Source of the DNA: Halorubrum halophilum
Lineage (GTDB): Archaea; Halobacteriota; Halobacteria; Halobacteriales; Haloferacaceae
DNA length: 64,000 nt
NCBI RefSeq assembly: GCF_000739595.1
Contig: NZ_BBJP01000039.1
Location: forward strand, 1-64,000
Reading direction: 5' to 3'
Numbering within the stretch: the first letter of the stretch is position 1; each line of letters opens with the position of its first letter. The notes under the pieces were generated by a model. That model saw only the letters and a program-made list of their open reading frames with translations. It ran no database searches and was not told the origin of the DNA. A program made the position numbers and the translations under genes. Positions 1 through 64,000 of the stretch are shown here, piece after piece.

Positions 1-225
1 CTTTTGTTTTTGGTGTGGCGGGGAGCAACAGCTGTCTTCTGAGAGCGGTTTGAGCGATGGCCACAGCGGAAAGCAACCAGATCTTTGACTCTTTTCCCAG
101 TCTCTGTAGTGCCAAAAGTGTCCTTCGTCTCGTTTCGGCGCTCTCACCATGTCAGACCAGCCTCTTGCTGCCGCCGCTATCGAGAGAGTGGACAACTAGC
201 GATAATGTATTATGAAGTCAGTTCG

Positions 226-1482
226 ATGCTGGAGACAACCCGCACCTACGTCGCCCGAATCACGAACCACTCACAGGTTCGTGACGACCTTGACCAGTGC
301 GGGTTCTCTGCATCCAAACTGTGGAACGTCGGCCGCTACTACATCCAACAACGGTGGGACGAAACCGGTGAGATACCCGACGAAGCCGAGCTGAAGTCGG
401 AGTTGAAAGACCACGAACGCTACAGTGACCTGCATTCTCAGTCAAGTCAGCGAGTTCTCGAAGAACTTGCTGAGGCGTTCACGGGCTGGTACAACTCTGA
501 CGACAGCAACAACCCACCGGGCTACCGGAAACGTGGCGACGACCATCCACGCTCGACCGTCACATGGAAGAAACGAGCCATCAAGCACGACGACAAACAC
601 GACCAACTTCGGCTCTCAAAAGGTTTCAACCTGAAAGAGAGTCGGTCTGACTTTATCCTCGCCGAGTACGAAACCCGCCCTGACGTAGAAGTTGAGAACA
701 TCCAGCAGGTGCGTGCCGTCTGGAACGGTGACAAGTGGGAACTCCACCTCGTCTGTAAGAAAGAGATTCCCGTCGAGGACGCCCCGGGTGACAAGACAGC
801 GGGTATCGACCTCGGAATCAGCAACTATCTCGCCATCGACTACGAAGACGGCGCGGGTGAGTTGTATCCGGGGAACACGCTGAAAGAGGACAAACACTAC
901 TTCACTCGTGAGGAGTACCAGACTGAAGGTGAGAATGGCCCGTCGAAGCGAGCGCGGAAGGCTCGGAAGAAACTCTCTCGACGCAAAGACCACTTCCTCC
1001 ACACCCTTAGCAAACACATCGTTCAGCGGTGTGTCGAAGAGGGCGTGGAGAAGATAGCGGTTGGCGATCTTAGTGACATCCGCGAGGATGAGGACGGTGA
1101 CTCGCGGAGCTGGGGTGCGTCGGGGAACAAGAAGTTGCACGGCTGGGAGTTCGACCGATTCGCCCGCCTCCTTGAATACAAGGCCGAGGAACACGGCATC
1201 CTCGTTGATCGTGTAGACGAGGAGAACACCTCGAAGATGTGTTCGTGTTGCGGGCAGATTCGAGATAGCAACCGTGTGGAGCGTGGTCTGTACGTCTGTG
1301 AGTCGTGCGAGACGACGATGAACGCGGACGTGAATGGTGCGGTGAACATCCGGCGAAAGATAACTCAGAGTCCCCCGACGGGGGATATGAGTAACGGCTG
1401 GTTGGCACAGCCCGGAGTCTTCCTGTTCGACCGCGAGAGCGGACGGTTCACACCGAGAGAGCAGGGAGACTGTAAACCCTAA
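226..1482 (+). CDS. tnpB: TnpB, IS1341/IS605-type RNA-guided nuclease
   Basis: TnpB proteins are RuvC-like nucleases encoded by IS200/IS605-type elements and guided by an RNA made from the element's right end. Visible here are RuvC-I (GIDLGISNYLAID), a RuvC-II region (KIAVGDLSDIRED), a C-terminal zinc ribbon (CSCCGQ...CESC) and RuvC-III (NADVNGAVNI). The N-terminal half has the usual RNA-binding helix-rich region (TRTYVARI...SASKLWNVGRYY). I chose the ATG at 226 because the related gene at 49736 begins at the equivalent residue (MAIKATRTYVG); an in-frame ATG at 205 and a longer frame back to 85 are possible. No tnpA lies beside it, so it is an autonomous tnpB or one mobilised in trans. The family is certain; activity is inferred. 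Confidence 0.9.
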   Translation: MLETTRTYVARITNHSQVRDDLDQCGFSASKLWNVGRYYIQQRWDETGEIPDEAELKSELKDHERYSDLHSQSSQRVLEELAEAFTGWYNSDDSNNPPGYRKRGDDHPRSTVTWKKRAIKHDDKHDQLRLSKGFNLKESRSDFILAEYETRPDVEVENIQQVRAVWNGDKWELHLVCKKEIPVEDAPGDKTAGIDLGISNYLAIDYEDGAGELYPGNTLKEDKHYFTREEYQTEGENGPSKRARKARKKLSRRKDHFLHTLSKHIVQRCVEEGVEKIAVGDLSDIREDEDGDSRSWGASGNKKLHGWEFDRFARLLEYKAEEHGILVDRVDEENTSKMCSCCGQIRDSNRVERGLYVCESCETTMNADVNGAVNIRRKITQSPPTGDMSNGWLAQPGVFLFDRESGRFTPREQGDCKP

Positions 1483-1532
1483 TATCCCAACGCTCGGGAT
1501 TCCTCCGGCTTTAGCCGGAGGAGGATGTCAAT
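1483..1532 (+). repeat. Right end hairpin of the tnpB element (omega-RNA scaffold candidate)
   Basis: Just after the tnpB stop codon is a perfect stem-loop at 1501-1522 (TCCTCCGGCT / AGCCGGAGGA with a short loop), followed by GAGGATGTCA. The same layout (hairpin plus GGAGGATGTCA) follows the tnpB gene at 49736. In IS605-type elements such right ends form the 3' part of the guide RNA scaffold and are the TnpA cleavage site. The exact boundary is not determined. Confidence 0.6.
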
Positions 1533-1550
1533 GAGCTATAGATGCTTCGA

Positions 1551-1681
1551 CACCGTGAGAAGAGCGCACCAGCGCAGATGTCGCTCACGGCCTACGAGGA
1601 GTCGAAATCCTCTACCAGCGACGACAAACTGGTATTCCCCATGCGTGGGAAGCCTCGCCGTTTACGGCGAGGAGAATGTCA
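1551..1681 (+). pseudogene. 3' remnant of a second tnpB plus right-end hairpin
   Basis: Reading from 1551 the sequence encodes HREKSAPAQMSLTAYEESK, which matches the last residues of the complete TnpB at 45070-46329 (HREKSVPAQMTLTAYEESK). It is followed by the same end signature seen at 45010-45065: GGTATTCCCCATGCGTGGGAA, then a hairpin at 1654-1672 (CTCGCCGTTTACGGCGAG) and GGAGAATGTCAC. All of the gene upstream of this is missing. It is therefore a solo right end from an element of the same family as the intact tnpA/tnpB element, abutting the element at 226-1532. Confidence 0.75.
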
Positions 1682-1773
1682 CTGACCAACACAGCCCAGC
1701 GTGAAGAGCCTCAGTCAGGTTCGGCAACTACTGTTCAGGGCTGGGAGGAAGTCAATGCGTCTGCTTTCCTAGA

Positions 1774-2247
1774 CTACGGCAAGCCATTCTGCGCGTTCAC
1801 CAAGCTCTCATCACCGTTCTGGACCGCTGTCCACCACGTCTTCAGTACAGCAATTGTGACAAGCTTAGGCGGTTGTTCAATCCCGATACTGGATTGCGTA
1901 TGTGCGTCGAGATTGCTTGGCGGATGAAAATGCCGTACCGGCTTCTTGGTGGTTTCATTCGCTGCCTCGCGCCCGAACCTGAATTCCAGTCCGTCCTCTC
2001 GATAGTGGTATTTGTAGTCTCCATTCTCCCACCACTGAATATCGAAATACCCACCTCGCCCATGGATTCCTGGGGTGACAGTGACCCGTGCTGCTCTGAG
2101 ATCTTCTCCGTCCCGCTGTTTGAACGGGTGACCTTTCTGATACCGGAATCGGACTGTGACGACTCCGTTGCCGAGTTGTTGGCACATCTGATCCACGCTC
2201 TCATCAATCGCTTCCGAATCAATTGGAGAGCCGTTCCCCATCCCCAT
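1774..2247 (-). CDS. HFHPPP-motif small protein, module copy 1 (possible TumE-like toxin)
   Basis: This is the second gene of a two-gene module present five times in the window. The five proteins share a core: an R-[IF]-D-[IV]-x-W strand, a G/D-Y-x-x-HY motif, and FR[WF]...H[FYV]HPPP near the middle. Here the core reads YFDIQWWENGDYKYHYRED, then LEFRFGREA and HFHPPSN. The C-terminus (LVNAQNGLP) matches the ends of copies 2 and 3. Its ATG overlaps the stop of the upstream wHTH gene by one base (TAATG), so the two are translationally coupled. The small beta-rich His/Trp/Tyr pattern reminds me of DUF6516/TumE toxins; that is an inference from motif shape. This copy is the most divergent: HFHPPS replaces HFHPPP and the FRxxxHP segment is altered. 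Confidence 0.6.
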   Translation of the reverse strand: MGMGNGSPIDSEAIDESVDQMCQQLGNGVVTVRFRYQKGHPFKQRDGEDLRAARVTVTPGIHGRGGYFDIQWWENGDYKYHYREDGLEFRFGREAANETTKKPVRHFHPPSNLDAHTQSSIGIEQPPKLVTIAVLKTWWTAVQNGDESLVNAQNGLP

Positions 2248-2927
2248 TACTGGAGTGGGGGCTGATTGCCAGCGGGGGTCGTTGTCTGATTACCCGTCTG
2301 TCTGTCTCCCGGTTCAGTTACGGTGGATACCTGTTCTTTTGCCTCTTTGAGGCGGTATGCCGCTCTGAGGTGGCTGAGTTCTCGTTTTGCTGTCCGCCAG
2401 TGAGAGACGTCATCGAGTTCATTCTGGGTGAGTTCCGTGTCTGAAATCAGGAGTTCCTCTGGATCGGTTGTGTCATATTTGGCCCTGTACTCTGCGAGTT
2501 CCTGTTTTACCCGCTGAATTTGATCGACGAGCGTGTCGCTCCCGGCGAGTTTCCTAATCTGCTTGAGAAGATGCCACTCTGGGTCTCGAGCGTACAGCTT
2601 TCCAGAGTCTGTCTGCTGACTTCTCACGATACCTTCTTCAGCAAGCTTGTTGAGTGTGGCTCTGGCTTTTGTTTCTGAGACGAGCGCGGTCTCCGCGATG
2701 TCGGCCGCCGATTTCGGAGTCGTCGTTCTGTCGATCACCGTGCGAATTCGCTCGTTCGCAGTGGTCTCGTTTTTCCACTCTGCGCCTGCGAAGTCATCGA
2801 TGTCCTCGAAGTCATCGTCATCAACAGTAAATGGGTCAATATCATCCACGGTTACCGGTTCGTCCGGTAGTTCCGCTTCGGTGGGGAACTCGTCAGGGCC
2901 GTCAGGAGATGGTGGCTCGTCGGTCAT
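2247..2927 (-). CDS. Winged-helix regulator, module copy 1 (DUF7342-like)
   Basis: First gene of the repeated two-gene module. An acidic N-terminal extension of about 45 residues precedes a W-K/E-N/S-E-T-T-x-x-x-R-I/V-R box (AEWKNETTANERIRTVI), a winged-helix domain (about 60-120: SAADIAETALVSETKARATL, then a wing ending in KLYARDPEW), and a helical C-terminal domain with a conserved HWRTAKRELSHLRAA segment that is probably coiled. I recall similar haloarchaeal proteins annotated as DUF7342 or TrmB-like regulators. A TATA-like TAAAATATATGT (2950-2962, read on the minus strand) is about 29 bp upstream, consistent with leaderless transcription. It probably autoregulates and neutralises the downstream product; that role is inferred. 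Confidence 0.75.
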   Translation of the reverse strand: MTDEPPSPDGPDEFPTEAELPDEPVTVDDIDPFTVDDDDFEDIDDFAGAEWKNETTANERIRTVIDRTTTPKSAADIAETALVSETKARATLNKLAEEGIVRSQQTDSGKLYARDPEWHLLKQIRKLAGSDTLVDQIQRVKQELAEYRAKYDTTDPEELLISDTELTQNELDDVSHWRTAKRELSHLRAAYRLKEAKEQVSTVTEPGDRQTGNQTTTPAGNQPPLQ

Positions 2928-2949
2928 ACACTACGCTATACTCTGGGCA

Positions 2950-2962
2950 CACATATATTTTA
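2950..2962 (-). promoter_or_regulatory. TATA-like promoter of module copy 1
   Basis: AT-rich TAAAATATATGT on the minus strand, centred about 29 bp before the ATG at 2927, the spacing expected for a leaderless haloarchaeal transcript. Comparable elements lie 26-31 bp before the other four module wHTH genes: 6782-6790, about 8096-8105, about 10908-10915 and 53643-53654. Confidence 0.5.
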
Positions 2963-3081
2963 CTGGCTCGCATATGTGTGCTATAGGTTTTTGATCTCGA
3001 TAGTCTTGACAGTACCTGACCGAGACCGACTCGACGAGAAGTCGTCTGGTCGCCACACGCCTGATCGCGGGCGATGGTCGA

Positions 3082-3657
3082 TCATCGGTGTCCACGGCTG
3101 GTGGGTGTACGTGGCTTCGTGGTCGGTGCTGGGGTGGTCTGTGAGGGATCTGTCGCTGGGGACTCGACGTGTCGGTGTGTGCGCTGTCCAGGTTGTTGAC
3201 CGGGTATTCGCGCTTGCCATACGATCTGTTGTGAATTCGGTTCCAGATTCATCAGAAGTGGAGTCTGGTGAACTGTATCACCGTCGAGTGCTGTGGCTGT
3301 CGCTATTCGCACCTGAACACGCCACCAGTTCGCTGTGTCGTCGTGGCTACACCTGCTACGGACGGTGGTCGGAGCGCTGTTTCGGCCGGGTGTGATCGGG
3401 TGTCGAGGCGTCACCAGCGGGGCGGTGGTGTGTCTCCTGTTCGACGGCTTCGACTCTGGTGGCACCCACGCCGTGGTCCGCGTGGAGGCGTCGTCGACGA
3501 TCCATCGCCGATGACCGTCTACGTGAACGGCGCTCACACGCTCGAGGGCACGGACGTCGCTTATCCGACGGTCATAACAGGCCTCTCGAAGAGCCAGCGT
3601 GGGGTTCGATCTTTGTTTGAGCGCCTGTAGATCGTTTCGCGACACAGCGTCAGCCAT
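3082..3657 (-). pseudogene. wHTH-plus-tail repeat, copy A (N-terminally truncated)
   Basis: One of four related copies (A here, B 4741-5632, C 12555-13550, D 8116-8480). It keeps the end of the wHTH core (YDRRISDVRALE, then VDGHRRWIVDDAS) and the Thr/Pro/Arg/His-rich tail. The 5' part present in copies B and C is missing and is replaced by the 3' end of the HEPN gene. Its downstream flank (about 3000-3060), next to the module wHTH start, matches the flank of copy D. The remnant is clear; whether anything is translated is doubtful. Confidence 0.6.
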
Positions 3658-4108
3658 CGAGTACGTCGCTGGATTCAAGATATACTCGAACCGCCTCCAC
3701 GAAGCTTCGATACCGCTCCAAATCTTGTAGCGCATTGTACACCACGTCGTGTTTGATAATATGCCCGTAAGTGTGAGACAGCACGTTCCGAAATCGAGCT
3801 CCCTGTGCCATCTCCTCGGCCAGTGATCCTGACAGAATGCCCATTTCACCGAGTCGACGCATTGACGCCGGGTTGCTTGCTGGTGGAGTGCCCTGTTCGT
3901 GTTTGACTATCTCTTCGGCGATATCGATAGCTGCTTCTGTCATCTTCACAAAGCGTCGTTCGACGATATCGCGTGTGTCCGAGTCTGTTTTGTAGTCCGC
4001 ACGATTCACGGCCTGTTTGCGAGCAAGAACACCAAGACTCTCTTCGATTGTTTCGATAGCAGTGAGTATCTTGTTGAGCCTATCTGCCGGGAGGTCCTCA
4101 TCCGTCAT
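3650..4108 (-). CDS. hepT: HEPN-domain toxin of a type VII HEPN/MNT pair
   Basis: HepT-like HEPN RNase toxin (152 residues). The catalytic motif RX4HXY is present as RNVLSHTY in the C-terminal third, within the usual FRNVLSHTYGHI context, preceded by helices typical of the HEPN four-helix bundle (IDIAEEIVKHEQ). Known HepT toxins are RNases that the MntA partner inactivates by adding AMP to the motif tyrosine. The ATG overlaps the stop of the upstream MNT gene by four bases (ATGA), the usual order for this family (MNT then HEPN). Both catalytic residues and the target Tyr are intact, so the pair looks functional. Confidence 0.88.
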   Translation of the reverse strand: MTDEDLPADRLNKILTAIETIEESLGVLARKQAVNRADYKTDSDTRDIVERRFVKMTEAAIDIAEEIVKHEQGTPPASNPASMRRLGEMGILSGSLAEEMAQGARFRNVLSHTYGHIIKHDVVYNALQDLERYRSFVEAVRVYLESSDVLDG

Positions 4109-4593
4109 CCGTCGCTCTCCACCTCACCAGTGGCAGGGAGTCCAGAATCATCAGTATCAAGATGATCGTTAATTCGATCAAGAGCCGTATCAAGCCGCTC
4201 ACGAGGCGTTTGCTGGTCGTTCTCATCCGTTGTAAGTTCACGGCGTCGTTCAGCGGCGTGGTCGCTGTTTCCGATCAAGAGGATCCCATTCTCGAATATC
4301 GCAGTTGCGAGTGGTGGTGAGACTGCGTGGAGGTCAACGAGATCGATGTCATCCGTGTTCAGTTCGTCACTAAGATCGACGCTTAGCCCAAGGAAGATTT
4401 CGTTGTATCCTTGATCTGCTGGTTCGTGTCCGTCAAACTCGACCGCAATATCGATATCGCTCGTATCGTGGGTCGTCTCGGTGGCGTGCGAACCGAACAA
4501 AATCGCGAGCCGGACTGGATGCTCTCGGAGAACAGCCCGGACCGCCTCAATATCGAAGTGGCTCTTGAGAGAGGTCGACTCAACGGTTCTCAT
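4105..4593 (-). CDS. mntA: MNT nucleotidyltransferase antitoxin of the HEPN/MNT pair
   Basis: Minimal nucleotidyltransferase with GSX10DXD (GSHATETTHDTSDIDIAV) and a third acidic position in DIDLVDLH. Such MntA proteins AMPylate the HEPN partner. A C-terminal acidic tail of about 40 residues follows the domain. The open frame extends upstream to 4716, but I prefer the ATG at 4593: GGAG lies just before it and a TATA-like TTTTATGTTAT sits about 26 bp upstream (around 4613-4625), consistent with a leaderless or near-leaderless start. The upstream part of the long frame is the antisense of an abrB remnant. It overlaps hepT by 4 bp. Confidence 0.87.
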   Translation of the reverse strand: MRTVESTSLKSHFDIEAVRAVLREHPVRLAILFGSHATETTHDTSDIDIAVEFDGHEPADQGYNEIFLGLSVDLSDELNTDDIDLVDLHAVSPPLATAIFENGILLIGNSDHAAERRRELTTDENDQQTPRERLDTALDRINDHLDTDDSGLPATGEVESDG

Positions 4594-4660
4594 TACTCCG
4601 AGGTACATTCTCAGATAACATAAAACGCAGGTGGAATCCCCGCAGTCTTGTCTGAATGCG

Positions 4661-4729
4661 GGTGATAGCCTCGAAACCCACGACCTCGCCGGGCATGAGG
4701 ACGACCCTGCGTTCACTGAGGACGCCTAA
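4661..4729 (+). pseudogene. 3' remnant of an AbrB-like antitoxin gene
   Basis: In frame this encodes GDSLETHDLAGHEDDPAFTEDA and a stop, nearly the same as the last residues of the intact AbrB-like protein at 12218-12490 (GDSLETHDLAGQEEYPAFNEDA). The DNA-binding N-terminus is missing. The following bases (ACTGGCAGACCTGAC) also match the 3' flank of the intact copy, so this is the edge of a duplicated segment that continues into repeat copy B. Confidence 0.75.
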
Positions 4730-4740
4730 CTGGCAGACCT

Positions 4741-5632
4741 GACAACGACGCACCGTTTGCGTCACCATGCGCTTGATCGCGGGTAATATTCGATCATCGG
4801 TGCCCACCGCGAGTCGGCGTACATGGCTTCGTGATCGATGCTGCCGTGGTCTAGAGAACTCTGTCGCTGGGGACTCGACGTGTCGGTATGTGCGCTGTCC
4901 GGGTTGTTGACCGGGTATTCGCGCTGACCACACGATCTGTTGTGAATCTGGTTCCATCGGAAGTGGGGTGTGGTGCGCTGTATCGCCGTCAAGTGCTGTG
5001 GCTGTCGCTATTCGCACCTGAATCTGCCACCAGTTCGCTGTGTCGTTGTGGCTACACCCGCTACGGACGGTGGTTGAAGTACTGTTTCGGACAGGTGTGT
5101 TTTGGTGTCGAGGCATCACCAGCGGGGCGGAGGTGTGTCTCCTGTTCGACGGCACCGTCGCTGGTGGCACCCACGCCGTGGCCCGCGTGGACGCGTCGTC
5201 GACGATCCACCGTCGGTGACCGTCAACGTGAACGGCGCTCACACACTCGAGAGCGTGGACAGCACTCAGGCGACGGTCATAGCTGCTCGCGGAGATACCG
5301 GCCCGGTCGATCAGCGCTGAGCGGCCGAGTGGCTGGTCCGCTTTGAGGAGCGTTGCGTACAGCTTCGTCGCTGTCGGGGTGAGGTCGGGTCGGAAGCGCT
5401 CACTCGGGAGGGTGGCCGCCGCCCGTTCGACCGCGGCTGGTGTCGGTGTTTGCACCTCGGTCAGCGCTCGACGGAGGCTTGTCACGACATCGTACGGACA
5501 CGCCCTTCGTGAGGTGTCCGATGGGCCGAACGAGTGGAGACATAGCCGCACGAGCCGCTGTCGCTCGCTGGGCGACCACTGGGCGTCGTGGGCCGTCGCG
5601 ATGTTGTCGATCACCCGGGATGAAGCCGACAA
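4741..5632 (-). CDS. wHTH-plus-tail repeat protein, copy B
   Basis: Unrecognised family. An N-terminal region with an SPSERQRLVRLCLHSFG helix and a winged-helix-like core (YATLLKADQPLGRSALIDR, then ISASSYDRRLSAVHALE, and a wing VDGHRRWIVDDAS) is followed by a Thr/Pro/Arg/His-rich tail that does not look globular. Copy C is nearly the same along its whole length but begins about 60 residues earlier. The open frame here starts at a late ATG (5632) and runs past the tail into the antisense of the abrB remnant to 4580, so both ends are altered and this copy is probably inactive. It lies 46 bp after the module gene at 5679. Confidence 0.45.
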
Positions 5633-5678
5633 CTACCACCGATGATGGAGCTGGTCGCGGCGATCGGTCACGAGGATG

Positions 5679-6134
5679 TCAAGGTGGGTTTTCTGCTTCG
5701 TTCAACTGTGTAAGCGAGTTCTGCTCGTATGCACGCCGCCAGAGAAAGTGTACCGCACGTGTCACCAGTCTGGGCTCTATCGCAGTGATACAGGAACGTT
5801 GCGGGCGCTCTGACAGTGCTTCGGGTGGAGAATGAAAATGCTTGTTCGGAGCGTCCGGCTTGGGATGGAAGTCAAATCGGAAATTAACATCCTGCTCGTC
5901 GGTATGGTGAAAATTGTAGTATCCTGTTTGGTACCATCGAACATCGAACCGACACGACTCCGCACCTCCGATGCCGTCATCGAGTCGTACGACGAGTTTG
6001 GTTGGATCCAGTAAACTGTCGAACCCTGCTTCGATGACGAGCCCATCCAGCGTGGTGAACTCATCTCGAATCTGCTCTAATGCGGTCTCATCTAATGGCC
6101 CGACTTCTCCCTCGACATCTGTATCAGGCTCCAT
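5679..6134 (-). CDS. HFHPPP-motif small protein, module copy 2
   Basis: Same family as the genes at 1774, 6995, 9909 and 52594. Core motifs: CRFDVRWYQTGYYNFHHTDE, FRFDFHPKPDAPNKHFH and HFHSPPE. The first conserved HY is HH and HFHPPP is HFHSPP, so two signature positions differ from copies 3-5. The N-terminal half contains a strand pair before the motif (LVVRLDDG). The C-terminus LNEAENPP matches copy 3. The ATG follows the wHTH stop directly with no intervening base, which suggests one bicistronic mRNA with coupled translation. Confidence 0.6.
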   Translation of the reverse strand: MEPDTDVEGEVGPLDETALEQIRDEFTTLDGLVIEAGFDSLLDPTKLVVRLDDGIGGAESCRFDVRWYQTGYYNFHHTDEQDVNFRFDFHPKPDAPNKHFHSPPEALSERPQRSCITAIEPRLVTRAVHFLWRRAYEQNSLTQLNEAENPP

Positions 6135-6755
6135 CTACGCTGTTGATCGTTCGCTATCATCGCTGAGTGCTCCGTGCTCATCCGATCCAATAACACGGCT
6201 GGAGTCAGCAACACGAGCCGCAGCAGCGTGGCTATCATCAGGATCGAAATCGTAGAGAGAGAGCGCCGCCTGTGCAACTTCGAGATTCTGTTCGATCTGT
6301 TGCCAGCGGGTGATATCTTGCCAGCCATCATCCCCAGGTTCCAGCTCGAGAGTGAGTTCATCAACGTCAGCAACGTCGTACTGCTCTCGGAAGCTGTTCA
6401 GTTCCGTCTTGAGGTCTCGAATTGTGTCTCGTATTTCGTTCTTGGTATGTTCGCGATGAATCGCTGCGATACGCTTCATTGCCAGCATTTGGGGAGCACG
6501 CATATACCGGGTTCCGGAATCCGTGTTAATTACTTTGACGCGGCCAGTCTCCGCCAGCATGGAGAGGTATTTTCGCGCAGTCGGTTCACTCACATGTGCT
6601 CGTTCGGCTATTGTACTGACAGCCTGCGGCTCGGTGGTGACGTCACTGACGTGCCGGACGCGGTCGAACGTGGTTGTATCCGCCTTCCACTCCTCAATAG
6701 CGGCCTCATTCACGTCTCCCTCCCACAGTTCGTAGGGAGCGTCAGTTGTGGTCAT
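6135..6755 (-). CDS. Winged-helix regulator, module copy 2 (DUF7342-like)
   Basis: First gene of module copy 2. The EEWKADTTTFDRVRHV box is followed by a wHTH (STIAERAHVSEPTARKYLSML) and a wing ending in GTRYMRAPQ, then a helical region (IRDTIRDLKTELNSFREQYDV) and the conserved RWQQIEQNLEVAQAAL segment. Compared with copy 5 it has an extra C-terminal tail of about 30 residues rich in Asp, Ser and Ala. GATAAAATA on the plus strand at 6782-6790 is a TATA-like element about 31 bp upstream. DNA binding is well supported by the fold pattern; an antitoxin role is inferred from gene order. Confidence 0.72.
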   Translation of the reverse strand: MTTTDAPYELWEGDVNEAAIEEWKADTTTFDRVRHVSDVTTEPQAVSTIAERAHVSEPTARKYLSMLAETGRVKVINTDSGTRYMRAPQMLAMKRIAAIHREHTKNEIRDTIRDLKTELNSFREQYDVADVDELTLELEPGDDGWQDITRWQQIEQNLEVAQAALSLYDFDPDDSHAAAARVADSSRVIGSDEHGALSDDSERSTA

Positions 6756-6960
6756 GTGTATCAGCGACTACCGTCTCCAACGATAAAATACTTTCCTAGA
6801 AAAAATTAATATTTGTCTCGGTCTCCCCGGCACGAGCGGGAGGATGCCAAGCCGATGGTATCGTGGGAGTCTCGTAGCCAACCGGATGTTTCGGGATCCG
6901 CGGGTTTACCCTGTTCTCCGATCCTGTGTCTGGAAATTCTGAGCTTCTACAGGCGGTTCG

Positions 6961-7000
6961 AGGCGAGTGCCTCGGGGGGTTGCCCCGAGGCGGTTCACGG
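6961..7000 (+). repeat. IS-end palindrome (type GCCTCGGGG...CCCCGAGGC, ending GTTCAC)
   Basis: GAGGCGAGTGCCTCGGGG, a short loop, CCCCGAGGCGGTTCAC: a strong stem-loop followed by TTCAC. Closely similar sequences occur at 47141-47185 (inside an orc1 remnant) and 57882-57926 (inside a PIN gene). They look like right ends of one IS605/IS1341-type family. Here the terminal TTCAC contains the stop codon of the neighbouring minus-strand gene (6995-6997). Confidence 0.6.
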
Positions 7001-7477
7001 CGGGTTTTGACTCGCATTGAGCGGCGCATACGAGTCCGTGTGGTAGGCGACCCGCCAGAGTTTGCAGACGGCGCGAGTGACCAACTCTTCGGGAGGTTGT
7101 GTGATACAGGACTCTTCGACCTCGTCCGGATCTGATCTCGCAGTCGGCGGCGGATGATAGTGTTCGAACCCACTGACGTTGCTGTAGTCTCCCGCATGTG
7201 GATGTTTTCCCCACCGGAAATTCACCCCCTCCGTGTCTGTGTAGTGAAATTTGTAGTCAGCCCGTGTCGTCCACTGGATGTCAATCCGAGCCTCGTCTGC
7301 CGTACACAACCCGTCGTCGAGTGCAACTTCGAGGACAGATGGATGAAGATAGTCGTCGAGTTCGGCTGTCGCAAGCGGTTCCATCTTCTCGATAACGTCG
7401 CGAATCGTCAGGAGTGCCGGACGGTCCGTTGCCCCGCGAAGCGTATGGCGTTCTGCTCGATCAGGCGCATCCTCCAT
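6995..7477 (-). CDS. HFHPPP-motif small protein, module copy 3
   Basis: Family member with core motifs ARIDIQWTTRADYKFHYTD, VNFRWGKHPHAGDYS and EHYHPPPTA. The C-terminus LNASQNPP matches copy 2. The stop codon falls in the terminal TTCAC of an IS-end palindrome, so the 3' end was probably touched by an insertion, though the conserved NPP ending is intact. A gap of 3 bases separates its ATG from the stop of the wHTH gene. Function unknown; see copy 1 for the TumE-like suggestion. Confidence 0.62.
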   Translation of the reverse strand: MEDAPDRAERHTLRGATDRPALLTIRDVIEKMEPLATAELDDYLHPSVLEVALDDGLCTADEARIDIQWTTRADYKFHYTDTEGVNFRWGKHPHAGDYSNVSGFEHYHPPPTARSDPDEVEESCITQPPEELVTRAVCKLWRVAYHTDSYAPLNASQNPP

Positions 7478-7480
7478 CGC

Positions 7481-8071
7481 TCAGGCCGGAACGTTCTCGT
7501 CAGTCGAACGACGATCACTGTCGACGAACTGCTCGGCGTTGCCGATCGAGAGGGCAGCGTTCGCGAACGCGAGGTTCCGACGGAGCGTCTTCCACTCACG
7601 AATCCTCTCTCGATCGATTTTGTCCGGTAGGGATCCGGACTCGGCGAGAGCCTGATTCGTTTGGTTGACGGCCAACTCTTCAGGGGACTCGACACCGAAT
7701 TCAGCCTGATACTCGGTGAGCTGCTCGCGCATCTCCTGGATACGTGTGGCCAGTTCGTCAGTCGAGACGTGTGCAAGGATGTCGGCAGCCTGTTCGACGA
7801 CGAGCGATTCGGGTGAGCGACGATAGAGCGTGCTACCGTGTTCGCCGGGTGTCGTCTCGACGAATCCCTCGTCTGCGAGTGTGTTCAGATGCTTTCGAGC
7901 GGTCTTCGGAGCGGTCCGTGCATCGTCAGCGACCGCATCAGCTGAGAGAGGGCTATACGTATGCGCAATGACGTGTCGAATGCGTTCGTAGGGCGTCGTT
8001 TCCGATTCCCATTCCTCCCCAACCGCCTCGTTGACATCTGTAAACTCTTCTGGTGGGCTTCGGTCGTTCAT
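7481..8071 (-). CDS. Winged-helix regulator, module copy 3 (DUF7342-like)
   Basis: Begins MNDRSPPEEF, with the GEEWESETTPYERIRHV box, a wHTH (DAVADDARTAPKTARKHLNTL), a wing (STLYRRSPE) and the C-terminal helical part (REQLTEYQAEFGVESPEEL, then REWKTLRRNLAFANAAL). I chose 8071 over the in-frame ATG at 8083 because a TATA-like TATAGTATTT (8096-8105) is then about 29 bp upstream. Around 8090-8120 there is an inverted arrangement (TATAGTATT / GTAGTACTATA) that may be an operator. Confidence 0.72.
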   Translation of the reverse strand: MNDRSPPEEFTDVNEAVGEEWESETTPYERIRHVIAHTYSPLSADAVADDARTAPKTARKHLNTLADEGFVETTPGEHGSTLYRRSPESLVVEQAADILAHVSTDELATRIQEMREQLTEYQAEFGVESPEELAVNQTNQALAESGSLPDKIDRERIREWKTLRRNLAFANAALSIGNAEQFVDSDRRSTDENVPA

Positions 8072-8115
8072 GTGGACATGCACGACTTAGAGGACTATAG
8101 TATTTTGGTGTAGTA

Positions 8116-8480
8116 CTATACTCTCCTATTTCCTGATCGAGATAGACTCGACGACGAGAGGTCGTCTGAGTCGCCACACGTCTGATGCGGGCGATAGTCG
8201 ATCATCGGTTCCCACCGCGAGTCGGTGTGTGGCTTCGTGGTCGATACTGCGGTGGTCTGGGAGGGTGATTCTGTCGCTGGGGGCTCGACGTGTCGGTGTG
8301 TGCGTTGTCCGACTTGTTGGCCGGGTATTCGCGTTTGCCACCCGATCTGTCGTGTATCCGGTTCCATCGGAGGTGCGGGGTGGTGTGTCGCTGTAGCTGT
8401 CGCCATACGTGGCTGAACACGCCACCAGTTCGCTGTGTCGTCGTGGCTACACCCGCTACGGGCGGCGATCAGTCGAATCC
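8116..8480 (-). repeat. wHTH-plus-tail repeat, copy D (tail only)
   Basis: Only the low-complexity tail segment of the repeat is left (antisense reading gives NPADTRQIGWQTRIPGQQ-like sequence). Both its position, directly behind a module wHTH gene, and its right-hand flank (CTCGACGACGAGAGGTCGTCTG) match copy A at about 3000-3060. No intact open frame corresponds to the protein of copy C, so I treat it as a sequence repeat. Confidence 0.5.
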
Positions 8481-8520
8481 CGAACTGTCTCGCTGTGAGC
8501 CCACCGTTCGAGGGATGTAT

Positions 8521-8750
8521 TCAGCTTGTCTTCCGCATCCATTGTGCGACCTGTTGGATAAATGTATCGTACACGGACAGACCTGTTTGGAGGGATTCAT
8601 ACACTTCGTCGTGGTTGACATGTCCGTACTCGTGTGCGAGCACATTCCGAAAGCCGATCGCAGCGACGAGCGTCCCAGCCGTCTCCCCGCCGATAACCGT
8701 TCCTATTTTCGGCAGTAAACAGCAGTCGCTCTCGTGAATTGAGAGGTGCT
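8521..8750 (-). pseudogene. C-terminal remnant of a HEPN toxin gene
   Basis: Minus-strand translation gives FRNVLAHEYGHVNHDEVYE, then SVYDTFIQQVAQWMRKTS and a stop. This is the C-terminal third of a HepT-like protein, including an RX4HXY motif (RNVLAHEY), and aligns with FRNVLSHTYGHIIKHDVVYN of the intact toxin at 3650. The N-terminal two thirds and any MNT partner are absent; the break lies where the TnpB fragment segment begins. Too short for a functional HEPN bundle. Confidence 0.75.
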
Positions 8751-8905
8751 GTGTGTCGCTGGTCTTGACACTGAATCTTTACCGAAATTGAGGCGAGAAT
8801 GCCCCTTCCTCCACGAGCGAGTACCGCGAGCGAGTAGGGAGGGGATGAATCGCCGCACACCAGTATAAACCATTAAATCGACACATCTCGAATCAAGAGA
8901 CAGCG

Positions 8906-9751
8906 ATGGAGTACAGTCACCGCTACCACCGTGAGATCCCCGACGAAGCAGCCATCAAAGAAGTCACCATCAAAAAAGAGACGACCGGCGAGTGGTTCGT
9001 CTCGTTCGGCCTCGAAACTGACGAGGCAGACCTACCCAAGAAACCGGACGTGGAGACGCTCGATACGAGTAACAGCGTAGGTATCGACCTCGGCATCCTA
9101 AACTACATCCACACGTCGGACGGCAAAACCGTGGACTGGCTCGACCTCGAAGACGAGTACGATCGCCTCCGTCGAGAGCAGCGAAAGCTCTCGCAGAAGG
9201 AACACGGGTCGAACAACTACGAGAGCCAGCGCGAAACGGTTGCGAAGGTCAACCGCCACATCCGCCAGAAGGTGCTGGACTACCAGCACAAGCTCACGAC
9301 GTGGCTCGTCACAGAGTACGATGCGGTGTTCGTGGAAGATCTGAACGTTGCTGAGATGCTTCAGGCCGACGAGAATGCGCGGAACAAGCAAGATGCTGCG
9401 TGGCGACAGTTCATCACCTTGCTCGAATACAAGGGTGAGCTGTACGGGACACACGTGGTGCAAGTCGAAGCGAGAGGAACGACGAAAGAGTGTGCGAAGT
9501 GTGGTGTGGAGACGGCCAAACCCATCTGGGTACGAGAACACTCGTGTCCCAGTTGTGGATTTGAATGTGGCCGTGACGCGAACGCGGCGATGAACGTCCT
9601 GCAACGCGGATTTTCTGAACTAGGGCTGGGATGGCCCAAATCTACGCCTGTGGAGACTGCGCTCCCTACGGACACTATTTCGGTGTCTGCAAAGCGCGTC
9701 ATCGAAACAGGAAGCCCCACCCTCAACGAAGCCACGCCAGTGGCTGAGTAG
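8906..9751 (+). pseudogene. TnpB lacking its N-terminal region
   Basis: 281 residues against about 410-430 for a full protein. The sequence starts inside the domain before RuvC (HREIPDEAAIKEVTIKKE) and lacks the N-terminal RNA-binding helices. The nuclease part is complete: RuvC-I GIDLGILNYIH, RuvC-II VFVEDLNVAEML, zinc ribbon CAKCG...CPSCG and RuvC-III GRDANAAMNVL. It is followed by GGTGGGGTAGTTCAC, an IS right-end-like sequence of the TTCAC family. It is probably a 5' deletion derivative. It belongs to a different TnpB clade from the genes at 226 and 49736. Confidence 0.75.
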
Positions 9752-9908
9752 GGTGGGGTAGTTCACTGACGTGAATTTTGCGGTGGACATCCATGAGCGG
9801 ACGATTGCGGACGCACCGTACCAGCACGATGAGTGAGGAGCACCCGTCGCCGTTTCCGAGTGCCCTTGTGCTTGATTCGTTGGTGAGGTCGTTAATGGAG
9901 ATTCTTTG

Positions 9909-10343
9909 CTACCGGCCAGATGTATCCCACAGATCCTCGATCCGGGCTCGGATGTTGGCGAACGTTCGTGCGAACATCGCCGAAGGATGGTGATCGGAGG
10001 GAGAATCGGGAATCGCATCACTTGACTGGGCTGCTGGCGGCGGGTGAAAATGCGTTCGGGACGTATGCGGATTCGGGTGCCGATCCCATCGACAGTGCCA
10101 ACTCTCCCCAGAAGCGTGCGTCTCTGTGTAATGGAAGTTGTAGTCTCCGTTCGTATACCACCGGATTTCTAGCTTCGCCTCTTGTATTCGATCAGGATAC
10201 TGATCGAGATCGAATGTCACACGGACTACAGTGAGTGTTCCACCAGTCCGGTCTCCGGTGACTGTCTCGACCAACGGATGGGTCTGGGATCGTTCAAAGA
10301 AGCGTTCGACAACGGGTTCGTCGATGGGTGCTGCTGGACCCAT
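9909..10343 (-). CDS. HFHPPP-motif small protein, module copy 4
   Basis: Core motifs KLEIRWYTNGDYNFHYTET, WHCRWDRHPNPHTSRTHFH and HFHPPPAA: the full signature, closest to copy 5. The open frame extends to 10418, but the ATG at 10343 (MGPAAPIDEP) lies 4 bases after the wHTH stop at 10348 and matches the layout of the other modules. The C-terminus differs from copies 1-3 and ends in a helix (ARTFANIRARIEDLWD) as in copy 5, so two sub-types of this protein exist in the window. Confidence 0.65.
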   Translation of the reverse strand: MGPAAPIDEPVVERFFERSQTHPLVETVTGDRTGGTLTVVRVTFDLDQYPDRIQEAKLEIRWYTNGDYNFHYTETHASGESWHCRWDRHPNPHTSRTHFHPPPAAQSSDAIPDSPSDHHPSAMFARTFANIRARIEDLWDTSGR

Positions 10344-10347
10344 CGAT

Positions 10348-10884
10348 TCAGGCCGTGAGCCGGTCGTCTGTTCGACGGGCGATCCGAATCGCCTCCTTGT
10401 GCCGGTCCATTTCTTCACGCACCGTTGCCCACTCTGAGAGCGTCTCCAGTTGTGCTTCTATCTCGGCGTGTGTTGCCTCAGATGGCAGATAAACATCGGA
10501 AGGTGCCGAAGCGTTGAACTGTTCTTGGAACTGGTCGTGTGTTGTTTCTAGGCTGGCGAGTTCATCGAGGAGTTCCTCAAGACTGTGTGAGACGGCAAGT
10601 TCGTTTGCTCGCCGCCAGTGAACGTACGCTTCGTTGCGTGCGTATCGTGTTCCAGCCGATTGTTCGTGTTTTCGAATGATTCCAAGAGTCACAAACTCCT
10701 CGAGATGAGTCCGTGCAGCGTTCGCCGAACACTGTGCGCGATCGGCGATTGTCGCCACCGTAGCGGGCTCATGGAGTCCCAAGACGACAGTTCGGATTCG
10801 GCTTCGCGTATTCGTCGTTTCCGTCCACACCTCTTGCTCTTTTGTGAGTGCGTCGTCGGGCGGCGCAGGATCGAATGTAGGCAT
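10348..10884 (-). CDS. Winged-helix regulator, module copy 4 (DUF7342-like)
   Basis: 178 residues. The EVWTETTNTRSRIRTVV box, wHTH (ATIADRAQCSANAARTHLEEF), a wing (AGTRYARNEAYVHWRRANE), a helical linker and LSEWATVREEMDRHKEAIR are in the family order. The Y-x-x-W-R-R/K-x-x-x-L segment after the wing is shared with copy 5. A TATA-like ATATTTG (about 10908-10915) lies about 27 bp upstream of the ATG. It forms an operon with the downstream gene, 4 bp apart. Confidence 0.74.
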   Translation of the reverse strand: MPTFDPAPPDDALTKEQEVWTETTNTRSRIRTVVLGLHEPATVATIADRAQCSANAARTHLEEFVTLGIIRKHEQSAGTRYARNEAYVHWRRANELAVSHSLEELLDELASLETTHDQFQEQFNASAPSDVYLPSEATHAEIEAQLETLSEWATVREEMDRHKEAIRIARRTDDRLTA

Positions 10885-10988
10885 ATTGGTTATTTGAGTC
10901 GCTACCGCAAATATGTTTGGGGAAGTTATGTTGTACGCGCTTCATGACAGCGACGTGATGAAGTAGATCACCAAGCTGGCACCCAATC

Positions 10989-11290
10989 TTACTCGAAGTC
11001 GTAGTCGCTGTGGTATGCACTGACGTACTTGTCGTTGCCCTCTCGATCCGGCACGTAACACGGAACCTGCCCACTAGCGGAGAACTCCGGTACCTCGATG
11101 TTGAGATCACTCCGTCGGTCCAACAGCGGTGGAATGTCATCTCGAAATTCGCTCACACGCGGCTCTCGGCGGGTGCGGAACGTTCCCCCCCAGTGGTCGA
11201 TGCTCCGTGAGCGGTGGGAGCGACTCTTTGGTGAAGTCGCCGATGGTGACGATTCGGACATCGAGTAGTTGGACGAGAGACCACACGGGA
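10989..11290 (-). pseudogene. Unrecognised frameshifted gene remnant
   Basis: Two reading frames both look coding: the upstream part reads SLVQLLDVRIVTIGDFTKES in one frame, and the downstream part reads DLNIEVPEFSASGQVPCYV and ends YVSAYHSDYDFE in another. This suggests one frameshift near 11190-11220. No family was recognised. It lies between module copy 4 and the RHH/PIN pair, all on the minus strand. Confidence 0.35.
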
Positions 11291-11294
11291 GTGG

Positions 11295-11762
11295 TCACGA
11301 AATATGAGTAATAGTAATCTCAGGAAGTGAGTGTGCTGCCGGCTCAAATTCGGCGAAGGACTCGTCGTTCGTGAAGATGGTTGGTTCGCGATCACGATGC
11401 TCAAACGCCAACACAAGGATTGGAACGTCTTTCGGCTGGATCCCACAGACACGGGCCAGTGTTCGTACTGTGGGCGCCGACCGTTGTTCTCGGAGGAGCG
11501 CATCGCTCGTATCACGACTTGATGGCGCTTCGATGAGACCCGTCATCCGGGTGAGCCGCGTCACAAAATTGGTTTTGACGGTGTCTCGTTCTGTCGCAGA
11601 GAGGCCCTTCGTGCGATCGAATGCGGCCAACGCCTCTTGGAGCATATACGCGCTGATCGCCGATGTTGTCTCACCGCGATCGATTGCTGTAAGCAATTCG
11701 GTTGCCTCCTTGTTGGTTCGCAGTGTCCCGAATACCCACAGATTTGTATCGAGAATTTTCAC
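11295..11762 (-). CDS. vapC: PIN-domain toxin (VapC-like)
   Basis: 155-residue PIN-domain ribonuclease. The expected acidic residues are present: D5 in KILDTNLWV, E43 in MLQEAL, D112 in PKDVPILVLAF, and the T-N-D triad at 131-133 (FTNDESFA). PIN toxins of this kind cleave RNA with Mg2+ and are held inactive by a small DNA-binding antitoxin. The ATG overlaps the stop of the upstream RHH gene by four bases (ATGA), as in many vapBC operons. All catalytic positions are intact. Confidence 0.88.
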   Translation of the reverse strand: MKILDTNLWVFGTLRTNKEATELLTAIDRGETTSAISAYMLQEALAAFDRTKGLSATERDTVKTNFVTRLTRMTGLIEAPSSRDTSDALLREQRSAPTVRTLARVCGIQPKDVPILVLAFEHRDREPTIFTNDESFAEFEPAAHSLPEITITHIS

Positions 11763-12091
11763 GAATCAGATCCATACACTTGCGTGGCTGTCTCTTCACG
11801 GGCCTCTTCGACGGCCTGTTCAAGATCGTCTGGATCGACTTTCTCGCCGAGTGCGGTAAGCTCAGCGTTGATCTCCTTATCTGATTGGTGGCTCTGTTCA
11901 GCCTGTGCGAGCAGTTGCTCTAGGCGAAGCGCAGTGATTGCCGCGTCGTCATTAAGTTCGCGAAGATGTGATCGGCAGGCTTCCTTGATGAACTCGCTTT
12001 TGTTGGTGTAAATACCCGTCTCATCGAGGAACCGCTCGATCTCGGTGTCCAACTCAACCGGGAATTTGACACTGACACTCGCGTACTTCAT
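11759..12091 (-). CDS. Ribbon-helix-helix antitoxin partner of the PIN toxin
   Basis: 110 residues. N-terminal RHH DNA-binding domain (YASVSVKFPVELDTEIERF strand-helix, then the second helix NKSEFIKEACRSHL), followed by a long helical, acidic C-terminus likely to bind the toxin. Overlaps the toxin gene by 4 bp. The start codon lies directly next to an 18-bp perfect palindrome, the probable operator for autoregulation. Confidence 0.85.
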   Translation of the reverse strand: MKYASVSVKFPVELDTEIERFLDETGIYTNKSEFIKEACRSHLRELNDDAAITALRLEQLLAQAEQSHQSDKEINAELTALGEKVDPDDLEQAVEEAREETATQVYGSDS

Positions 12092-12092
12092 G

Positions 12093-12110
12093 GTAGTACG
12101 ATCGTACTAC
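12093..12110. promoter_or_regulatory. Perfect 18-bp palindromic operator of the RHH/PIN operon
   Basis: GTAGTACGATCGTACTAC is its own reverse complement over 18 bp and sits 1 base from the antitoxin ATG (12091). A TATA-like TTATGTTATT on the minus strand (about 12111-12120) adjoins it, so a bound RHH dimer or tetramer would cover the transcription start. RHH antitoxins typically bind such palindromes as dimers of dimers; binding here is inferred. Confidence 0.7.
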
Positions 12111-12217
12111 AATAACATAAGTCTATGGCCGACAGGGGTTTGACCCCTTCAGCATCGCTGGTATCCGACTGAATATGTGGCACAACAGCTACCATTCCAC
12201 GGTGGGTACTGCTGCGT

Positions 12218-12490
12218 ATGTCACCCGAAATCCCGCCCGAAGAAACAACGGTCAGCGATGGGGGGATGGTCACGATCCCGGCAGCACTCCGCCGCCGGCT
12301 TGATATTGAGGCTGGCGACAAACTCCGCTGGACCGTCACCGACAGCGGGGATCTCACCGTTGAGGTCGTCCGACAACGCTACGGCGCGTTCGAAGATGAC
12401 GACCGCAAGGCCCCGATGGGTGGTGATAGTCTCGAAACCCACGACCTCGCCGGGCAGGAGGAATATCCTGCGTTCAACGAGGACGCCTAA
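12218..12490 (+). CDS. AbrB/SpoVT-like DNA-binding protein (possible VapB-type antitoxin)
   Basis: 90 residues with a swapped-hairpin AbrB domain at 10-50 (TTVSDGGMVTIPAALRR, IEAGDKLRW, LTVEVV) and an acidic C-terminal tail that could bind a partner. AbrB-type proteins often serve as antitoxins, but no toxin gene follows on the same strand: the next gene is repeat copy C, pointing toward it from the other strand. Its 3' end and flank are duplicated at 4661-4745. Confidence 0.75.
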   Translation: MSPEIPPEETTVSDGGMVTIPAALRRRLDIEAGDKLRWTVTDSGDLTVEVVRQRYGAFEDDDRKAPMGGDSLETHDLAGQEEYPAFNEDA

Positions 12491-12554
12491 CTGGCAGACC
12501 TGACGATACCGCATCGTCTGAGCCACCATGCGCTTGATCACGGGCGATGGTCGA

Positions 12555-13550
12555 TCATCGGTGTCCACCGCTGGTGGGTGTACGTGGCTTCGTGGTCGGT
12601 GCTGCCGTGGTCTGTGAGGATGATTTTGTCGCTGGGGACTCGACGTGTCGGTGTGTGCGCTGTCCAGGTTGTTGACCGGGTATTCGCGCTGACCACACGA
12701 TCTGTTGTGAATTCGGTTCCATCGGAAGTGGGGTGTGGTGCGCTGTATCGCTGTCGAGTGCTGTGGCTGTCGCTATGCGTGTCTGAACACGCCACCAGTT
12801 CGCTGTGTCGTTGTGGCTACACCCGCTACGGACGGTGGTCGGAGCGCTGTTTCGGCCGGATGTTGTGGGCTGTCGAGGCATCACCACTGGGGCGGTGGTG
12901 TGTCTCCTGTTGGACGGCCACGCCGCTGGTGGCGCCCACGCCGTGGCCCGCGTGGAGGCGTCGTCGACGATCCACTGTCGGTGGCCGTCAACGTGAACGG
13001 CGGTCACGTGCTCGAGAGTCTGGACATCGCTCAGCCGGCGATCGTAACTACTCGCGGAGATACCGGCCCGGTCGATCAGTGCTGAGCGGCCGAGTGGCTG
13101 GTCCGCTCTGAGGAGCGTTGCGTACAGCTTCGTTGCTGTCGGGGTGAGGTCGGGCCGGAAACGCTCACTTGGGAGGGTGGCCGCTGCCCGTTCGATCGCG
13201 GCTGGTGTCGGCGTTTGTCCCTCGGTCAGCGCTCGACGGAGGCTTGCCACGACGTCATAGGGACACGCACGCTGGGAGGTCTCGGACGGACCGAACGAGT
13301 GGAGACACAATCGCACGAGTCGCTGTCGCTCACGCGGCGACCACTGAGCGTCGTGGGCCGTCGCGACTTCGTCGATCACCCGCCGGATGGCGGGGTACGT
13401 CGTGCCGTCTCGGACGGGGATCGCGAGAGTGGGCACCTGTTCGGTGCCGTCGGCGATCGCTTCCCGTACTGTGGCGAGTTCCTCGGTGAGCGCTGCGGTG
13501 ATCTCGTCGTTGAGGGCAGTAACTGTCGGGCCAGCAAGCACCCACGACAT
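12555..13550 (-). CDS. wHTH-plus-tail repeat protein, copy C (longest copy)
   Basis: 331 residues. Order: an N-terminal helical region with a repeated-acid pattern (AALTEELATVREAIADG), the RERQRLVRLCLHSFG helix, then RACPYDVVASLRRALTEG, a predicted winged helix (LYATLLRADQPLGRSALIDR, ISASSYDRRLSDV, wing VDGHRQWIVDDAS) and from about residue 200 a Thr/Pro/Arg/His-rich tail with few hydrophobic residues. Because copies A, B and D keep the tail too, it may have a role, but part could be read in the wrong frame after an old frameshift near 12950. Probably DNA-binding. It faces the AbrB gene tail to tail. No family was recognised. Confidence 0.5.
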   Translation of the reverse strand: MSWVLAGPTVTALNDEITAALTEELATVREAIADGTEQVPTLAIPVRDGTTYPAIRRVIDEVATAHDAQWSPRERQRLVRLCLHSFGPSETSQRACPYDVVASLRRALTEGQTPTPAAIERAAATLPSERFRPDLTPTATKLYATLLRADQPLGRSALIDRAGISASSYDRRLSDVQTLEHVTAVHVDGHRQWIVDDASTRATAWAPPAAWPSNRRHTTAPVVMPRQPTTSGRNSAPTTVRSGCSHNDTANWWRVQTRIATATALDSDTAHHTPLPMEPNSQQIVWSARIPGQQPGQRTHRHVESPATKSSSQTTAAPTTKPRTPTSGGHR

Positions 13551-13680
13551 CGTGAGATCGAACTGTGACTGTGCGTCGACCTCGTAGCAGTTGTTGGTAA
13601 TACGATTTCTTTAATCAGTCTGCCCCGCGAACATTTGTCAGGCGATTCATCGTCGTTCATGGATTGATTCACCAGTGTAG

Positions 13681-14592
13681 TCAGCGCTCTTCCGCTGATT
13701 CTTGATACTGATCGGTGAGGGGCTTCAGCCGCAGTTCCCCGAAGCCGTATCGAGAGTGCGATCCGACTCGGTGGAGGCCGTTCTTTGCGGTCTCCACCGG
13801 GCGGTCTCCGAGGTACTTCACGACTTGTCCGTGGTCCACCGTCTCCAACCTGAATACCTCGCACTGTTCGAGGAGCTTCTCCTCACGGAGCCGGAGATCG
13901 TCGCGGTTCTCCGCCCACCACCACGGAATAACGCAGTCGTCCGCGTCGGGATACTCCGTCTCCACCACGAACGGTGTTACGAGCTCGATCAAGTACGTCT
14001 CCGCGTCTTCGAGCCGGGAGTAGTCAAGGTCATCCAGATCCACCATCTGCGTGTCCTTCAGCTGAACCTCGCCGTAGCCGTAGTTCCGTTTGCCACCGAA
14101 CTGAAGACCCTCAAGCATGTCCTCGCCGAGCGGGAGCACCGCCGGGTCATCAGCGTGGAGGTAGGCGTGAACGTACCACTTGGTTGTCTGCTGTTGCTTC
14201 CATTGGTCTTCCTGGCGGCCCATGATGGTTTCGTGGGCGAGCGCCGGATGGCCGCCGTGGACGCGAATACCGTGCGTGTTCAGCGCGTCTCGAGCGCGGG
14301 TGTCGAGAAGCCACGGGTGAATGGCTTCCCGCTGGAGGAAGAGGTCGTCGTAGGCCTCGACGTCTGGCAGACCACTCCCAAGGTACGGGCGGACGCCCGA
14401 CTGTGTGTGTTCTTCTGGGAACGCCCCGAACTGACCAGGGACGAACACACCGTGGCTGGCCGATACTGCCGCGTGCGTCTCGGGATCGAGTCGCTGGCCA
14501 AGCGCGTGTAAGATGGCGTTTCCACTCACGTAGTACGGGTGGCCGATGTAGTCCATCCGCAGTTCCCACAGGACTTGCTGAATCGCCATCAT
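13681..14592 (-). CDS. Cas5-like RAMP protein of an HRAMP-type locus
   Basis: About 303 residues. Two glycine-rich segments typical of RAMP (RRM-fold) proteins are visible: LQFGGKRNYGYGEVQL in the middle and VGSHSRYGFGELRLKP at the C-terminus. I relate it to the diverged Cas5 homolog of HRAMP, a derived class 1 CRISPR-Cas-like system of haloarchaea lacking an array. The start at 14592 (MMAIQQVLWELRMDY) is preferred over the ATG at 14745, which would overlap the upstream gene by more than 100 bp. It is the third gene of a minus-strand operon, 46 bp after the middle gene. Confidence 0.65.
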   Translation of the reverse strand: MMAIQQVLWELRMDYIGHPYYVSGNAILHALGQRLDPETHAAVSASHGVFVPGQFGAFPEEHTQSGVRPYLGSGLPDVEAYDDLFLQREAIHPWLLDTRARDALNTHGIRVHGGHPALAHETIMGRQEDQWKQQQTTKWYVHAYLHADDPAVLPLGEDMLEGLQFGGKRNYGYGEVQLKDTQMVDLDDLDYSRLEDAETYLIELVTPFVVETEYPDADDCVIPWWWAENRDDLRLREEKLLEQCEVFRLETVDHGQVVKYLGDRPVETAKNGLHRVGSHSRYGFGELRLKPLTDQYQESAEER

Positions 14593-14638
14593 CGGTCGGG
14601 CCTCCAATTCTCGAAGTCCTCGATGTAATTCATATTGG

Positions 14639-15403
14639 TTATGCGATTTCTTCAGTAGGTTTGTGTGGTCTGTAGCTCCAGTCCGCGAAGTCCTCGATGT
14701 ATTGGAGTGCGGTACTCCACGACTGTATCCGCCGAAGATTGGCATCGAGCGTCATGTCGTACTTGTCGCGGTCGGTATCGAGCGGGTGCGCAGTCAGGCG
14801 GTTCCACGTCGATGCCCACGACCGCCACGGGCGACTCCCGAGACGCGCCGACGGATTCCCGTCTGTGCTCACGTCGATCCGGAGCGCGAAGCGGTCGCCG
14901 TCGAAGACGGTTCGGAACGGAACAACGTCACCGGCTGTGTCAACAATGAGCCGAAGGTTGCCGAACTCGTGATCGGCACGGTAGTTGTCCAAGAGGGCTG
15001 CCACGAGCAGCGTGTGGAACTTCAGCGAGGTGTATGGATGATACACCGACTCGTTGAACGCGGCGGCGACGTCACTTTTGATCCACCGTTCGTGGGCCGT
15101 CTCTGCGTCCTCGATGCCGAGGAGGTTCGATACCTCACTCTCGGTGGTTGCCCGAGAGAACCCACCGGGGTTGTAGGCAGTCTCACCGGTCAGCAACGAG
15201 AGTCGATAGTGGTCGTCGTGTGTCGGGACCGTCTGTTCTTGCTTCTGTTGTGGCCGCGAGAGCGCCGCCGCATCGCCGTCCGCGCCCTGCGGGACCGTCT
15301 GGTTCACGGACACGCCAGCGAACTCCTGACGAGCATCGTCGTGACTCTCGCCCGTGAACTTGTGAGCGTCGTGGCGGAACGCCGTGAGCATCACGTCGTT
15401 CAT
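14639..15403 (-). CDS. HRAMP uncharacterised middle protein
   Basis: 254 residues from the ATG at 15403 (MNDVMLTAFRHDAHKF), which overlaps the Cas7-like stop by four bases (ATGA). Conserved-looking features: an N-terminal FRHDAHKFTGE, a DDHYRLSLLTGETAYNPGG segment, and a C-terminal helical part rich in Trp (SRPWRSWASTWNRLTAH). No known domain was recognised. Its place between Cas7-like and Cas5-like genes matches the uncharacterised conserved protein reported for HRAMP loci. It may be a structural subunit of a ribonucleoprotein; that is inference. Confidence 0.6.
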   Translation of the reverse strand: MNDVMLTAFRHDAHKFTGESHDDARQEFAGVSVNQTVPQGADGDAAALSRPQQKQEQTVPTHDDHYRLSLLTGETAYNPGGFSRATTESEVSNLLGIEDAETAHERWIKSDVAAAFNESVYHPYTSLKFHTLLVAALLDNYRADHEFGNLRLIVDTAGDVVPFRTVFDGDRFALRIDVSTDGNPSARLGSRPWRSWASTWNRLTAHPLDTDRDKYDMTLDANLRRIQSWSTALQYIEDFADWSYRPHKPTEEIA

Positions 15404-16257
15404 ACTTCCTCCACGCGCTCTGCGAGCGCCGCCTGAAACTCTGGTAGGTACTCGGTTTCCCACTTCTCGTCTTTCTTGCCCATCTTGTGCGTGCTGTCTT
15501 TGCTCCGATCGAAGACGCGACGGAATTCGTGTTCCTCGTAGAGTGGGTTCACCAACTCACAATCCACAATCCCGCCGCCGAAGTTCCGCGCGCCACCGAG
15601 CTGGTGTATGAACTCGGTGTTGTGCGCGTTGAGATACTCGATGGCCTCAGCGAGCAGCGCGACGAATTCGGGTTTCGTCTCCCGGAAAGAGAGGTGCCAC
15701 GAGCCGTCGAGGTTCCCGACAGCGTCAAGTTCGGCGTTCCGAAGCGGTTCTCGGTTGTCGTGTTTGTTCCGCGAGACGACGTTCCGGTTGAGCCGGCGGT
15801 AGTGGCCCTCGGCCTGTCCTCGCGTGTAGTCTACGCTGGACCGAACTGGCGAGAACTTGATCGGGCGACGCATCACTTTCCCAGGGCGATTCTCGAACCC
15901 ACCGAAGAGATCGAGAATCACACACCCGGTGCCGTCATCGTCGTCAAGGCACTCGCCTTTCGGGTGATACCCGGCATCGAGGTCGCGGTTATAGACACCG
16001 TCTTTCCGGAAGTTCGCGTTGGCCTCTCCGGGGTGACAGGCAGTACCGCCACGCTTCTGAACGACCTTCTCCATCCCGTGACGAAGCCATCCCGACAGTG
16101 AGAATGCCGGGATGATGCCGCCAATCTGGTTCTGCGGGTCGGTGTCCTCGTAGTTGCCGTTCGAGGCGTGGTGACGATCGGTCATGATGCTGTCACCGAC
16201 CACTAACAAGTCGGTGCGAATCCGAACGAAAACGTCGGAATCGATATCTTCAATCAT
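15400..16257 (-). CDS. Cas7-like RAMP protein of an HRAMP-type locus
   Basis: 285 residues. RAMP-like features: an N-terminal strand and glycine loop (VFVRIRTDLLVVGDSIM), the GGIIPAFSLSGWLRHGMEKV helix, a long insert with Cys and His residues (CHPGEANANFRKDG, GECLDDDDGTGCVILDLFGG), and a C-terminal G-rich element (QLGGARNFGGGIVDCELV) like those of Cas7-family backbone subunits. The two Cys/His groups could bind zinc. First gene of the Cas7-like/middle/Cas5-like operon. The assignment to HRAMP rests on gene order and G-rich motifs, not on a search. Confidence 0.7.
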   Translation of the reverse strand: MIEDIDSDVFVRIRTDLLVVGDSIMTDRHHASNGNYEDTDPQNQIGGIIPAFSLSGWLRHGMEKVVQKRGGTACHPGEANANFRKDGVYNRDLDAGYHPKGECLDDDDGTGCVILDLFGGFENRPGKVMRRPIKFSPVRSSVDYTRGQAEGHYRRLNRNVVSRNKHDNREPLRNAELDAVGNLDGSWHLSFRETKPEFVALLAEAIEYLNAHNTEFIHQLGGARNFGGGIVDCELVNPLYEEHEFRRVFDRSKDSTHKMGKKDEKWETEYLPEFQAALAERVEEV

Positions 16258-16424
16258 GGGTTACTTGATCACCTGCGGGCTGGTCGTCGGACAGACGAGT
16301 CCCGCAGTGGAGCTACCGGTATTGTGGCTGCTGAGCTGGATCGCTCGCTCATGAGCTGTAGGCTGACGGTGTATCACGAGCGATTGCCGTAGACTGAGGT
16401 CTTGATGGATTAGATTGCCCGCCA
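16258..16424. other. Leader between the zinc-finger operon and the Cas7-like gene
   Basis: 167 bp without an open frame that looks coding. It separates two minus-strand gene groups and may hold a promoter for the HRAMP-like genes, but no clear TATA-like element is visible in it, so read-through from 17399 is possible. No CRISPR-like repeats were seen here. Confidence 0.3.
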
Positions 16425-16901
16425 TTACTCAGACTCCGCTTGGAGTGCGCCCCCGACCGAGCGAGTGTGCTCCCGGATCGCGGTCAGCAAGGGTGTGGGT
16501 TCCTGCTGTTGGGTATTGGTTGGCGAACGCTCTGTGGGGGTGTCTGGACGGACGTGTGGCTCCCTGCTTGTCATCGGGCTGGTAACCACTGCCTCCGGAC
16601 CAAGCAGAACATACGTCATCGATTGGGTACGCACGTCAGCGCATGTCCCGATGTGGCCCGTCAGGACGTACTCGCGAACACCGCGGGTGAAGACAGTGGG
16701 GTGTTCGTGAACATCTGAACCGCACATGATGTAGCCGATCGCGTACGCGGGTTCGCCGGCCGCGCGGTAGGCGTAGGCGGTGATGTCGTCGCCTTCGTGG
16801 AGCGGTTGGCTACAGACTTGGCAGATCGGGTGGTTGGTGTTGAGTAAGATGCGTGAAAGCTGGGAGAGATCTGCGGCTTGCGGATCGTCGGGGCGGGTCA
16901 T
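16425..16901 (-). CDS. Zinc-finger protein of haloarchaeal mobile DNA (function unknown)
   Basis: 158 residues from the ATG at 16901, overlapping the upstream wHTH stop by four bases. A CQVC zinc knuckle near residue 30 (HPICQVCSQPLHEGDD) is paired with a later Cys (GYIMCGSDVHEH) and further His/Cys (HIGTCADV). A Pro/Thr-rich linker and a short helical tail follow. Similar small zinc proteins are common in haloarchaeal plasmids and viruses. It lies upstream of the HRAMP-like operon on the same strand. Confidence 0.55.
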   Translation of the reverse strand: MTRPDDPQAADLSQLSRILLNTNHPICQVCSQPLHEGDDITAYAYRAAGEPAYAIGYIMCGSDVHEHPTVFTRGVREYVLTGHIGTCADVRTQSMTYVLLGPEAVVTSPMTSREPHVRPDTPTERSPTNTQQQEPTPLLTAIREHTRSVGGALQAESE

Positions 16902-17215
16902 TCGTGCCCTCCCTCGGCGTTGCGAGTGCCAGCTTGCCACGCCTGGCGCGCGGAGAGTGCGCGGCGGGTCGATTCGGTGAGTCGGTACTTGGTCGTGTCG
17001 TGGGTTTGTTTCGTGACGTAGTCGTGTTCGATGAGCTCCTCGAGGGTGTCACAGACCCGGGCTTGGTCGATACCGTTAGTGTAGTAGTCGTCGAGTGCGT
17101 GGTGGAGTGGACCGCTCTCGCTGGGGCCAGTCTGAGAGAGTACCCAGAGCAGGTCGCGGTGGGTGGCTGAGAGATCGGCAAGCGAGATGCCGTCGTTCTC
17201 GCTGGGGCTAGGCAT
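16898..17215 (-). CDS. PadR/phiH1-like winged-helix regulator
   Basis: 105 residues from the ATG at 17215 (MPSPSENDGISLADLSATHR). Winged-helix pattern: DLLWVLSQTGPSESGPLHHA, then QARVCDTLEELIEHDYVTK and a wing KYRLTESTRRAL, followed by a short tail. It overlaps the preceding zinc-finger gene by 8 bp and the next gene by 4 bp, so the three form a tight operon. It could regulate the HRAMP-like genes downstream. An earlier in-frame start (17317) would overlap the upstream gene by 110 bp and is less likely. Confidence 0.65.
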   Translation of the reverse strand: MPSPSENDGISLADLSATHRDLLWVLSQTGPSESGPLHHALDDYYTNGIDQARVCDTLEELIEHDYVTKQTHDTTKYRLTESTRRALSARQAWQAGTRNAEGGHE

Positions 17216-17399
17216 TGTGCCCCTCCACGGTGTCCTCGTCGACGCTGCGTGTCGTAGCGCACGGTGTACAGAGTGGGCCGTCGAAGGCAGCGTAGTACCC
17301 GTCGGCTGTGTTTTCACACAGACGACAGCTGGAGGAATTCCCGTTCGATCCGTCAGTCGTCTCGCAGGGCTTAAGCCCCGCAGTTGCCAGCATTAGCAT
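17208..17399 (-). CDS. Small zinc-finger protein
   Basis: 63 residues with two CXXC pairs (CRLCEN and CTPCATT) about 22 residues apart around an aromatic FDGPL segment, a compact zinc ribbon. First gene of the minus-strand operon 17399-16425. Small haloarchaeal zinc ribbons of this type often sit beside wHTH genes in mobile DNA. Exact role unknown. The start could also be the ATG six bases downstream. Confidence 0.5.
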   Translation of the reverse strand: MLMLATAGLKPCETTDGSNGNSSSCRLCENTADGYYAAFDGPLCTPCATTRSVDEDTVEGHNA

Positions 17400-17621
17400 G
17401 GTTCTGTGTCACCGCACAGAACCCGTCCCGGCCGGGTGCTGGAACACCGCGGCCGGGATTTCGACACTCTCTCACGAGCCAAGGGTTCGTCACTCGGGTT
17501 CCGTATAACAATGATTGACTTCTGGTAACATATACTTGACGGTGGTATCTGATATGTGCTTTAGCTAGTCTATAAGTGCTATTCATCCGTAATATAGACT
17601 ATGACATTGAATATGTGCTCT

Positions 17622-17942
17622 ATGAGGCATTCAGGCAAGTGGATGACTTCTCTTGATGATCGAATTTTAGAGTTTCTTTATGAAAATAAACCGACAACAC
17701 CCACGAAAATGACTACAGAGGCATCTCTACCTTACTCTAGACAGCACGTCGACAGGAGATGCAAAAAACTGGATGAAGAAGGCCTCCTCGAAAGCTTAGG
17801 GAATGGTGTCTACATGATCACTGAAGCCGGTGAGGCATATCTCGAAGGTCGTTTGGACACTGAAGATTGGCGGTATATTGACGAAGAGACTGATGAGGAC
17901 GCCCATGATGATTCGGCTGAAGACGTTGTTACTGACGACTGA
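17622..17942 (+). CDS. phiH1-repressor-like winged-helix protein
   Basis: About 106 residues. Starts MRHSGKWMTSLDDRILEFLY, the typical N-terminus of haloarchaeal phiH1-repressor-like proteins, followed by a wHTH (SRQHVDRRCKKLDEEGLLE), a wing (GVYMITEAGEAYLEG) and an acidic tail. I chose the ATG at 17622; ATGs at 17601 and 17643 are also in frame. The surrounding DNA is more AT-rich than its neighbours. It stands alone, divergent from the operon at 17399. Confidence 0.7.
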   Translation: MRHSGKWMTSLDDRILEFLYENKPTTPTKMTTEASLPYSRQHVDRRCKKLDEEGLLESLGNGVYMITEAGEAYLEGRLDTEDWRYIDEETDEDAHDDSAEDVVTDD

Positions 17943-18271
17943 ACGGTAGTTTGCTTAGTATGTATGGATTACTCTAGATTGGGCGAGTACTCTTAACCAA
18001 CAGAGAATGTGTTTGAGAGCGACTGTTGGTTAACAAAATCCTTTGGTGTACTCCTGAAAACTAGATCTCTGTCAATTAGATTCACGCACTTCATTATCGG
18101 TGCTCAGATGAGGTTTATCGGGTGCGTGCCCGCGCCACGCTTCTCTGTCTTCCGTGCCAAGTTGGTCGGTCAACATGGCGGTCACCTACTGTATCTGTGT
18201 GGAATTGGATCGCTAATGTGTGTACGCTGACCGAAATAGTTTTGACACAACTAACTACATTCGAATACATT
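17943..18271. other. Intergenic region, nothing recognised
   Basis: About 330 bp between the phiH1-like gene and the antitoxin gene. Open frames here are short and overlap each other. A promoter for the gene at 18272 may lie near 18236-18250 (AATAGTTTTGACACAACTAA), but the match to a TATA box is weak. Confidence 0.3.
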
Positions 18272-18685
18272 ATGCCAGTACTGCTTGAGAACCACGACTC
18301 CGAACTTGCCCTTCGACCGGGGACAACGAAGTTAGATATCGTGAAATACCTCTATCAACACCCCGAGTGGGGGTACTCTCCAAAAGACGTTACAGAAGCC
18401 CTTGACATCCCTCGGAGGACTGCAACGACCACGCTCAAACGGCTCTACGACGACGGCTATCTGGGTAAAACCGACGACGGCTACTACCACGCACTCGGTG
18501 ACCGTGAAGACATCCGGCGGTACGTCTCCAGTCTCAATCAAACTCACCGAATGTTCGGCCACCACCGTGACGGGAATGTTACGCCCGAGATACCGGAGAA
18601 ACAGATCGGTGAGAACCGCACCGACGAGGAACTTGATGCAGAACTCGAAGCGCTAGCGGACGAGATGAACGAGTTTGCTGAGTAA
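18272..18685 (+). CDS. MarR-like winged-helix antitoxin of a MazF/PemK-like pair
   Basis: 137 residues from the ATG at 18272 (MPVLLENHDSELALRPGTT). A wHTH core (VTEALDIPRRTATTTLKRL, wing GKTDDGYYHALGD) is followed by a helical, acidic C-terminus (TDEELDAELEALADEMNEF) suited to bind a toxin. The reading frame is intact. It overlaps the following toxin gene by about 11 bp, which points to coupled translation. The open frame extends to 18122, but that part lacks coding character. Confidence 0.75.
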   Translation: MPVLLENHDSELALRPGTTKLDIVKYLYQHPEWGYSPKDVTEALDIPRRTATTTLKRLYDDGYLGKTDDGYYHALGDREDIRRYVSSLNQTHRMFGHHRDGNVTPEIPEKQIGENRTDEELDAELEALADEMNEFAE

Positions 18686-19016
18686 GCTATCAGCAGGGGA
18701 CGTTTGCTGGGCCCGAGACCCGACAGGTGCCCATCCTCAGAGACCGATCGTCCCTCGCTCACGAAACCCACCCGTTCAGTGCTACCGACTGTACCGTGAT
18801 GTGTGTCGGAACGAGCGCCGGAACGTACCAGCAAACCACACCGGAACTCAAAGACGAGCATCTCGAAAAATCTCTTTCAACGATACGTCGTATCTCATGC
18901 CGTGGGCACTCTACACGACCGCTCCCGGGACGATCATGAATGGGAAGACAAAAGGTGAACTCACGGAATCGGGGCGACGACTCCTGAAAAAGTCGCTGAT
19001 CTCTCTTATCCCCTAA
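18675..19016 (+). pseudogene. MazF/PemK-like toxin with two frameshifts
   Basis: The first part (LSAGDVCWARDPTGAHPQRP) and the last part (SFNDTSYLMPWALY, then ESGRRLLKKSLISLI) are in one frame, while the middle (LAHETHPFSATDCTVMCVG) is in another. The pattern fits loss of two bases near 18751-18758 and one near 18868-18875, together one codon, so the frame is restored. The whole is a MazF/PemK-type RNase fold of normal length. As written, about 40 residues in the middle are misread, so the toxin is probably dead unless these are sequence errors. Start codon TTG at 18675 or one nearby. Confidence 0.65.
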
Positions 19017-19019
19017 CAT

Positions 19020-19046
19020 CCTTCGCGCTTCAGCGCAAGGATTCTC
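19020..19046 (+). repeat. IS-end-like hairpin
   Basis: CCTTCGCGCTTCAGCGCAAGG followed by ATTCTCAC: an imperfect stem-loop with an end (hairpin, then ATTCTC) similar to the haloarchaeal IS605-type ends at 46830-46860 and 49620-49640. It lies just after the toxin pseudogene. No transposase accompanies it. Confidence 0.4.
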
Positions 19047-19136
19047 ACGTTGGGAACTGTGGGCTTACACACGCTCTCGCGGACGGCGGCCAATACGACT
19101 CGAATTCCGGTCAGGATAACTCCCGTCGTGGACGCG

Positions 19137-19916
19137 CTATGCGTTGGACTCGACGATATCTTCGGTACTGTCGTCGGAGTCGGTGTCCTCGTCGAACTCG
19201 ACCTCGTCGCCAGCGAGGCGATGTTCTGCCTCGTCACGGTCCTCGGGATACCCGACGTCGATACGCCAGCCGTCGAGCCCGATGGCGTCGATGGTGCGGC
19301 CCGACTGGATGAGTAGATCCACCGCGTCACTGATCTCGTACTCACCGCGGTTCGAGGGCTGGACGAGGTGACACGCGTGGAAGATTGCGGGCGAGAACGT
19401 GTAAAAGCCGGTCATCACCAAGTTGCTCGGCGGGTCCTCGGGTTTCTCGACGACATCTGTGATCTCGCCGTACTGGTTCGTGTCACAGACGCCGTAGCGG
19501 CTCGCCTCTTCCCAGGGGACCTCCTCAACGAGGAACGCGGCGTCGGCGCGCTCCTCGCGCTGGCGACGCACCACGTCTTGGAGGTTCGCCTGAAAGATGT
19601 TGTCGCCGAGGATGAGCATGAAGTCGTCGTTGATGTGTTCCTCGACGGTAAGCAGCGCGTGGGCGAGCCCCTTCTGTTCACGCTGGTGCGTGTAGGTGAT
19701 TGGGACGCCCTCGTAGGCGTCGCCGTAGTGGTCGGTGATCACCTCCTTCATGTAGCCGACGACGACGATGAGTTCGTCTGCGCCGAGGTCGATCAGCTGA
19801 TCGAAGCAGTGGGTGATGAGGGGTTTTTCGTCGACCTCGACCATGCCCTTGGGCTTGTCTTCTGTGAGGGGCCGGAGCCGCGTGCCTTCCCCGGCCGCGA
19901 GTACGACTGCTTTCAT
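19137..19916 (-). CDS. Sugar-1-phosphate nucleotidyltransferase
   Basis: 259 residues. N-terminal nucleotide-binding signature AAGEGTRLRPLT with the conserved KPKGM lysine, then GDNIF (metal-binding Asp) and EKPEDPPSN around the sugar site, ending WRIDVGYPED. Forms an NDP-sugar from sugar-1-phosphate and NTP (glucose-1-phosphate thymidylyl/uridylyltransferase family; haloarchaeal AglF is a relative). It lacks a hexapeptide domain and ends in an acidic tail. It marks the left border of the glycan locus and probably supplies activated sugar for it. Confidence 0.85.
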   Translation of the reverse strand: MKAVVLAAGEGTRLRPLTEDKPKGMVEVDEKPLITHCFDQLIDLGADELIVVVGYMKEVITDHYGDAYEGVPITYTHQREQKGLAHALLTVEEHINDDFMLILGDNIFQANLQDVVRRQREERADAAFLVEEVPWEEASRYGVCDTNQYGEITDVVEKPEDPPSNLVMTGFYTFSPAIFHACHLVQPSNRGEYEISDAVDLLIQSGRTIDAIGLDGWRIDVGYPEDRDEAEHRLAGDEVEFDEDTDSDDSTEDIVESNA

Positions 19917-20033
19917 GGTTTGCGTATACCTCTCACTGCAGTATAAGGATTCTGTATTCGTGAGGTTTGCTAGCTATTCCCACTGAAGCTCTGGGATGCT
20001 ATCTGTCCAATAGCCCTTGTGTCACCTACTAGT

Positions 20034-20440
20034 TCACGTTGTAGTACGCTCGCAGACGCGTTCGACGCCCTCCTTGAAGCTGATTTCGGGCTCCCAGCCG
20101 GTGGCTTCGTGGAAGTTCGAGTAGTCGGCCATGGTGTCATGGACGTAGCCGCCGAAGGGGTACTCGATGTACTCGGGATCGGTGTCGATGCCGAGCGCGT
20201 CGTTGATCAACTCGTCCATCTCGTTGAACGAGTAGGCCTCTTGGGTACCGACGTTGTAGACGCCGGTCAGCTCGTGGTCGGCGGCGAGCTCGCAGGCGCG
20301 GGCCACGTCCGAGATGCGGGTGAAATCGCGGGTCTGGGTGTCGTCGCCGAACAGTTCTTGGACCTCATCGTACACGATCCTGAACTGCACGACTGTGTTC
20401 GCGTAGTGCTCGGCGTAGCGCTCAATCGTAAGTGATGACC
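20034..20440 (-). pseudogene. NDP-sugar epimerase/dehydratase, C-terminal remnant
   Basis: The sequence GDDTQTRDFTRISDVARACE, then GVYNVGTQEAYSFNEM and GWEPEISFKEGVERV is the C-terminal third of an extended short-chain dehydrogenase (GalE/RfbB type). The Rossmann domain and the catalytic YxxxK are missing. The N-terminal portion looks joined by an internal deletion (RYAEHYANTVVQFRIVYDEV). The 5' side is overlapped by the start of the plus-strand glycosyltransferase, so recombination has replaced the rest of the gene. Confidence 0.7.
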
Positions 20441-21733
20441 CCCGGGCATCGGAGAACAGATATCAGCATCTTCTTGAATCCAGATACGGCTATACGGATC
20501 CATGTGGTTCTCGCAGCCGTACGGTCTATCCTGCTTCAAGGGGTTCGCGAATGGAGGGGCTTGGCTGTGATTCTGGAAGTCGTGCTTATAGTGATGTTTC
20601 TCTTGAGTGGATTTGCGTTGGTTCATACGTACTTCCTCTATCCGATAACCCTTCAGCTTTGGACGCGCTTCGTTTCGGATCGAAGAGCGCTAACGAGTGG
20701 TGACCGGCCGAGCGTCGCTTTGATCATCGCTGCGTACAACGAGGAGGAAGTCATCGCTGAGAAGATCGAAAATAGCCTCCAGTTGGAGTATCCGAAGAAC
20801 GAACTCAACATCGTCGTGTTCTCCGACGCATCTGACGATCGGACCGACGAGATCGTGGAGGGATACGAGGATGAGGGTGTGTCTCTCGTGCGGATCGAGG
20901 GGCGGGTTGGTAAAACCGAATGTCAGAACCGTGTCGCCGATCTCGTCGATGAGGAGATACTCGTGTTCTCGGACGCCAACAGCATGTACGAGCCCGACGC
21001 TATCTCCGAACTCGTGTCGAGATTCACTTCTGAGGTCGGTTGCGTGGTCGGCGAACTTCAGTATCAGAAGTCGAGCGATGTGGAAGGAGAGTCGGTGTAC
21101 TGGCGATACGAATCTTGGATCAAACGGCTCGAATCACGGTTCTACTCGCTCGTCACGGGAAACGGATCGATCTACGCGGTGAAGGCGGACTCGTACGTGC
21201 CACAACCGGCCGACGCGATCAGCGATTTCACCGAACCGCTCTCGATCGTTCGAAACGGAGGGCGCGTCGTTTACGCTCCCGGTGCGGTCGCGTGGGAGGA
21301 GACCGAGAGTTCGACGGCCGACGAACTCCAGCGACGCGTTCGGATCGTCACTCGTTCTTGGAACAGTATCGTTCGATTTCGTGATTTGCTTAGTCCATTT
21401 CGGAACACACGATTCGCGTATCAACTGTGGTCACACAAGGTAATTCGGTGGCTCTCTCCTATGTTTTTGTTTGGGGTTCTCGTTGCAAATATTGGACTTG
21501 TATTGCTGGCACCCTTTGCGGTTTTTGAGGTGATGCTCGCAGGACAACTCTTATTCTACTTGTTTGCGACAGCAGGCTGGGCTGCAGATCGATTCGGTAT
21601 TGAGGATTCGATCGCTACTCATGTACCCTTCTATTTTCTTCAGGCAAATTACGGACTATTTTTGGGATTTGTGGACTTCATACGTGGAAATAACATTGTA
21701 ACTTGGGAAACATCTGACAGAGCTAAGGAGTAG
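20432..21733 (+). CDS. Membrane-bound family 2 glycosyltransferase
   Basis: Up to 433 residues. An N-terminal membrane segment (VVLIVMFLLSGFALVHTYFL) precedes a GT-A domain: AYNEEEVIAEKIENSL, VVFSDASDD, DANSMYEPDA (DXD-like) and a late GNGSIYAV, then ED/QxxRRxR-like motif QRRVRIVTRSW, and three C-terminal membrane segments (SPMFLFGVLVANIGLVLLA onwards). It resembles processive or membrane GT2 enzymes. The start is uncertain: the first about 45 residues are unlike the family, and a start near 20567-20594 is more likely. GC content falls sharply after about 21360, so the gene may be a recombinant. Confidence 0.78.
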   Translation: MMTPGHRRTDISIFLNPDTAIRIHVVLAAVRSILLQGVREWRGLAVILEVVLIVMFLLSGFALVHTYFLYPITLQLWTRFVSDRRALTSGDRPSVALIIAAYNEEEVIAEKIENSLQLEYPKNELNIVVFSDASDDRTDEIVEGYEDEGVSLVRIEGRVGKTECQNRVADLVDEEILVFSDANSMYEPDAISELVSRFTSEVGCVVGELQYQKSSDVEGESVYWRYESWIKRLESRFYSLVTGNGSIYAVKADSYVPQPADAISDFTEPLSIVRNGGRVVYAPGAVAWEETESSTADELQRRVRIVTRSWNSIVRFRDLLSPFRNTRFAYQLWSHKVIRWLSPMFLFGVLVANIGLVLLAPFAVFEVMLAGQLLFYLFATAGWAADRFGIEDSIATHVPFYFLQANYGLFLGFVDFIRGNNIVTWETSDRAKE

Positions 21734-21754
21734 GCGAACAAGTCTGTCTTACAT

Positions 21755-22095
21755 AGTGGCAGAAATGATTGCTGTCGGGTTGAGCGAACCTCCTAATTTC
21801 GGCCATGGACAATACTCGATCAAGATCTCGTTGAAATCTACTTGATACCATTCTATGGTTTGTCGATAGTCATAACCACGGTGCTCCTCGTTGGATTCGA
21901 GTAGTGGGTCTCCCATGGTTGCCTTCCATAATTCTTGGATCGATTCGGTATGGCGGCGTTTTCCATCTACGAAACGGCCCTTCTCGTATAATGGCTGGAA
22001 GACCGACTTCTATTGGAGCGAGACAATAGCACTACCACCCTCTGCGGTCAAACGTGACATCTCGGAGAGTGCAGCCGCTCAACTGATTTACCCTT
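21755..22095 (-). pseudogene. C-terminal remnant of a sugar-locus methyltransferase-like gene
   Basis: Minus-strand reading gives SAAALSEMSRLTAEGGSAIV, then an in-frame stop, then LYEKGRFVDGKRRHTESIQE, RGYDYRQTIEWYQVDFNEI and PKLGGSLNPTAIISATM followed by a stop. The first part resembles the region after the SAM-binding motif in class I methyltransferases. The N-terminal half is missing and there is an internal stop codon. The assignment to methyltransferases is tentative. Confidence 0.4.
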
Positions 22096-22295
22096 AGCTA
22101 CTGTACCACTTGTGAAGAAACGGACTTCGGATTTCACACCGATCTGTCTCTTTGCTTTCTACCCAAATAACAGACCCGTCAGAATCATATTGTCGAAATT
22201 ATAGTTCTGTATGTAACGCGAATTGGACACAATTTTAACCTAATAATGAAAAATTTAGTAATATCTGGAAAGATATTTAAGACTTCATTCTTGTG

Positions 22296-23483
22296 TTATT
22301 GATCGCTGATCAGAGATTGGTAGATGCGCTCTATCTCCTGTACATTTGCCTCCCAAGAATACTTCTCTGCGACATTTCTTCCAGAAGTTCCTAGGTCGTC
22401 TCGAAGTGACTCATTGCGCGATAATTTCAATAAGTAATATCTCAACTGTTTGTGATCTTGTTTATCAATTAAATATCCATTTTGCCTGTGTGTAATATAT
22501 TCTTCCGGACCTTCCCCCCGACAGGCGATTACTGGTACTTCACATGCCATCGCCTCTAAATAAGCAATACCAAATGCTTCACGGTAACTCGGGAGTACAA
22601 ATATTTGAGAATTCCAGAGATATTCAAAAACCTTCTCATTTAGGATCTCACCAAGAAACAGTACGTCTTCCATGTCCATTTCCTCGACGTATTCTTCTAG
22701 GGTTTGTCGGTATGGTCCATCGCCAATAAGAATATATTGATAATCAATATCAAGCTGAGAGAGCGCCTTGAGAACAGTCAACTGATCCTTGGATCGTATT
22801 AAGTCACCAACTGATATGATGGTCAATTTATCCTGCTTAATTTCTGCAGGAATGTCTCTGGACTTCACTTCGTCTATTTTTGAGACTGGAATTCCGTTTG
22901 CAACTACGTGGATATCTGTTTTACGTGCTATACGATCCGGGATTTGTTGTTTGATTTTCTGGCTATTTACAAGAACAGCATCCGACTCTGACAGACACTT
23001 ATTTATTATATATCGATTAAAATATTGTCTGTACAGAAGGTTTAAATCTGCACCATGAATCGTTGTGATAAGAGGAACATCAAAATGTTTACTTATAGGA
23101 ATAGATGCGTACCCGTTTGGGTTCGCAACATGTGCGTTGATCAAATCGGGTGTGAAGCCATCGTTCTCTAAGGCTGAGATCCATTTACTGGAAAGAACAC
23201 GTGATATAATTGCTGTTAATGCTTGTGTACGCTCGTTCGGTAGCGAGATCGTTCGCGGATATCGAACCGTTATGCCATTCTTTTGTGATTTATAGGGAAC
23301 GTCTTTATGAAGTGATTTGTATTTTTCAGAAATTCCAGGAAAAGGCGGGATATAAGGATGTGGTGAGATAACTTCAGGTTTATGACCAATCCGCTGTAGG
23401 GCTTCCACCTGATACTGAACGAAGATGCCGTACACGGATCGACATTCGTCTGGATACAAATTTGATATGATTAGTGGTTGCAT
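22296..23483 (-). CDS. Family 4 glycosyltransferase
   Basis: 395 residues with the GT-B fold. The N-terminal half holds the acceptor side (PHPYIPPFPGISEKYKSLHK, VITTIHGADLNLLYR-like segment). The C-terminal half has ISVGDLIRSKDQLTVLKAL, LIGDGPYRQTLEEYV and the E-x7-E motif region REAFGIAYLEAMACEVPVI that binds the sugar nucleotide. Transfers a sugar to a surface or lipid-linked glycan. The DNA is AT-rich compared with the flanks, a sign of transfer. 64 bp downstream of the GT2 gene on the same strand. Confidence 0.9.
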   Translation of the reverse strand: MQPLIISNLYPDECRSVYGIFVQYQVEALQRIGHKPEVISPHPYIPPFPGISEKYKSLHKDVPYKSQKNGITVRYPRTISLPNERTQALTAIISRVLSSKWISALENDGFTPDLINAHVANPNGYASIPISKHFDVPLITTIHGADLNLLYRQYFNRYIINKCLSESDAVLVNSQKIKQQIPDRIARKTDIHVVANGIPVSKIDEVKSRDIPAEIKQDKLTIISVGDLIRSKDQLTVLKALSQLDIDYQYILIGDGPYRQTLEEYVEEMDMEDVLFLGEILNEKVFEYLWNSQIFVLPSYREAFGIAYLEAMACEVPVIACRGEGPEEYITHRQNGYLIDKQDHKQLRYYLLKLSRNESLRDDLGTSGRNVAEKYSWEANVQEIERIYQSLISDQ

Positions 23484-23547
23484 TGATCACTATGACAAAC
23501 AAATTGTCGGAATGATTTGAAATTGTTGATCGATACATCAGATCGCA

Positions 23548-24498
23548 TTAGCGGAGTGAGAACCAATCAAGTAATAATCTATATTGATTTCTAACATACT
23601 TTCCTAGCCGATATGAGGTATGCCCACCCAGGGAAACGACGAACAGCAATATTGCCTCACTTGAAACAGGATTATACAGAATTGATCTGAATAGGTACCG
23701 TCTGGCTTCTGCATAATCTCCACGGTTCATTGCGGATCTTCCAATCCGTTTTAAAAACATGGATTTAAAATTATACATTACTCTTAGACTGTTACTCCTT
23801 GCTAACTCCTTATGTTTATCATATACTTTGGGATATGCGATATCACGTAATTCCTCATGTCGATCGCCGACCTGCTCATAGTCCCCAAATCTCCGGATCA
23901 CTAACGGCTCCGGAACAGACGCAAAGTGAGTAACGGATGATAAACGAATCCACCACTCTCTATCTTGCATGATCGGAAGATCGGGATCCGGCTTACCAAC
24001 AGAAGCGATCACATCTTTTTCAACAATTACTGCAGAAAAACCGCCGATTACGCCCCCAGAAAACAGGTACTGTTGTACGTTGCCGGTCTCCGTTGGAATT
24101 AAAGAGCGGATTTCATTCCTATTTTTATCAATGAATCTTTGCCCAGTGTAGACAACCTGTACTGATGGATTTTGACGGAGTTCATCAACTTGTTTTTTGA
24201 TCTTTGTTGATTCCCATCGGTCATCATCATCAAGAAATGCAATATACCTTCCGTTTGATTTCTCTATCCCTAAGTTACGGGCAACATTGGCACCATGATT
24301 TTCTTTGAGTCGTATGTATTTAACCTGGTTATCTTGTCTGTCTGCTATCCCAGGCTGTTGGGGTGATCCATCATCAACGATGAGTATTTCTATATTCGAA
24401 TAGGTTTGATTTAGTGCACTTTCTACCGCTTGGTTGAGCATCTTGGGTCGGTTATAGGTTGGGATAACAACACTAACTAAAGGAGGCTCTGAAGTCAT
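23548..24498 (-). CDS. Family 2 glycosyltransferase
   Basis: 316 residues. GT-A core: VSVVIPTYNRPKMLNQAVES, ILIVDDGSPQ, NHGANVARNLGIE, AFLDDDDRWE (DXD), and QDREWWIRLSSVTHFA with the ED/W motif. The C-terminal about 70 residues are helical with a possible membrane-associated segment. Typical surface-glycan GT2 found in capsule or N-glycan loci. AT-rich, like the GT4 gene that follows it. Confidence 0.9.
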   Translation of the reverse strand: MTSEPPLVSVVIPTYNRPKMLNQAVESALNQTYSNIEILIVDDGSPQQPGIADRQDNQVKYIRLKENHGANVARNLGIEKSNGRYIAFLDDDDRWESTKIKKQVDELRQNPSVQVVYTGQRFIDKNRNEIRSLIPTETGNVQQYLFSGGVIGGFSAVIVEKDVIASVGKPDPDLPIMQDREWWIRLSSVTHFASVPEPLVIRRFGDYEQVGDRHEELRDIAYPKVYDKHKELARSNSLRVMYNFKSMFLKRIGRSAMNRGDYAEARRYLFRSILYNPVSSEAILLFVVSLGGHTSYRLGKYVRNQYRLLLDWFSLR

Positions 24499-24599
24499 TT
24501 GTCTATGATGGTATCATAAGTTGAACAGGCGTGTTATATATCTGTTTGGCTACTCACCTTCTAATATGAATCTTAGTAATTCACAAATCTGGTTCGTTA

Positions 24600-25966
24600 G
24601 AACGTCTGCTTGCTGATGGTGTGCTTAGAACCAAGCAAGAAGACAGTGAGATTCACGAGGACCAGCTTCTTAACTTTCTCGTCACCTGGCTTGACGAGGA
24701 AGTTCCGCTCTCCTTAGCAAACAATGCTCAAACCATTTCTGAGGACCTCTGTCTCTACTCTCTGTGCTTCGAGTCAAGACGACCCTGCTGCTAACAATAG
24801 AGAATCCTGCTGCAAACATGATTCTCTACCATCTGCGACGAAGTTCGATCCGAAACGGCTCGAACGAGTCGTTAAAACGCTTTTTCGGAGGGACATCGAT
24901 GAACTGCTTCCTGGGCAGATGGAAGTCTACATAGACCTCTACCTGTGACCCTACATGGTGACGAAGACGATACGAATGGACTGCTCTGTTGAATCCGTAG
25001 ACAGCGCGGAGATCAGGGCTGAATACACGGCCATCAGACCCAGTAGTAACGGCTTCCCAGACGTAGACTTCGAACGATGGGTTGGTTTTAGGGAGCGAAA
25101 GCCGATTCAGACCCGCCAATTGTCGCTGACTCCTAGTCAAACGCCGATGCTAGTCTCCCGATTCGGCCGCAGTCCTCGGATTCAACACAGCAGTAATGGA
25201 TCTTCCACTTGGTAGCAATGCGTGGAACAACCGCGTTCTACGTCCACATGACATTCTTCGCGCGTGTAAAGAACAAACTCTACACGCTGGGATACGCCGT
25301 CTCGAAGACGCCGATACCGTCAGCAGTGTCCTCTTGAGTTCCTCGGTGCGCTCGACGGCCTTGCCACCGGGGTCAAAGAAGTCTACCTTGATCGCAGATT
25401 CTACGATGGTAAGTGTATCACACTGCTTCAAGAGTATAACTATGCGTACGTGATCCCGATCATCCGTGGGGTGAGACGATTCAGCAAGAGCTCTTAGAAT
25501 GGGTAATCGCGTCATTCAGCATGATTTGACGGGAAACTCGACGGGTCAACCTGGACCGTTGAGTTTCCCGTCTACGTCGACTGTACGTACCTGAACGTGA
25601 AGTATGATGACAACGACGTGGCGCGATACGGCTACGCCGCTGGCCTGCCGTTCATAGAGACTCCGCGAGACGCTCGATACCATTACCGCAAGCGATAGCG
25701 ACGACAACAATGTGAGATTCAACGGTAAGAGTTGTTGCACGTCGTGGTGAGTCTGCTGTTACAGAATATCTGGCGGTACTTACACCACGAATATGTGGCG
25801 ACGCCCCGCTGAGGCGTGCATCGCTCTATGGTGACTATACAAGGAGTTCGTCAATATGGCTCGACGGGCTGCGTGGACGACTCTCGCGGTACGTTGGGTC
25901 GTCCCCGCGAACCGGCTATCTGACGACCGGTTCCACCGGTAGTTACCAGCCAGAACCCTTCTCGAT
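24600..25966 (+). mobile_element. Decayed ISH3-like insertion sequence
   Basis: Fragments of an ISH3-family DDE transposase can be read along the plus strand in several frames: TKQEDSEIHEDQLLNFLVTW near the start, then LPGQMEVYIDL, FYVHMTFFARVKNKLYTLGY, VYLDREFYDGK-like sequence near 25390, DLTG...GPLSFP near 25530, and EFVNMARRAAWTTLAVRWV with DDRFHR and a stop at about 25850-25942. There are many frameshifts and stop codons, so it is dead. The IS5-like element at 25967 is inserted at its right side. Confidence 0.75.
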
Positions 25967-26895
25967 TGCTGTGTTGAATAGATACTGAGTCACGGTTACA
26001 GCGGCTCACATAGTGGTTCTATGTTGGTAATGGCGAACATCAAGACGATTTCACGGAACTGCCGATACCAGCCCAGCGCTCGCACGGCATCGCCGAGCGA
26101 GCGCTTGGTTGTCGAGTAGGATGTTTCGGCCATCCACCGCTGAGAGTAGTCCTTTGCCCGGTTCAGAGCGTTTTTCGCGGCTGCGTTCGCTGACGAGCCG
26201 CGATAATGAACGAGGTAATCGATGTCGTGTGCGGCGATTTCGTACTCGGTGTGCCAGTCTTGGAAGCCGTTATCGGCGGCGACGGACTGCAGGTCGTCCG
26301 CGTTTCGGCGGACGACCTGCGGTCCGGTCTTCGTGTCATGCTTCCACCGCGCTGTGATGTGAACGTCGAGAACAGCTAGTGATTCCACATCAGTCAATGT
26401 CGTCACTTTCAGCGTCTGTATCGTCCGTCCTGCCCGCTGGCGAAAGTACGAGGAGGCACGTCGCCGGTCGAAGAACGTGCTGTCGAGCGCAGCGTGTCCG
26501 GACTGCGGGTGCTGCTGCGCGGAAACGCGCAGCAGCGCCCGCTATACCCACATTTTCAGCCGATCAAACGACTTGTAGATCGTGCTGTAGTCTGGGAGAT
26601 CGTCTGGATCTAAGCCGAGTGCGTCACGAATCTCGGCCATATACTTCAGCCGATTCGGCGTTTCTCGGTAGCTGTGGCCGTCTTCGAGCCGAAGACAGTG
26701 TAGCACAACGTGTTTCCAGCGGGCGAACCCGCCGCTGGCGGGCTCGCCCGCGTGCTTTCCCAACGCTTGTTTGACTAGGCGACGACACTGCTCAACGAAG
26801 TCGAGGAGATCGACTTCCATGGACAGAATCGATTTCCTCGGCTTCGTCCTTCTACTCCGTGATAACAGCTGATTAGATCGCTATTCAACACAGCA
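25967..26895 (-). mobile_element. IS5-like insertion sequence with terminal repeats and 8-bp target duplication
   Basis: Terminal inverted repeats TGCTGTGTTGAATAG (25967-25981) and CTATTCAACACAGCA (26881-26895) are exact complements. The flanks carry a perfect 8-bp direct repeat TTCTCGAT (25959-25966 and 26896-26903), so insertion was recent enough to leave the target duplication unaltered. The element is 929 bp and holds one transposase gene with a premature stop. Confidence 0.9.
25996..26820 (-). pseudogene. IS5-like transposase broken by one amber codon
   Basis: Both open parts are in the same frame. The first (26820 to 26545) reads CRRLVKQALGKHAGEP, then YSTIYKSFDRLKMWV, then TAG at 26542-26544. 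The frame continues RALLRVSAQQHPQSGHAALD, STFFDRRRASSYFRQRAG and on to SVAADNGFQDWHTEY and AETSYSTTKRSLGDAV (C-terminal E region). The TAG most simply derives from a TGG (Trp). A total of 275 codons is normal for the family. Without readthrough the DDE domain is lost. Confidence 0.85.
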
Positions 26896-26903
26896 TTCTC
26901 GAT

Positions 26904-27155
26904 GGTTAGCAACTCTGTCGCGTCGCGGCTGACTGCCGCCAACAGCGACAGCTCTCGGTCGACTCATCCTAGATTCCTTCGTCGAGACCGTCAGTACAAC
27001 TGCTCCAATACAGAATTATGTTTCAGAAACAGCCAGCCGAGGATGCTTTGTGAGGTACTGACTTTTGTCTCAGCTATCAGCCTCAACTGCACAAGACACC
27101 TGACCGTCCCAGCGTATAGTACAGTTTTTGTCCTTGCTCTCAATAAACTCTGAAT
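26904..27155. other. Intergenic, possible IS remnant
   Basis: No convincing coding sequence. It follows the IS5-like element and may be the last part of the decayed ISH3-like element, but I see no recognisable terminal repeat. The end, rich in A and T (27100-27155), probably contains the promoter of the gene at 27156. Confidence 0.3.
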
Positions 27156-28055
27156 ATGAGATTCAAAGATAGAATACAAAGAACAATAAGAACACCTCAA
27201 CTCCTTGGACGAGGTCTGAACCGCCTCTTCCACCGACGTGGTGGCTGGCGAAATCATAACACAAACGGAATTGACCTATTCAGCGAAGACTGGGATAATT
27301 GTCTTCTACTTGATGCTTGCCCCTACGATTTATTCCAGTCTCACAACACCATCCCTGGAAAACTAGACTCTCGCACATCCCGGGCATCCGCAACTGTCGA
27401 ATTTCTTGAATCAACCGTAGCAGGTCGTGATCTCCGCGATACCGTCTATGTTACGGCGAATCCCCTGTATGAACGGAAAAACGATCGCGTTGCTTCGGAA
27501 TTCCATCGTGTTGTGAAGGTTTATGACGAAGATGGGTGGGATAGCGATATTCGGACTGTACTCCCAGAAACAATGACAGATCGTGTGCTATCTGTCGCAG
27601 AAAACTATCCCCACAAGCGCTTGTTAGCACACTATATTCAGCCACACTATCCATTTTTAGGGCCAACCGCAGACGAACACTTTGATCAAGACAGCCTCAA
27701 TATCTGGGACTCGATAATGGAGGGTAATAGTGATTACTCAGACGATCTCCTCAAGAAAGCGTTTGGAGAAACACTTGATGCTGTTCTGCCTGAAGTCGAA
27801 CGTGCGGTAGACAATTTAACTGGGAAGACCGTTGTATCTGCTGACCATGGCCAAATTATCGGTGACCGAGCATCTCCTATCCCAATTAAAGAATACGGTC
27901 ACCCTCGTGGGATCTACATTCCAGAGTTAGTAGAGGTACCATGGTTAGTTCGCGATGGGGAGCGGCGAGAGATTGTTGCTGAAGACAGCCAGGAAGTAGA
28001 GACAGATTCAGAGGTTGCTGCCGAGCGCCTTCGAGCGTTAGGCTATGCCGAATAA
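27156..28055 (+). CDS. Alkaline-phosphatase-superfamily (sulfatase-like) protein
   Basis: 299 residues. The metal-site signature is partly visible: WDNCLLLDACPYDLF near residue 50 (first Asp), VVSADHGQIIGD near 225 (D-H) and EYGHPRG near 250 (His). A middle HYIQPHYPFLGP segment fits the substrate region. This group of haloarchaeal proteins sits in glycan clusters and may add or remove phospho- or sulfo-groups; the nucleophile Cys/Ser/Thr is not clear here, though the Cys in DACPYD is a candidate. Paralogous to the gene at 31485 (LILDSCRFDYF, TADHGEMLGE, YIHGG). Confidence 0.75.
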   Translation: MRFKDRIQRTIRTPQLLGRGLNRLFHRRGGWRNHNTNGIDLFSEDWDNCLLLDACPYDLFQSHNTIPGKLDSRTSRASATVEFLESTVAGRDLRDTVYVTANPLYERKNDRVASEFHRVVKVYDEDGWDSDIRTVLPETMTDRVLSVAENYPHKRLLAHYIQPHYPFLGPTADEHFDQDSLNIWDSIMEGNSDYSDDLLKKAFGETLDAVLPEVERAVDNLTGKTVVSADHGQIIGDRASPIPIKEYGHPRGIYIPELVEVPWLVRDGERREIVAEDSQEVETDSEVAAERLRALGYAE

Positions 28056-28118
28056 CGTATATGGATAGCTCAATCTCAATTCAGTACGTTTACGCACCTG
28101 CTGTCAATTCCTGATATA

Positions 28119-29330
28119 ATGACTACCGCAAGGCGATACCGACACCACGACCCAAAACTACTTGCAGTCGCTACTGTCTTCTTCATAGGATTATTCCTCC
28201 CGAATTCCAGTCTTCCCCTCATCATTGGCTACCTTGCCGCCGCTTTCGCGTACACTACTATTCTGCTCTACACGCTTACCTGCGACACAACCATCACATT
28301 CCCTCGCTGGCTGCTGATTCTCACTATCCCCTTGATTGTTGGATGCTATCATGTCGCTAGCAACCCAACGCTCGGTATGCTTGTCCGGACTCTCGCGTTT
28401 GTCTCCCTCGCTTTCATTAACATTACGTACCTTCCCCAGGTCCTTCCAGAGCGATATTTCTATAGTGTATTCGCTCGTCTCGCCGCAGTAGTTGTCTGTA
28501 TTGGCCTGCTGCCAATCACTGGTCTCCCCACGACTGGAGTTGGGTTTGACCTCTCACTCTGGGATGGCCAGCCGTCGTTACTCGGCGTCCAGTTCCATCC
28601 GATAACGAGTATCTTCGACAACCCGAACTCCCTCGGGTTTGTCGCTCTCATCGGTACAATCTGTGCCGCAGCAGAACGCCGCCTCTACCAGACCCAGATC
28701 TCGCTTGGGTTGTTCGGCGTTTCGCTCTTCGGACTCGCCGCGAGCTACTATCGTACAGGATGGATCGCACTCGCTGCTGTTGCTGTCCTCTGGATCGCCT
28801 ACAGCGTACGGGGCCGCGTGTTCGTAGTGTGCTTGACGCTGCTAGGCGGCATAGCCGCACTCGTAGGACTGGCAATTACGTTCAAGCTACTTCCCGGCCC
28901 CGAAGTGCTCCAGTCACATGATTTGGGTAATCGGCGGGTACTCTGGTTAGCCGGTGTTGCCGTATTTGAGCAACGGCCAGTCCTTGGTTCGGGTTGGGGA
29001 ATGGCGCAACCCCTGATTCAGCCGTATTTTACTGGCTTTGAGGGGTATGGTGTCCACAACTCGTTCCTGCGGCTTTTCATCGAGACGGGACTAGTTGGTG
29101 GGGGAGCGTACCTCCTATTCCATGTGCTTGCGGCGACCCAGGCCGCTCGGTTTGTAACTGACGAGCGATCGGTGTTCCTGCTCGGGTTTGTCGTTGCCGC
29201 TGTAGGGACTCAGATGTTTGCCGGATTTACCCTGTTCGGGCTGTCGATGCGGTCCGCAATTGTCTCACTCACAATTGGATATGCACTTCGCAATACTGTT
29301 TCTGCATCGAATCAAGAACTAGGAGCGTAA
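28119..29330 (+). CDS. O-antigen ligase/polymerase-like membrane protein
   Basis: 403 residues with about ten hydrophobic segments (for example LLAVATVFFIGLFLPNSSLP, YLAAAFAYTTILLYTL, LWIAYSVRGRVFVVCLTLLG and GFVVAAVGTQMFAGFTLFG) and a periplasm-side loop GSGWGMAQPLIQPYFTGFEG followed by VHNSFLRLFIETGLVGGGAY, the hallmark Wzy_C/O-antigen ligase H-N-x-(F/L) motif. Probably polymerises or ligates glycan units outside the cell. 63 bp downstream of the AlkP-like gene on the same strand. Confidence 0.8.
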   Translation: MTTARRYRHHDPKLLAVATVFFIGLFLPNSSLPLIIGYLAAAFAYTTILLYTLTCDTTITFPRWLLILTIPLIVGCYHVASNPTLGMLVRTLAFVSLAFINITYLPQVLPERYFYSVFARLAAVVVCIGLLPITGLPTTGVGFDLSLWDGQPSLLGVQFHPITSIFDNPNSLGFVALIGTICAAAERRLYQTQISLGLFGVSLFGLAASYYRTGWIALAAVAVLWIAYSVRGRVFVVCLTLLGGIAALVGLAITFKLLPGPEVLQSHDLGNRRVLWLAGVAVFEQRPVLGSGWGMAQPLIQPYFTGFEGYGVHNSFLRLFIETGLVGGGAYLLFHVLAATQAARFVTDERSVFLLGFVVAAVGTQMFAGFTLFGLSMRSAIVSLTIGYALRNTVSASNQELGA

Positions 29331-29519
29331 AGCGAGTGAACTTACCTAGGCTCATCATCGTGATGTTGCCAAATACACCACACGGTTGGCAGCGACAGTT
29401 CGGTAATGGTAGATATCATCTAATTACAACCCAAATGTACCGACAAACTTGGTGTATACCGATTCGATTAGAGTTAGTTCGAGAAATGTTGGATCTATCT
29501 ACTGATAACTTTCTCGTCA

Positions 29520-29890
29520 GGTTGTTAGGGGTACTGTGAAAGTCACGACCTCGTAAACGGTCTTTGGATCTCGAACGTCGTCTTCGATGAATCGGTGCTC
29601 CGAGTCCTTTTTGTCGGCACCTCGTGGTGGACATCGAAGGTGTGGCGCTTGATCCCTTCTGCGTAGAAGGGTTCGACATCGGCCGGCACGGATACTGGAT
29701 CGGTAAATCGTCTTCCGAGCGGTTCCGTACGTGTTCATTGACCATATTTACGATATCGCCGATCTGCTGTCCGGCCTGTCGGACGTAGCTCTCCATCTGT
29801 GTGGTTCTCTCTAGCCTTCTCGAGTGAGGATCATCGTCGAACTCATCCAGCACCGTGCTCAGCCGCCGTCTGTATCTGCCGCTTATGACG
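29520..29890 (-). pseudogene. Unrecognised frameshifted remnant, relative at 55330
   Basis: One frame reads MESYVRQAGQQIGDIVNMVN, the next EPLGRRFTDPVSVPADVEPF, then YAEGIKRHTFDVHHEVP and PFTRS with a stop. A shorter relative lies at about 55330-55460 (DYVRQAGRWIGDVVKVVDEH, then TEPFGRRSIDPVSV). Both copies look frameshifted after ...NEHVRN/DEHLQN. The family was not recognised. It fills the gap between two glycan genes. Confidence 0.4.
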
Positions 29891-29891
29891 G

Positions 29892-31298
29892 TCATCCCTC
29901 GCTGTGCGCGTCACGGATGCACTCCAGTTCCTCGAGGATATTCCTCACTGAGTTCGACTCGAAGAACCACTCGCGATCGAACTGACTTGCAGTTGTCGAT
30001 CGCAACCCCCCGGCCAGCTCGTCGACGCTCTCGACTGTCGACGCCGCTCCGTCTTCCACAAGCGGTCGGAGTACGTCTGCTCCATCGGTTTCAAACACAA
30101 ACGTTTTCAGATCGAAACAGAGCCCCTCGTAGACAGCAGTCGATCCGACACCTATCTGCGCGCTCGACTCCGCGAAGAGTTGGTAGAGGGGTGGCTCGGA
30201 CTCCTCGATCACCCGTATATCTGACTCCGCGAGCCAGGGATACTCGTCCTCCCATCGATCGTACTCGCCCGGGTGGAGCTTGTAGACGACCTCGTGATCG
30301 ATCCGCTCGTCCTCATGTACCTCAAGGGCAAACCGCGATAGCTCGCGGCCGATCGTTCCCTGTGAGATGAACAGAAGCTGCTGTGAGCGTTCGACGTCGT
30401 CGTACGCATCGAGTCGCTCCTCGAGGTACGGGTAGCCGACGGGGATCACGCGGTTGTCGGGGATCGGAAACCGAGCGTTTTCGTTCCAGAACTCCCCGAA
30501 CGTCAGGAGGTAATCGGGGAACGTGGTCTTGGTTTCGCCTTCTGGGTAGGAGTAGCCGAAGTGGTGATTGTAGATTATACCGTGTTGGAGTTCGACGACC
30601 GGGATCCCCTTTCGCTTACACGCCTCGATGAGCGTCTCCTTCCCGTACGAGACGACCAAAACGACGACCTCGGGATCAACTCGGTCCAACAGGCGTTCGT
30701 ACAACGAGAGTGTCGTGTTCCGGACGTGGAGTGCTCTTCGAGCTTTTGAGACAACGTCGACATCGACGTCGAATCGCCGTCGGATCTCCGCTTCGGCTTC
30801 CCGAAGTCGTGAGGCGACATCGTCGGGGAGCGACGGTGACCGTAGTCCGAGTTTCCGTTGGAGGGTTCCCCCGTATTCGATGAGGTCGAGATACCGGAGG
30901 TTCTCCGTCTTCGCGGGGCTCCGATGGGACAGAAGGTGTGGCGTCTCCATATGGATGTAATCGAAGTTGCTCTGCTCGTGGATCGGATCGCAGTACAGAT
31001 CCCACCAGTAGCCGTCCTCCTCGAGCTTTCGGCGTTGATGGCCGAAGAAGAGAAAATTGTGTTCGTCGGCGAAATATGGGTTTCTGTAAACGGCGTTTTT
31101 TAGCCACATCGAGAAGCCATGGAGGTAGTCTTTGACTCCTCCACTCTCCGTGTGAGCTTGTCCTCGGCCATTTTTACGATCGATCTCTCGGAAGACGTCG
31201 AAACGTATTCGTTCCCATATTGGGATCCTATCTACATGTATTGAGAATAGATCCAACGTTTTTTCAAATTCCTTATAATCTTTAGGTGCCACACTCAT
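29892..31298 (-). CDS. GT-B-like capsule/surface polysaccharide synthesis protein
   Basis: 468 residues. The C-terminal half has a GT-B or CDP-glycerol-phosphotransferase-like pattern: VELQHGIIYNHHFGYSYP, LLFISQGTIGRELSRFA, VYKLHPGEYDRWEDEYP (the K-x-H-P motif) and SSAQIGVGSTAVYEGLCF. The N-terminal half (DKNGRG region, YRNPYFADEHNFLFFGHQRR) is less clear. Such proteins transfer sugars or polyol-phosphates in capsule-type loci. It is GC-rich, unlike its AT-rich neighbours. Divergent from the AlkP-like gene at 31485. Confidence 0.7.
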   Translation of the reverse strand: MSVAPKDYKEFEKTLDLFSIHVDRIPIWERIRFDVFREIDRKNGRGQAHTESGGVKDYLHGFSMWLKNAVYRNPYFADEHNFLFFGHQRRKLEEDGYWWDLYCDPIHEQSNFDYIHMETPHLLSHRSPAKTENLRYLDLIEYGGTLQRKLGLRSPSLPDDVASRLREAEAEIRRRFDVDVDVVSKARRALHVRNTTLSLYERLLDRVDPEVVVLVVSYGKETLIEACKRKGIPVVELQHGIIYNHHFGYSYPEGETKTTFPDYLLTFGEFWNENARFPIPDNRVIPVGYPYLEERLDAYDDVERSQQLLFISQGTIGRELSRFALEVHEDERIDHEVVYKLHPGEYDRWEDEYPWLAESDIRVIEESEPPLYQLFAESSAQIGVGSTAVYEGLCFDLKTFVFETDGADVLRPLVEDGAASTVESVDELAGGLRSTTASQFDREWFFESNSVRNILEELECIRDAHSEG

Positions 31299-31484
31299 CG
31301 ATTGATTTGTACTTCATTCTACGACGTAAATCTGTGACTATTCTCGCTCACTCTTCCTCTAGTGATTCAGTCTCTCTGGATAGATGTGATCACATTCACA
31401 TTTGCTTTTTGGTATCTGGAGCGTATTCTTCTCGCATAACGACACGTAAGGTTAATCCGAGTAGTTGTATTCTCTTCCTATATC

Positions 31485-32441
31485 ATGCGATCTGATCGTG
31501 CCATAGACCTACTAACCGAGGGGTTCCGTTCACCGGATAAAATAATACCTTACTTGGAAAAACGGTATTCTGCCTTTAAATATGGCGCATCAATATTGAA
31601 CCGTCCGCATCAGAAGAAATCTCTTCATGAGTTCATACAGCAAGACGAGTTTGCGATACTCATACTCGATTCCTGCAGATTTGACTACTTCCAACAGGAA
31701 GTCGGTGATTTCCTCGACGGTGATTTAAAGACAGTATACACTTCCGCTACTGCTACGAAAAATTATATTCAAACTGTTTGGGATGGTTCTTATCCTGACT
31801 TAACATATTTAACGGCGCTATCAGCTCCGACAGATCATACCTTTGAGCGTGACGGAGACGACTATCGACCGAGTGAACATTTCGATAACTTTGTACACGT
31901 CTGGCAGAACTATGAGAATAAAGAACTCGGTGCTGTTCCTCCTGAGGAGATGACAAAGGCTGCTTTACGCCAGAACGACGATCGAATGATCGTCCACTAC
32001 GTACAACCACATGCGCCGTATATTGGAGACTACCGACTACGGGAGGATAGCGACGATACGACATGGGGTGAAAGTCTTCAGGATATCTATGAGCGAATCG
32101 GCCGGTATGATTTAAATGACAAAACGATCTCTGATGAGGAGTTGAAAAAAGCATATCGTAGCAACTTATGTCGTGTACTTTCCTCGGTTCGTGAACTCGT
32201 TAGTCAATTGGATAGACCGGTCGTCGTCACCGCAGATCATGGTGAAATGTTGGGAGAAGGGGGACGATACATTCACGGCGGATCTCCGACTGAACAGTTA
32301 TGTACGCTCCCGTGGTTTGAAGTCGATGAATCGATAATCGGTACCACTTCATCAGATAATATCGAACAGGTTGATCAAACCGGGTCGGATTTCACGGAAC
32401 AGGACGTGGAAGAACAATTAAAAGATCTAGGATATTTATAG
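31485..32441 (+). CDS. Alkaline-phosphatase-superfamily (sulfatase-like) protein, second copy
   Basis: 318 residues. Metal-site pieces: FAILILDSCRFDYFQQEVG (first Asp and candidate Ser/Cys nucleophile), MIVHYVQPHAPYIGDYRL, VVVTADHGEMLGEGGRYIHG (D-H and H). C-terminal VEEQLKDLGYL resembles the AERLRALGYAE end of the copy at 27156. Identity between the two is moderate, so they are old duplicates or separately acquired. Flanked by AT-rich DNA. Probably modifies the surface glycan. Confidence 0.75.
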   Translation: MRSDRAIDLLTEGFRSPDKIIPYLEKRYSAFKYGASILNRPHQKKSLHEFIQQDEFAILILDSCRFDYFQQEVGDFLDGDLKTVYTSATATKNYIQTVWDGSYPDLTYLTALSAPTDHTFERDGDDYRPSEHFDNFVHVWQNYENKELGAVPPEEMTKAALRQNDDRMIVHYVQPHAPYIGDYRLREDSDDTTWGESLQDIYERIGRYDLNDKTISDEELKKAYRSNLCRVLSSVRELVSQLDRPVVVTADHGEMLGEGGRYIHGGSPTEQLCTLPWFEVDESIIGTTSSDNIEQVDQTGSDFTEQDVEEQLKDLGYL

Positions 32442-32559
32442 TTTTCAATATATTCTACACGTATCCTATTTAGACTATAATTATTGTTGACAAACGGTAC
32501 TACACGTTGATTTTGGAATAGTCGAAGCGTTTATTTATTTACCATCTGATCCGTGCTAC

Positions 32560-33270
32560 ATGGCCTTCACGCCTTCCCAGAGCCAGATCACCGAACTCGA
32601 AGAGCGAGGGATCGTGATTATCGATGACTATTTATCGGCTGAGAGGTGTAACGCTCTAAAAAAAGACATCGACGAATTACTCGAACGTGACTCAGTCGCC
32701 TGGGAAACGGGTAGTGTTGGCTACAGTGAACTCGCAGGGCGTGGTGAAGTCGTTGTCAATGAAAGAGCCGGTGAGAATGACGATGGTATGTTGGACATCT
32801 TTAATATTGATCTCGAGATTCAAGCAGTCGAGGATGTCAAAACCGATTCAGGGATCAATGAGCTCATTAATGAAGCGGCTTCTGAACCGTTCTCGCCGGA
32901 TAACATCAATGTCTACTATAACAAGGAAGTGACCGATACGCGTGATTTCCACGCGGATACATACGGTGGAAAGTTCAAGGCATTTGTCTACCTCACCGAC
33001 GTTCCAGACAAAAGCTACGGTCCATTTTCGTATATTCCGGGAACACATAAGACGTCTACTGTGAAGCAAAAATCGACATCTCTGCTAAATAAGGTGAAAG
33101 GCGATCCTTCGACTGATGCCGTGTTCTACGACGAGGACGAGGCGATCTACTGTACTGCTCCCAAAGGAACCTTGATCGTCGCAAATCAGGCGGGATACCA
33201 TCGTGGTACTCCCCAAGAGAAGGGACATACTCGTGTGTTGGTGAACACTTCGTATACGCCTGATAACTAA
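32560..33270 (+). CDS. PhyH-like Fe(II)/2-oxoglutarate dioxygenase
   Basis: 236 residues. N-terminal LEERGIVIIDDYLSAERCNA is the usual start of PhyH proteins. Iron ligands: H-x-D in DFHADTYGG and a distal His in AGYHRGTP, with Arg (GHTRVLVNTSY) for 2-oxoglutarate. A KAFVYLTDV strand and GPFSYIPGTHK loop complete the jelly roll. In glycan loci such enzymes hydroxylate sugars or lipids. Its place directly before the nonulosonate genes suggests it modifies that sugar; not proven. Confidence 0.85.
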   Translation: MAFTPSQSQITELEERGIVIIDDYLSAERCNALKKDIDELLERDSVAWETGSVGYSELAGRGEVVVNERAGENDDGMLDIFNIDLEIQAVEDVKTDSGINELINEAASEPFSPDNINVYYNKEVTDTRDFHADTYGGKFKAFVYLTDVPDKSYGPFSYIPGTHKTSTVKQKSTSLLNKVKGDPSTDAVFYDEDEAIYCTAPKGTLIVANQAGYHRGTPQEKGHTRVLVNTSYTPDN

Positions 33271-33433
33271 TTACTCTCTCGTTATCTGTAGATCAGCATG
33301 ATTTCTAGAATTTATACTCTATCTGTGCGAAATCGATCTCCCTATATGACAAGTTAATTGTGGAGTCAATTGACGTTGAATAGTGTGTCTCTCTATCGCA
33401 AAACATTCACGGCTTGAATTTGATCTCAGATTA

Positions 33434-34183
33434 ATGAGCCAGCAGGTCGTCGCGATTATTCAAGCCCGAATGGGTTCGACTCGCCTTCCTGGGAAAGTTA
33501 TGCTTCCATTGGCTGCGGAGCATGCCCTCTCACACACGATCCGACGTGTGAAATCGACTGAATACGTGACGAAGACGATGGTCGCAACCTCGAAACGGAC
33601 GGCAGACGACATCGTCGCGAGATATGCCGTTCGATCCGGGGCGGACGTGTTTCGTGGTAGCGAATCGGACGTTCTCGGACGGATCCATGATGCTGCTTGC
33701 TCCGCAAACGCTGACGTTATCGTCCGGATTACTGGGGACTGTCCCCTCATTGACCCGGTGACGATTGATACAGCCGTCCAAGAAATCCTTGACGGCGACA
33801 CACAATACGCGGCCAACATCTTCGATCGCACCTTTCCTCGGGGTCTCGATGTCGAGGTGTTCACCTTCGAGAGTTTCGAGCGGGTACACGAGGAGGCGAC
33901 CGAACCACACCACCGCGAGCACGTGACCCCGTACTATCGAGAACAGGAAGACGTGTTCTCCACTGAAAGCGTCACGTCCGAGGACGTGTTCGACGAGCCC
34001 CAGTTCCAGAACCGTGGCGACCTTCGTTTGACCCTCGACGAAGCCGACGATTACGAGGTATTGCGGACGATTTACGAGAACGTTCCGTTCGACGATATTC
34101 TCCCGACCAGAGAAGCGATCCGCTACGTCGACGAGAACGATCTCATGGAGCTGAACGCGGACGTTGAGCAGAAATCCCACTGA
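33434..34183 (+). CDS. Cytidylyltransferase of the SpsF/NeuA/PseF type
   Basis: 249 residues from the ATG at 33434 (MSQQVVAIIQARMGSTRLPG): the QARMGSTRLPGKV phosphate-binding loop is diagnostic of SpsF-like cytidylyltransferases. ITGDCPLIDPVTID carries the metal-binding Asp, and RFPRGLDVEVF-like sequence (FDRTFPRGLDVEVFTFE) the acceptor site. Expected to activate a nonulosonic acid with CMP. The open frame extends to 33383 but the upstream part is not conserved. Stop and the next start overlap (TGATG). Confidence 0.88.
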   Translation: MSQQVVAIIQARMGSTRLPGKVMLPLAAEHALSHTIRRVKSTEYVTKTMVATSKRTADDIVARYAVRSGADVFRGSESDVLGRIHDAACSANADVIVRITGDCPLIDPVTIDTAVQEILDGDTQYAANIFDRTFPRGLDVEVFTFESFERVHEEATEPHHREHVTPYYREQEDVFSTESVTSEDVFDEPQFQNRGDLRLTLDEADDYEVLRTIYENVPFDDILPTREAIRYVDENDLMELNADVEQKSH

Positions 34184-35187
34184 TGTACGTCGTCATACGT
34201 GCCGACGGCGGTCCGGAGATCGGCTACGGCCACCTCGTCAGAACTGGCGCACTCGCCAGCGAACTCCTCGATCGCGGCCACCAGGTCACGTACGCGACGA
34301 CGAAACCGGAACACGTCCGGGAAGTCTGTCCAGCTGGTGTAGACACGCTGACCATCCCTTCTCGGGAGGATCCCGAGCAAGTTCGAGAGTTCATCCGCGA
34401 TCACGCGGGCGTCACAGTCGTGGATTCATACCTTGCGGACGGGACGTACCAGAAGAGACTCGGAGAAGTCTCGCCGCTCGTCGTCATCGCTGACGACACT
34501 CGCCATCGGATCGCCGCCGACGTGCTCGTGAACGGGAATCTCTATGCACCCGATCTGGAGTACGACGTGATCGATGCGGAACCGACGTGGTGTCTCGGCC
34601 CGGAGTACCTCCTCCTTCGACAGGCGATCGCGGAGTACGCCTCGATGGATCCGCCGTGGCGCGATCCGCCGACCCGTGCGATCGTCACGATGGGCGGTAG
34701 CGACATCGTGGGGCTGACTCCGACCGTGATTCGGGCTTTCGACGGGTTCGATCTCCGTGTGGATGCTGTCGTCGGACCGGGATTTTCGACCGAACAGGAG
34801 ATGGAGATCGGAGATACAGCTGACGACGTGAGTGCAGATGTCCATGTCGTTCGTGATCCTGACGATCTTCCGAAGCGTATGTATCAGGCGGATTTCGCCG
34901 TGACCACCGCCAGCACGACTACCTACGAACTTCTTGCACTTGGGACGCCGATCGTGAGTGTTCCAGTCATCGATAATCAAGAACTCATCGCAGAAGCCCT
35001 TCGTCAGCAGAATCTAGCAATCGTTTTGAGTCGTGATGCTGAGTGTAGATCTTTCCGAACTGCGATCGAGAAGTACTGCTCTGATTCCTCGCTTCGCCAT
35101 GCTCGGCAAAATACTGGACAGGAATTAATAACTGGGAATGGAATCAAACGAGTTGCGAATATGATTTATAAGAAATCTAAATATTAA
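34183..35187 (+). CDS. pseG: PseG-like UDP-sugar hydrolase
   Basis: 334 residues. GADGGPEIGYGHLVRTGALA near the N-terminus is the G-x-G-H-x-x-R signature of PseG/SpsG, which removes UDP from the 2,4-diacetamido sugar before condensation with PEP. The second half has a GT-B-like site: IVTMGGSDIVGLTPTVIRAF, and TTASTTTYELLALGTPIVSV. Starts on the stop codon of the cytidylyltransferase gene. The 3' end after about 34960 is AT-rich while the rest is GC-rich. Confidence 0.85.
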   Translation: MYVVIRADGGPEIGYGHLVRTGALASELLDRGHQVTYATTKPEHVREVCPAGVDTLTIPSREDPEQVREFIRDHAGVTVVDSYLADGTYQKRLGEVSPLVVIADDTRHRIAADVLVNGNLYAPDLEYDVIDAEPTWCLGPEYLLLRQAIAEYASMDPPWRDPPTRAIVTMGGSDIVGLTPTVIRAFDGFDLRVDAVVGPGFSTEQEMEIGDTADDVSADVHVVRDPDDLPKRMYQADFAVTTASTTTYELLALGTPIVSVPVIDNQELIAEALRQQNLAIVLSRDAECRSFRTAIEKYCSDSSLRHARQNTGQELITGNGIKRVANMIYKKSKY

Positions 35188-35255
35188 ATACTTGAGCAAT
35201 ACTGATACTGTGTGGATCGGTGGTATTAGGTTTCATCTCAGAGAATGATTGCCTG

Positions 35256-36512
35256 ATGCGTACTGTCATCGTAGGTAATCGGAAATTAGCTCGCCATCTC
35301 CTACGTCATCTGCTCGAACACGATTGGAACGTCGTTGGAGTACTCGTCCCAGAAGGGGATCTAGCGACGGAACAAGCGAACTTTACACCAGTCGATGACC
35401 TTGTTGTAGACACTGATTGTGAACTGTACAAGGTAGAGGATATTAACAACCAAGAGAGTTTAACTTGGTTAAATGCGATTGATCCAGATATCTGTTTATG
35501 TGGTGGTTGGTCGCAGATAATCAAAAAACGGATATTGAATGTTCCAAATCAGGGCTTCTTTGGATTTCACTCTAGTCGGCTTCCAAAAGGTAGGGGAGGT
35601 GCTCCAGTTAATTGGAGTCTCATTAACGGTGATGAGGAAGTTTGGATATCACTGTTCGAATACGTCTCAGATGTTGATGCTGGTGACATCCTTGCGCAGG
35701 GATCTGTTCCAGTTCAGACACGAGACAATGTTAAGACAATTTTTGACGCTCTTGCTTCTGAAGCGTGTCGTCTCGTTTCATCCATTCGGTCGGAACTCAC
35801 ACAGAAGAGCGCGAAACGGATTCCACAGGAAATCGAAAACGCAACATACCGTCCGCGACGTCAACCGAAAGATGGACTGATTGACTGGCAAAACAACCCG
35901 GAAACTCTGTATAATTGGATCCGGAGTCAAACGAACCCTTATCCTGGGGCATATACATTTTATGATAACGAACGTCTGACTGTCTGGCATAGCGAACCGG
36001 TCTCGAGAGCATCGTCAAACGATCCAGAACCAGGTGAAGTTCTTGAGATCGTCGATGGTGAGGGTGTAGAGGTACAAGGCCAAGGAGGTGTCATTCGATT
36101 GACTCGTGTTCAACGTGGAGATCGGCCGCCTTCTTGGGCTGATAACTATGCTCGGAAAATGGGTGTATCTCCTGGAGATCGATTTAGTCAAGAGTGGGCA
36201 CCCGATGATTGGATTTACACTGGCTTTCGTGGTCTATTGGGATCGTCTGGATTCGATACCAATCTTGGAGTAGATGAGATCGGTTCATTAGATCTCGTTG
36301 CTTTTTCTGGTTCCAGTCACGAGGTCTCCATCTCTGTCTCTATAGATAGTAAACAGGTTCTTCACGAGTCAGTCGTGGTTGATGATGTCTATTGTGACGA
36401 AGTTAGATATCAATTTGTCGAACCAGGTACTCACTCGATCTCGGTCGTCTTCAATACATTTGAGGACACGGACACCCGCCATCTCAAAATATTCGTTCAT
36501 GATAGCAACTAG
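35256..36512 (+). CDS. Formyltransferase with a C-terminal beta-rich extension
   Basis: 418 residues from the ATG at 35256 (MRTVIVGNRK). The methionyl-tRNA-formyltransferase-like domain (1-200) has GFHSSRLPKGRGGAPVNWSL (the H-x-S-x-LP-x-x-R-G motif) and DVDAGDILAQG with the catalytic Asp. Then comes a Fmt-like C-terminal domain (YRPRRQPKDGLIDW, TRVQRGDRPPSWAD). The last about 90 residues are a beta-rich extension (GFRGLLGSSGFDTNL onwards). It probably N-formylates an amino sugar with formyl-THF; N-formyl-legionaminic acid is known in a haloarchaeon (Halorubrum). AT-rich, likely transferred. Confidence 0.82.
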   Translation: MRTVIVGNRKLARHLLRHLLEHDWNVVGVLVPEGDLATEQANFTPVDDLVVDTDCELYKVEDINNQESLTWLNAIDPDICLCGGWSQIIKKRILNVPNQGFFGFHSSRLPKGRGGAPVNWSLINGDEEVWISLFEYVSDVDAGDILAQGSVPVQTRDNVKTIFDALASEACRLVSSIRSELTQKSAKRIPQEIENATYRPRRQPKDGLIDWQNNPETLYNWIRSQTNPYPGAYTFYDNERLTVWHSEPVSRASSNDPEPGEVLEIVDGEGVEVQGQGGVIRLTRVQRGDRPPSWADNYARKMGVSPGDRFSQEWAPDDWIYTGFRGLLGSSGFDTNLGVDEIGSLDLVAFSGSSHEVSISVSIDSKQVLHESVVVDDVYCDEVRYQFVEPGTHSISVVFNTFEDTDTRHLKIFVHDSN

Positions 36513-36517
36513 GTTAG

Positions 36518-37195
36518 CTAGCGGCGAACTTCCCGAAGAACTTCGAATGGTTCGGCTGCTTGTACTCCCGCTTTTGCTCCCCATACCTCTGCGTTCTTTT
36601 TGATCGTATCTGTCGTCCGTGGATGTGGTGGATCTTTGAGTTCGTTCTCGTATACCGACAGCGCTTGGAGTTTCACGTCAAGATATGAGGAGATGTCCAC
36701 GAAAGAGGTCGGCTGAAATGCGTTACTCGGTTCCGGTGTTGACCATTCCGAAGCTGAAAGCGTTTCGTAGGCGAGCACACGAGTTATATGACTATCTTTC
36801 AGGGGGCGGGTAGCAGTGATAGTGGCACGACAGGTGAGTTCGTGATCAATATTAAGATCCCCGTAGTGGTGGGTGTAGATCACGTCCGGCTCATGTTTCT
36901 CGATCTCCGTTTCGATAGTCTGTACGATATCCAGTAATGGAACTGTATCGAAACTGTTGTCTGGAAATCTATGAAGACTTACGGTCGCACCGAGAATACG
37001 ACCTGATTTCTGAGCGCGATCACGTCGTCGTTTGATTTCTGTGGTCGCAGTATCTCTATTTTCATATCGGGATGTCACACCATCAGAGAGAATACAGACA
37101 TGTACGTCGTCTCCCTCGTCGGCATGGCGAACAAGAGTTCCGCCAACACCGAGGATCTCATCATCCGGATGAGCAGCGATACAGAGGACGGACAT
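36518..37195 (-). CDS. PIG-L/LmbE-family deacetylase
   Basis: 225 residues. MSVLCIAAHPDDEILGVGGT contains the AHPDDE zinc/catalytic motif; VIYTHHYGDLNIDHELTCRA provides the other zinc His residues. Such enzymes remove N-acetyl groups from GlcNAc-like sugars. Together with the adjacent formyltransferase and acetyltransferase this suggests acetyl-to-formyl exchange on the sugar; that is inference. It is convergent with the formyltransferase and AT-rich like it. Confidence 0.88.
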   Translation of the reverse strand: MSVLCIAAHPDDEILGVGGTLVRHADEGDDVHVCILSDGVTSRYENRDTATTEIKRRRDRAQKSGRILGATVSLHRFPDNSFDTVPLLDIVQTIETEIEKHEPDVIYTHHYGDLNIDHELTCRATITATRPLKDSHITRVLAYETLSASEWSTPEPSNAFQPTSFVDISSYLDVKLQALSVYENELKDPPHPRTTDTIKKNAEVWGAKAGVQAAEPFEVLREVRR

Positions 37196-37287
37196 AGTAC
37201 GTTTTCAATGAACTGAGTATATAAAATACAGGATTAGAGATTCTAATACTCCCCAAGTATTTGAGAGAGATTATACTATGTGCTAAT

Positions 37288-37827
37288 ATGACCGTGTGTA
37301 AACGATGTGGATTAGAGATTCGCACCAATAAGTCACAGAAAGACGCTGAACACAAACGCATTTGTCAGCCATGTGTGGATCTCGCTGAAAATGACGATCA
37401 ATTATACGTCTCTCCACTAGAACGAGACGATCTAGAGATCGTACTAGCGTGGCGATCGAATCCGAAAATATACCGCTACTTTCGGGAACAGAATAATCCT
37501 CTTTCTTGGAAGGAACATGTCGAATGGTTTGAATCGCGTAATTCAGACCGATATGATTTCATGATCCATTATCAGGATCGAAGAGTGGGTGTGATAAGTC
37601 TTGGTTCCGATCGTGAGGTAACGATATACCTCGGTGACTTTTCAGTTCATGGTGAAGGCATTGCGACTCGTTCACTCAATTGGCTCTGTGAACGATTAAA
37701 CGATAAATCACCAATTTATGCGGAAGTTCATAAAGACAATATGAACTCAATACATCTGTTTCAGTCATGTGGATTTCGGTTAGATGCTGAAACAGAATCA
37801 TGGAAGAGATACAAATATTCTGATTAA
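37288..37827 (+). CDS. GNAT acetyltransferase with N-terminal zinc finger (PseH-like)
   Basis: 179 residues from the ATG at 37288 (MTVCKRCGLEIRTNKSQKDA). An N-terminal zinc ribbon (CKRCG ... CQPCVDL) is fused to a GNAT domain: LAWRSNPKIYRYFREQNNPL, KEHVEWFESR, VGVISLGSDREVTIYLGD, GEGIATRSLNWL (acetyl-CoA loop) and HKDNMNSIHLFQSCGFRL. PseH N-acetylates the 4-amino sugar in nonulosonate synthesis. The zinc-ribbon fusion is unusual. It converges on the NeuB-like gene, with stops overlapping by 4 bp. Confidence 0.82.
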   Translation: MTVCKRCGLEIRTNKSQKDAEHKRICQPCVDLAENDDQLYVSPLERDDLEIVLAWRSNPKIYRYFREQNNPLSWKEHVEWFESRNSDRYDFMIHYQDRRVGVISLGSDREVTIYLGDFSVHGEGIATRSLNWLCERLNDKSPIYAEVHKDNMNSIHLFQSCGFRLDAETESWKRYKYSD

Positions 37828-38873
37828 TCCATTATGTCTGACCAGTTAATTCCATCCCCGATAGAAATCGATTGTTCAGCTTTTTGTCCAAGTATTTCAG
37901 TATAAAATTTCGGATACAATCCGGTATCCTGATCTCCAGAACGTAAAATATCGATGTTTTCCTCGGTCAACTCCTCGCCTGCCTCGATATCCTCGACCGC
38001 ATGGATTGCACGGCGTGCTTTCTCGTGGAGTTCCTGTTCGACCTCCAGCACTTGCTTTTCTCCGGTTCCAAGCGCGGCCTTGGTGTCGCGGATCGCTGTC
38101 ACCATCCGGTCCAGTTCGTCGGGTTCCAGCGCGAATTCGTGGTCTGGTCCCTCCATCGATTTGTCGAGCGTGAAGTGCTTCTCGACGACGCAGGCTCCGA
38201 GTGCGACCGCCGCCGACGGGGCAGTCACGGGATCGAGAGTGTGATCGGAGAGTCCGGTCGGAACATTAAACTCCTCGTGAAGCGTCTCGACGACGCCAAC
38301 GTTGATCTCAGAGATCGGCGTCGGATACGCGGCGACACACTGTAATAGGACGAGATCGGAAGCTCCTGCCTCGCGAAGCGCCGCGACCGATTCTCCCACC
38401 TCCGCTAACTCGTGAGCACCCGTGGACATGATGATCGGCTTGTCGGTCTTCGCGAGGTGCTCGAGGAAGGGGATGTGACTGCTCGTGTAGGAGGCGACCT
38501 TCCACGCGGGAACGTACTCGGCGAGTTCCGCTGCGGACCGCTCGTCGAACGGCGTCGACATGAACTGGATCCCACGCTCGAGACAGTAGTCGTGTAGTTC
38601 GGGGATCCACTCGTAGGGCATCTCCATCGACTCGATGATTTCGTAGATGCTCCGGTCGTCGTCAAGGTACTCGACCTCGCCGCTCTCCTCGACGTACAGG
38701 TCTTCCGCCCGGAACGTCTGGAACTTCACCGCGTCTGCACCGACATCGGCGGCAACATCGATGAGTTCCTTCGCGATATTGAGATCCCCGTTGTGATTCG
38801 ATCCCGCCTCCGCAATCACGAATGCTGGCTCGTCCGGTCCGACGGGTCGGTCTCCGATGTAAAATTCGGCCAT
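37824..38873 (-). CDS. Nonulosonic acid synthase (NeuB/PseI/LegI family)
   Basis: 349 residues. Barrel domain: FVIAEAGSNHNGDLNIAKEL, DAVKFQTFRAEDLY, MSTPFDERSAAELAEY, STGAHELAEV, LSDHTLDPVTAP, VEKHFTLDKSMEGPDHEF; C-terminal SAF/antifreeze-like domain AIHAVEDIEAGEELTEENI. Condenses a 6-deoxy-diacetamido-hexose or N-acetylmannosamine-like sugar with phosphoenolpyruvate; the (L)SDHT and EKHFT pieces hold the metal and PEP residues. The last about 45 codons (to about 37960) are AT-rich while the rest is GC-rich, a probable recombination point. Confidence 0.92.
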   Translation of the reverse strand: MAEFYIGDRPVGPDEPAFVIAEAGSNHNGDLNIAKELIDVAADVGADAVKFQTFRAEDLYVEESGEVEYLDDDRSIYEIIESMEMPYEWIPELHDYCLERGIQFMSTPFDERSAAELAEYVPAWKVASYTSSHIPFLEHLAKTDKPIIMSTGAHELAEVGESVAALREAGASDLVLLQCVAAYPTPISEINVGVVETLHEEFNVPTGLSDHTLDPVTAPSAAVALGACVVEKHFTLDKSMEGPDHEFALEPDELDRMVTAIRDTKAALGTGEKQVLEVEQELHEKARRAIHAVEDIEAGEELTEENIDILRSGDQDTGLYPKFYTEILGQKAEQSISIGDGINWSDIMD

Positions 38874-38982
38874 ACCGTTTCTCCAACGAGCGAACGAATA
38901 AAATCATCCGATCGAACCATGACGCCTCGATATCGCGATCCTTGAGAACCGACGATCTATCGAGAAACTGCTTCTAGAGGCG

Positions 38983-40170
38983 TTACGCGTGGTACTTGTG
39001 TAGTCGGCGCATGGCAGAGATCACGTCCTCGACATCTTCGTCATCCATCTCCGCGTGGAGCGGGAGACTTACCAATCCCTCGTACACCCTCTCCGTCTCG
39101 GGGAACTCCCCTCGTTCGAATCCGAACTCCTCCTGGAAGTACGGGTGGTAGTGGAGCGGAACGTAGTGGACTTGTACGCCCAGGTTCTCAGCATGTAGCG
39201 CGTTGACGAACTCTTTCCGGTCACACCCGAACCCCTCTCCGATCTCGACGGCGTACAGGTGATACATCGGGTCCGCGTTCGTCGTCTCTGGTGGCGTTCG
39301 GAGTCCAGGCACGTCCGCGAACGCCGCATCGTATGCCGAGATGATCTCGTCGCGACGCGTCTTGAACGTCTCGAGCCGATCCAGTTGTGCGAGCCCGAGC
39401 GCCGCCTGGATGTCCGTCACGTTGTAATTGTAGCCGACGCCGTCTGAAACCTGGTACCAGGGCTCGTCCTCGTGGCCCTCCGGACAGTAGTCCATTTCGA
39501 ACGACCGCAGTCGTCGAAGCCGTTCCGCGAGCTCGTCGTTGTCCGTGACGACCGTCCCCCCCTCGCCGGTGGTGACGTTCTTCACCGGATGGAAACTGAA
39601 GACCGCCATGTCGCGCTGTGCGCCGATCGGCTCGCCGTTCCAGGTCCCACCGAACGCGTGACACGCGTCCCAGATCACGGTCAAGTCGTGTTTGTCGGCG
39701 ACCTCGAGGAGTCCCTCGATGTCCGCCGGATGACCACCGTAGTGCATCGGAACGATCGCTTCCGTCTCAGGAGAGATCCGCTCGCGAACCGCGTCCGGAT
39801 CGAGCGTTCGTCGATGCGGGTCGATATCAGCGAGCACCGGCGTCGCCCCGCAGTACGTCGCCGCGTGTGCCGTCGAAACGAACGTGAGGGGTGTCGTGAT
39901 CACTTCGTCGCCGGAGTCGAACCCGGCCGCACGCCCCGCGAGGTGAAGCGCCGTCGTCCCCGACGTCGCCGCGATCGCGTGGTCCACGCCGACGAGATCG
40001 GCCACTCGCTCCTCGAACGCCTCGACGGTTGGCCCGCGCGTGATGTAATCGCCCTCCAGGGCTTCCGCGACCGCCTCCTTCTCCGCTTCGCTGATACTCT
40101 GTGAGCCGTACCCCAACACGTCCTCGCGGATCGGCTCGCCGCCGTAGTGTGCTGGAAGGTCGCCCGTCAT
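38983..40170 (-). CDS. DegT/DnrJ/EryC1-family aminotransferase (PseC/LegC-like)
   Basis: 395 residues. PLP enzyme with GDYITRGPTVEAFEERVADL, TSGTTALHLA (phosphate binding), DACHAFGGTWNGEPIG (Asp-x-x-His) and the catalytic Lys in FSFHPVKNVTTGEGG. Transfers an amino group to C4 of the UDP-4-keto sugar. Its ATG overlaps the stop of the upstream epimerase/dehydratase gene by four bases, so the three genes from 42135 to 38983 form an operon. The C-terminus ends in a helical RRLHKYHA. Confidence 0.92.
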   Translation of the reverse strand: MTGDLPAHYGGEPIREDVLGYGSQSISEAEKEAVAEALEGDYITRGPTVEAFEERVADLVGVDHAIAATSGTTALHLAGRAAGFDSGDEVITTPLTFVSTAHAATYCGATPVLADIDPHRRTLDPDAVRERISPETEAIVPMHYGGHPADIEGLLEVADKHDLTVIWDACHAFGGTWNGEPIGAQRDMAVFSFHPVKNVTTGEGGTVVTDNDELAERLRRLRSFEMDYCPEGHEDEPWYQVSDGVGYNYNVTDIQAALGLAQLDRLETFKTRRDEIISAYDAAFADVPGLRTPPETTNADPMYHLYAVEIGEGFGCDRKEFVNALHAENLGVQVHYVPLHYHPYFQEEFGFERGEFPETERVYEGLVSLPLHAEMDDEDVEDVISAMRRLHKYHA

Positions 40171-41120
40171 CCTGCGATGTCCTCGCGATCACGGAGCCAC
40201 GTCCGGAGGCGGGAGACTCCCTCCTCGAGCGTGACCACCGGCTCCCAATCGAGCATCTCCTTCGCCTTCGTCGGGTCACAGAGCAGCTTCTGAACCTCGC
40301 TTTGCGGGTGGTGGTGTTCCACGTGCGTGATCTCCGTTCCGTCGGTCGCGATCAGCTCCGCGAGATCGTTGATCGACACGTCGGTTCCCGTCCCCGCGTT
40401 GATCACCTCGCCGACGGTCTCGTCGCTGAACGTTCCCTCGACGATGAACCGAGCACAGTCCGTCGCGTACAACAGGTCCCGCGTCTGGGTTCCGTCACCG
40501 AAGATCTTCAGCGGATTCCCTTGGATGTCGCGGCTCGTGAAGATCGACACGACGCCGCCCGCCATGCCGGTCTTCTGGTACGGGCCGTACGTGTTGAACG
40601 GGCGCAGTATCGTGACCGGGAGGTCGTACCCGTGGTAGTAGCCTTCGGCCAAGTCCTCGGCAGCCAGTTTCGACCCGGCGTACGGCGAGGCGGGTTTCGT
40701 CGGGTGGTCCTCGCTGATCCCGGCCCCCGAGTCGACCATGTCGTACACCATACAGGTTCCAATGAGTCCGAGTCGCGTGTCGTCCTCCCGGCACGCCTCG
40801 AGGACGTTCTGGGTACCAATCACGTTCGATTCGAAGTGTGCCCCCGGATCCTCCAGACTCTCTTGAACGTCGATCTCGGCGGCGAGGTGGATACACGCGT
40901 CCACGTCGTGTTCGAAGAGTCGGCCGATGTCCTCGCGAGATCGAACGTCCCCTTCGTAGATGTGGAACGCGTCGTCGTCTCGGAATTCCTCGATGTTCCG
41001 TTCCGAACCGTTCGAGAAGTCGTCGAGCCCGTAGACGGTGTGTCCTCGATCGAGGAGCTCTGCTACGACCCAGCGACCGATGAATCCCGCAGCGCCGGTG
41101 ATCGCGACTGTTTCACTCAT
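40167..41120 (-). CDS. Extended SDR NDP-sugar epimerase/4,6-dehydratase (LegB-like)
   Basis: 317 residues. Rossmann fold with GAAGFIGRWV, acidic residue after strand 2 (GLDDFSNG), HLAAEIDVQESL, catalytic YAGSK (Y-x3-K) with PYAGSKLAAE, and RPFNTYGPYQ. The Thr/Cys at TCMVYDM stands where many relatives have S-S/T-x-x-Y. It resembles LegB-type or GalE-like enzymes found with NeuB genes. Having both this and a PseB-like gene leaves it open whether a Pse-type or Leg-type sugar is made. Overlaps the aminotransferase by 4 bp and the PseB-like gene by 8 bp. Confidence 0.85.
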   Translation of the reverse strand: MSETVAITGAAGFIGRWVVAELLDRGHTVYGLDDFSNGSERNIEEFRDDDAFHIYEGDVRSREDIGRLFEHDVDACIHLAAEIDVQESLEDPGAHFESNVIGTQNVLEACREDDTRLGLIGTCMVYDMVDSGAGISEDHPTKPASPYAGSKLAAEDLAEGYYHGYDLPVTILRPFNTYGPYQKTGMAGGVVSIFTSRDIQGNPLKIFGDGTQTRDLLYATDCARFIVEGTFSDETVGEVINAGTGTDVSINDLAELIATDGTEITHVEHHHPQSEVQKLLCDPTKAKEMLDWEPVVTLEEGVSRLRTWLRDREDIAG

Positions 41121-42135
41121 TGATCGTCTCGAGAGAATCTTTCGTCTCCAAGAGTGAGACGATTTCGCTTTTCGAAAGCTTCTCCGCGTCCTTCGAGGAC
41201 AACACGATATCGTCCACTTTCTCGAACCCCTCCGGCGGGTCCGGCGTCCGGGTTTCGGTCGCCTCCGGAAGGATCGCGTACATCGAGCCGTTCTCGTAGG
41301 CTCGGAGAGACTCGCGGTTGGTCATGATCTCCTCGTGGAACGTCTCTCCCGGACGGGGACCGATGACTTCGATCTCGATGTCGCTCGGCCCGTATCCGTA
41401 CTGCGGTGCGAGCGTCTCGATCATCGCATCCGCCAAGTCAGGGATCCGGATGGCCGGCATTTTGTAGACGAACACCTCACCGCCGGTGGTCTTTTTGGCG
41501 GCCCCGGTAACGAGATCGAACACGTCTTCGTACGTGAGGAAAAATCGAGTCATCCGTTCATCTGTCAGGGTGACCGGTCCACCTTCAGCAATCTGTTCGG
41601 TAAAGAGCGGGATTACAGATTGCGAGGACTTGATTACGTTCCCGAACCGGACGGACGCGAGGTCGATGTCGCTCCCCCCGCTGTAGGTGTTTCCGGCCGT
41701 GACGAGCTTTTCTCCGAGCAGTTTCGTGGTACCCATCGTGTTGGCCGGATCGACCGCTTTGTCGCTGCTCGTGAAGACGAAGCGATCGACGTTCGCGTCG
41801 ATGGCCGTATCGACGACGTTCTGGAGGCCGAGCGCGTTCGTCTTCACCGCCTCAAACGGGTTGTACTCACAGATGTCGACGTGTTTCATCGCTGCCGTGT
41901 GGAAGACGACATCCACGCCAGCCATCGCTCGTGAGAGACGGTCACTGTCCCGGATGTTCCCAGCGAAGAATCGACAGCGCTCGTCGGAAATATCCGATTT
42001 CAACGATGCTAGCCCGGATTCGCTGTTGTCGAGGATCCGAAGGGTTTGGGGATCCCGATCGAGTAACCGAGGAACGAGGGATCGACCGACCGATCCTGCC
42101 CCACCGGTCAATAGTACGGTGTTTCCGTTAATCAT
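41113..42135 (-). CDS. UDP-GlcNAc 4,6-dehydratase (PseB/CapE/FlaA1-like)
   Basis: 340 residues. Short polysaccharide-dehydratase: TGGAGSVGRSLVPRLL, HTAAMKHVDICEYNPFEAV, SSDKAVDPANTMGTTKLLGE. The S-S-D-K-A motif with MGxTK in place of YxxxK is typical of this family. RMTRFFLTYEDVFDLV and the PRPGETFHEEI end are also characteristic. It is the first gene of the three-gene minus-strand operon and gives the first step of nonulosonate synthesis. 101 bp from the ABC transporter's stop on the same strand. Confidence 0.9.
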   Translation of the reverse strand: MINGNTVLLTGGAGSVGRSLVPRLLDRDPQTLRILDNSESGLASLKSDISDERCRFFAGNIRDSDRLSRAMAGVDVVFHTAAMKHVDICEYNPFEAVKTNALGLQNVVDTAIDANVDRFVFTSSDKAVDPANTMGTTKLLGEKLVTAGNTYSGGSDIDLASVRFGNVIKSSQSVIPLFTEQIAEGGPVTLTDERMTRFFLTYEDVFDLVTGAAKKTTGGEVFVYKMPAIRIPDLADAMIETLAPQYGYGPSDIEIEVIGPRPGETFHEEIMTNRESLRAYENGSMYAILPEATETRTPDPPEGFEKVDDIVLSSKDAEKLSKSEIVSLLETKDSLETINE

Positions 42136-42235
42136 CTACCCTGTATCTTCTAGAGGGTACCAATCAAGCTATTGAATCCGATCGATACCTCTACTGAGAA
42201 ATCAAGACCGTCCTTCGCATCAAAAACTCAATTCG

Positions 42236-44041
42236 CTACCGACTCGCTTGGATTCCGTACAGCTCCGCGTACTTTCCGTCCTTCTCAACCAGTTCGGCGT
42301 GCTGTCCGGTCTCTGTGACTCGCCCCTCCTCTATCGTATAGATCCGATCAGCGTTCTTCACCGTCGACAACCGGTGAGCGATCGTTACGATGGCGTAGTC
42401 TCGATCCATCTCTTCGATCGCTTGTTGAACCTGCTTTTCCAGATTTGAGTCGAGGTCGCTCGTTGCCTCGTCAAGGATCAACACGTCGGCATCCTCGAGG
42501 AGCGCTCGCGCGAGCGCAACGCGTTGCTGTTGTCCACCCGACAGCCGAACTCCGTCGTCACCTAACAACGAATCGTACCCATCCGGAAGTTCGTCAATGA
42601 ACTCGTCAACCTTCGCGATCGAACACACGCGGTCGAGTTCTTCATCCGACACCTCTCGGTTCCCGAGCGTTAGGTTGTACCGGAGCGTGTCGTTGAAGAT
42701 GAACGGATCCTGTCTGACCATCGAGAGCCGGTCGCGCCACTCCGCGATGTCCATCTCGTCGATCGGGATCCCGTTCGCTCTGATTTCGCCTTTATCGACT
42801 GGGTACAGCCGAGCGAGAAGTGAGACAATCGTCGACTTCCCTGCCCCTGACTGACCGACAAAGCCGACGAAATCGCCCTTCTCGACGGTGAAGTCGATCC
42901 CACGGAGCACTTCCTCTTCATTGCCGTACGAGAAGTGAACACCGTCAAACTCGACTTCACGGACCTCCTCAGGGACTTCTCGACTCGAGCCGGTCGGTTC
43001 GTTGTACGTCGCCAGCTCGTCGGTGAACTGAACGGTACGGACGAGATGCGGCAGATTGTTCTCGACCTTGTAGTACAGCGTGTTCACCTGGCTCGCCTTC
43101 GGCCCGAGTCGGAACATCGCGAAGAGGAAGACGCCGAGTTCACCGACTGAGAGATTCGCGAACGTCAATGCGAGATAGATGAGCACGAACACCGACACCG
43201 CAACGACGAGGTTGTAGAAGTTGTTGATCGCCGCCTCGTTGCGCCGGAGGACGATCCGTGACTCGGTGAATTGCTCAATTGCATCCGTGAAGTCCTCGAA
43301 TAGCTCCTCGGCAAGCCCGAAGATCCGCACGTCACGGATGCCTTGGGTCCCAGCCTGTGCGGCCTCCTGTCGCATCTCGTTCGCTTCGGCGACCTTCTCT
43401 CCAACATCATATCCCGAGTCAAGGACTCGTCGGAAGAAGACTGAGAACCCTCCAAGGACAACTCCTGTAATAACTGTTAGAACCGGCGCGATAATGAGCG
43501 CGACAGCGAAGTACACGCCGGCGAGAAAGAGTTGCTGAGTGAACTTGATTCCCTGATCGATCACTCGTCCCGCATAATTCGTCTGCGTGACGATCGCGTT
43601 CAGAATGTCGTCGGAGCCCTCCTGATCGAAGTACACCACCCGCGCGTTCAGCGCGTTCCGAAACGCTCGCGTCTGGAGGTCCCGGATGTAGTAGGTTCGC
43701 AGTGCCTCCCGGAACCACGCGACCGCGAAGCTGGTCGTGTATCGCGCAACCATTACGGCAGACACGCCGACAACGACGTAGCCCAGCGTGAAGGGGATCC
43801 CGAGTGCCTGATAGCCCGTGACGAACACCGCGAGGATTCCTTCCGCCTCTGCAGCGGGGTCTTCGAGCTGGACGAGTTCGACGATTGGGAGGATGAAGCT
43901 CAGGCCGACGCCCTCCAGCACCGCAGCGATGATTCCAAGCACGACCACTGCCGCCGTGTACGTCGGATTGTACTTCGCAACATCGCGGAGGGCGTCGAGT
44001 TTCTCGCGTCTGGAGACCGGTTCGGGATCTGACGATGACAT
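42236..44041 (-). CDS. ABC exporter, MsbA/PglK-like flippase
   Basis: About 601 residues from the ATG at 44041 (MSSSDPEP); the frame starts at 44140, but that part overlaps a decayed nucleotidyltransferase gene. An N-terminal membrane domain has six hydrophobic segments (for example YTAAVVVLGIIAAVLEGVGL, LVVAVSVFVLIYLALTF). The nucleotide-binding domain has Walker A GQSGAGKST, Q-loop VRQDPFIFN, signature RLSGGQQQR, Walker B VLILDEATSDLD and the H-loop AHRLST. Fused half-transporter, so it works as a homodimer. Expected to flip a lipid-linked glycan across the membrane. Confidence 0.9.
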   Translation of the reverse strand: MSSSDPEPVSRREKLDALRDVAKYNPTYTAAVVVLGIIAAVLEGVGLSFILPIVELVQLEDPAAEAEGILAVFVTGYQALGIPFTLGYVVVGVSAVMVARYTTSFAVAWFREALRTYYIRDLQTRAFRNALNARVVYFDQEGSDDILNAIVTQTNYAGRVIDQGIKFTQQLFLAGVYFAVALIIAPVLTVITGVVLGGFSVFFRRVLDSGYDVGEKVAEANEMRQEAAQAGTQGIRDVRIFGLAEELFEDFTDAIEQFTESRIVLRRNEAAINNFYNLVVAVSVFVLIYLALTFANLSVGELGVFLFAMFRLGPKASQVNTLYYKVENNLPHLVRTVQFTDELATYNEPTGSSREVPEEVREVEFDGVHFSYGNEEEVLRGIDFTVEKGDFVGFVGQSGAGKSTIVSLLARLYPVDKGEIRANGIPIDEMDIAEWRDRLSMVRQDPFIFNDTLRYNLTLGNREVSDEELDRVCSIAKVDEFIDELPDGYDSLLGDDGVRLSGGQQQRVALARALLEDADVLILDEATSDLDSNLEKQVQQAIEEMDRDYAIVTIAHRLSTVKNADRIYTIEEGRVTETGQHAELVEKDGKYAELYGIQASR

Positions 44042-44089
44042 AACGGTAAGTTGTTCGATTTCTGGCGGCGATCCGAATAATGTCGTCGG

Positions 44090-44830
44090 TCTCGTCTCGC
44101 GATCCATCCCGACGCTTGACCGAGATTTCTCGCTCTTCACGTACTAACTCGGCCGTCAACTCCACGTCTTCAGGCGTGTTCACGTTCACGCGCTCAGCGA
44201 GCCGGACGGTTTCAACGTCATACCCGCATGAACCAACAGGCCGACGGCTGGAACAGCACACAGGTGTGAAAGCCGTCTCCGGCAGAATGTAACAGCTGAT
44301 TGTGACCAGCGTCGACGGCGGGTCCGCCGGCCTCTCGACGATTCTCGTCGTGCCCCGCTTTGTCCGTCCGGCTCGTGCCCGTCGTCGCCGCGATCGCAGC
44401 TGAGACCCCTCAACCGCGAGGACAGCATCGGAATCGGTCGTAGCCTCGCCCACAGGCTGAACACCCTCGCAAAACACGGTCGCCGTTCGCGGGCAGGAAT
44501 ATCCCGTCGACGTGCGGCTCTGCCTGCAACATGGCGTGCCCGATCCCCAGCCGCTCGCGCTGGTGGACGTACGTGATCGGAACACCCTCGAAGGCGGCGT
44601 CGAACCGGTCGACGATCTGTGCCGCCTCGTACCCGACGACGACCAGGTCGTCGCTCTCGGCGTCGACCGTCGTCGTTGGGTACGTGGGGAGGGGCTGCCC
44701 CGCCACGTCGACGAACCGCTTCTCGCTCGTCGGTGAGATCACCGAACCGCGTCCTACGCCCGGCCACCGGATCTGCCTGTATACGAGAATGCGTACCACC
44801 AACGTCCGTGGAACGACCGGCACGTCACGA
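44090..44830 (-). pseudogene. Decayed sugar nucleotidyltransferase, copy I
   Basis: The middle part reads LVVVGYEAAQIVDRFDAAFE, then YVHQRERLGIGHAMLQAEPH and VDGIFLPANGD; the 3' part in another frame reads IVERPADPPSTLVTISCYIL, then ERVNVNTPEDVELTAELVRE. The N-terminal signature (GRGS) is altered. Several frameshifts. Closest relative inside the window is the broken gene at 53774-54905. It overlaps the beginning of the ABC exporter frame. Confidence 0.75.
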
Positions 44831-45009
44831 CTGTCGTCATGTAGCGTGCTCGCGTTCTGTGTATGGTCGGTACATGCCGTGGGGAACCACAGGCTGTCCC
44901 GACCGCTCGTCTACTGTCTGTGAAGATAGCAACATCCTAGTCATGTCTCCTCTCAAAGTCCTCGATTACGCTTACAACCTCCGTCGCGATGACACCACCT
45001 CGGAGGACA
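44831..45009. other. Intergenic region, nothing recognised
   Basis: About 180 bp between the decayed nucleotidyltransferase and the right end of the IS200/IS605 element. No coding or structural signal was recognised. Confidence 0.25.
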
Positions 45010-45069
45010 GTGATCGTGACATCCTCCTCGCCGTAAACGGCGAGGCTTCCCATGCATGGGGAATACCAG

Positions 45070-46329
45070 TCAGTCGTCGCTGGCAGAGGGTTTCGACTCT
45101 TCGTAGGCCGTGAGCGTCATCTGCGCTGGTACGCTCTTCTCACGGTGAGTCGTGGCGGTGTCACAACCGCTCCCATCCCGAGGTGAGTCATCGCGTTCCG
45201 CCTTGTCAAGCGAGACGCTCTCTCCCCACGGGTCAACCCGTCGTGCGATATTCGCGGAAGCGTTGATGTCCGCCTGAAACGTCGAAACGTGGCAGTCCTC
45301 GTGCGGACACCGGAACTCGGCTTGGGAGTCTCGCCGACCGATGCGTTGGCACGACTGGCACGTTTGCGAGGTGTACGCCGGATTCACGTACTCGACTGGG
45401 ATGCCTGCTTCCGTTGCCTTGTCCTCGATGCGTCCTTGCAGTCGGGCAAACGCCCACGAGTGAAGCCGACGGTTCATGTACTTCCCGTAGTCGAGACGCT
45501 CACGGATGTACGTCAAGTCCTCCATCACCAACACCGGATTCTCGAACTGTCGGGCGTACTCAACGGCTTGCCGAGACGCTTTCTCCACGATGTCGGTGAG
45601 CGCGTTCTGGTAGTGCGAGAAGCGGTCTTCAATCCGCCACTCGGATGCGTCACGCTCTTGGAGTCGTTTCAGGGTCGTGTGCATCTCTTTGCGGAGATGC
45701 TTCGCTCTGCTTCCGCTACACACGAACGGGTCAGTCGGAGAACCGTCCTTGAGGGCACAGCCCGTGATGAGGGCGGTTTCTCCGATGTCTAAGCCGATGT
45801 GCGTGGCGTCACCGTCTGTCGCTGGTTCTTCAACCGGGTACTCGACGGTGACGTGCAGTACCCAGTTCTGCCGGTGCTTCTGAAGCCGTATCTCACCAGC
45901 CTTCGCATCCTCCGATACGAGATCGTGCCAGAGGTCTTCCTGTTCGGGGTTGATGCGGAGCGGTATCCAGAAATTCGTCCCCCGGCCCGCCCGTGGAACC
46001 CACCACGTAAACTCGTAGTCGCGGTCTTCAGAGTGGTCGAACTTCGCGGCTTGGTTGGTGAGCCGTATCGGGTGGCCGTCGTCCAACTCCTTGGCGTTGT
46101 ACGTCTTGCGAAGTTTCGGGACGTAGTTGCAGAGAGCGGCTTTGGCCTGATACGGCAGGTCGTAGGGCGTCACGATGTCGCTCACCGCCGACATGGTACT
46201 CGCCCCGGCGTCGAACGCTTCTTGTAGGCCGTCACGGTACGTTTCGAGCAGGTCGTTGAGTTTCGACTGCTTGTGTGCGGTGGGTGGCGCGAACGTCGCC
46301 TGCAACGTCTTCGTGACAGTCGGAGACAC
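45070..46329 (-). CDS. tnpB: TnpB nuclease of the complete IS200/IS605 element
   Basis: 419 residues, GTG start at 46329. RuvC-I HIGLDIGETALITG, RuvC-II PVLVMEDLTYIRERLD with the catalytic Glu, zinc ribbon CQSCQRIG...CPHEDCH and RuvC-III QADINASANIARR: all catalytic acids present. Belongs to another TnpB clade than 226 and 49736. The last residues (HREKSVPAQMTLTAYEESK) are encoded next to the right-end hairpin, so guide RNA scaffold and coding sequence overlap, as usual for TnpB. One base downstream of the tnpA stop. Confidence 0.92.
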   Translation of the reverse strand: MSPTVTKTLQATFAPPTAHKQSKLNDLLETYRDGLQEAFDAGASTMSAVSDIVTPYDLPYQAKAALCNYVPKLRKTYNAKELDDGHPIRLTNQAAKFDHSEDRDYEFTWWVPRAGRGTNFWIPLRINPEQEDLWHDLVSEDAKAGEIRLQKHRQNWVLHVTVEYPVEEPATDGDATHIGLDIGETALITGCALKDGSPTDPFVCSGSRAKHLRKEMHTTLKRLQERDASEWRIEDRFSHYQNALTDIVEKASRQAVEYARQFENPVLVMEDLTYIRERLDYGKYMNRRLHSWAFARLQGRIEDKATEAGIPVEYVNPAYTSQTCQSCQRIGRRDSQAEFRCPHEDCHVSTFQADINASANIARRVDPWGESVSLDKAERDDSPRDGSGCDTATTHREKSVPAQMTLTAYEESKPSASDD

Positions 46330-46330
46330 G

Positions 46331-46723
46331 CTACTGCTCCTCGACGTACTTCATGAGTACGTCGATGCTCACTTGACCGGTGGTGGCGAGGAAGTACCCC
46401 GGTTGCCAGAACGCTTTGTCGAGTGCCTGCCGAACCTCGGGGTTCTCGTCACGGATTTTGCGGGACGTGACGCCCTTGAGCGAGTTGATGAACTTGGTGA
46501 GGTCGGTCGTTGGCTTCGCCGTGAACAGGATGTGAACGTGGTCGGAACCGCCGTTGACGTCCTGGATGTTCACGCCGAAGTCTTCTGAGATGTCGCTGGC
46601 AATCTCCCCGACGCGTTCTGCGATTTCGTCGGTGAGGAGGTCTGCGCGGTACTTCGTAACGGTCACGAAGTGGTATTGGAGCGCGTGGACCGTGTGCGAC
46701 CCGGTTTCGAGGTTGTACTTCAT
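46331..46723 (-). CDS. tnpA: TnpA, IS200-type Y1 transposase
   Basis: 130 residues from MKYNLETGSHTVHALQYHFV (ATG at 46723; ATG at 46747 also in frame). The HUH motif is HVH in GGSDHVHILFTAK, and the catalytic Tyr lies in SIDVLMKYVEEQ. A K-x-x-F-x-N-S-L-K-G region is typical. Such enzymes cut and join single-stranded DNA at the element ends next to short hairpins. All catalytic residues are present, so the element may be mobile. Confidence 0.92.
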   Translation of the reverse strand: MKYNLETGSHTVHALQYHFVTVTKYRADLLTDEIAERVGEIASDISEDFGVNIQDVNGGSDHVHILFTAKPTTDLTKFINSLKGVTSRKIRDENPEVRQALDKAFWQPGYFLATTGQVSIDVLMKYVEEQ

Positions 46724-46819
46724 TTGGTCACACTGATTTCCATACACCCAATTCTAATAAAAGTTTGCAGTCGTGGGGTATTCGGCCTGCAACCGACGAT
46801 GGTTCGTGTAGGGGTTGTC

Positions 46820-47568
46820 GGCTTCACGCCCGCCCTAAAGGGCGGGATTCTCGCCTTGAAAAAAGATAGGTTGAGGTCGTCAGTGTCGAACCCGAACACC
46901 TCCAGCCTGAACGCGATGGCATCAGGGCAGTCGTCGAACCGAGAACACACCCGCCACCAACGCTTCCCCCGTGTTCCCGACTGCTGCCGATCGGAAGGGT
47001 CCAAGATGTTCTTCTGCGTCTCCGCTGTCGACGCGGCATGTGAGTCGACAACCCGCTCGTACATTCGCCGGATCGCCTTCGATCGTGCCCGAACCTCTAC
47101 GCTGGTCTGGAAGATCGCGATCGCTTCCAGGATGTACAGGCGACCGAGGCGACTGCCCCGGGGCTTGACCCCGGGGTGCGTTCACTGCACCTGTTCGGTT
47201 TGGTCTCAGATCTTGTTCGCCATCCAACTACGCTGTACTCGTTCTCGCGCGGTCTCGATGTGCTCATCCCTGACCGGCGCCACATCATTCTGTTCGGCCA
47301 GCTCCACTCCGACACGGAGCAGGTTGAGTGCCTGCCGTGCGTTCCCCATGTCCTGTGTGGTCAGCGCGGCCACCTTCGCAATCTCCGATGTGTCACACGC
47401 TCCGTCCACGAAGGCGCGGTCCGCCCGATGCTCCAGAATCGTTCGCAGTTCCGCGGGATCGGACGGACTGAAGACCGACCGCACCCTGTCGCATTCATCG
47501 CCACCCCCACCCCACCGTGTCAAGTGTTCTTTCCGAGACTGAGTAGACGCGCTCTTCTGAGACCCCAC
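46820..47568 (-). pseudogene. orc1/cdc6 remnant A (lacks N-terminal ATPase part)
   Basis: Reads SPSDPAELRTILEHRADRAF, then TTQDMGNARQALNLLRVGVE and VRDEHIETARERVQ, the AAA+ lid region of Orc1/Cdc6; after an inserted palindrome (47141-47185) the frame continues LYILEAIAIFQTSVEVRARS, then YERVVDSHAASTAETQKN from the winged-helix domain. Walker A and B regions are missing. The sequence then degrades into an IS-end (near 46810-46860). Two copies of the second ORB-like repeat lie next to its 5' end. Confidence 0.75.
47141..47185 (+). repeat. IS-end palindrome inserted in the orc1 remnant
   Basis: GAGGCGACTGCCCCGGGG, loop CTTGA, CCCCGGGGTGCGTTCAC: same type as 6961-7000 and 57882-57926. It interrupts the Orc1 sequence between the ANKI-like end of the lid domain and LYILEAIAIF. 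The stem is perfect over about 8 bp. Confidence 0.6.
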
Positions 47569-47585
47569 CGTGTCGAATGTTCGAG
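47508..47585 (+). repeat. Second ORB-like repeat family, two copies (left side)
   Basis: Copy 1 at 47508-47530 (ACCCCACCGTGTCAAGTGTT) and copy 2 at 47561-47585 (ACCCCACCGTGTCGAATGTT). Two inverted copies at 51073-51098 and 51737-51766 share ACCCCACTG.GTC..GTGTT. Consensus ACCCCACYGYGTCRAGTGTT. Adjacent to orc1 remnant A. This family differs from the repeats around the intact orc1. Confidence 0.6.
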
Positions 47586-47766
47586 CAGAATCACCCGGGA
47601 CCGTCCGAACAAGCGCTAACCGAACTCACTGGGTCACGTGATCCGTGTCGCCACGCCCGTCGGGAGCCCGATAGAATCGAAATCCCGAACGACGTCGCCG
47701 ACAATATCGAGGTCGACGTCGAACTCGTACTGACAACGTCGGGCTCTTCGGGTGGGCAGTACGAGG

Positions 47767-48142
47767 GACACACCGTATACCGAGTGAAATTAAGAGATGA
47801 AACCCCGTCAAACCGTCGTCACACACGTCGCACCGAGTGACACCTGCTGAAACAGTAGAGCGCAGCCAGCGTGACCTCGTTCAGTTAGAACGATACCCCA
47901 ACCAGATTTCAGGTTCGCAGACACACCTTCTACCGAGTGAGTTCCCCCGAATTTGAACAGACCGCAAACGTCCATACTCTTCACTAAGACCCAAATTGCT
48001 CGGCCAGTAGCACGACGTTTGCGAATATCACTCGGTTTCTGGTGTGTAGAACCAATCAATATAGTATATATACATAACTCAAAGACAGCGTAGAAAACTC
48101 AAAGTACCTATTCTGTATATCTCACTCGGTACGAGGTCGGTA
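47767..48142. other. Replication origin candidate: five ORB-like repeats and AT-rich stretch upstream of orc1
   Basis: Repeats with consensus TCACTCGGTNNNNGGTGTGT occur at 47767-47788, 47818-47840 and 47920-47940 (minus orientation) and at 48028-48049 and 48122-48142 (plus orientation). Between the last two, 48050-48120 is AT-rich (TATAGTATATATACATAAC) and contains AACTCAAAG twice, a likely unwinding element. The repeats change orientation around this AT-rich part. Layout matches haloarchaeal origins, in which an Orc1/Cdc6 gene adjoins its own repeats. Confidence 0.75.
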
Positions 48143-48173
48143 GTATTTTATGAGTTGAAGATCAGATCCCTGT

Positions 48174-49370
48174 ATGACGAATCGCGGCGATATCTTCGAG
48201 ACCGGGGAGATCTTTCGGGATCGAAAACTGGTCCGGGTCGGGCACGTTCCTGATCTCGAGCGTGTGGTTGGCAGAGACGATGAGATCGATGCGATCGGCA
48301 GTGCCCTCGCTCCGGCAATCCGAGGTGGGCCTCCGGAAACGACGATCGTCTATGGGAAGACTGGAACCGGAAAATCACTCGTTACGAGGTGTGTCTGTCG
48401 TGAGGCCACGAGACGAGCTAAACAAAATGACGTCACGTTCGCTCACGCCTACATCGACTGTTCGGATTACGGCACGGAAACACAGGCGAGCCGCCAAATG
48501 GCTCGTGATCTACACAGTACAGTCGAGAACTCGGTTGGCGAACGGTCGATCCCCCGCAAGGGAATTGGCGCAGCAGATTATCGCGATATCGTGTGGGAGA
48601 TGATTGATGACGCCAACGTTGATGCCTTTCTCGTGATACTCGACGAAATCGACAAGCTGGACGGCGATGAACTGCTACGGAGCATCTCGCGCGCCCAAGA
48701 AAGCGGGAAAGCTGACGCATTCATCGGAGCGATCTGTATCAGCAACAAGATCGAATACCGAGAACGGTTGAGCGAACGGGTCGATTCCTCGCTCCAGGAT
48801 AACGAACTCGTGTTCGATCCGTACGATGCCCGCCAGTTGGAGGCCATTTTGACACGGCGTCGGGACGCCTTCGCCGAGGATGTGCTTGAAGACGAGGTTA
48901 TTCCGAAAACGTCGGCCTTGTCCGCACGCGAGCACGGAGATGCACGAAAAGCGATCGATATGTTGTATGAAGCAGGGCGGCTCGCTGAGAAGGAGCGGGC
49001 CGAACACGTCACTGAAGCGCATGTGGATGCCGCGCTTGAGAAAGCAGAAATCAATCGCTTCCAGAAACTCGTGAGCGGACAACCACCCCATGTCAAGCAT
49101 ATACTCCGCGCGCTTGCGCTCCTCACTGAACAGACTGATCGTCAGCAGTTCCGGACGGCGGAAGTGTATGATATGTATACGAATATCGCCGACGAGGTCG
49201 ATACTTCTCCGCTGAGCTATGATCGTGTCCAGCGACTTCTCAAAGAGCAGGCGTTTCTCGGTGTGACCGAAAGCGAACATACCGGCGGTGGGCATAAGGA
49301 GGGAAGCTATCGCGTCCACCGGCTTCTGCGTTCACCTGAAATCGTCACGAAGGGCCTCGATCGGCAGTAA
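48174..49370 (+). CDS. cdc6: Orc1/Cdc6 origin-recognition initiator
   Basis: 398 residues. AAA+ ATPase: Walker A GKTGTGKS at 61-68, Walker B FLVILDEIDKL with DE near 157-158, sensor 1 ICISNKIEYRERL, an Arg-rich sensor 2/lid segment SAREHGDARKAIDM, and a C-terminal winged helix (VKHILRALALLTEQ, then YDRVQRLLKEQAFLGVT and wing SYRVHRLL) that binds ORB repeats. Binds and melts its origin and loads MCM. A TATA-like TATTTTATG (about 48144-48152) lies about 26 bp upstream. One ORB-like repeat (48122-48142) directly precedes the promoter, so it probably represses its own gene. Confidence 0.93.
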   Translation: MTNRGDIFETGEIFRDRKLVRVGHVPDLERVVGRDDEIDAIGSALAPAIRGGPPETTIVYGKTGTGKSLVTRCVCREATRRAKQNDVTFAHAYIDCSDYGTETQASRQMARDLHSTVENSVGERSIPRKGIGAADYRDIVWEMIDDANVDAFLVILDEIDKLDGDELLRSISRAQESGKADAFIGAICISNKIEYRERLSERVDSSLQDNELVFDPYDARQLEAILTRRRDAFAEDVLEDEVIPKTSALSAREHGDARKAIDMLYEAGRLAEKERAEHVTEAHVDAALEKAEINRFQKLVSGQPPHVKHILRALALLTEQTDRQQFRTAEVYDMYTNIADEVDTSPLSYDRVQRLLKEQAFLGVTESEHTGGGHKEGSYRVHRLLRSPEIVTKGLDRQ

Positions 49371-49384
49371 CGGATCAAGTATCC

Positions 49385-49596
49385 ACACTCGGTACGAGGT
49401 GTGTGACATCCATACGCTGTGGGCTCAAACAATCAGTTTCACTCGGTGCGTGGTGTGTCTCTCGGTGGCGCCAGCGACGATCAACCCACGTGACCGACAC
49501 CAAACGGACAATCAACGGTCATCTAAGGACGAGATGTACGACTGCCGAAGGAATCAACGGTCGAGACCAGCAATCTCACTCGGTACCGAGTGTGTC
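49385..49596 (+). repeat. Three ORB-like repeats downstream of orc1
   Basis: Copies at 49385-49407 (ACTCGGTACGAGGTGTGTGA), 49438-49459 (TCACTCGGTGCGTGGTGTGT) and 49576-49596 (TCACTCGGTACCGAGTGTGT), all in the plus orientation and matching the five copies upstream. Repeats on both sides of the initiator gene are known for haloarchaeal origins. Confidence 0.7.
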
Positions 49597-49609
49597 TATC
49601 TTTCTACGA

Positions 49610-51048
49610 GGAGAGAATCCCGGCGTTTACGCCGGGAGTGAATCCGACAACGCTGACACGATCCATTATGGACGGCAGGTCGGATATTCCACGCTCATCC
49701 ACACCATTAAGTAAATTTGTCTACATAGACTATGTATGGCGATTAAGGCCACACGCACCTACGTTGGTTCCATCCAGAACCACTACCAGGTCTGCGATGG
49801 TCTTGATTCGCTCGGAGACTCCGCCTCCAAAATATGGAACGTCGCACGATGGACCGCTGACCGTGTCTGGGACGAGACTGGCGAAATTCCCGATTCAGGA
49901 ACGCTGAAATCGTACATGAAGAACCAGCCGTGCTGGAAAGACTTGAACGCACAATCCAGTCAGAAAGTCATCGAAGAACTTTCTGACGCTTTCCAGTCTT
50001 GGTTCGATCTGCGACACAACTCCAGTGAGGCGAATCCCCCCGGCTACCGCAAGCGCGGAGACACTCGACCACGTTCCACGGTGACGTTCAAAGAAGACGG
50101 GTTCAAACACGACCCTGAGAACGACCGGGTCCGACTCTCGAAAGGCTCGAATCTGAAAGAACACTTCTCAGATTTCCTGCTTTGTGAGTACCAGACCCGG
50201 CCAGACGTTGACCTCTCAGAGGTCAACAGCGTACAGAACGTTCGTGCTGTCTGGAACGGTGACGAATGGGAACTCCACTTCGTTTGTAAAGTCGAGCTCG
50301 AATCTGCCGACACAGCAGGCGACGGTGTTGCGGGGATCGACCTCGGAATTACGAATATCGCCACGATCGCCTTCCCCGACGAATACGTCCTGTACCCCGG
50401 CAACTCGCTCAAAGAAGACAAGCACTACTTCACACGCGCAGAGTACGGCACAGAGGGTGAGAACGGTCCATCAGAGAAGTCAATGTGGGCGCGTCAGAAA
50501 CTCGCAGAGCGTGAAACTCACTTCTACCACGTTCTCACGGACACGATCATCACGGAGTGTGTCGAACGCGGTGTCGGCACGCTCGCGGTGAGTTGGCCTG
50601 AAGACGTCCGAGAATCGGACTGGGGCAAAACCGGGAATAAGAAACTACACTCATGGGCGTTCGACCGCATCTACCAGTACCTCGAATACAAAGGCGAGAT
50701 GCGCGGTGTGGAGGTGCTGAAAGAAAACGAGTGGAACACCTCGAAAACGTGTTCCCGCTGTGGAGACGAGACGAAATCGAACCGCGTCGAACGTGGCCTG
50801 TACGTCTGCTCGTCGTGCGAGTTGGTAGCCAACGCGGACTGTAACGGGGCGGAGAATATGCGTCAGAAGATAACTCCGAGTCCTCACGGCGAGGATAGGA
50901 GTAACGGCTGTGTGGCACAGCCATCGACACACTTGTTCGACCGCGAGAGCGGGACGTTTCACACGAGAGAACAGGTCGTGTCGTAGACCAGCAAATATCC
51001 CACCTGCGGTACGGGAAGCCTCGCCGTTTACGGCGAGGAGGATGTCAC
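49610..51048 (+). mobile_element. tnpB-only IS1341-type element
   Basis: Left end with hairpin CCCGGCGTTTACGCCGGG (about 49617-49636) followed by AGTGAATCCGACAAC. The tnpB gene follows at 49736, and the right end has a hairpin GCCTCGCCGTTTACGGCGAGG (51019-51039) and AGGATGTCAC. No tnpA. It was inserted between the third downstream ORB-like repeat and the orc1 C-terminal remnant. Confidence 0.7.
49736..50986 (+). CDS. tnpB: TnpB with altered RuvC-II motif
   Basis: 416 residues, very similar to the TnpB at 226 (TRTYV, SASKIWNVAR, CSRCGDE...CSSCE zinc ribbon). RuvC-I is GIDLGITNIATIA and RuvC-III NADCNGAENMRQ. The RuvC-II segment, VGDLSDIRED in the copy at 226, is VSWPEDVRES here: the G-D-L core is replaced by S-W-P. 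The nuclease may therefore be weak or dead, unless the shifted E-D serves. The ATG at 49736 follows an AT-rich leader. Right-end hairpin as described for the element. Confidence 0.85.
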   Translation: MAIKATRTYVGSIQNHYQVCDGLDSLGDSASKIWNVARWTADRVWDETGEIPDSGTLKSYMKNQPCWKDLNAQSSQKVIEELSDAFQSWFDLRHNSSEANPPGYRKRGDTRPRSTVTFKEDGFKHDPENDRVRLSKGSNLKEHFSDFLLCEYQTRPDVDLSEVNSVQNVRAVWNGDEWELHFVCKVELESADTAGDGVAGIDLGITNIATIAFPDEYVLYPGNSLKEDKHYFTRAEYGTEGENGPSEKSMWARQKLAERETHFYHVLTDTIITECVERGVGTLAVSWPEDVRESDWGKTGNKKLHSWAFDRIYQYLEYKGEMRGVEVLKENEWNTSKTCSRCGDETKSNRVERGLYVCSSCELVANADCNGAENMRQKITPSPHGEDRSNGCVAQPSTHLFDRESGTFHTREQVVS

Positions 51049-51072
51049 ATCCGTGCCAAATGAATCGAAGTA

Positions 51073-51098
51073 ACACTCGACACAGTGGGGTGTCGAGC
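51073..51098 (-). repeat. Second ORB-like repeat family, copy 3
   Basis: Minus strand reads ACACCCCACTGTGTCGAGTG followed by TTA, matching ACCCCACYGYGTCRAGTGTT (see 47508-47585). It lies just upstream of the plus-strand orc1 C-terminal remnant B and just after the tnpB element. Confidence 0.55.
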
Positions 51099-51099
51099 G

Positions 51100-51545
51100 C
51101 TCATCCCACCGACTCGCTCGCTTGCTCTCTCCTCAGAGCCGGCAGCGAAGTGACGAAGCAGCGCGGCGACGACGCTATCGACGACTCGCACATCGTCGAG
51201 GCCCAGGACCTCGTCCAGCGCGGTCGGTTGCGCAACCGAATTCGAGACCGGACCCAGTACGCCCACCTGCTGCTCGAAACGCTCGCGTCCCTCGAACAAC
51301 GAGGCGCGACGCCAGCCCGGTCGAAGACGATCAAAACGGTACGAGCGCGTGACGAACGCACACGCCGTGGACCCACTCACGACGCTGAAACGCATCCACC
51401 TCTCGGATCGCCACATGCTCGGGTTCCTCTAACGGACCGACCGGAATCGCGGCGAGAGCGGCGGCCGGTACGACGAATACGGCCTCGATTTCGCCCCCGA
51501 GATCGTCCTCGACAGCAGCGACGAGATCGAAACGGACTCTCTCGC
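51100..51545 (+). pseudogene. orc1/cdc6 remnant B (C-terminal part)
   Basis: Reads LLRAGSEVTKQRGDDAIDDS, then HIVEAQDLVQRGRLRNRIRD, LLLETLASLEQRGATPARSK, then after a frameshift near 51330 YERVTNAHAVDPLTTLKRIH, an in-frame TAA near 51431, and YDEYGLDFAPEIVLD. This is the end of the AAA+ lid domain and the winged-helix domain of an Orc1/Cdc6 protein unlike the intact copy. No N-terminal part precedes it. Confidence 0.8.
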
Positions 51546-51736
51546 TTTGCTGGTGAGCGAGTGGGAATCGAGAGAATCCTACCGGGGTCCTCCCGGGACA
51601 GACGAAACGAGGTGTGTCCCTCGTCACCGCCACCGCACGCGATCTAACTCGGAAGCGTCCGCGATACGTCGATACAGCGGGTACACATCGCGGATCCGCT
51701 CCGGGGTCTCCTGTTCGAACGCGAGCGTCACTCCGG

Positions 51737-51766
51737 TCGAACACCTGACGCAGTGGGGTGTGATGT
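51737..51766 (-). repeat. Second ORB-like repeat family, copy 4
   Basis: Minus strand reads ACACCCCACTGCGTCAGGTG followed by TTCGA, the most diverged member of the family at 47508, 47561 and 51073. It separates the two Orc1 gene pieces. Confidence 0.5.
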
Positions 51767-51789
51767 GACCGTTCGCTCACGTTCGTGCC

Positions 51790-51950
51790 AGACTCGTACA
51801 GCAGCGTGTTCGCGTCCTCCAGATGGTCGATCTCGTCGCACACGACGCGGTGCGTCCCCCCGATGCGATCGAACTGTTGGTACAGCTCGTCGAACGCGTC
51901 TCCGGTCCCGAGTCTCCGCCCCGGGAATCGACTGGCGCGCTCCGGAAGCA
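51790..51950 (-). pseudogene. orc1/cdc6 remnant C (Walker B region)
   Basis: Minus-strand reading: FDELYQQFDRIGGTHRVVCD, then EIDHLEDANTLLYE. This is the Walker B segment (VVCDEIDHL; most relatives have VVLDEIDHL). The frame then runs into the repeat copy at 51737. No Walker A part was found upstream. Orientation is opposite to remnant B, so the old gene was rearranged as well as truncated. Confidence 0.75.
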
Positions 51951-52022
51951 CCCGTTAACGAGGCTGCGAACCACGGCTCCGAACACCGGCGTGAGTATCG
52001 GAGTGCTCCTCGTGGGCAGCGA

Positions 52023-52352
52023 CTACTCGCCGACGCTGTTGAGCGCACTATTCAACTCGAAGAGCTCACGGACGACATCGCTGTCCGCGACCCGATACCG
52101 GCGTGGTGACGTGTTCGGAACTTCCTCGATGAGTTCGACCTCACACAAGAGGTCGGTGTAGTTGCCAACGGTCTGGCGCGTGACGCCGGCGTGTTCTGCG
52201 AGTTCGGTTTTGTTGAACTCGCGGTTCGGCGGAAGATCGAGCAACGCGTCGACGAGAATCGGGATCGCATCGTGCTGCGTGAGGTAGAGCCACCCGCTCG
52301 GGTGTTCCTTCCGGAGTTCCTTCTTCGCCCCGCGGTCATCCGCGTGCTCCAT
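52023..52352 (-). CDS. Small winged-helix regulator
   Basis: 109 residues from the ATG at 52352 (MEHADDRGAKKELRKEHPSG). A wHTH: AIPILVDALLDLPPNREFNK, ELAEHAGVTRQTVGNYTDLL, then the wing VELIEEVPNTSPRRYRVAD and a C-terminal helix FELNSALNSVGE. An open frame to 52403 exists but the extra residues look non-coding. Single-gene haloarchaeal regulators of this size are frequent near mobile DNA. Target unknown. Confidence 0.68.
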   Translation of the reverse strand: MEHADDRGAKKELRKEHPSGWLYLTQHDAIPILVDALLDLPPNREFNKTELAEHAGVTRQTVGNYTDLLCEVELIEEVPNTSPRRYRVADSDVVRELFELNSALNSVGE

Positions 52353-52593
52353 ACTGCTCATACAGAGAGACACCATCTGTGTGTGTATAAGTGTTCCCAC
52401 CACCGTTAACAGCTATTAACAGTCTTTCCCCGTCACGCGCCCCGTCTCGTTCGCCCGGATCACGCCGGAGGCTTCCGCTCTGCCGTCGGTTCGCGATCGC
52501 TTCTGGGACGTACGTGAGTAGTACTGCTCCGACTTTCTCCTCGATCCACGGGCAGAGCAGGCCGAGTGTTTCGGGGCGTGACCCGGAGGGAAT

Positions 52594-53049
52594 TCACGCG
52601 GAGTGATCCACGTCGTCATGGAGCGTCTCGACGCGTTCGGTGACGTGGTCGAGAACCGTGAACAACACGTCGAGGTGGTGGGCGCCAAGCGCTGATGGTT
52701 CCGCATCGCCGGCGTCCGGGGGTGGATGAACGTGTGTTCTGGGTGCGTCCGTCTTCGGATGGCGGTCCCACCGGCATTGGTAGCGAGACGTGCCACGAGT
52801 CTCAACGTAGTGGACGTAGTAGTCATTCGTGACGAACCAGTGGATATCGATCCGTGCGGTGTCGACCGCGTCAGGATACGCGGTCGAGTCGAGCGAGATC
52901 ACGAGTGAGCGCGGCGAGATCGAGTCGGGTTCGAACGCCCACGAATCGACGAGCGGATGTGTCGCTGCCCGTCGGCCGAGCGTCCGCATCGTCGTCCGGT
53001 CGAGTCGACCACCGGCAGGCACGTCATCGGGGAGTGTTTCGTCCGGCAT
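52594..53049 (-). CDS. HFHPPP-motif small protein, module copy 5
   Basis: 151 residues. Core: ARIDIHWFVTNDYYVHYVET, YQCRWDRHPKTDAPRTHVHP and VHPPPDA; N-terminal TMRTLGRRAATHPLVDSWAF; C-terminal helix DVLFTVLDHVTERVETLHD as in copy 4. An 11-base gap containing GGAAGG separates it from the wHTH stop, so translation may start by its own Shine-Dalgarno. A diverged duplicate of its N-terminus lies at 59375-59518. See the gene at 1774 for the possible TumE-like role. Confidence 0.68.
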   Translation of the reverse strand: MPDETLPDDVPAGGRLDRTTMRTLGRRAATHPLVDSWAFEPDSISPRSLVISLDSTAYPDAVDTARIDIHWFVTNDYYVHYVETRGTSRYQCRWDRHPKTDAPRTHVHPPPDAGDAEPSALGAHHLDVLFTVLDHVTERVETLHDDVDHSA

Positions 53050-53060
53050 GTCCTTCCGGA

Positions 53061-53621
53061 TCAGGCAGACGCACCGAGGTCGCCACCATCACGTTGCCGA
53101 TCGGCTGCCCGCGAGACGGCCCGCTGGAGGAGTTCGATATCGTGTCGGACCGTTCGCCACCGAGACAGCGACTCGAGTCGATCATGGACCGCTGCGTGAT
53201 CGCCGTCCTCTATCCGAGCGACCTCGACGGAATCCGGGGAGGGAACACCGAAGGAACGCTGGAGGTCAGCGTCCTCCTCGAGGAGCTGATCCAAGCGCTC
53301 CCGGAGTTCCGCATGAGTATGTTCGTCGGCTAGCCGTTCGACGCGCTTCCACTGAAAATACGACTCGTTGCGTCGATACTCCGCCGGACGGCTCCCACGT
53401 CGGTCGACGATGCCCATCTCCACCAGTTGGGTGAGCGCGTCTCGAGCCCCGTCAGTAGAGCAGTCCGCACGATCGGCGATCGCGCTCGCTTTCGTATAGT
53501 CCGTGACGCCGGTTATGATGTCGTACACCCGCTGAAACGTGGTTCGCTCACGCTTCCACTGTTGTCGCGTCTCCTCGCGCCCGTTCGACGACGCCGGGTC
53601 CCACGTAGAGTCCCCTGACAT
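53061..53621 (-). CDS. Winged-helix regulator, module copy 5 (DUF7342-like)
   Basis: 186 residues. The REETRQQWKRERTTFQRVYD box, wHTH (ASAIADRADCSTDGARDALT), wing (RRGSRPAEYRRNESYFQWKR), a helical linker and the LSRWRTVRHDIELLQRAVSR box. This is the most typical copy of the family I recall as DUF7342. AGATATATATCT at 53643-53654 is a TATA element about 27 bp upstream of the ATG and is itself palindromic, so it may double as an operator. The C-terminal end is duplicated at 59530-59640. Confidence 0.78.
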   Translation of the reverse strand: MSGDSTWDPASSNGREETRQQWKRERTTFQRVYDIITGVTDYTKASAIADRADCSTDGARDALTQLVEMGIVDRRGSRPAEYRRNESYFQWKRVERLADEHTHAELRERLDQLLEEDADLQRSFGVPSPDSVEVARIEDGDHAAVHDRLESLSRWRTVRHDIELLQRAVSRAADRQRDGGDLGASA

Positions 53622-53773
53622 ACTCTCGGAGACGACCTCAACAGATATATATCTTTGGCAGTAGAAATATATCTACTTCTTCAGCGAGACCATCCGAGAA
53701 CGACCGAGTCAGTGACACAGCGAGCAGTCGGACGAACGCTGATGAATCGGAGGTCGTGAGACGTAGTCTGCGC

Positions 53774-54905
53774 TCACTCGATCAACTCGCTCTCCCGTGC
53801 CACGTCTTCGAGCGTGTTCACGTTCACACACTCACCCACCCGAACCGTCGCCACCTCGTACCCCGCCCGCACCAACAACCCCACGGCCTCGCTCAACTGG
53901 TACTCGCCCTCGGCCGATGGTCGAAGCAACGCACAGGCGTGAAACACGTCCTCGGGGAGGACGTAACACCCGGTCGTGACCAGTGTCGACGGCGGGCCCG
54001 TCGGCTTCTCGACGATCCCCGTCACACGTCCCGTCTTATCCGTCCGGATCACACCGGTCGTCGCCGCAACTTCGACTGAAACCTCTTCAACCGCCAAGAC
54101 GGCGTCTGCGCCCGCCACAGCCTCAACCGCGAGCCGGACGTCCTCGCGAAATACGTTATCCCCAATAAGGAGGAACGTCCCGTTGACGTGCGGTTCCGCC
54201 TTTGACATCCTCTCCGCCCTGAAGGGCGAAGATTCCCACGGCACCGCACCGCTGGGTTGGGATGGTTACGGTTTGTAGCGGCCTCGAAAGGCGGCTACTG
54301 GCTGTGCCAACCAGCCGTTACTCCTATCCCGGTATGGGATTCAGAGATACTTGTACTGCCTGCATCCCGAACTCCAAGCACAGAAAGGATGCTTTCTGTG
54401 TGGAATCGAGGAATCCCGATATTGTCCAATTAGGTGGGCGGACAGGCCGCCTCGGTTACCTCTTCGGACGACAACCACTCACTTAAAATACCCGTCCGAA
54501 CGTCAAACGTGGTTCGTGTGGAGGTTGTCGGATTCATCCCCACGCTGAAGCGCCAGGCTTTCTCCTCGAACTTCCGTAACACGGCATGTCCAAGCCCTAG
54601 CCGATCACGCTGGTGAACGTACGTGATTGGGACGCCCTCGAAGGCGTCGTCGAACCGATCGACGATCTGCGCCGCCTCGTACCCGACAACGACGATCAGA
54701 TCGTCGTCCCCGGCCTCAACCGCCGTCTCGAACACGTGCGCGAGTATCGGTCGCCCCGCCACTCGACGAGCCCCTTCGGTCGGTCGTCGGTGAACTCGCC
54801 GAGTCGACTCCCCCGACCCGCGGCGGGTATCACGGCGTCTATGTCGGGAAACGCCACACGCCGATCACCTACCCCCATCGACGGGACTGTCGCTTCCCGT
54901 GACCC
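53774..54905 (-). pseudogene. Sugar nucleotidyltransferase, copy II, split by a PATE-like element
   Basis: The 5' part reads DAVIPAAGRGSRLGEFTDDR, then after a frameshift RPILAHVFETAVEAGDDDLI and DRLGLGHAVLR. The 3' part continues AEPHVNGTFLLIGDNVFRED, GRVTGIVEKPTGPPSTLVTT and ends ECVNVNTLEDVARESELI. Between HAVLR and AEPHV sits an inserted element at about 54201-54573. Without insert and frameshift the protein would have about 250 residues. No hexapeptide domain. It lies beside module copy 5, like the fragment at 59030. Confidence 0.82.
54201..54573 (-). mobile_element. PATE/MITE-like derivative of a tnpB element
   Basis: About 370 bp. The minus strand starts with a left end (CGCTTCAGCGTG, then GGGATGAATCCGACAAC, as in the left end of the 49610 element). 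It contains a piece of tnpB 3' end (GGAGTAACGGCTGGTTGGCA, as at 1391-1410) and ends with a hairpin CGCCCTTCAGGGCG and AGGATGTCAAA. No transposase gene remains. It interrupts the nucleotidyltransferase gene between two codons. Palindrome-associated transposable elements of this kind are known in haloarchaea. Confidence 0.72.
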
Positions 54906-55003
54906 TCCCACAGTTCGCGGCTCGACGGACGATCGATTCCGAGCCGACGGCCGACCGTACCGTTCACCAAACGGTTTTGTCGCCCGGCACGTAGGTACCT
55001 GAC

Positions 55004-55252
55004 ATGGCCGGATCGAATCACGGTGGGTCGGCGATCGGCGGCGTGGACGTGGCGGCGATCCGCCAGTATCTCGCGGAGACGGACGTCCGCTTCGCGATCC
55101 TGTTCGGCTCCCGAGTCCGGGGGGACACCCACGACTCGTCCGACGTCGACGTCTACCGCGAGCGGATAGACGCCGAATACGAGCGAACTGCCGCCGATTG
55201 GGAACGGGACCGTCGCGAGTTCATCGACCGGCTTGCGAAAGGAGACATCTAG
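55004..55252 (+). pseudogene. MNT antitoxin with an internal in-frame deletion
   Basis: N-terminal half: VAAIRQYLAETDVRFAILFG and SRVRGDTHDSSDVDV, with a full GSX10DXD motif. It then jumps to YRERIDAEYERTAADWERDR and REFIDRLAKGDI, the usual C-terminal helix of such proteins; the third catalytic strand in between is missing. 82 residues instead of about 130. The frame is open, so a short protein could still be made, but AMPylation activity is unlikely. Confidence 0.7.
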
Positions 55253-55255
55253 CTG

Positions 55256-55345
55256 GTGGACGAGGCGGTGGTCGCAACGAAACTGGAGCAGGCACACGAG
55301 TACACGAACGATCCCACACCGATCCGGTCCTTCGAGCTGGACGTC
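55256..55345 (+). pseudogene. N-terminal remnant of a HEPN toxin gene
   Basis: GTG start at 55256, three bases after the MNT stop: MDEAVVATKLEQAHEYTNDP, the N-terminal helix of HepT-like proteins. The sequence then breaks into unrelated bases (an antisense remnant related to 29520-29890). The RX4HXY motif is absent, so the toxin is lost. Confidence 0.6.
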
Positions 55346-55460
55346 ACAGATACTGGATCGATGGAGCGTCTTCCGAACGGTTCTGTAGGTGCTCGTCGAC
55401 GACTTTCACGACATCACCGATCCACCGTCCAGCCTGTCGGACATAATCACGCGTCTGGAT
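55330..55460 (-). pseudogene. Short remnant related to 29520-29890
   Basis: Minus-strand reading DYVRQAGRWIGDVVKVVDEH, then in a second frame TEPFGRRSIDPVSV. The same two-frame structure occurs at 29520-29890. Function unknown. Confidence 0.35.
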
Positions 55461-55959
55461 CTGTGTGCATCAAGCGACGATCGACGACCCAAACGAGACT
55501 AGCAAGCACCGCCGCAGCGATGACCGGCCACCGATCGGTGCTAAGATACAACCCATCGACCACAAGGCCATGTGTGACGAACGGCCACAACAACGGACTC
55601 GTGATCCCGGAGGGCTTGTACAACAGCAAATCGAGCACGTAGTGAGAACTGGCACCAACACTCAAGAGAACGAACACGACACGCCGATACGCGTTCGGGA
55701 CGAGGAGTGCGCCAATACACACAATGAGGAGCGTGCCACCGACACGGTGGAGCGGGCTCCACGTGAACGGCAGCCCCAAGAGTACTGAAATCGTTTCCTC
55801 AGGGAGTACCAGATCAATCCGATTGAGATCGGGGAGCGTCGATCCGATCATCACCGCCGTGACGAACGGATAGGAGATCCACTCGTACCGCCACGAGAAT
55901 ACGATCGCGAGGGTGTACCCAATCAAAATATGGGTGAAGAGATCAGCCACTGGCTTCAT
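55447..55959 (-). CDS. DUF457-like membrane-bound metal-dependent hydrolase
   Basis: 170 residues from the ATG at 55959 (MKPVADLFTHILIGYTLAIV). Histidine/aspartate pattern: THILIGY at the N-terminus, GSTLPDLNRIDL, PLHRVGGTLLIVC, SSHYVLDLLLYKPSGITSPL. These residues are where YdjM/DUF457 family proteins place their metal site between membrane segments. Four or five hydrophobic segments. The stop of the upstream gene overlaps its start by 17 bp. Haloarchaeal relatives are common near glycan and phosphatase genes. Confidence 0.75.
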   Translation of the reverse strand: MKPVADLFTHILIGYTLAIVFSWRYEWISYPFVTAVMIGSTLPDLNRIDLVLPEETISVLLGLPFTWSPLHRVGGTLLIVCIGALLVPNAYRRVVFVLLSVGASSHYVLDLLLYKPSGITSPLLWPFVTHGLVVDGLYLSTDRWPVIAAAVLASLVWVVDRRLMHTDPDA

Positions 55960-56458
55960 CCTCCGACAGATAGCGGGTGTGAAGTGGTGTGTCCCGAGGT
56001 GAGAAGGTGACTGTCTCCGGATCGAATCGCCACCCATCGGCGATCCGGAGCGCAACGAACAGTGCGCCAAGCACCGAGATCGCGTACATATACGTCGTCT
56101 CCCACGGCTCTCGAACGACTGTCCGGTCCCGATCTGCGGCAAGCGTCCCGTCGGTCGTGAGCGTGCCATCGACAATGATGTCTTGCCCAACGGCGACGTC
56201 CGGCGCATTCTCGACAGGAAGGCGTTGTGTGGTGGTGCCGTCGGTGACCTCAATAATGACAGGATCAGTTGCGATCACGACGCCACCGGTCTCAACATGG
56301 TCGCCGGCCAAATCGGCTGGTGTTACATCAGACTCCGCGAGGTCAGGCCCCGGACTTGTGGGTGCTGGATATCCTCCGCCAGCAAGCACAAAGAGCCCAC
56401 TGAGAAGGACGACACAGACTCCGAGTGCGACGAGTCGGGACCCGACAGCAGAAGCCAT
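55943..56458 (-). CDS. Membrane-anchored beta-rich protein of unknown function
   Basis: 171 residues. N-terminal hydrophobic segment (LVALGVCVVLLSGLFVLAGG), a beta-rich middle (HVETGGVVIATDPVIIEVTD, VAVGQDIIVDGTLTTDGTLA) resembling an OB-like fold, and a C-terminal membrane segment (YMYAISVLGALFVALRIADG) followed by a short cytoplasmic tail (DPETVTFSPRD). Overlaps the DUF457-like gene by 17 bp on the same strand, so both are probably cotranscribed. No family name recalled. Confidence 0.6.
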   Translation of the reverse strand: MASAVGSRLVALGVCVVLLSGLFVLAGGGYPAPTSPGPDLAESDVTPADLAGDHVETGGVVIATDPVIIEVTDGTTTQRLPVENAPDVAVGQDIIVDGTLTTDGTLAADRDRTVVREPWETTYMYAISVLGALFVALRIADGWRFDPETVTFSPRDTPLHTRYLSEDEASG

Positions 56459-56639
56459 CTAGAGAGCTATCCGTCGGTAACCGATAAAGATCCATCGGTG
56501 GACCGGTCTACAGACAAGTCATTGACCTCCTGCAGAGAAGAAATCGTAGTTTCTGAAATCACGATTTCTATTTAGGTGAGTCCGTTGTTCGAACGCCTCT
56601 GTTAGCGAGCACTCCCGAATCTCGTAGACCGCCGGTTCC

Positions 56640-56865
56640 GAGATGTCGGACAGTGGTGGTTCAAGGAAGGCGTCGCCGAACCGGTCGACGATTCGCCCCG
56701 GCTCGTAGCCCACGACACGACTAGTTCGTCGGCACCCGCCGATTCTCGAACACGTGCGCGAGCAACGCCCGCCCAGCCACATCGATAAGCCCCTTCGGCC
56801 GGTCGTCGGTGAGCTCGCCGAGTCGACTCCCCCGCCCCGCGGCGGGTATCACGGCGTCCATACGG
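56640..56865 (-). pseudogene. Sugar nucleotidyltransferase fragment, copy III
   Basis: Minus strand starts MDAVIPAAGRGSRLGELTDD, then RPKGLIDVAGRALLAHVFEN, a broken stretch and VGYEPGRIVDRFGDAFLEPP. It ends there. N-terminal third only, with a short deletion near VFEN. It resembles copy II (53774-54905) and the NTase piece at 59030-59375. Confidence 0.7.
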
Positions 56866-57099
56866 GAGACGCCACACGCCGGTCACCGAACCCCATCGAC
56901 GAGACTACCGGATCCAGAAGGCACGCCGGTGGTCTTCAATCTCTGAGAGCACCATTAAGAGGACGTCACGCCGGTCGGTCGGGTGTGTCGTATCGTCTCC
57001 GGTCGTCAGTGCGTCCGGTCCCAGATGGACGTGGTCACGGACGTTGTGACAGTCGTTTGCGGCGATAGTCTGAAGTACATGGACTTCGGACTAACAAGT

Positions 57100-57807
57100 A
57101 TGACTGCTGATCACAACCGCGTTCGTCCGGATGGTGGGATCGACGCGCTGGACCCGCCACCGAGAGATGTGATGGGTGAAGAGGCGCTCAAGCCAGAGAC
57201 GCTGGCCCAGAACGCTCCTCGGCTCGAGACGGTCGTTCAGTTGCTCAACCACCCCGCACTGACCCGTGTCTACGTCTACGTGTGTTACTGGGGGCCGGTT
57301 GCCCCGCCGGAGATCATGGAGGCACTCGATATTTCGAAATCGACGACCTACGAGTACGTCGATCAGCTTGTCGACCTCGGCCTCGTCGACCGTGATGACT
57401 CGACGCGCCCCCAGCAACTGACTGCCGATCCGATCGTCATCGTCGAGCAGTATGCCCCAATCGTCATCACACCGACCGTCCTCCACGCCCTCGCGCTCCA
57501 AGAGGTCGACGAGGACATCGCGTACTTTATCGACCGCTACGGTATCGGGAAACTCATCGCAGCTTTACGGGGTGCTGGACTCCATTTCGCGGGCAAGACA
57601 ACCCAGCGGATGGTCGCCACTGATATCGACGTTCGCGAAACGGAAGCAATGATGATCATCTACGCACTCAAACCGGCACTGGCCGTTGGCCGAGACCACG
57701 ATCCGTTCTTTGAGTATCTGTTCCCGGATGTAGATGACGAAATGGATCTCCCTGACCTTGACGCAATATCTGATGCCCCGACTCACTCGTCGGATCTCGA
57801 TAGGTGA
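57100..57807 (+). CDS. Winged-helix regulator upstream of a PIN gene
   Basis: 235 residues from the ATG at 57100 (MTADHNRVRPDGGIDALDPP). A wHTH in the first half: LNHPALTRVYVYVCYWGPVA, ALDISKSTTYEYVDQLVDLG, followed by a conserved second domain with IVITPTVLHALALQEVDEDI and YFIDRYGIGKLIAALRGAGL. Haloarchaeal proteins of this type regularly precede a PIN-domain gene, as here (57817), so an antitoxin role is likely. The long open frame from 56983 includes non-conserved residues. Confidence 0.72.
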   Translation: MTADHNRVRPDGGIDALDPPPRDVMGEEALKPETLAQNAPRLETVVQLLNHPALTRVYVYVCYWGPVAPPEIMEALDISKSTTYEYVDQLVDLGLVDRDDSTRPQQLTADPIVIVEQYAPIVITPTVLHALALQEVDEDIAYFIDRYGIGKLIAALRGAGLHFAGKTTQRMVATDIDVRETEAMMIIYALKPALAVGRDHDPFFEYLFPDVDDEMDLPDLDAISDAPTHSSDLDR

Positions 57808-57816
57808 GTCGGACGA

Positions 57817-58390
57817 ATGGACACCGACACACCATTCTCTGCTGACCAAGACATCCTTGTCGACGCGAATATCTTCTACAGATAAGCAAGGCGAGTGCCT
57901 TGGGGCTTGACCCTGAGGTAGTTCACGCAATCGGTAGTCCTTCGAATCCTCAGTATCAGCGCTTCCGGAGTGCAGTCCAAAATGCTGGCGTTGTCTGCAA
58001 ACTCCCCCGACGCGTGATCGGTGAACTTGGAGGACCAGAGACGGACCGTGTCCGAACGTCACTCGACGAGGGTTGGGCAACAATCATTGATGCTCCCTCA
58101 CCGACGGATGGCGACGCTGTCGCCGCGAGTGATATCGCCAAACGAACTATTGCAAACGAAACCGATCAGGCCGAACACGAGGTCGAAAAAAAACAGATGC
58201 GATTCTCGCCGGGCTAGCGATCCAGTACATCAGAGACCGTTCATCGGAAGGTGTTGTGGTCCTAACAGATGATAAGCCTGCGAAAAAGGGAATCGAGAAC
58301 GCAGTCCGAGTGCAAGGGTACACGGACACGAACCACCGAGAGCCCAATATTCGAAGTCTTTTACTCGAGTCGGTGACTTCACCCAAATGA
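57817..58390 (+). pseudogene. PIN-domain toxin interrupted by an IS end and a frameshift
   Basis: Starts MDTDTPFSADQDILVDANIF (first PIN Asp in LVDAN), then is broken by an IS-end palindrome at 57882-57926. It continues AIGSPSNPQYQRFRSAVQNA, RRVIGELGGPETDRV (Glu), and after a frameshift in a run of A's near 58190 TDAILAGLAIQYIRD and EGVVVLTDDKPAKKGIENAV (last acids). A complete PIN domain can be rebuilt by removing the insert and one frameshift, so inactivation is recent. Confidence 0.78.
57882..57926 (+). repeat. IS-end palindrome inside the PIN gene
   Basis: AAGGCGAGTGCCTTGGGGCT, then TGACCCTGAGGTAGTTCAC. Same type as at 6961-7000 and 47141-47185 but with a less perfect stem. It directly follows the codons for DANIFYR; the PIN sequence resumes with AIGSP. 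Confidence 0.6.
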
Positions 58391-58391
58391 G

Positions 58392-58559
58392 ATGGTGGAC
58401 CCCGACCACGTCGTGACTGCTGAAGATGTTGCCGACGCGACTGGCCAGTCCATCGAAACGGTGGCCCGGGTCTGGCACGAGCTGGCCGAAGAGCAGGTCG
58501 ATACCGAAGAGTCCGAGTCGGAATCCACGGACCGTCGCCGGATGTTTTCCGACGAGTAA
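58392..58559 (+). CDS. Small helix-turn-helix protein downstream of the PIN gene
   Basis: 55 residues. VTAEDVADATGQSIETVARV is a plausible HTH, followed by an acidic tail (EEQVDTEESESESTDRRR). The ATG at 58392 follows the PIN stop (58388-58390) by one base, so it belongs to the wHTH/PIN operon as a third gene. It could be an extra antitoxin-like regulator. Too small for strong statements, but the amino-acid pattern is clearly coding. Confidence 0.55.
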   Translation: MVDPDHVVTAEDVADATGQSIETVARVWHELAEEQVDTEESESESTDRRRMFSDE

Positions 58560-58629
58560 CTCATTTTCGTTAGCACGTCACGTAGCCTGCTATACACGGA
58601 CGCGTCGATCCTTCCTGGCAACCCATCGT

Positions 58630-59015
58630 TCAGACCGGAACCCCGTCTCGATCGGTCGCCCAATCGTACTCTTTCAGCGCTGCTTTCACGACCGGCAACC
58701 GGTCAGCGAGGTGGTCCCACTCGCTGGCGATATCCCGCCATCTCTCGACTTCATCAGAGGCATCGACATCGGCGACACTCGCAAGGAGTTCGCTTGGCGA
58801 CTCAACGTCGTACTCGGCTTCCCACTCTGCGATCCGTGTCTGCATCGATTCCAAGGTGTCGGCAAGCCCTCCCGGTCGTGCTCGCGTTGGAGGGTTGCGA
58901 CTTCGCGATAGGTCGCCATCAGCTGATCGACGCAGTAGAGCGTCTGGCTCCCGCGGTCGGTCTTCTGTAAAACGGTATCCTCGACGAGCTGATCGAGGTA
59001 CTTCTGGGCCAGCTT
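58630..59015 (-). pseudogene. C-terminal remnant of a module wHTH gene (copy 7)
   Basis: Minus-strand reading: LAQKYLDQLVEDTVLQKTDR, GSQTLYCVDQLMATYREVAT, then after a one-base frameshift near 58865 LESMQTRIAEWEAEYDVESP, VERWRDIASEWDHLADRLPV and VKAALKEYD. This is the wing plus helical region of the DUF7342-like family. The N-terminal wHTH is replaced by the nucleotidyltransferase piece. Confidence 0.7.
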
Positions 59016-59029
59016 CTCGACAATTCCCG

Positions 59030-59375
59030 TCACTCCCGTTTCGTCTGTCTCGATCACGCCGGTCGTCGTCGCGACCGCGGGCGACACCGCCTCGACCGCG
59101 AGCGCGGTGTCTGCCTCCTCGACGGCCTCAATCGCGGGCTCGACGCTTCCCGCGAAGACGTTGTCGCCGTTCACGAGCAGGAACGTCCCGTCGACGTGCT
59201 GTTCGGCCTGTAACACCGCGTGCCCGAGCCCCAGCCGCTCGCGCTGGTAGACGTAGGTGATCGGGACGACTTCAAAGGCGTCGCCGAACCTGTCGACGAT
59301 CCGCCCCACCTCATAGCCCACGATCACGACCAGCCTGTCGACTCCGGCGTCGACCACCGTTTCGAAGACGTGTGT
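59030..59375 (-). pseudogene. Sugar nucleotidyltransferase fragment, copy IV
   Basis: Minus strand reads HVFETVVDAGVDRLVVIVGY, EVGRIVDRFGDAFEVVPITY, VYQRERLGLGHAVLQAEQHV, DGTFLLVNGDNVFAGSVEPA and TTGVIETDETGVTGIVEKL, the middle of the enzyme, then changes into the wHTH remnant at 58630-59015. N-terminal loop and C-terminal region are missing. Confidence 0.78.
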
Positions 59376-59700
59376 GACCCCGGCGAGATCGAGTCGGGTC
59401 CGAACGCCCACGAATCGACGAGCGGATGTATCGCTGTCCGTCTACCGAGCGTCTGCATCGCCGTCCGGTCGAGTCGATCGCCGTCAGGCACGTCATCGGT
59501 GGGTGTTTCGTCCGACATGTTCTTCTGAGTCAGTCGGACGTTCCCAGATCGCCACCGTCACGTTGCCGATCAGTTGCCCGCGAGACGGTCCGCTGGAGCA
59601 GTTCGGTGTTGTGTCGGATCGTCCGCCATCGCGACAGCTACTGGCGATTTTCGCGTGCGCTCGACCACGAAGCCGAACACGTCCTCTACTGTCGGTCTAG
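59375..59700 (-). pseudogene. Truncated module copy 6: wHTH C-terminus and HFHPPP-protein N-terminus
   Basis: At 59530-59640 the minus strand reads LSRWRTIRHNTELLQRTVSR, then ATDRQRDGGDLGTSD and a stop, matching the end of the wHTH at 53061. Eleven bases later, at 59518, MSDETPTDDVPDGDRLDRTA and MQTLGRRTAIHPLVDSWAF follow, matching the start of the protein at 52594. The sequence then runs into the nucleotidyltransferase fragment. The pair is thus a deletion derivative of a close relative of copy 5, with the same 11-base spacer length. Confidence 0.78.
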
Positions 59701-59800
59701 CGGGTGCCGGCACGTTCGAATTCGAACGCTCCCAAAAAGGGGAACCGTTTTACTCCCTGCCCAACACCCACGCACTAATGCGACTCTCGGGTGGTCTCCA

Positions 59801-60895
59801 ATGGAACTGATTGACGACGACGGCAACCTCTTTGGCGCCGTCAACGTTATCGACGCGCTCGTTGTCCTCCTCGTCTTGGCGGTCGTCATCGCAGGCGCTG
59901 CCCTCGTCTTTGGCGGCGACGACGCACCCGAACCAGACACCCAAACCACCTACGCCACCCTCGATATGGGCACGCAACCCGCCTACATCGTCGACGCGAT
60001 TAATGAGGGTGACACCTACGAACCCGACGGATCCTCCTCGGCCACGATTACGGATGTCCACCTGACTCCCCGCGGGAACGACATCGGCGTCACCCTCCGC
60101 GTTGCTCTTGAAGGCGAAGCGAATGATGGTACGCTGACCTACGGGAATGCCCCACCGCGTCTCGGCCGCACACTCGCTATCGAAACAAGCCGGTATCAGG
60201 TAGAGGGTCAGATCCGTGCCGTTGGAAACAGTGATGCGCTTACCACCGGGGAGCGACGCGTCATCATCCGTGACACCCTCGACGCCGAAACCGCCTCTGC
60301 GGTCACCCCTGGCGACGAGATCCGCTTGGCTGGCCGCACTGTTGCGACCATCGACGATGTTGCGACCTACGCGACGAACACCTCTGGACAGACCCGACTT
60401 CTCGCCGAGACGACGCTTGCGACGCACCGTGAAGACGGGTACACCCGCTTCGGTGGCGTTCCTCTCCAACGCGGACAGTCACTCACACTCCCTGCTGATG
60501 ACTACACCATTGAGGGAGATGTTGAGCGCACCAACGGTGATGGACTGGGCGAGACCGCCACCCGGAACGTCACGCTTCGCATGACGGATGTGCGTGAAGA
60601 CACCGCTGATTCGATTGAGCCAGGGATGATCGAAGGCCCGGCCAATGACCCCGTTGCAGAGCTCACCGATGTGGACACAGAACCATCGCTCATCATCGCC
60701 ACCGGTGATGACGGGAGTGTCAACGTCGTCGATCATCCGATCGATCGCGACGTGACGATCACTGCACAGTTCCAAGTCCGAGAAACTGCGACGGGTGTCC
60801 TGTTCAAAGGCGACCAGCTCCGCGGTGGCACGACTATCACCCTCGATCTGGGGACGAGAGTTATCGAAGTCGAGGTGGTGGGCGTCTCCAGATGA
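59801..60895 (+). CDS. DUF4330-family membrane-anchored protein
   Basis: 364 residues from the ATG at 59801 (MELIDDDGNLFGAVNVIDAL): this start is the hallmark of DUF4330 proteins (D-x-x-G-x-L-F-G-x-x-N-x-x-D). A single membrane segment (VVLLVLAVVIAGAALVFGG) follows, then a long extracellular beta-rich part with repeated modules of about 90 residues (RTLAIETSRYQVEGQIRAVG; GQSLTLPADDYTIEGDVERT; GTTITLDLGTRVIEVEVVGV), each ending in a similar (T/E)-L-x-x-x-x-x-x-(V/I)-E-G/V strand. Function unknown; often near glycan or protein-translocation genes. Confidence 0.85.
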   Translation: MELIDDDGNLFGAVNVIDALVVLLVLAVVIAGAALVFGGDDAPEPDTQTTYATLDMGTQPAYIVDAINEGDTYEPDGSSSATITDVHLTPRGNDIGVTLRVALEGEANDGTLTYGNAPPRLGRTLAIETSRYQVEGQIRAVGNSDALTTGERRVIIRDTLDAETASAVTPGDEIRLAGRTVATIDDVATYATNTSGQTRLLAETTLATHREDGYTRFGGVPLQRGQSLTLPADDYTIEGDVERTNGDGLGETATRNVTLRMTDVREDTADSIEPGMIEGPANDPVAELTDVDTEPSLIIATGDDGSVNVVDHPIDRDVTITAQFQVRETATGVLFKGDQLRGGTTITLDLGTRVIEVEVVGVSR

Positions 60896-60965
60896 CCGAC
60901 TGCGGCCGGTCTCCCCCAATCCCCCCTGCACTCTTTCAGCGGCACTCGAGAGCGAGGTGTAGCGT

Positions 60966-61715
60966 ATGACGGCTCGCTCGACAGAGGAGCCTGACGCATC
61001 TCCTCGCGATGTGTCGGACGACACGCCGGCCATGCTGGCCGGCTCTCGTGTGGCATCAGCTGTGCGGACTGCGAGTGACCGCGTCGGTTTGTGGGTGCGT
61101 ACCTCGGCGCTCTTTCAGTGGCTCACCGCTGAACCCGATCCCGAAGTGATCGTGATCGACCTTCGGGAGACGTGGACGGTCGGGCCGTTCTTGCGTATCC
61201 TGGACTGGGTGATCGAGCGACTTGTCGATAGTGCAGCCGATTCTCGTGCCGTCGACATCGCCCAGCGCGGGGCCACCGCGACGTTCGCCGCGCCGCTTCG
61301 GGCGGCCGGACTCGGCGTCGCCACACTGGGCGCCGCCGTCGCGATCACCAGTCTCCCCGGTGGGGTCTCGACAGTACGTCTGGTTGTCGGTCTCGGACTC
61401 GCTGTTGGGGGACTGCTCGCGATGCAAGATACGCGTGACTGGGAAACACTCCGGGAGACGCGTCCCGTCACACTTGCCATCGCTGCGCTTGAGCCACCAG
61501 CCCCCCCGAATACTGACGGTGACGACACAAACGGACAGTCGCATGCCGATTCGGGTGTGAATTCGACTCGCTCCATGGCTGACGATGCAGACGACTCGAA
61601 GTTGCTGTCCTCGGACTCGCTGAAAGCGACTGAGGCGTCGGATTCAGACGACTCGAATGGACTGACTTCGGACTCGTTCAAAGCGACTGAGGAGTCGGAT
61701 TCGGACGACTATTGA
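60966..61715 (+). CDS. Membrane protein with acidic Ser/Asp repeat tail
   Basis: 249 residues. N-terminal soluble region with PEVIVIDLRETWTVGPFLRI, two hydrophobic stretches (LRAAGLGVATLGAAVAITSL and VRLVVGLGLAVGGLLAM), and a C-terminal tail with a tandem repeat of about 20 residues (LSSDSLKATEASDSDDSNG; LTSDSFKATEESDSDDY). The family is unknown to me, but the DUF4330/membrane/UppP gene order suggests a conserved neighbourhood. The stop overlaps the start of the next gene (TTGA). Confidence 0.6.
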   Translation: MTARSTEEPDASPRDVSDDTPAMLAGSRVASAVRTASDRVGLWVRTSALFQWLTAEPDPEVIVIDLRETWTVGPFLRILDWVIERLVDSAADSRAVDIAQRGATATFAAPLRAAGLGVATLGAAVAITSLPGGVSTVRLVVGLGLAVGGLLAMQDTRDWETLRETRPVTLAIAALEPPAPPNTDGDDTNGQSHADSGVNSTRSMADDADDSKLLSSDSLKATEASDSDDSNGLTSDSFKATEESDSDDY

Positions 61716-62611
61716 CTACTCAAATCGAGAATCTGTATCGCTTAAGTAGTCGGCTCAACCCACATGAGATAGTGAATTCCACGGATATCGCGGTCGCAAT
61801 CCTCGCGGGGATCGTCCAAGGAATCGTCGAGTGGCTCCCCGTATCCAGTCAAGGGAACCTCGCGTTAGTGCTGACGGCGGTCGGTACTGAACCTGATGTC
61901 GCACTCCAACTTGCGCTGTTCTTACAGGTGGGGACGACCCTCTCTGCAGCGACGTACTACCGCGACGAACTTCGGACAGTCCTCGCCGCAGTGCCGGACT
62001 GGCGACCGCGAGCAGCCTACGAGGGGGAGAATGCGATCGCCTCGTACATCGTGGTCGCCTCGTTTATGACTGGCCTCGTGGGAATCCCGCTCTACATCTT
62101 CGCCGTCGATCTGGCTGGCCAACTCACCGGTGGCGTATTTATCGCTGTCATCGGACTGTTGCTAGTTGCAACCGGAATTTTGCAACTCGCGTCTGAATCC
62201 GTCTCGATGGGAAAGAACAAAGCGCCAACATTCGCGGATTCAGTCCTCGTCGGCGCCGTTCAGGGGATCGCGATCCTGCCCGGCGTTTCGCGATCGGGGA
62301 TGACCACGAGCGCCTTCCTCTTTCGCAGCTATGAGGCGCCGACCGCGTTTCGACTTTCGTTTTTGTTGTCGATCCCAGCCAGTCTCGGCGCAGCGGCACT
62401 CACACTACTCAGTGCTGGTGGTCTCCCGGGGATCAGTCCCACGGCTGCGTTCGTCGCGCTTGCTGTCAGTGCGATTGTCGGCTACCTTACCATCGACGCG
62501 CTCATGCGGGTCGTCGAGCGTGTCCCGTTCTGGGCGGTCTGCTTCGGACTTGGTGGGTTAGCGATTGTCGGGGGCGGTGTCGTGTCGATATTGACCTCCT
62601 CCCCGGCCTGA
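61712..62611 (+). CDS. uppP: UppP/BacA-type polyprenyl-diphosphatase
   Basis: Up to 299 residues. Motif 1: GIVQGIVEWLPVSSQGNLAL (E-x3-PVSS), motif 2: PGVSRSGMTTSAFLF, and about eight membrane helices (SYIVVASFMTGLVGIPLYIF, FIAVIGLLLVATGILQL, FALVALAVSAIVGYLTI-like). In archaea it probably recycles dolichyl/polyprenyl diphosphate for glycan synthesis. The start is uncertain: TTG at 61712 overlaps the previous gene, but a GTG at 61772 (VNSTDIAVAIL) fits the family length better. The last residues (TSSPA) are encoded by an IS-end-like sequence. Confidence 0.88.
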   Translation: MTTQIENLYRLSSRLNPHEIVNSTDIAVAILAGIVQGIVEWLPVSSQGNLALVLTAVGTEPDVALQLALFLQVGTTLSAATYYRDELRTVLAAVPDWRPRAAYEGENAIASYIVVASFMTGLVGIPLYIFAVDLAGQLTGGVFIAVIGLLLVATGILQLASESVSMGKNKAPTFADSVLVGAVQGIAILPGVSRSGMTTSAFLFRSYEAPTAFRLSFLLSIPASLGAAALTLLSAGGLPGISPTAAFVALAVSAIVGYLTIDALMRVVERVPFWAVCFGLGGLAIVGGGVVSILTSSPA

Positions 62612-62670
62612 AGGGATTGCCAGACTGTCTCGCGTTCTAGTTGCCCGCAGGCACAGTCTGGCAACGAAGC
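62590..62670. repeat. IS-end remnant and inverted repeat after uppP
   Basis: TTGACCTCCTCCCCGGCCTG (62590-62609) resembles the right-end complement TTGACATCCTCTCCGCCCTG at 54202. It is followed by an inverted repeat TTGCCAGACTGT (62617-62628) / ACAGTCTGGCAA (62653-62664). The last stem could act as a terminator or be part of the element. The uppP stop codon lies inside the end sequence. Confidence 0.45.
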
Positions 62671-62717
62671 GGTAGCCAGTTGGACGGCTCTCTCGTTGCC
62701 CTTCACACCAATACTGG

Positions 62718-63941
62718 TCAGTCATTCGTGAGACGGTCCCGTGTGAGCACCTCACCGGGCGCTGTCGTCGCACCAACGCCCATCGTGACGCCGGCGTTCA
62801 GCGACGTGTTGATCCCCGTCTTCGCGTCGTCGCCGACGACCACACCGAACTTTCGCCGACCCGTGTTGACCCGGTCGCCTTTCACGGTCAGCCGAACGTT
62901 CTCGTCGTCGTGGCGCAGGTTCGCGACGTTCGTTCCGGCGCCGACGTTCACGTCGCGACCCAGTATCGAATCGCCGACGTAGGACAGGTGACCGACCGAC
63001 ACGCCGGCCATGAGCACCGAGTTTTTCACTTCGACCGAGTGACCCACATGACCGTCTGGACCCACGACGGTCGCCCCCCGAATGTAGGCGTTCGGTCCGA
63101 CTTCTGCACCCTCACAGATCAAGGCCGGCCCCTCCACGTATGCACCCGATCGAACACGGGCGCCGGCCTCGACGACGACAGCTCCCTCTAGGTGTACACC
63201 TTCCTCAACGGTACCGTCGAGTTGCTGGTCGTCCCAGTCGCCGAGGACGACCTCGGTCGCCTCCAACAGCTCCCACGGCCGCCCGACGTCGAGCCACGTG
63301 CCCGCATACGATGCGACCGCAATCTCGCGGTCGTCAGCAAGAAGCAACTCCAGCGTGGTCGTGATCTCGTACTCACCCCGCTCGCTTTCGGGCGTTCGCT
63401 CGATGTACTCGAAAACGTCCGGCTCGAACGCGTAACAACCAACATTCGCCAGCGATGTCGGGGGATCTGCGGGCTTCTCGATGATACCCGCAAGGACATC
63501 ACCATCGGTGCCATCCTCGCTCGTCGTCGAAATAACACCGTACGACTGTGGGTCGTCGACGACCGTAGCGGCGACTGCAGTCCCACCCGCGTCGGCTAGC
63601 GCCCGCGGCAGTTCGGGATCAACGAGTACGTCGCCGTTGAGTACGATAAACCGGTCGTCGACGACTGACTCGGCCTGCGCGACGGCATCGGCCGTCCCTC
63701 GCGCCTCTTCCTGCTCGACGTAGTGAACGGGTCGGTTTCGATACGAGTCACCGATCGTCTCGCGGATCAGATCGCCGCGATAGCCGATCACGACCACGAA
63801 CTCGTCGACAACCTCGTACGCGGCGTCGAACGCGTGTTCGAGCAGCGATCGGTCGCCGACCGGGAGCAGCGGTTTTGGTCGCCGATCCGTCAGTGGTCGC
63901 ATCCGCGTTCCACGACCCGCCGCGAGCACGACTCCGTACAT
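62718..63941 (-). CDS. GlmU-like bifunctional sugar nucleotidyltransferase
   Basis: 407 residues from the ATG at 63941 (MYGVVLAAGRGTRMRPLTDR). Domain 1 (1-230): nucleotidyltransferase with AAGRGTRMRPLT, KPLLPV, LNGDVLVD, IIEKPADPPTSLA and TWLDVGRPWELLEA. Domain 2 (240-407): left-handed beta-helix hexapeptide repeats (for example VEEGVHLEGAVVVEAGARVR and LICEGAEVGPNAYIRGATVV), as in acetyltransferases. Archaeal relatives make UDP-GlcNAc or dTDP/UDP-sugars; which one is not clear here. The frame starts at 63998 but the earlier residues lack the fold. An intact relative of the decayed copies I-IV. Confidence 0.9.
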   Translation of the reverse strand: MYGVVLAAGRGTRMRPLTDRRPKPLLPVGDRSLLEHAFDAAYEVVDEFVVVIGYRGDLIRETIGDSYRNRPVHYVEQEEARGTADAVAQAESVVDDRFIVLNGDVLVDPELPRALADAGGTAVAATVVDDPQSYGVISTTSEDGTDGDVLAGIIEKPADPPTSLANVGCYAFEPDVFEYIERTPESERGEYEITTTLELLLADDREIAVASYAGTWLDVGRPWELLEATEVVLGDWDDQQLDGTVEEGVHLEGAVVVEAGARVRSGAYVEGPALICEGAEVGPNAYIRGATVVGPDGHVGHSVEVKNSVLMAGVSVGHLSYVGDSILGRDVNVGAGTNVANLRHDDENVRLTVKGDRVNTGRRKFGVVVGDDAKTGINTSLNAGVTMGVGATTAPGEVLTRDRLTND

Positions 63942-64000
63942 ATCTGGGTGCGACGACCGGACGAGGTAAAGCCGCTCTGATCGTCGAAGACGGCTCACGC

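Follow-up and report, generated by a model that had tools for sequence, protein, structure and literature searches.

Comparison of haloarchaeal genomes makes it very probable that one clade of HRAMP loci, referred to here as clade A, is borne on a transposon and lacks the partner nucleases with which HRAMP has been associated. The window, a stretch of 64,000 nucleotides from Halorubrum halophilum, contains such a locus, with genes for a Cas7-like protein, an uncharacterized protein (protein B) and a Cas5-like protein, followed by the right end of the transposon. The original description of HRAMP is reportedly that of Makarova et al. (2019), and the system has since remained an orphan that has neither an array nor a known guide and for which a dependence on linked nucleases has been proposed. 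A large clade that consistently lacks nucleases and rides on a transposon whose transposase is largely dedicated to such loci would change what needs to be explained and make HRAMP testable; the culturable type strain Halobacterium salinarum 91-R6 carries the transposase along with Cas7, B and Cas5 on plasmid pHSAL2.

Genes and proteins of the HRAMP locus in the window

The following features were identified in and around the locus.

11295–12091: overlapping RHH and PIN genes, by appearance a VapBC-like toxin-antitoxin pair
13588–13617, minus strand: right terminal inverted repeat TGATTAAAGAAATCGTATTACCAACAACTG, 53.2 of 55.8 bits
13681–14592, minus strand: Cas5/Cmr3-like RAMP protein with two glycine-rich motifs, 303 aa (PADLOC Cmr3, structure model)
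14639–15403, minus strand: protein B, conserved and uncharacterized, 254 aa, no family match
15400–16257, minus strand: Cas7/Csm3-like RAMP protein of HRAMP clade A, 285 aa (Pfam RAMPs, PADLOC Csm3, tree)
16425–16901, minus strand: C2C2 zinc-finger protein ZF3; members of its family precede Cas7 in 19 of 20 clade B loci
16898–17215, minus strand: wHTH protein, with a homolog at the same place only in L041 among the surveyed loci
17208–17399, minus strand: small protein with a zinc ribbon; its gene is the first in the operon
17400–17505, minus strand: structured leader directly before the ATG, with a long outer stem and hairpins, a second of which overlaps the 3′ arm of the stem (fold z-score)
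17601–17942, plus strand: divergent small HTH gene, in the position of the small HTH genes of other loci

The genes are transcribed in the order Cas7, B, Cas5, which agrees with the order given in the initial annotation and is conserved across the surveyed loci. The stop codon of the Cas7-like gene overlaps the start codon of the B gene as ATGA, and the length of the Cas5-like protein was counted from the ATG that agrees with its homologs. The glycine-rich motifs that had been taken to mark all three genes do exist, but GGKRNYGYGEV and RYGFGELRLKP are both located in the Cas5-like protein and GGARNFGGGIV in the Cas7-like protein, while protein B has no such motif. A 26-bp near-duplication (88%; 14602–14627 versus 14676–14701) was observed at the junction of B and Cas5, where the end of B seems to have been duplicated, so that a short vestigial reading frame precedes Cas5. 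In line with the array-less locus described initially, direct repeats at 11–20 kb of the window consisted of two-copy families only and no CRISPR array was present there, while a whole-genome search identified no Cas1. The genome contains just one match to the RAMPs family.

The identification of the locus as HRAMP was upheld by profile and structure comparisons. The Cas7-like protein matched the Pfam RAMPs family with 23.2 bits (1.1e-4), which is above the curated cut-off of 22.1, as did 9 of 22 homologs, and it matched Csm3 in PADLOC at 4.6e-6. D22, H29 and H30 are among the residues of Cas7 that do not vary. Cmr3 in PADLOC was matched by the Cas5-like protein at 1.2e-7 and by all of its 29 homologs, and the structure model (pLDDT 71.5) gave RAMP-fold matches to chain C of a type VII CRISPR complex, Cas6, Csm4 and Cmr3, with E-values from 3e-5 to 6e-4. 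Profile searches of PDB sequences yielded nothing meaningful for Cas7, B or Cas5, and protein B matched no family. The AlphaFold2 model of protein B had a pLDDT of 89 and a pTM of 0.90, and its top Foldseek matches were mostly Cas10/Csm1/Cmr2 chains, of which none was significant (best E-value 0.35, TM-score at most 0.45). The resemblance of the model to a Cas10-type subunit is thus below significance and suggestive only. Clustering alone recovers protein B in 51 of 60 loci, in each case flanked by Cas7 and Cas5, and the alignment of 40 homologs contains 40 invariant residues.

According to two publications that describe HRAMP, the system consists of diverged Cas5 and Cas7 proteins and an uncharacterized protein in haloarchaea, has no array, shows affinity to type III and is typically linked to HNH or PD-(D/E)xK nucleases (PMC8730458, PMC12669027). 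The window locus likewise has diverged Cas7 and Cas5 proteins nearer to type III, an extra conserved uncharacterized protein (B), no array and a haloarchaeal host. A link to these nucleases is found neither in the window nor in clade A, and is not strictly required, since the published wording is “typically”. The evidence supports the view that the three genes constitute a genuine HRAMP unit rather than a chance association. The nearest named relative is Halorubrum yunnanense (95%).

Two HRAMP clades

Of the 392 genomes available for the order, 97 contain homologs to Cas7, which were also present in 21 plasmid records; phage records gave no match. We surveyed 61 loci with flanking regions (L003 included), of which 20 belong to clade B and 41 to clade A, with the window additional to the 41. 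The two clades were separated with 100/100 support in a tree of 60 full-length Cas7 proteins. The gene order in clade B is a small divergent HTH gene, a ZF3-type zinc finger (19 of 20 loci), Cas7, B and Cas5. Downstream of these follow a DnaQ-like protein, seen in 18 of the 20 loci, and a nuclease-like protein, which was present in all 20 and is of the HNH type in 16 and PD-(D/E)xK-like in 4. The HNH (1.6e-9) and RNase_H_2 (5e-4) assignments were obtained by profile, while the DnaQ and PD-(D/E)xK readings are motifs judged by eye. Neither the HNH and PD-(D/E)xK-like families nor the DnaQ-like protein were found in any of the 41 clade A loci, in which variable small genes located between the HTH gene and Cas7 encode proteins with a Tat signal, zinc fingers or a RuvC protein resembling TnpB.

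The initial annotation had correctly observed that no partner nuclease is present near the three window genes; judging from the gene content of the surveyed loci, this appears to be a property of the entire clade A and not of the window alone. The suggestion that a nuclease is supplied in trans, by the PIN gene at 11295 or by TnpB genes, was not supported, with the downstream nuclease families of clade B absent from all 41 clade A loci and the PIN gene overlapping the RHH gene of the VapBC-like pair. The operon upstream of Cas7 is real, with overlapping stops and starts between its three genes, but the proposal that it belongs to the system holds only in part: a ZF3 gene before Cas7 is nearly universal in clade B but uncommon in clade A, and the nearest relative, L041, is the only other locus to share the zinc ribbon and the wHTH.

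The term nuclease-less is not absolute for clade A, because the operon of four loci (L042, L045, L053, L060) includes a gene for a TnpB-like RuvC protein. This TnpB-derived protein of 220 aa, with the RuvC motifs D, E, D, a zinc ribbon and a Cas12f1-like TNB domain (4e-10), is encoded directly upstream of Cas7, with its stop overlapping the Cas7 start, and is a possible candidate effector of some clade A loci. Small Tat-signal protein families with no known function were observed between the leader and Cas7 in L043, L044, L047, L054, L056, L062, L068 and L121, and a ParE-like and RHH toxin-antitoxin pair between the transposase and the HTH gene in L042, L043 and L046.

Transposon ends and target site duplications in clade A

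In the window and in 34 of the 41 loci of clade A, Cas5 is closely followed by a conserved right-end sequence, TGAATAAAGAAATCGTATTACCAACAACTG (score of at least 17 bits). This sequence was identified in none of the 20 clade B loci, where the best score was 4.9 bits. Inverted copies of this sequence are located upstream in clade A loci, and in 13 loci both end copies are flanked by an identical target site duplication (TSD) of 4 bases with the pattern NTAN. In a strict test of the 18 loci with an exact right end, a left site bearing the matching 4 bases was found in 12, as compared to 11 of 278 for mismatched 4-mers, and this site was the best in the whole upstream stretch in 11 of the 12. Empty sites were also identified. 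The insertion at L060 in genome G082 is 4,236 bp long and has no transposase, and its flanks are joined uninterrupted with a single TTAT in three related genomes (G370, G236 and G314); the insertion site of L061 is contiguous in its relative G117. Location within a transposon is proved for the 13 loci rather than for every clade A locus, because left ends were not found in most of them, the window included.

Full elements consist of a left inverted repeat, an ISH3-like DDE transposase, a small HTH gene, a divergent part with the structured leader, variable small genes, Cas7, B and Cas5, and the right inverted repeat, with the 4-bp target duplication flanking the whole. HRAMP is the usual yet dispensable content of these elements, because derivatives that have lost HRAMP parts retain the ends and the TSD, namely L117 (TTAT), which holds the 3′ end of Cas5, L121 (CTAA) and L141 (TTAT). 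Conversely, L044, L047, L053 and L060 are cassettes without a transposase that have TSDs and retain the HRAMP genes. Short MITE-like elements of 390–520 bp with the same ends and NTAN duplications were observed in L117, L118 and L119, and in genome G021, which contains 22 end copies. Pairs of 14-kb repeats in G021 were rejected as elements, since they contain ordinary chromosomal genes.

The transposase of the full elements, about 600 aa long, scores above the cut-off for DDE_Tnp_1, is closest to ISH3 and has a conserved Y-R-E-K motif, but its scores of 115 and 82 bits are below the ISH3 equivalog cut-off of 225. The 392 genomes contain 24 matches, of which 13 have a Cas7 gene no more than 5 kb away and a fourteenth has one at 11 kb; the others are fragments, broken copies or have less than 39% identity. 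The transposase is thus largely confined to clade A loci. A stricter claim of exclusivity is weakened by L141, which has the TSD but no HRAMP, and by L140, in which Cas7 is missing. The latter, on a related Halobacterium plasmid (NZ_EU080936.1), is an element that retains B and Cas5. On pHSAL2 of H. salinarum 91-R6 (NZ_CP038633.1; L138, L139), the transposase is HBSAL_RS12670, while Cas7 (HBSAL_RS12640), B (HBSAL_RS12635) and Cas5 (HBSAL_RS12630) are annotated as hypothetical.

The copy in the window

The transposon end in the window, located about 65 bp past the Cas5 gene, was overlooked in the initial annotation. Its flank, CTAC (13584–13587), fits NTAN, and a search of the genome that allowed up to 3 mismatches detected no further copy; a control with the reversed pattern gave none. 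A search of 47 kb upstream revealed no left end, and the transposase is absent from the genome at an E-value of 1e-40. The window copy is stranded, with the right end retained and the left end and transposase lost or never present. The nearest relative, L041, has the same upstream genes and is likewise without left end and transposase.

The three window proteins appear to be under purifying selection, and hence maintained, because dN/dS between the window and other loci, estimated from few pairs, was 0.08–0.25 in nearly all comparisons, with a maximum of 0.35. Recombination between HRAMP copies is likely to have occurred, because the window Cas7 is nearest to L041 (95%) but the window Cas5 is nearest to L042 (91%, as compared to 82% for L041).

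A structured leader RNA

In many HRAMP operons, a strongly covarying RNA with a three-way junction is located ahead of the first gene. Changes on both sides were observed for 10 of 20 pairs, and 95% of the cells were paired, as compared to at most 44% when slid. The 3′ arm of the outer stem can also pair with a second hairpin beside the start codon, and these overlapping pairings suggest a switch. No Rfam family was matched above chance. The window leader has a fold z-score of −3.7, with 0 of 200 shuffles equally stable, and no covariation support of its own. It was not detected by model R1, but its architecture is the same as that of the covarying leader of other HRAMP loci, of which it represents a divergent version.

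The leader was considered as an HRAMP-specific guide RNA and rejected. It is likelier to be a general cis element, because model R1 matches many non-HRAMP loci, before SWIM/zinc-finger genes, including genomes without a Cas7 match. Leader loci include L003, L044, L048, L068 and L089, and the non-HRAMP loci L101–L113, L120 and L122; the window's own genome has a copy at G000:C98:119628-119718. Leaders are found with zinc-finger/SWIM-type and HRAMP operons across haloarchaea, sometimes as several copies within a few kb (L122).

Proposed function and alternatives

We consider it probable that clade A is a nuclease-less, transposon-carried HRAMP clade encoding a cargo complex that acts on RNA with no nuclease as its partner. 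For the function taken separately, a cargo complex acting on RNA comes close to an even chance, some other function is a tentative possibility, and targeting of the element by the RAMP complex is unlikely. In the reading that we favor, Cas7, Cas5 and B would assemble into an RNA-bound RAMP complex with Cas7 as the backbone, Cas5 as the cap and B perhaps as a shrunken Cas10-like subunit. The complex would act through binding or through an RNase activity of Cas7 itself, as in type III, and would benefit the element and its host through silencing or defense. We infer this because such a complex is consistent with the missing nucleases, with purifying selection on the genes and with their relationship to type III. 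Cas1 was present in about 17 of 46 clade A genomes by hand count, as compared to 131 of 392 overall, which is no clear enrichment, and clade A therefore cannot generally obtain crRNA from a resident CRISPR system.

The complex might alternatively guide the element's own transposase to RNA-specified targets. The loss of the nuclease coincides with the association to a largely dedicated transposase clade, the Cas genes always adjoin the right end, and the four transposase-less cassettes have moved with their HRAMP genes kept, all of which would fit such a role. However, neither an array nor a guide was found, no TniQ- or TnsC-like gene was noticed in the elements and the insertion sites appear unrelated. 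This unlikely explanation is further weakened because TSD-bounded derivatives have been mobile without HRAMP (L117, L121, L141) and because the window copy is preserved in a genome without such a transposase. Its most specific form, that clade A represents archaeal CRISPR-transposons independent of Tn7, in which an array-less, type III-derived complex directs the ISH3-like transposase to RNA-specified sites with a guide from the leader or right end of the element, is very unlikely. The pairing of clade B with nucleases, and the TnpB-derived RuvC/zinc protein whose gene overlaps Cas7, could indicate that clade A is a defense module, carried incidentally by the transposon, that uses nucleases from other genes; we regard this as quite unlikely, since only 4 of the 41 loci in clade A encode the TnpB-derived protein and the window, where the PIN gene is part of a VapBC-like pair, does not. 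It is highly improbable that the window genes are merely decaying and without a present function in this genome: the copy lacks its left end and transposase, and many truncated copies occur in other genomes, but all three reading frames are intact, the dN/dS values are low in most comparisons, and the genes are also retained at L041, the locus of a second genome that is truncated in the same way.

Comparison with known systems

Clade A resembles HRAMP, as characterized in the publications cited above, in its Cas5 and Cas7 homologs, the uncharacterized protein, the haloarchaeal hosts, the missing array and the affinity to type III, but the form described there is linked to nucleases, whereas clade A has no such link and is borne on a transposon. 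No mention of HRAMP within transposons and no report of a transposon-borne, nuclease-less variant were found in the literature searched, which did not include the original 2019 paper.

In Tn7-like CASTs, a nuclease-deficient Cascade guides transposition to RNA-specified targets. Clade A is similar to the Tn7- and Mu-like CASTs in that nuclease-less class 1 Cas genes are located in a transposon with inverted repeats and a TSD, of which the window copy keeps one end. It differs by its single ISH3/IS4-type DDE transposase, the 4-bp TSD, the missing array and the fact that no accessory transposition proteins were seen. Members of the ISH3 family generate a short target duplication, and their DDE transposase shares the Y-R-E-K motif with that of clade A, which differs in that the transposase of about 600 aa falls below the family cut-off and in that the element, 3–11 kb in size, carries HRAMP and other cargo.
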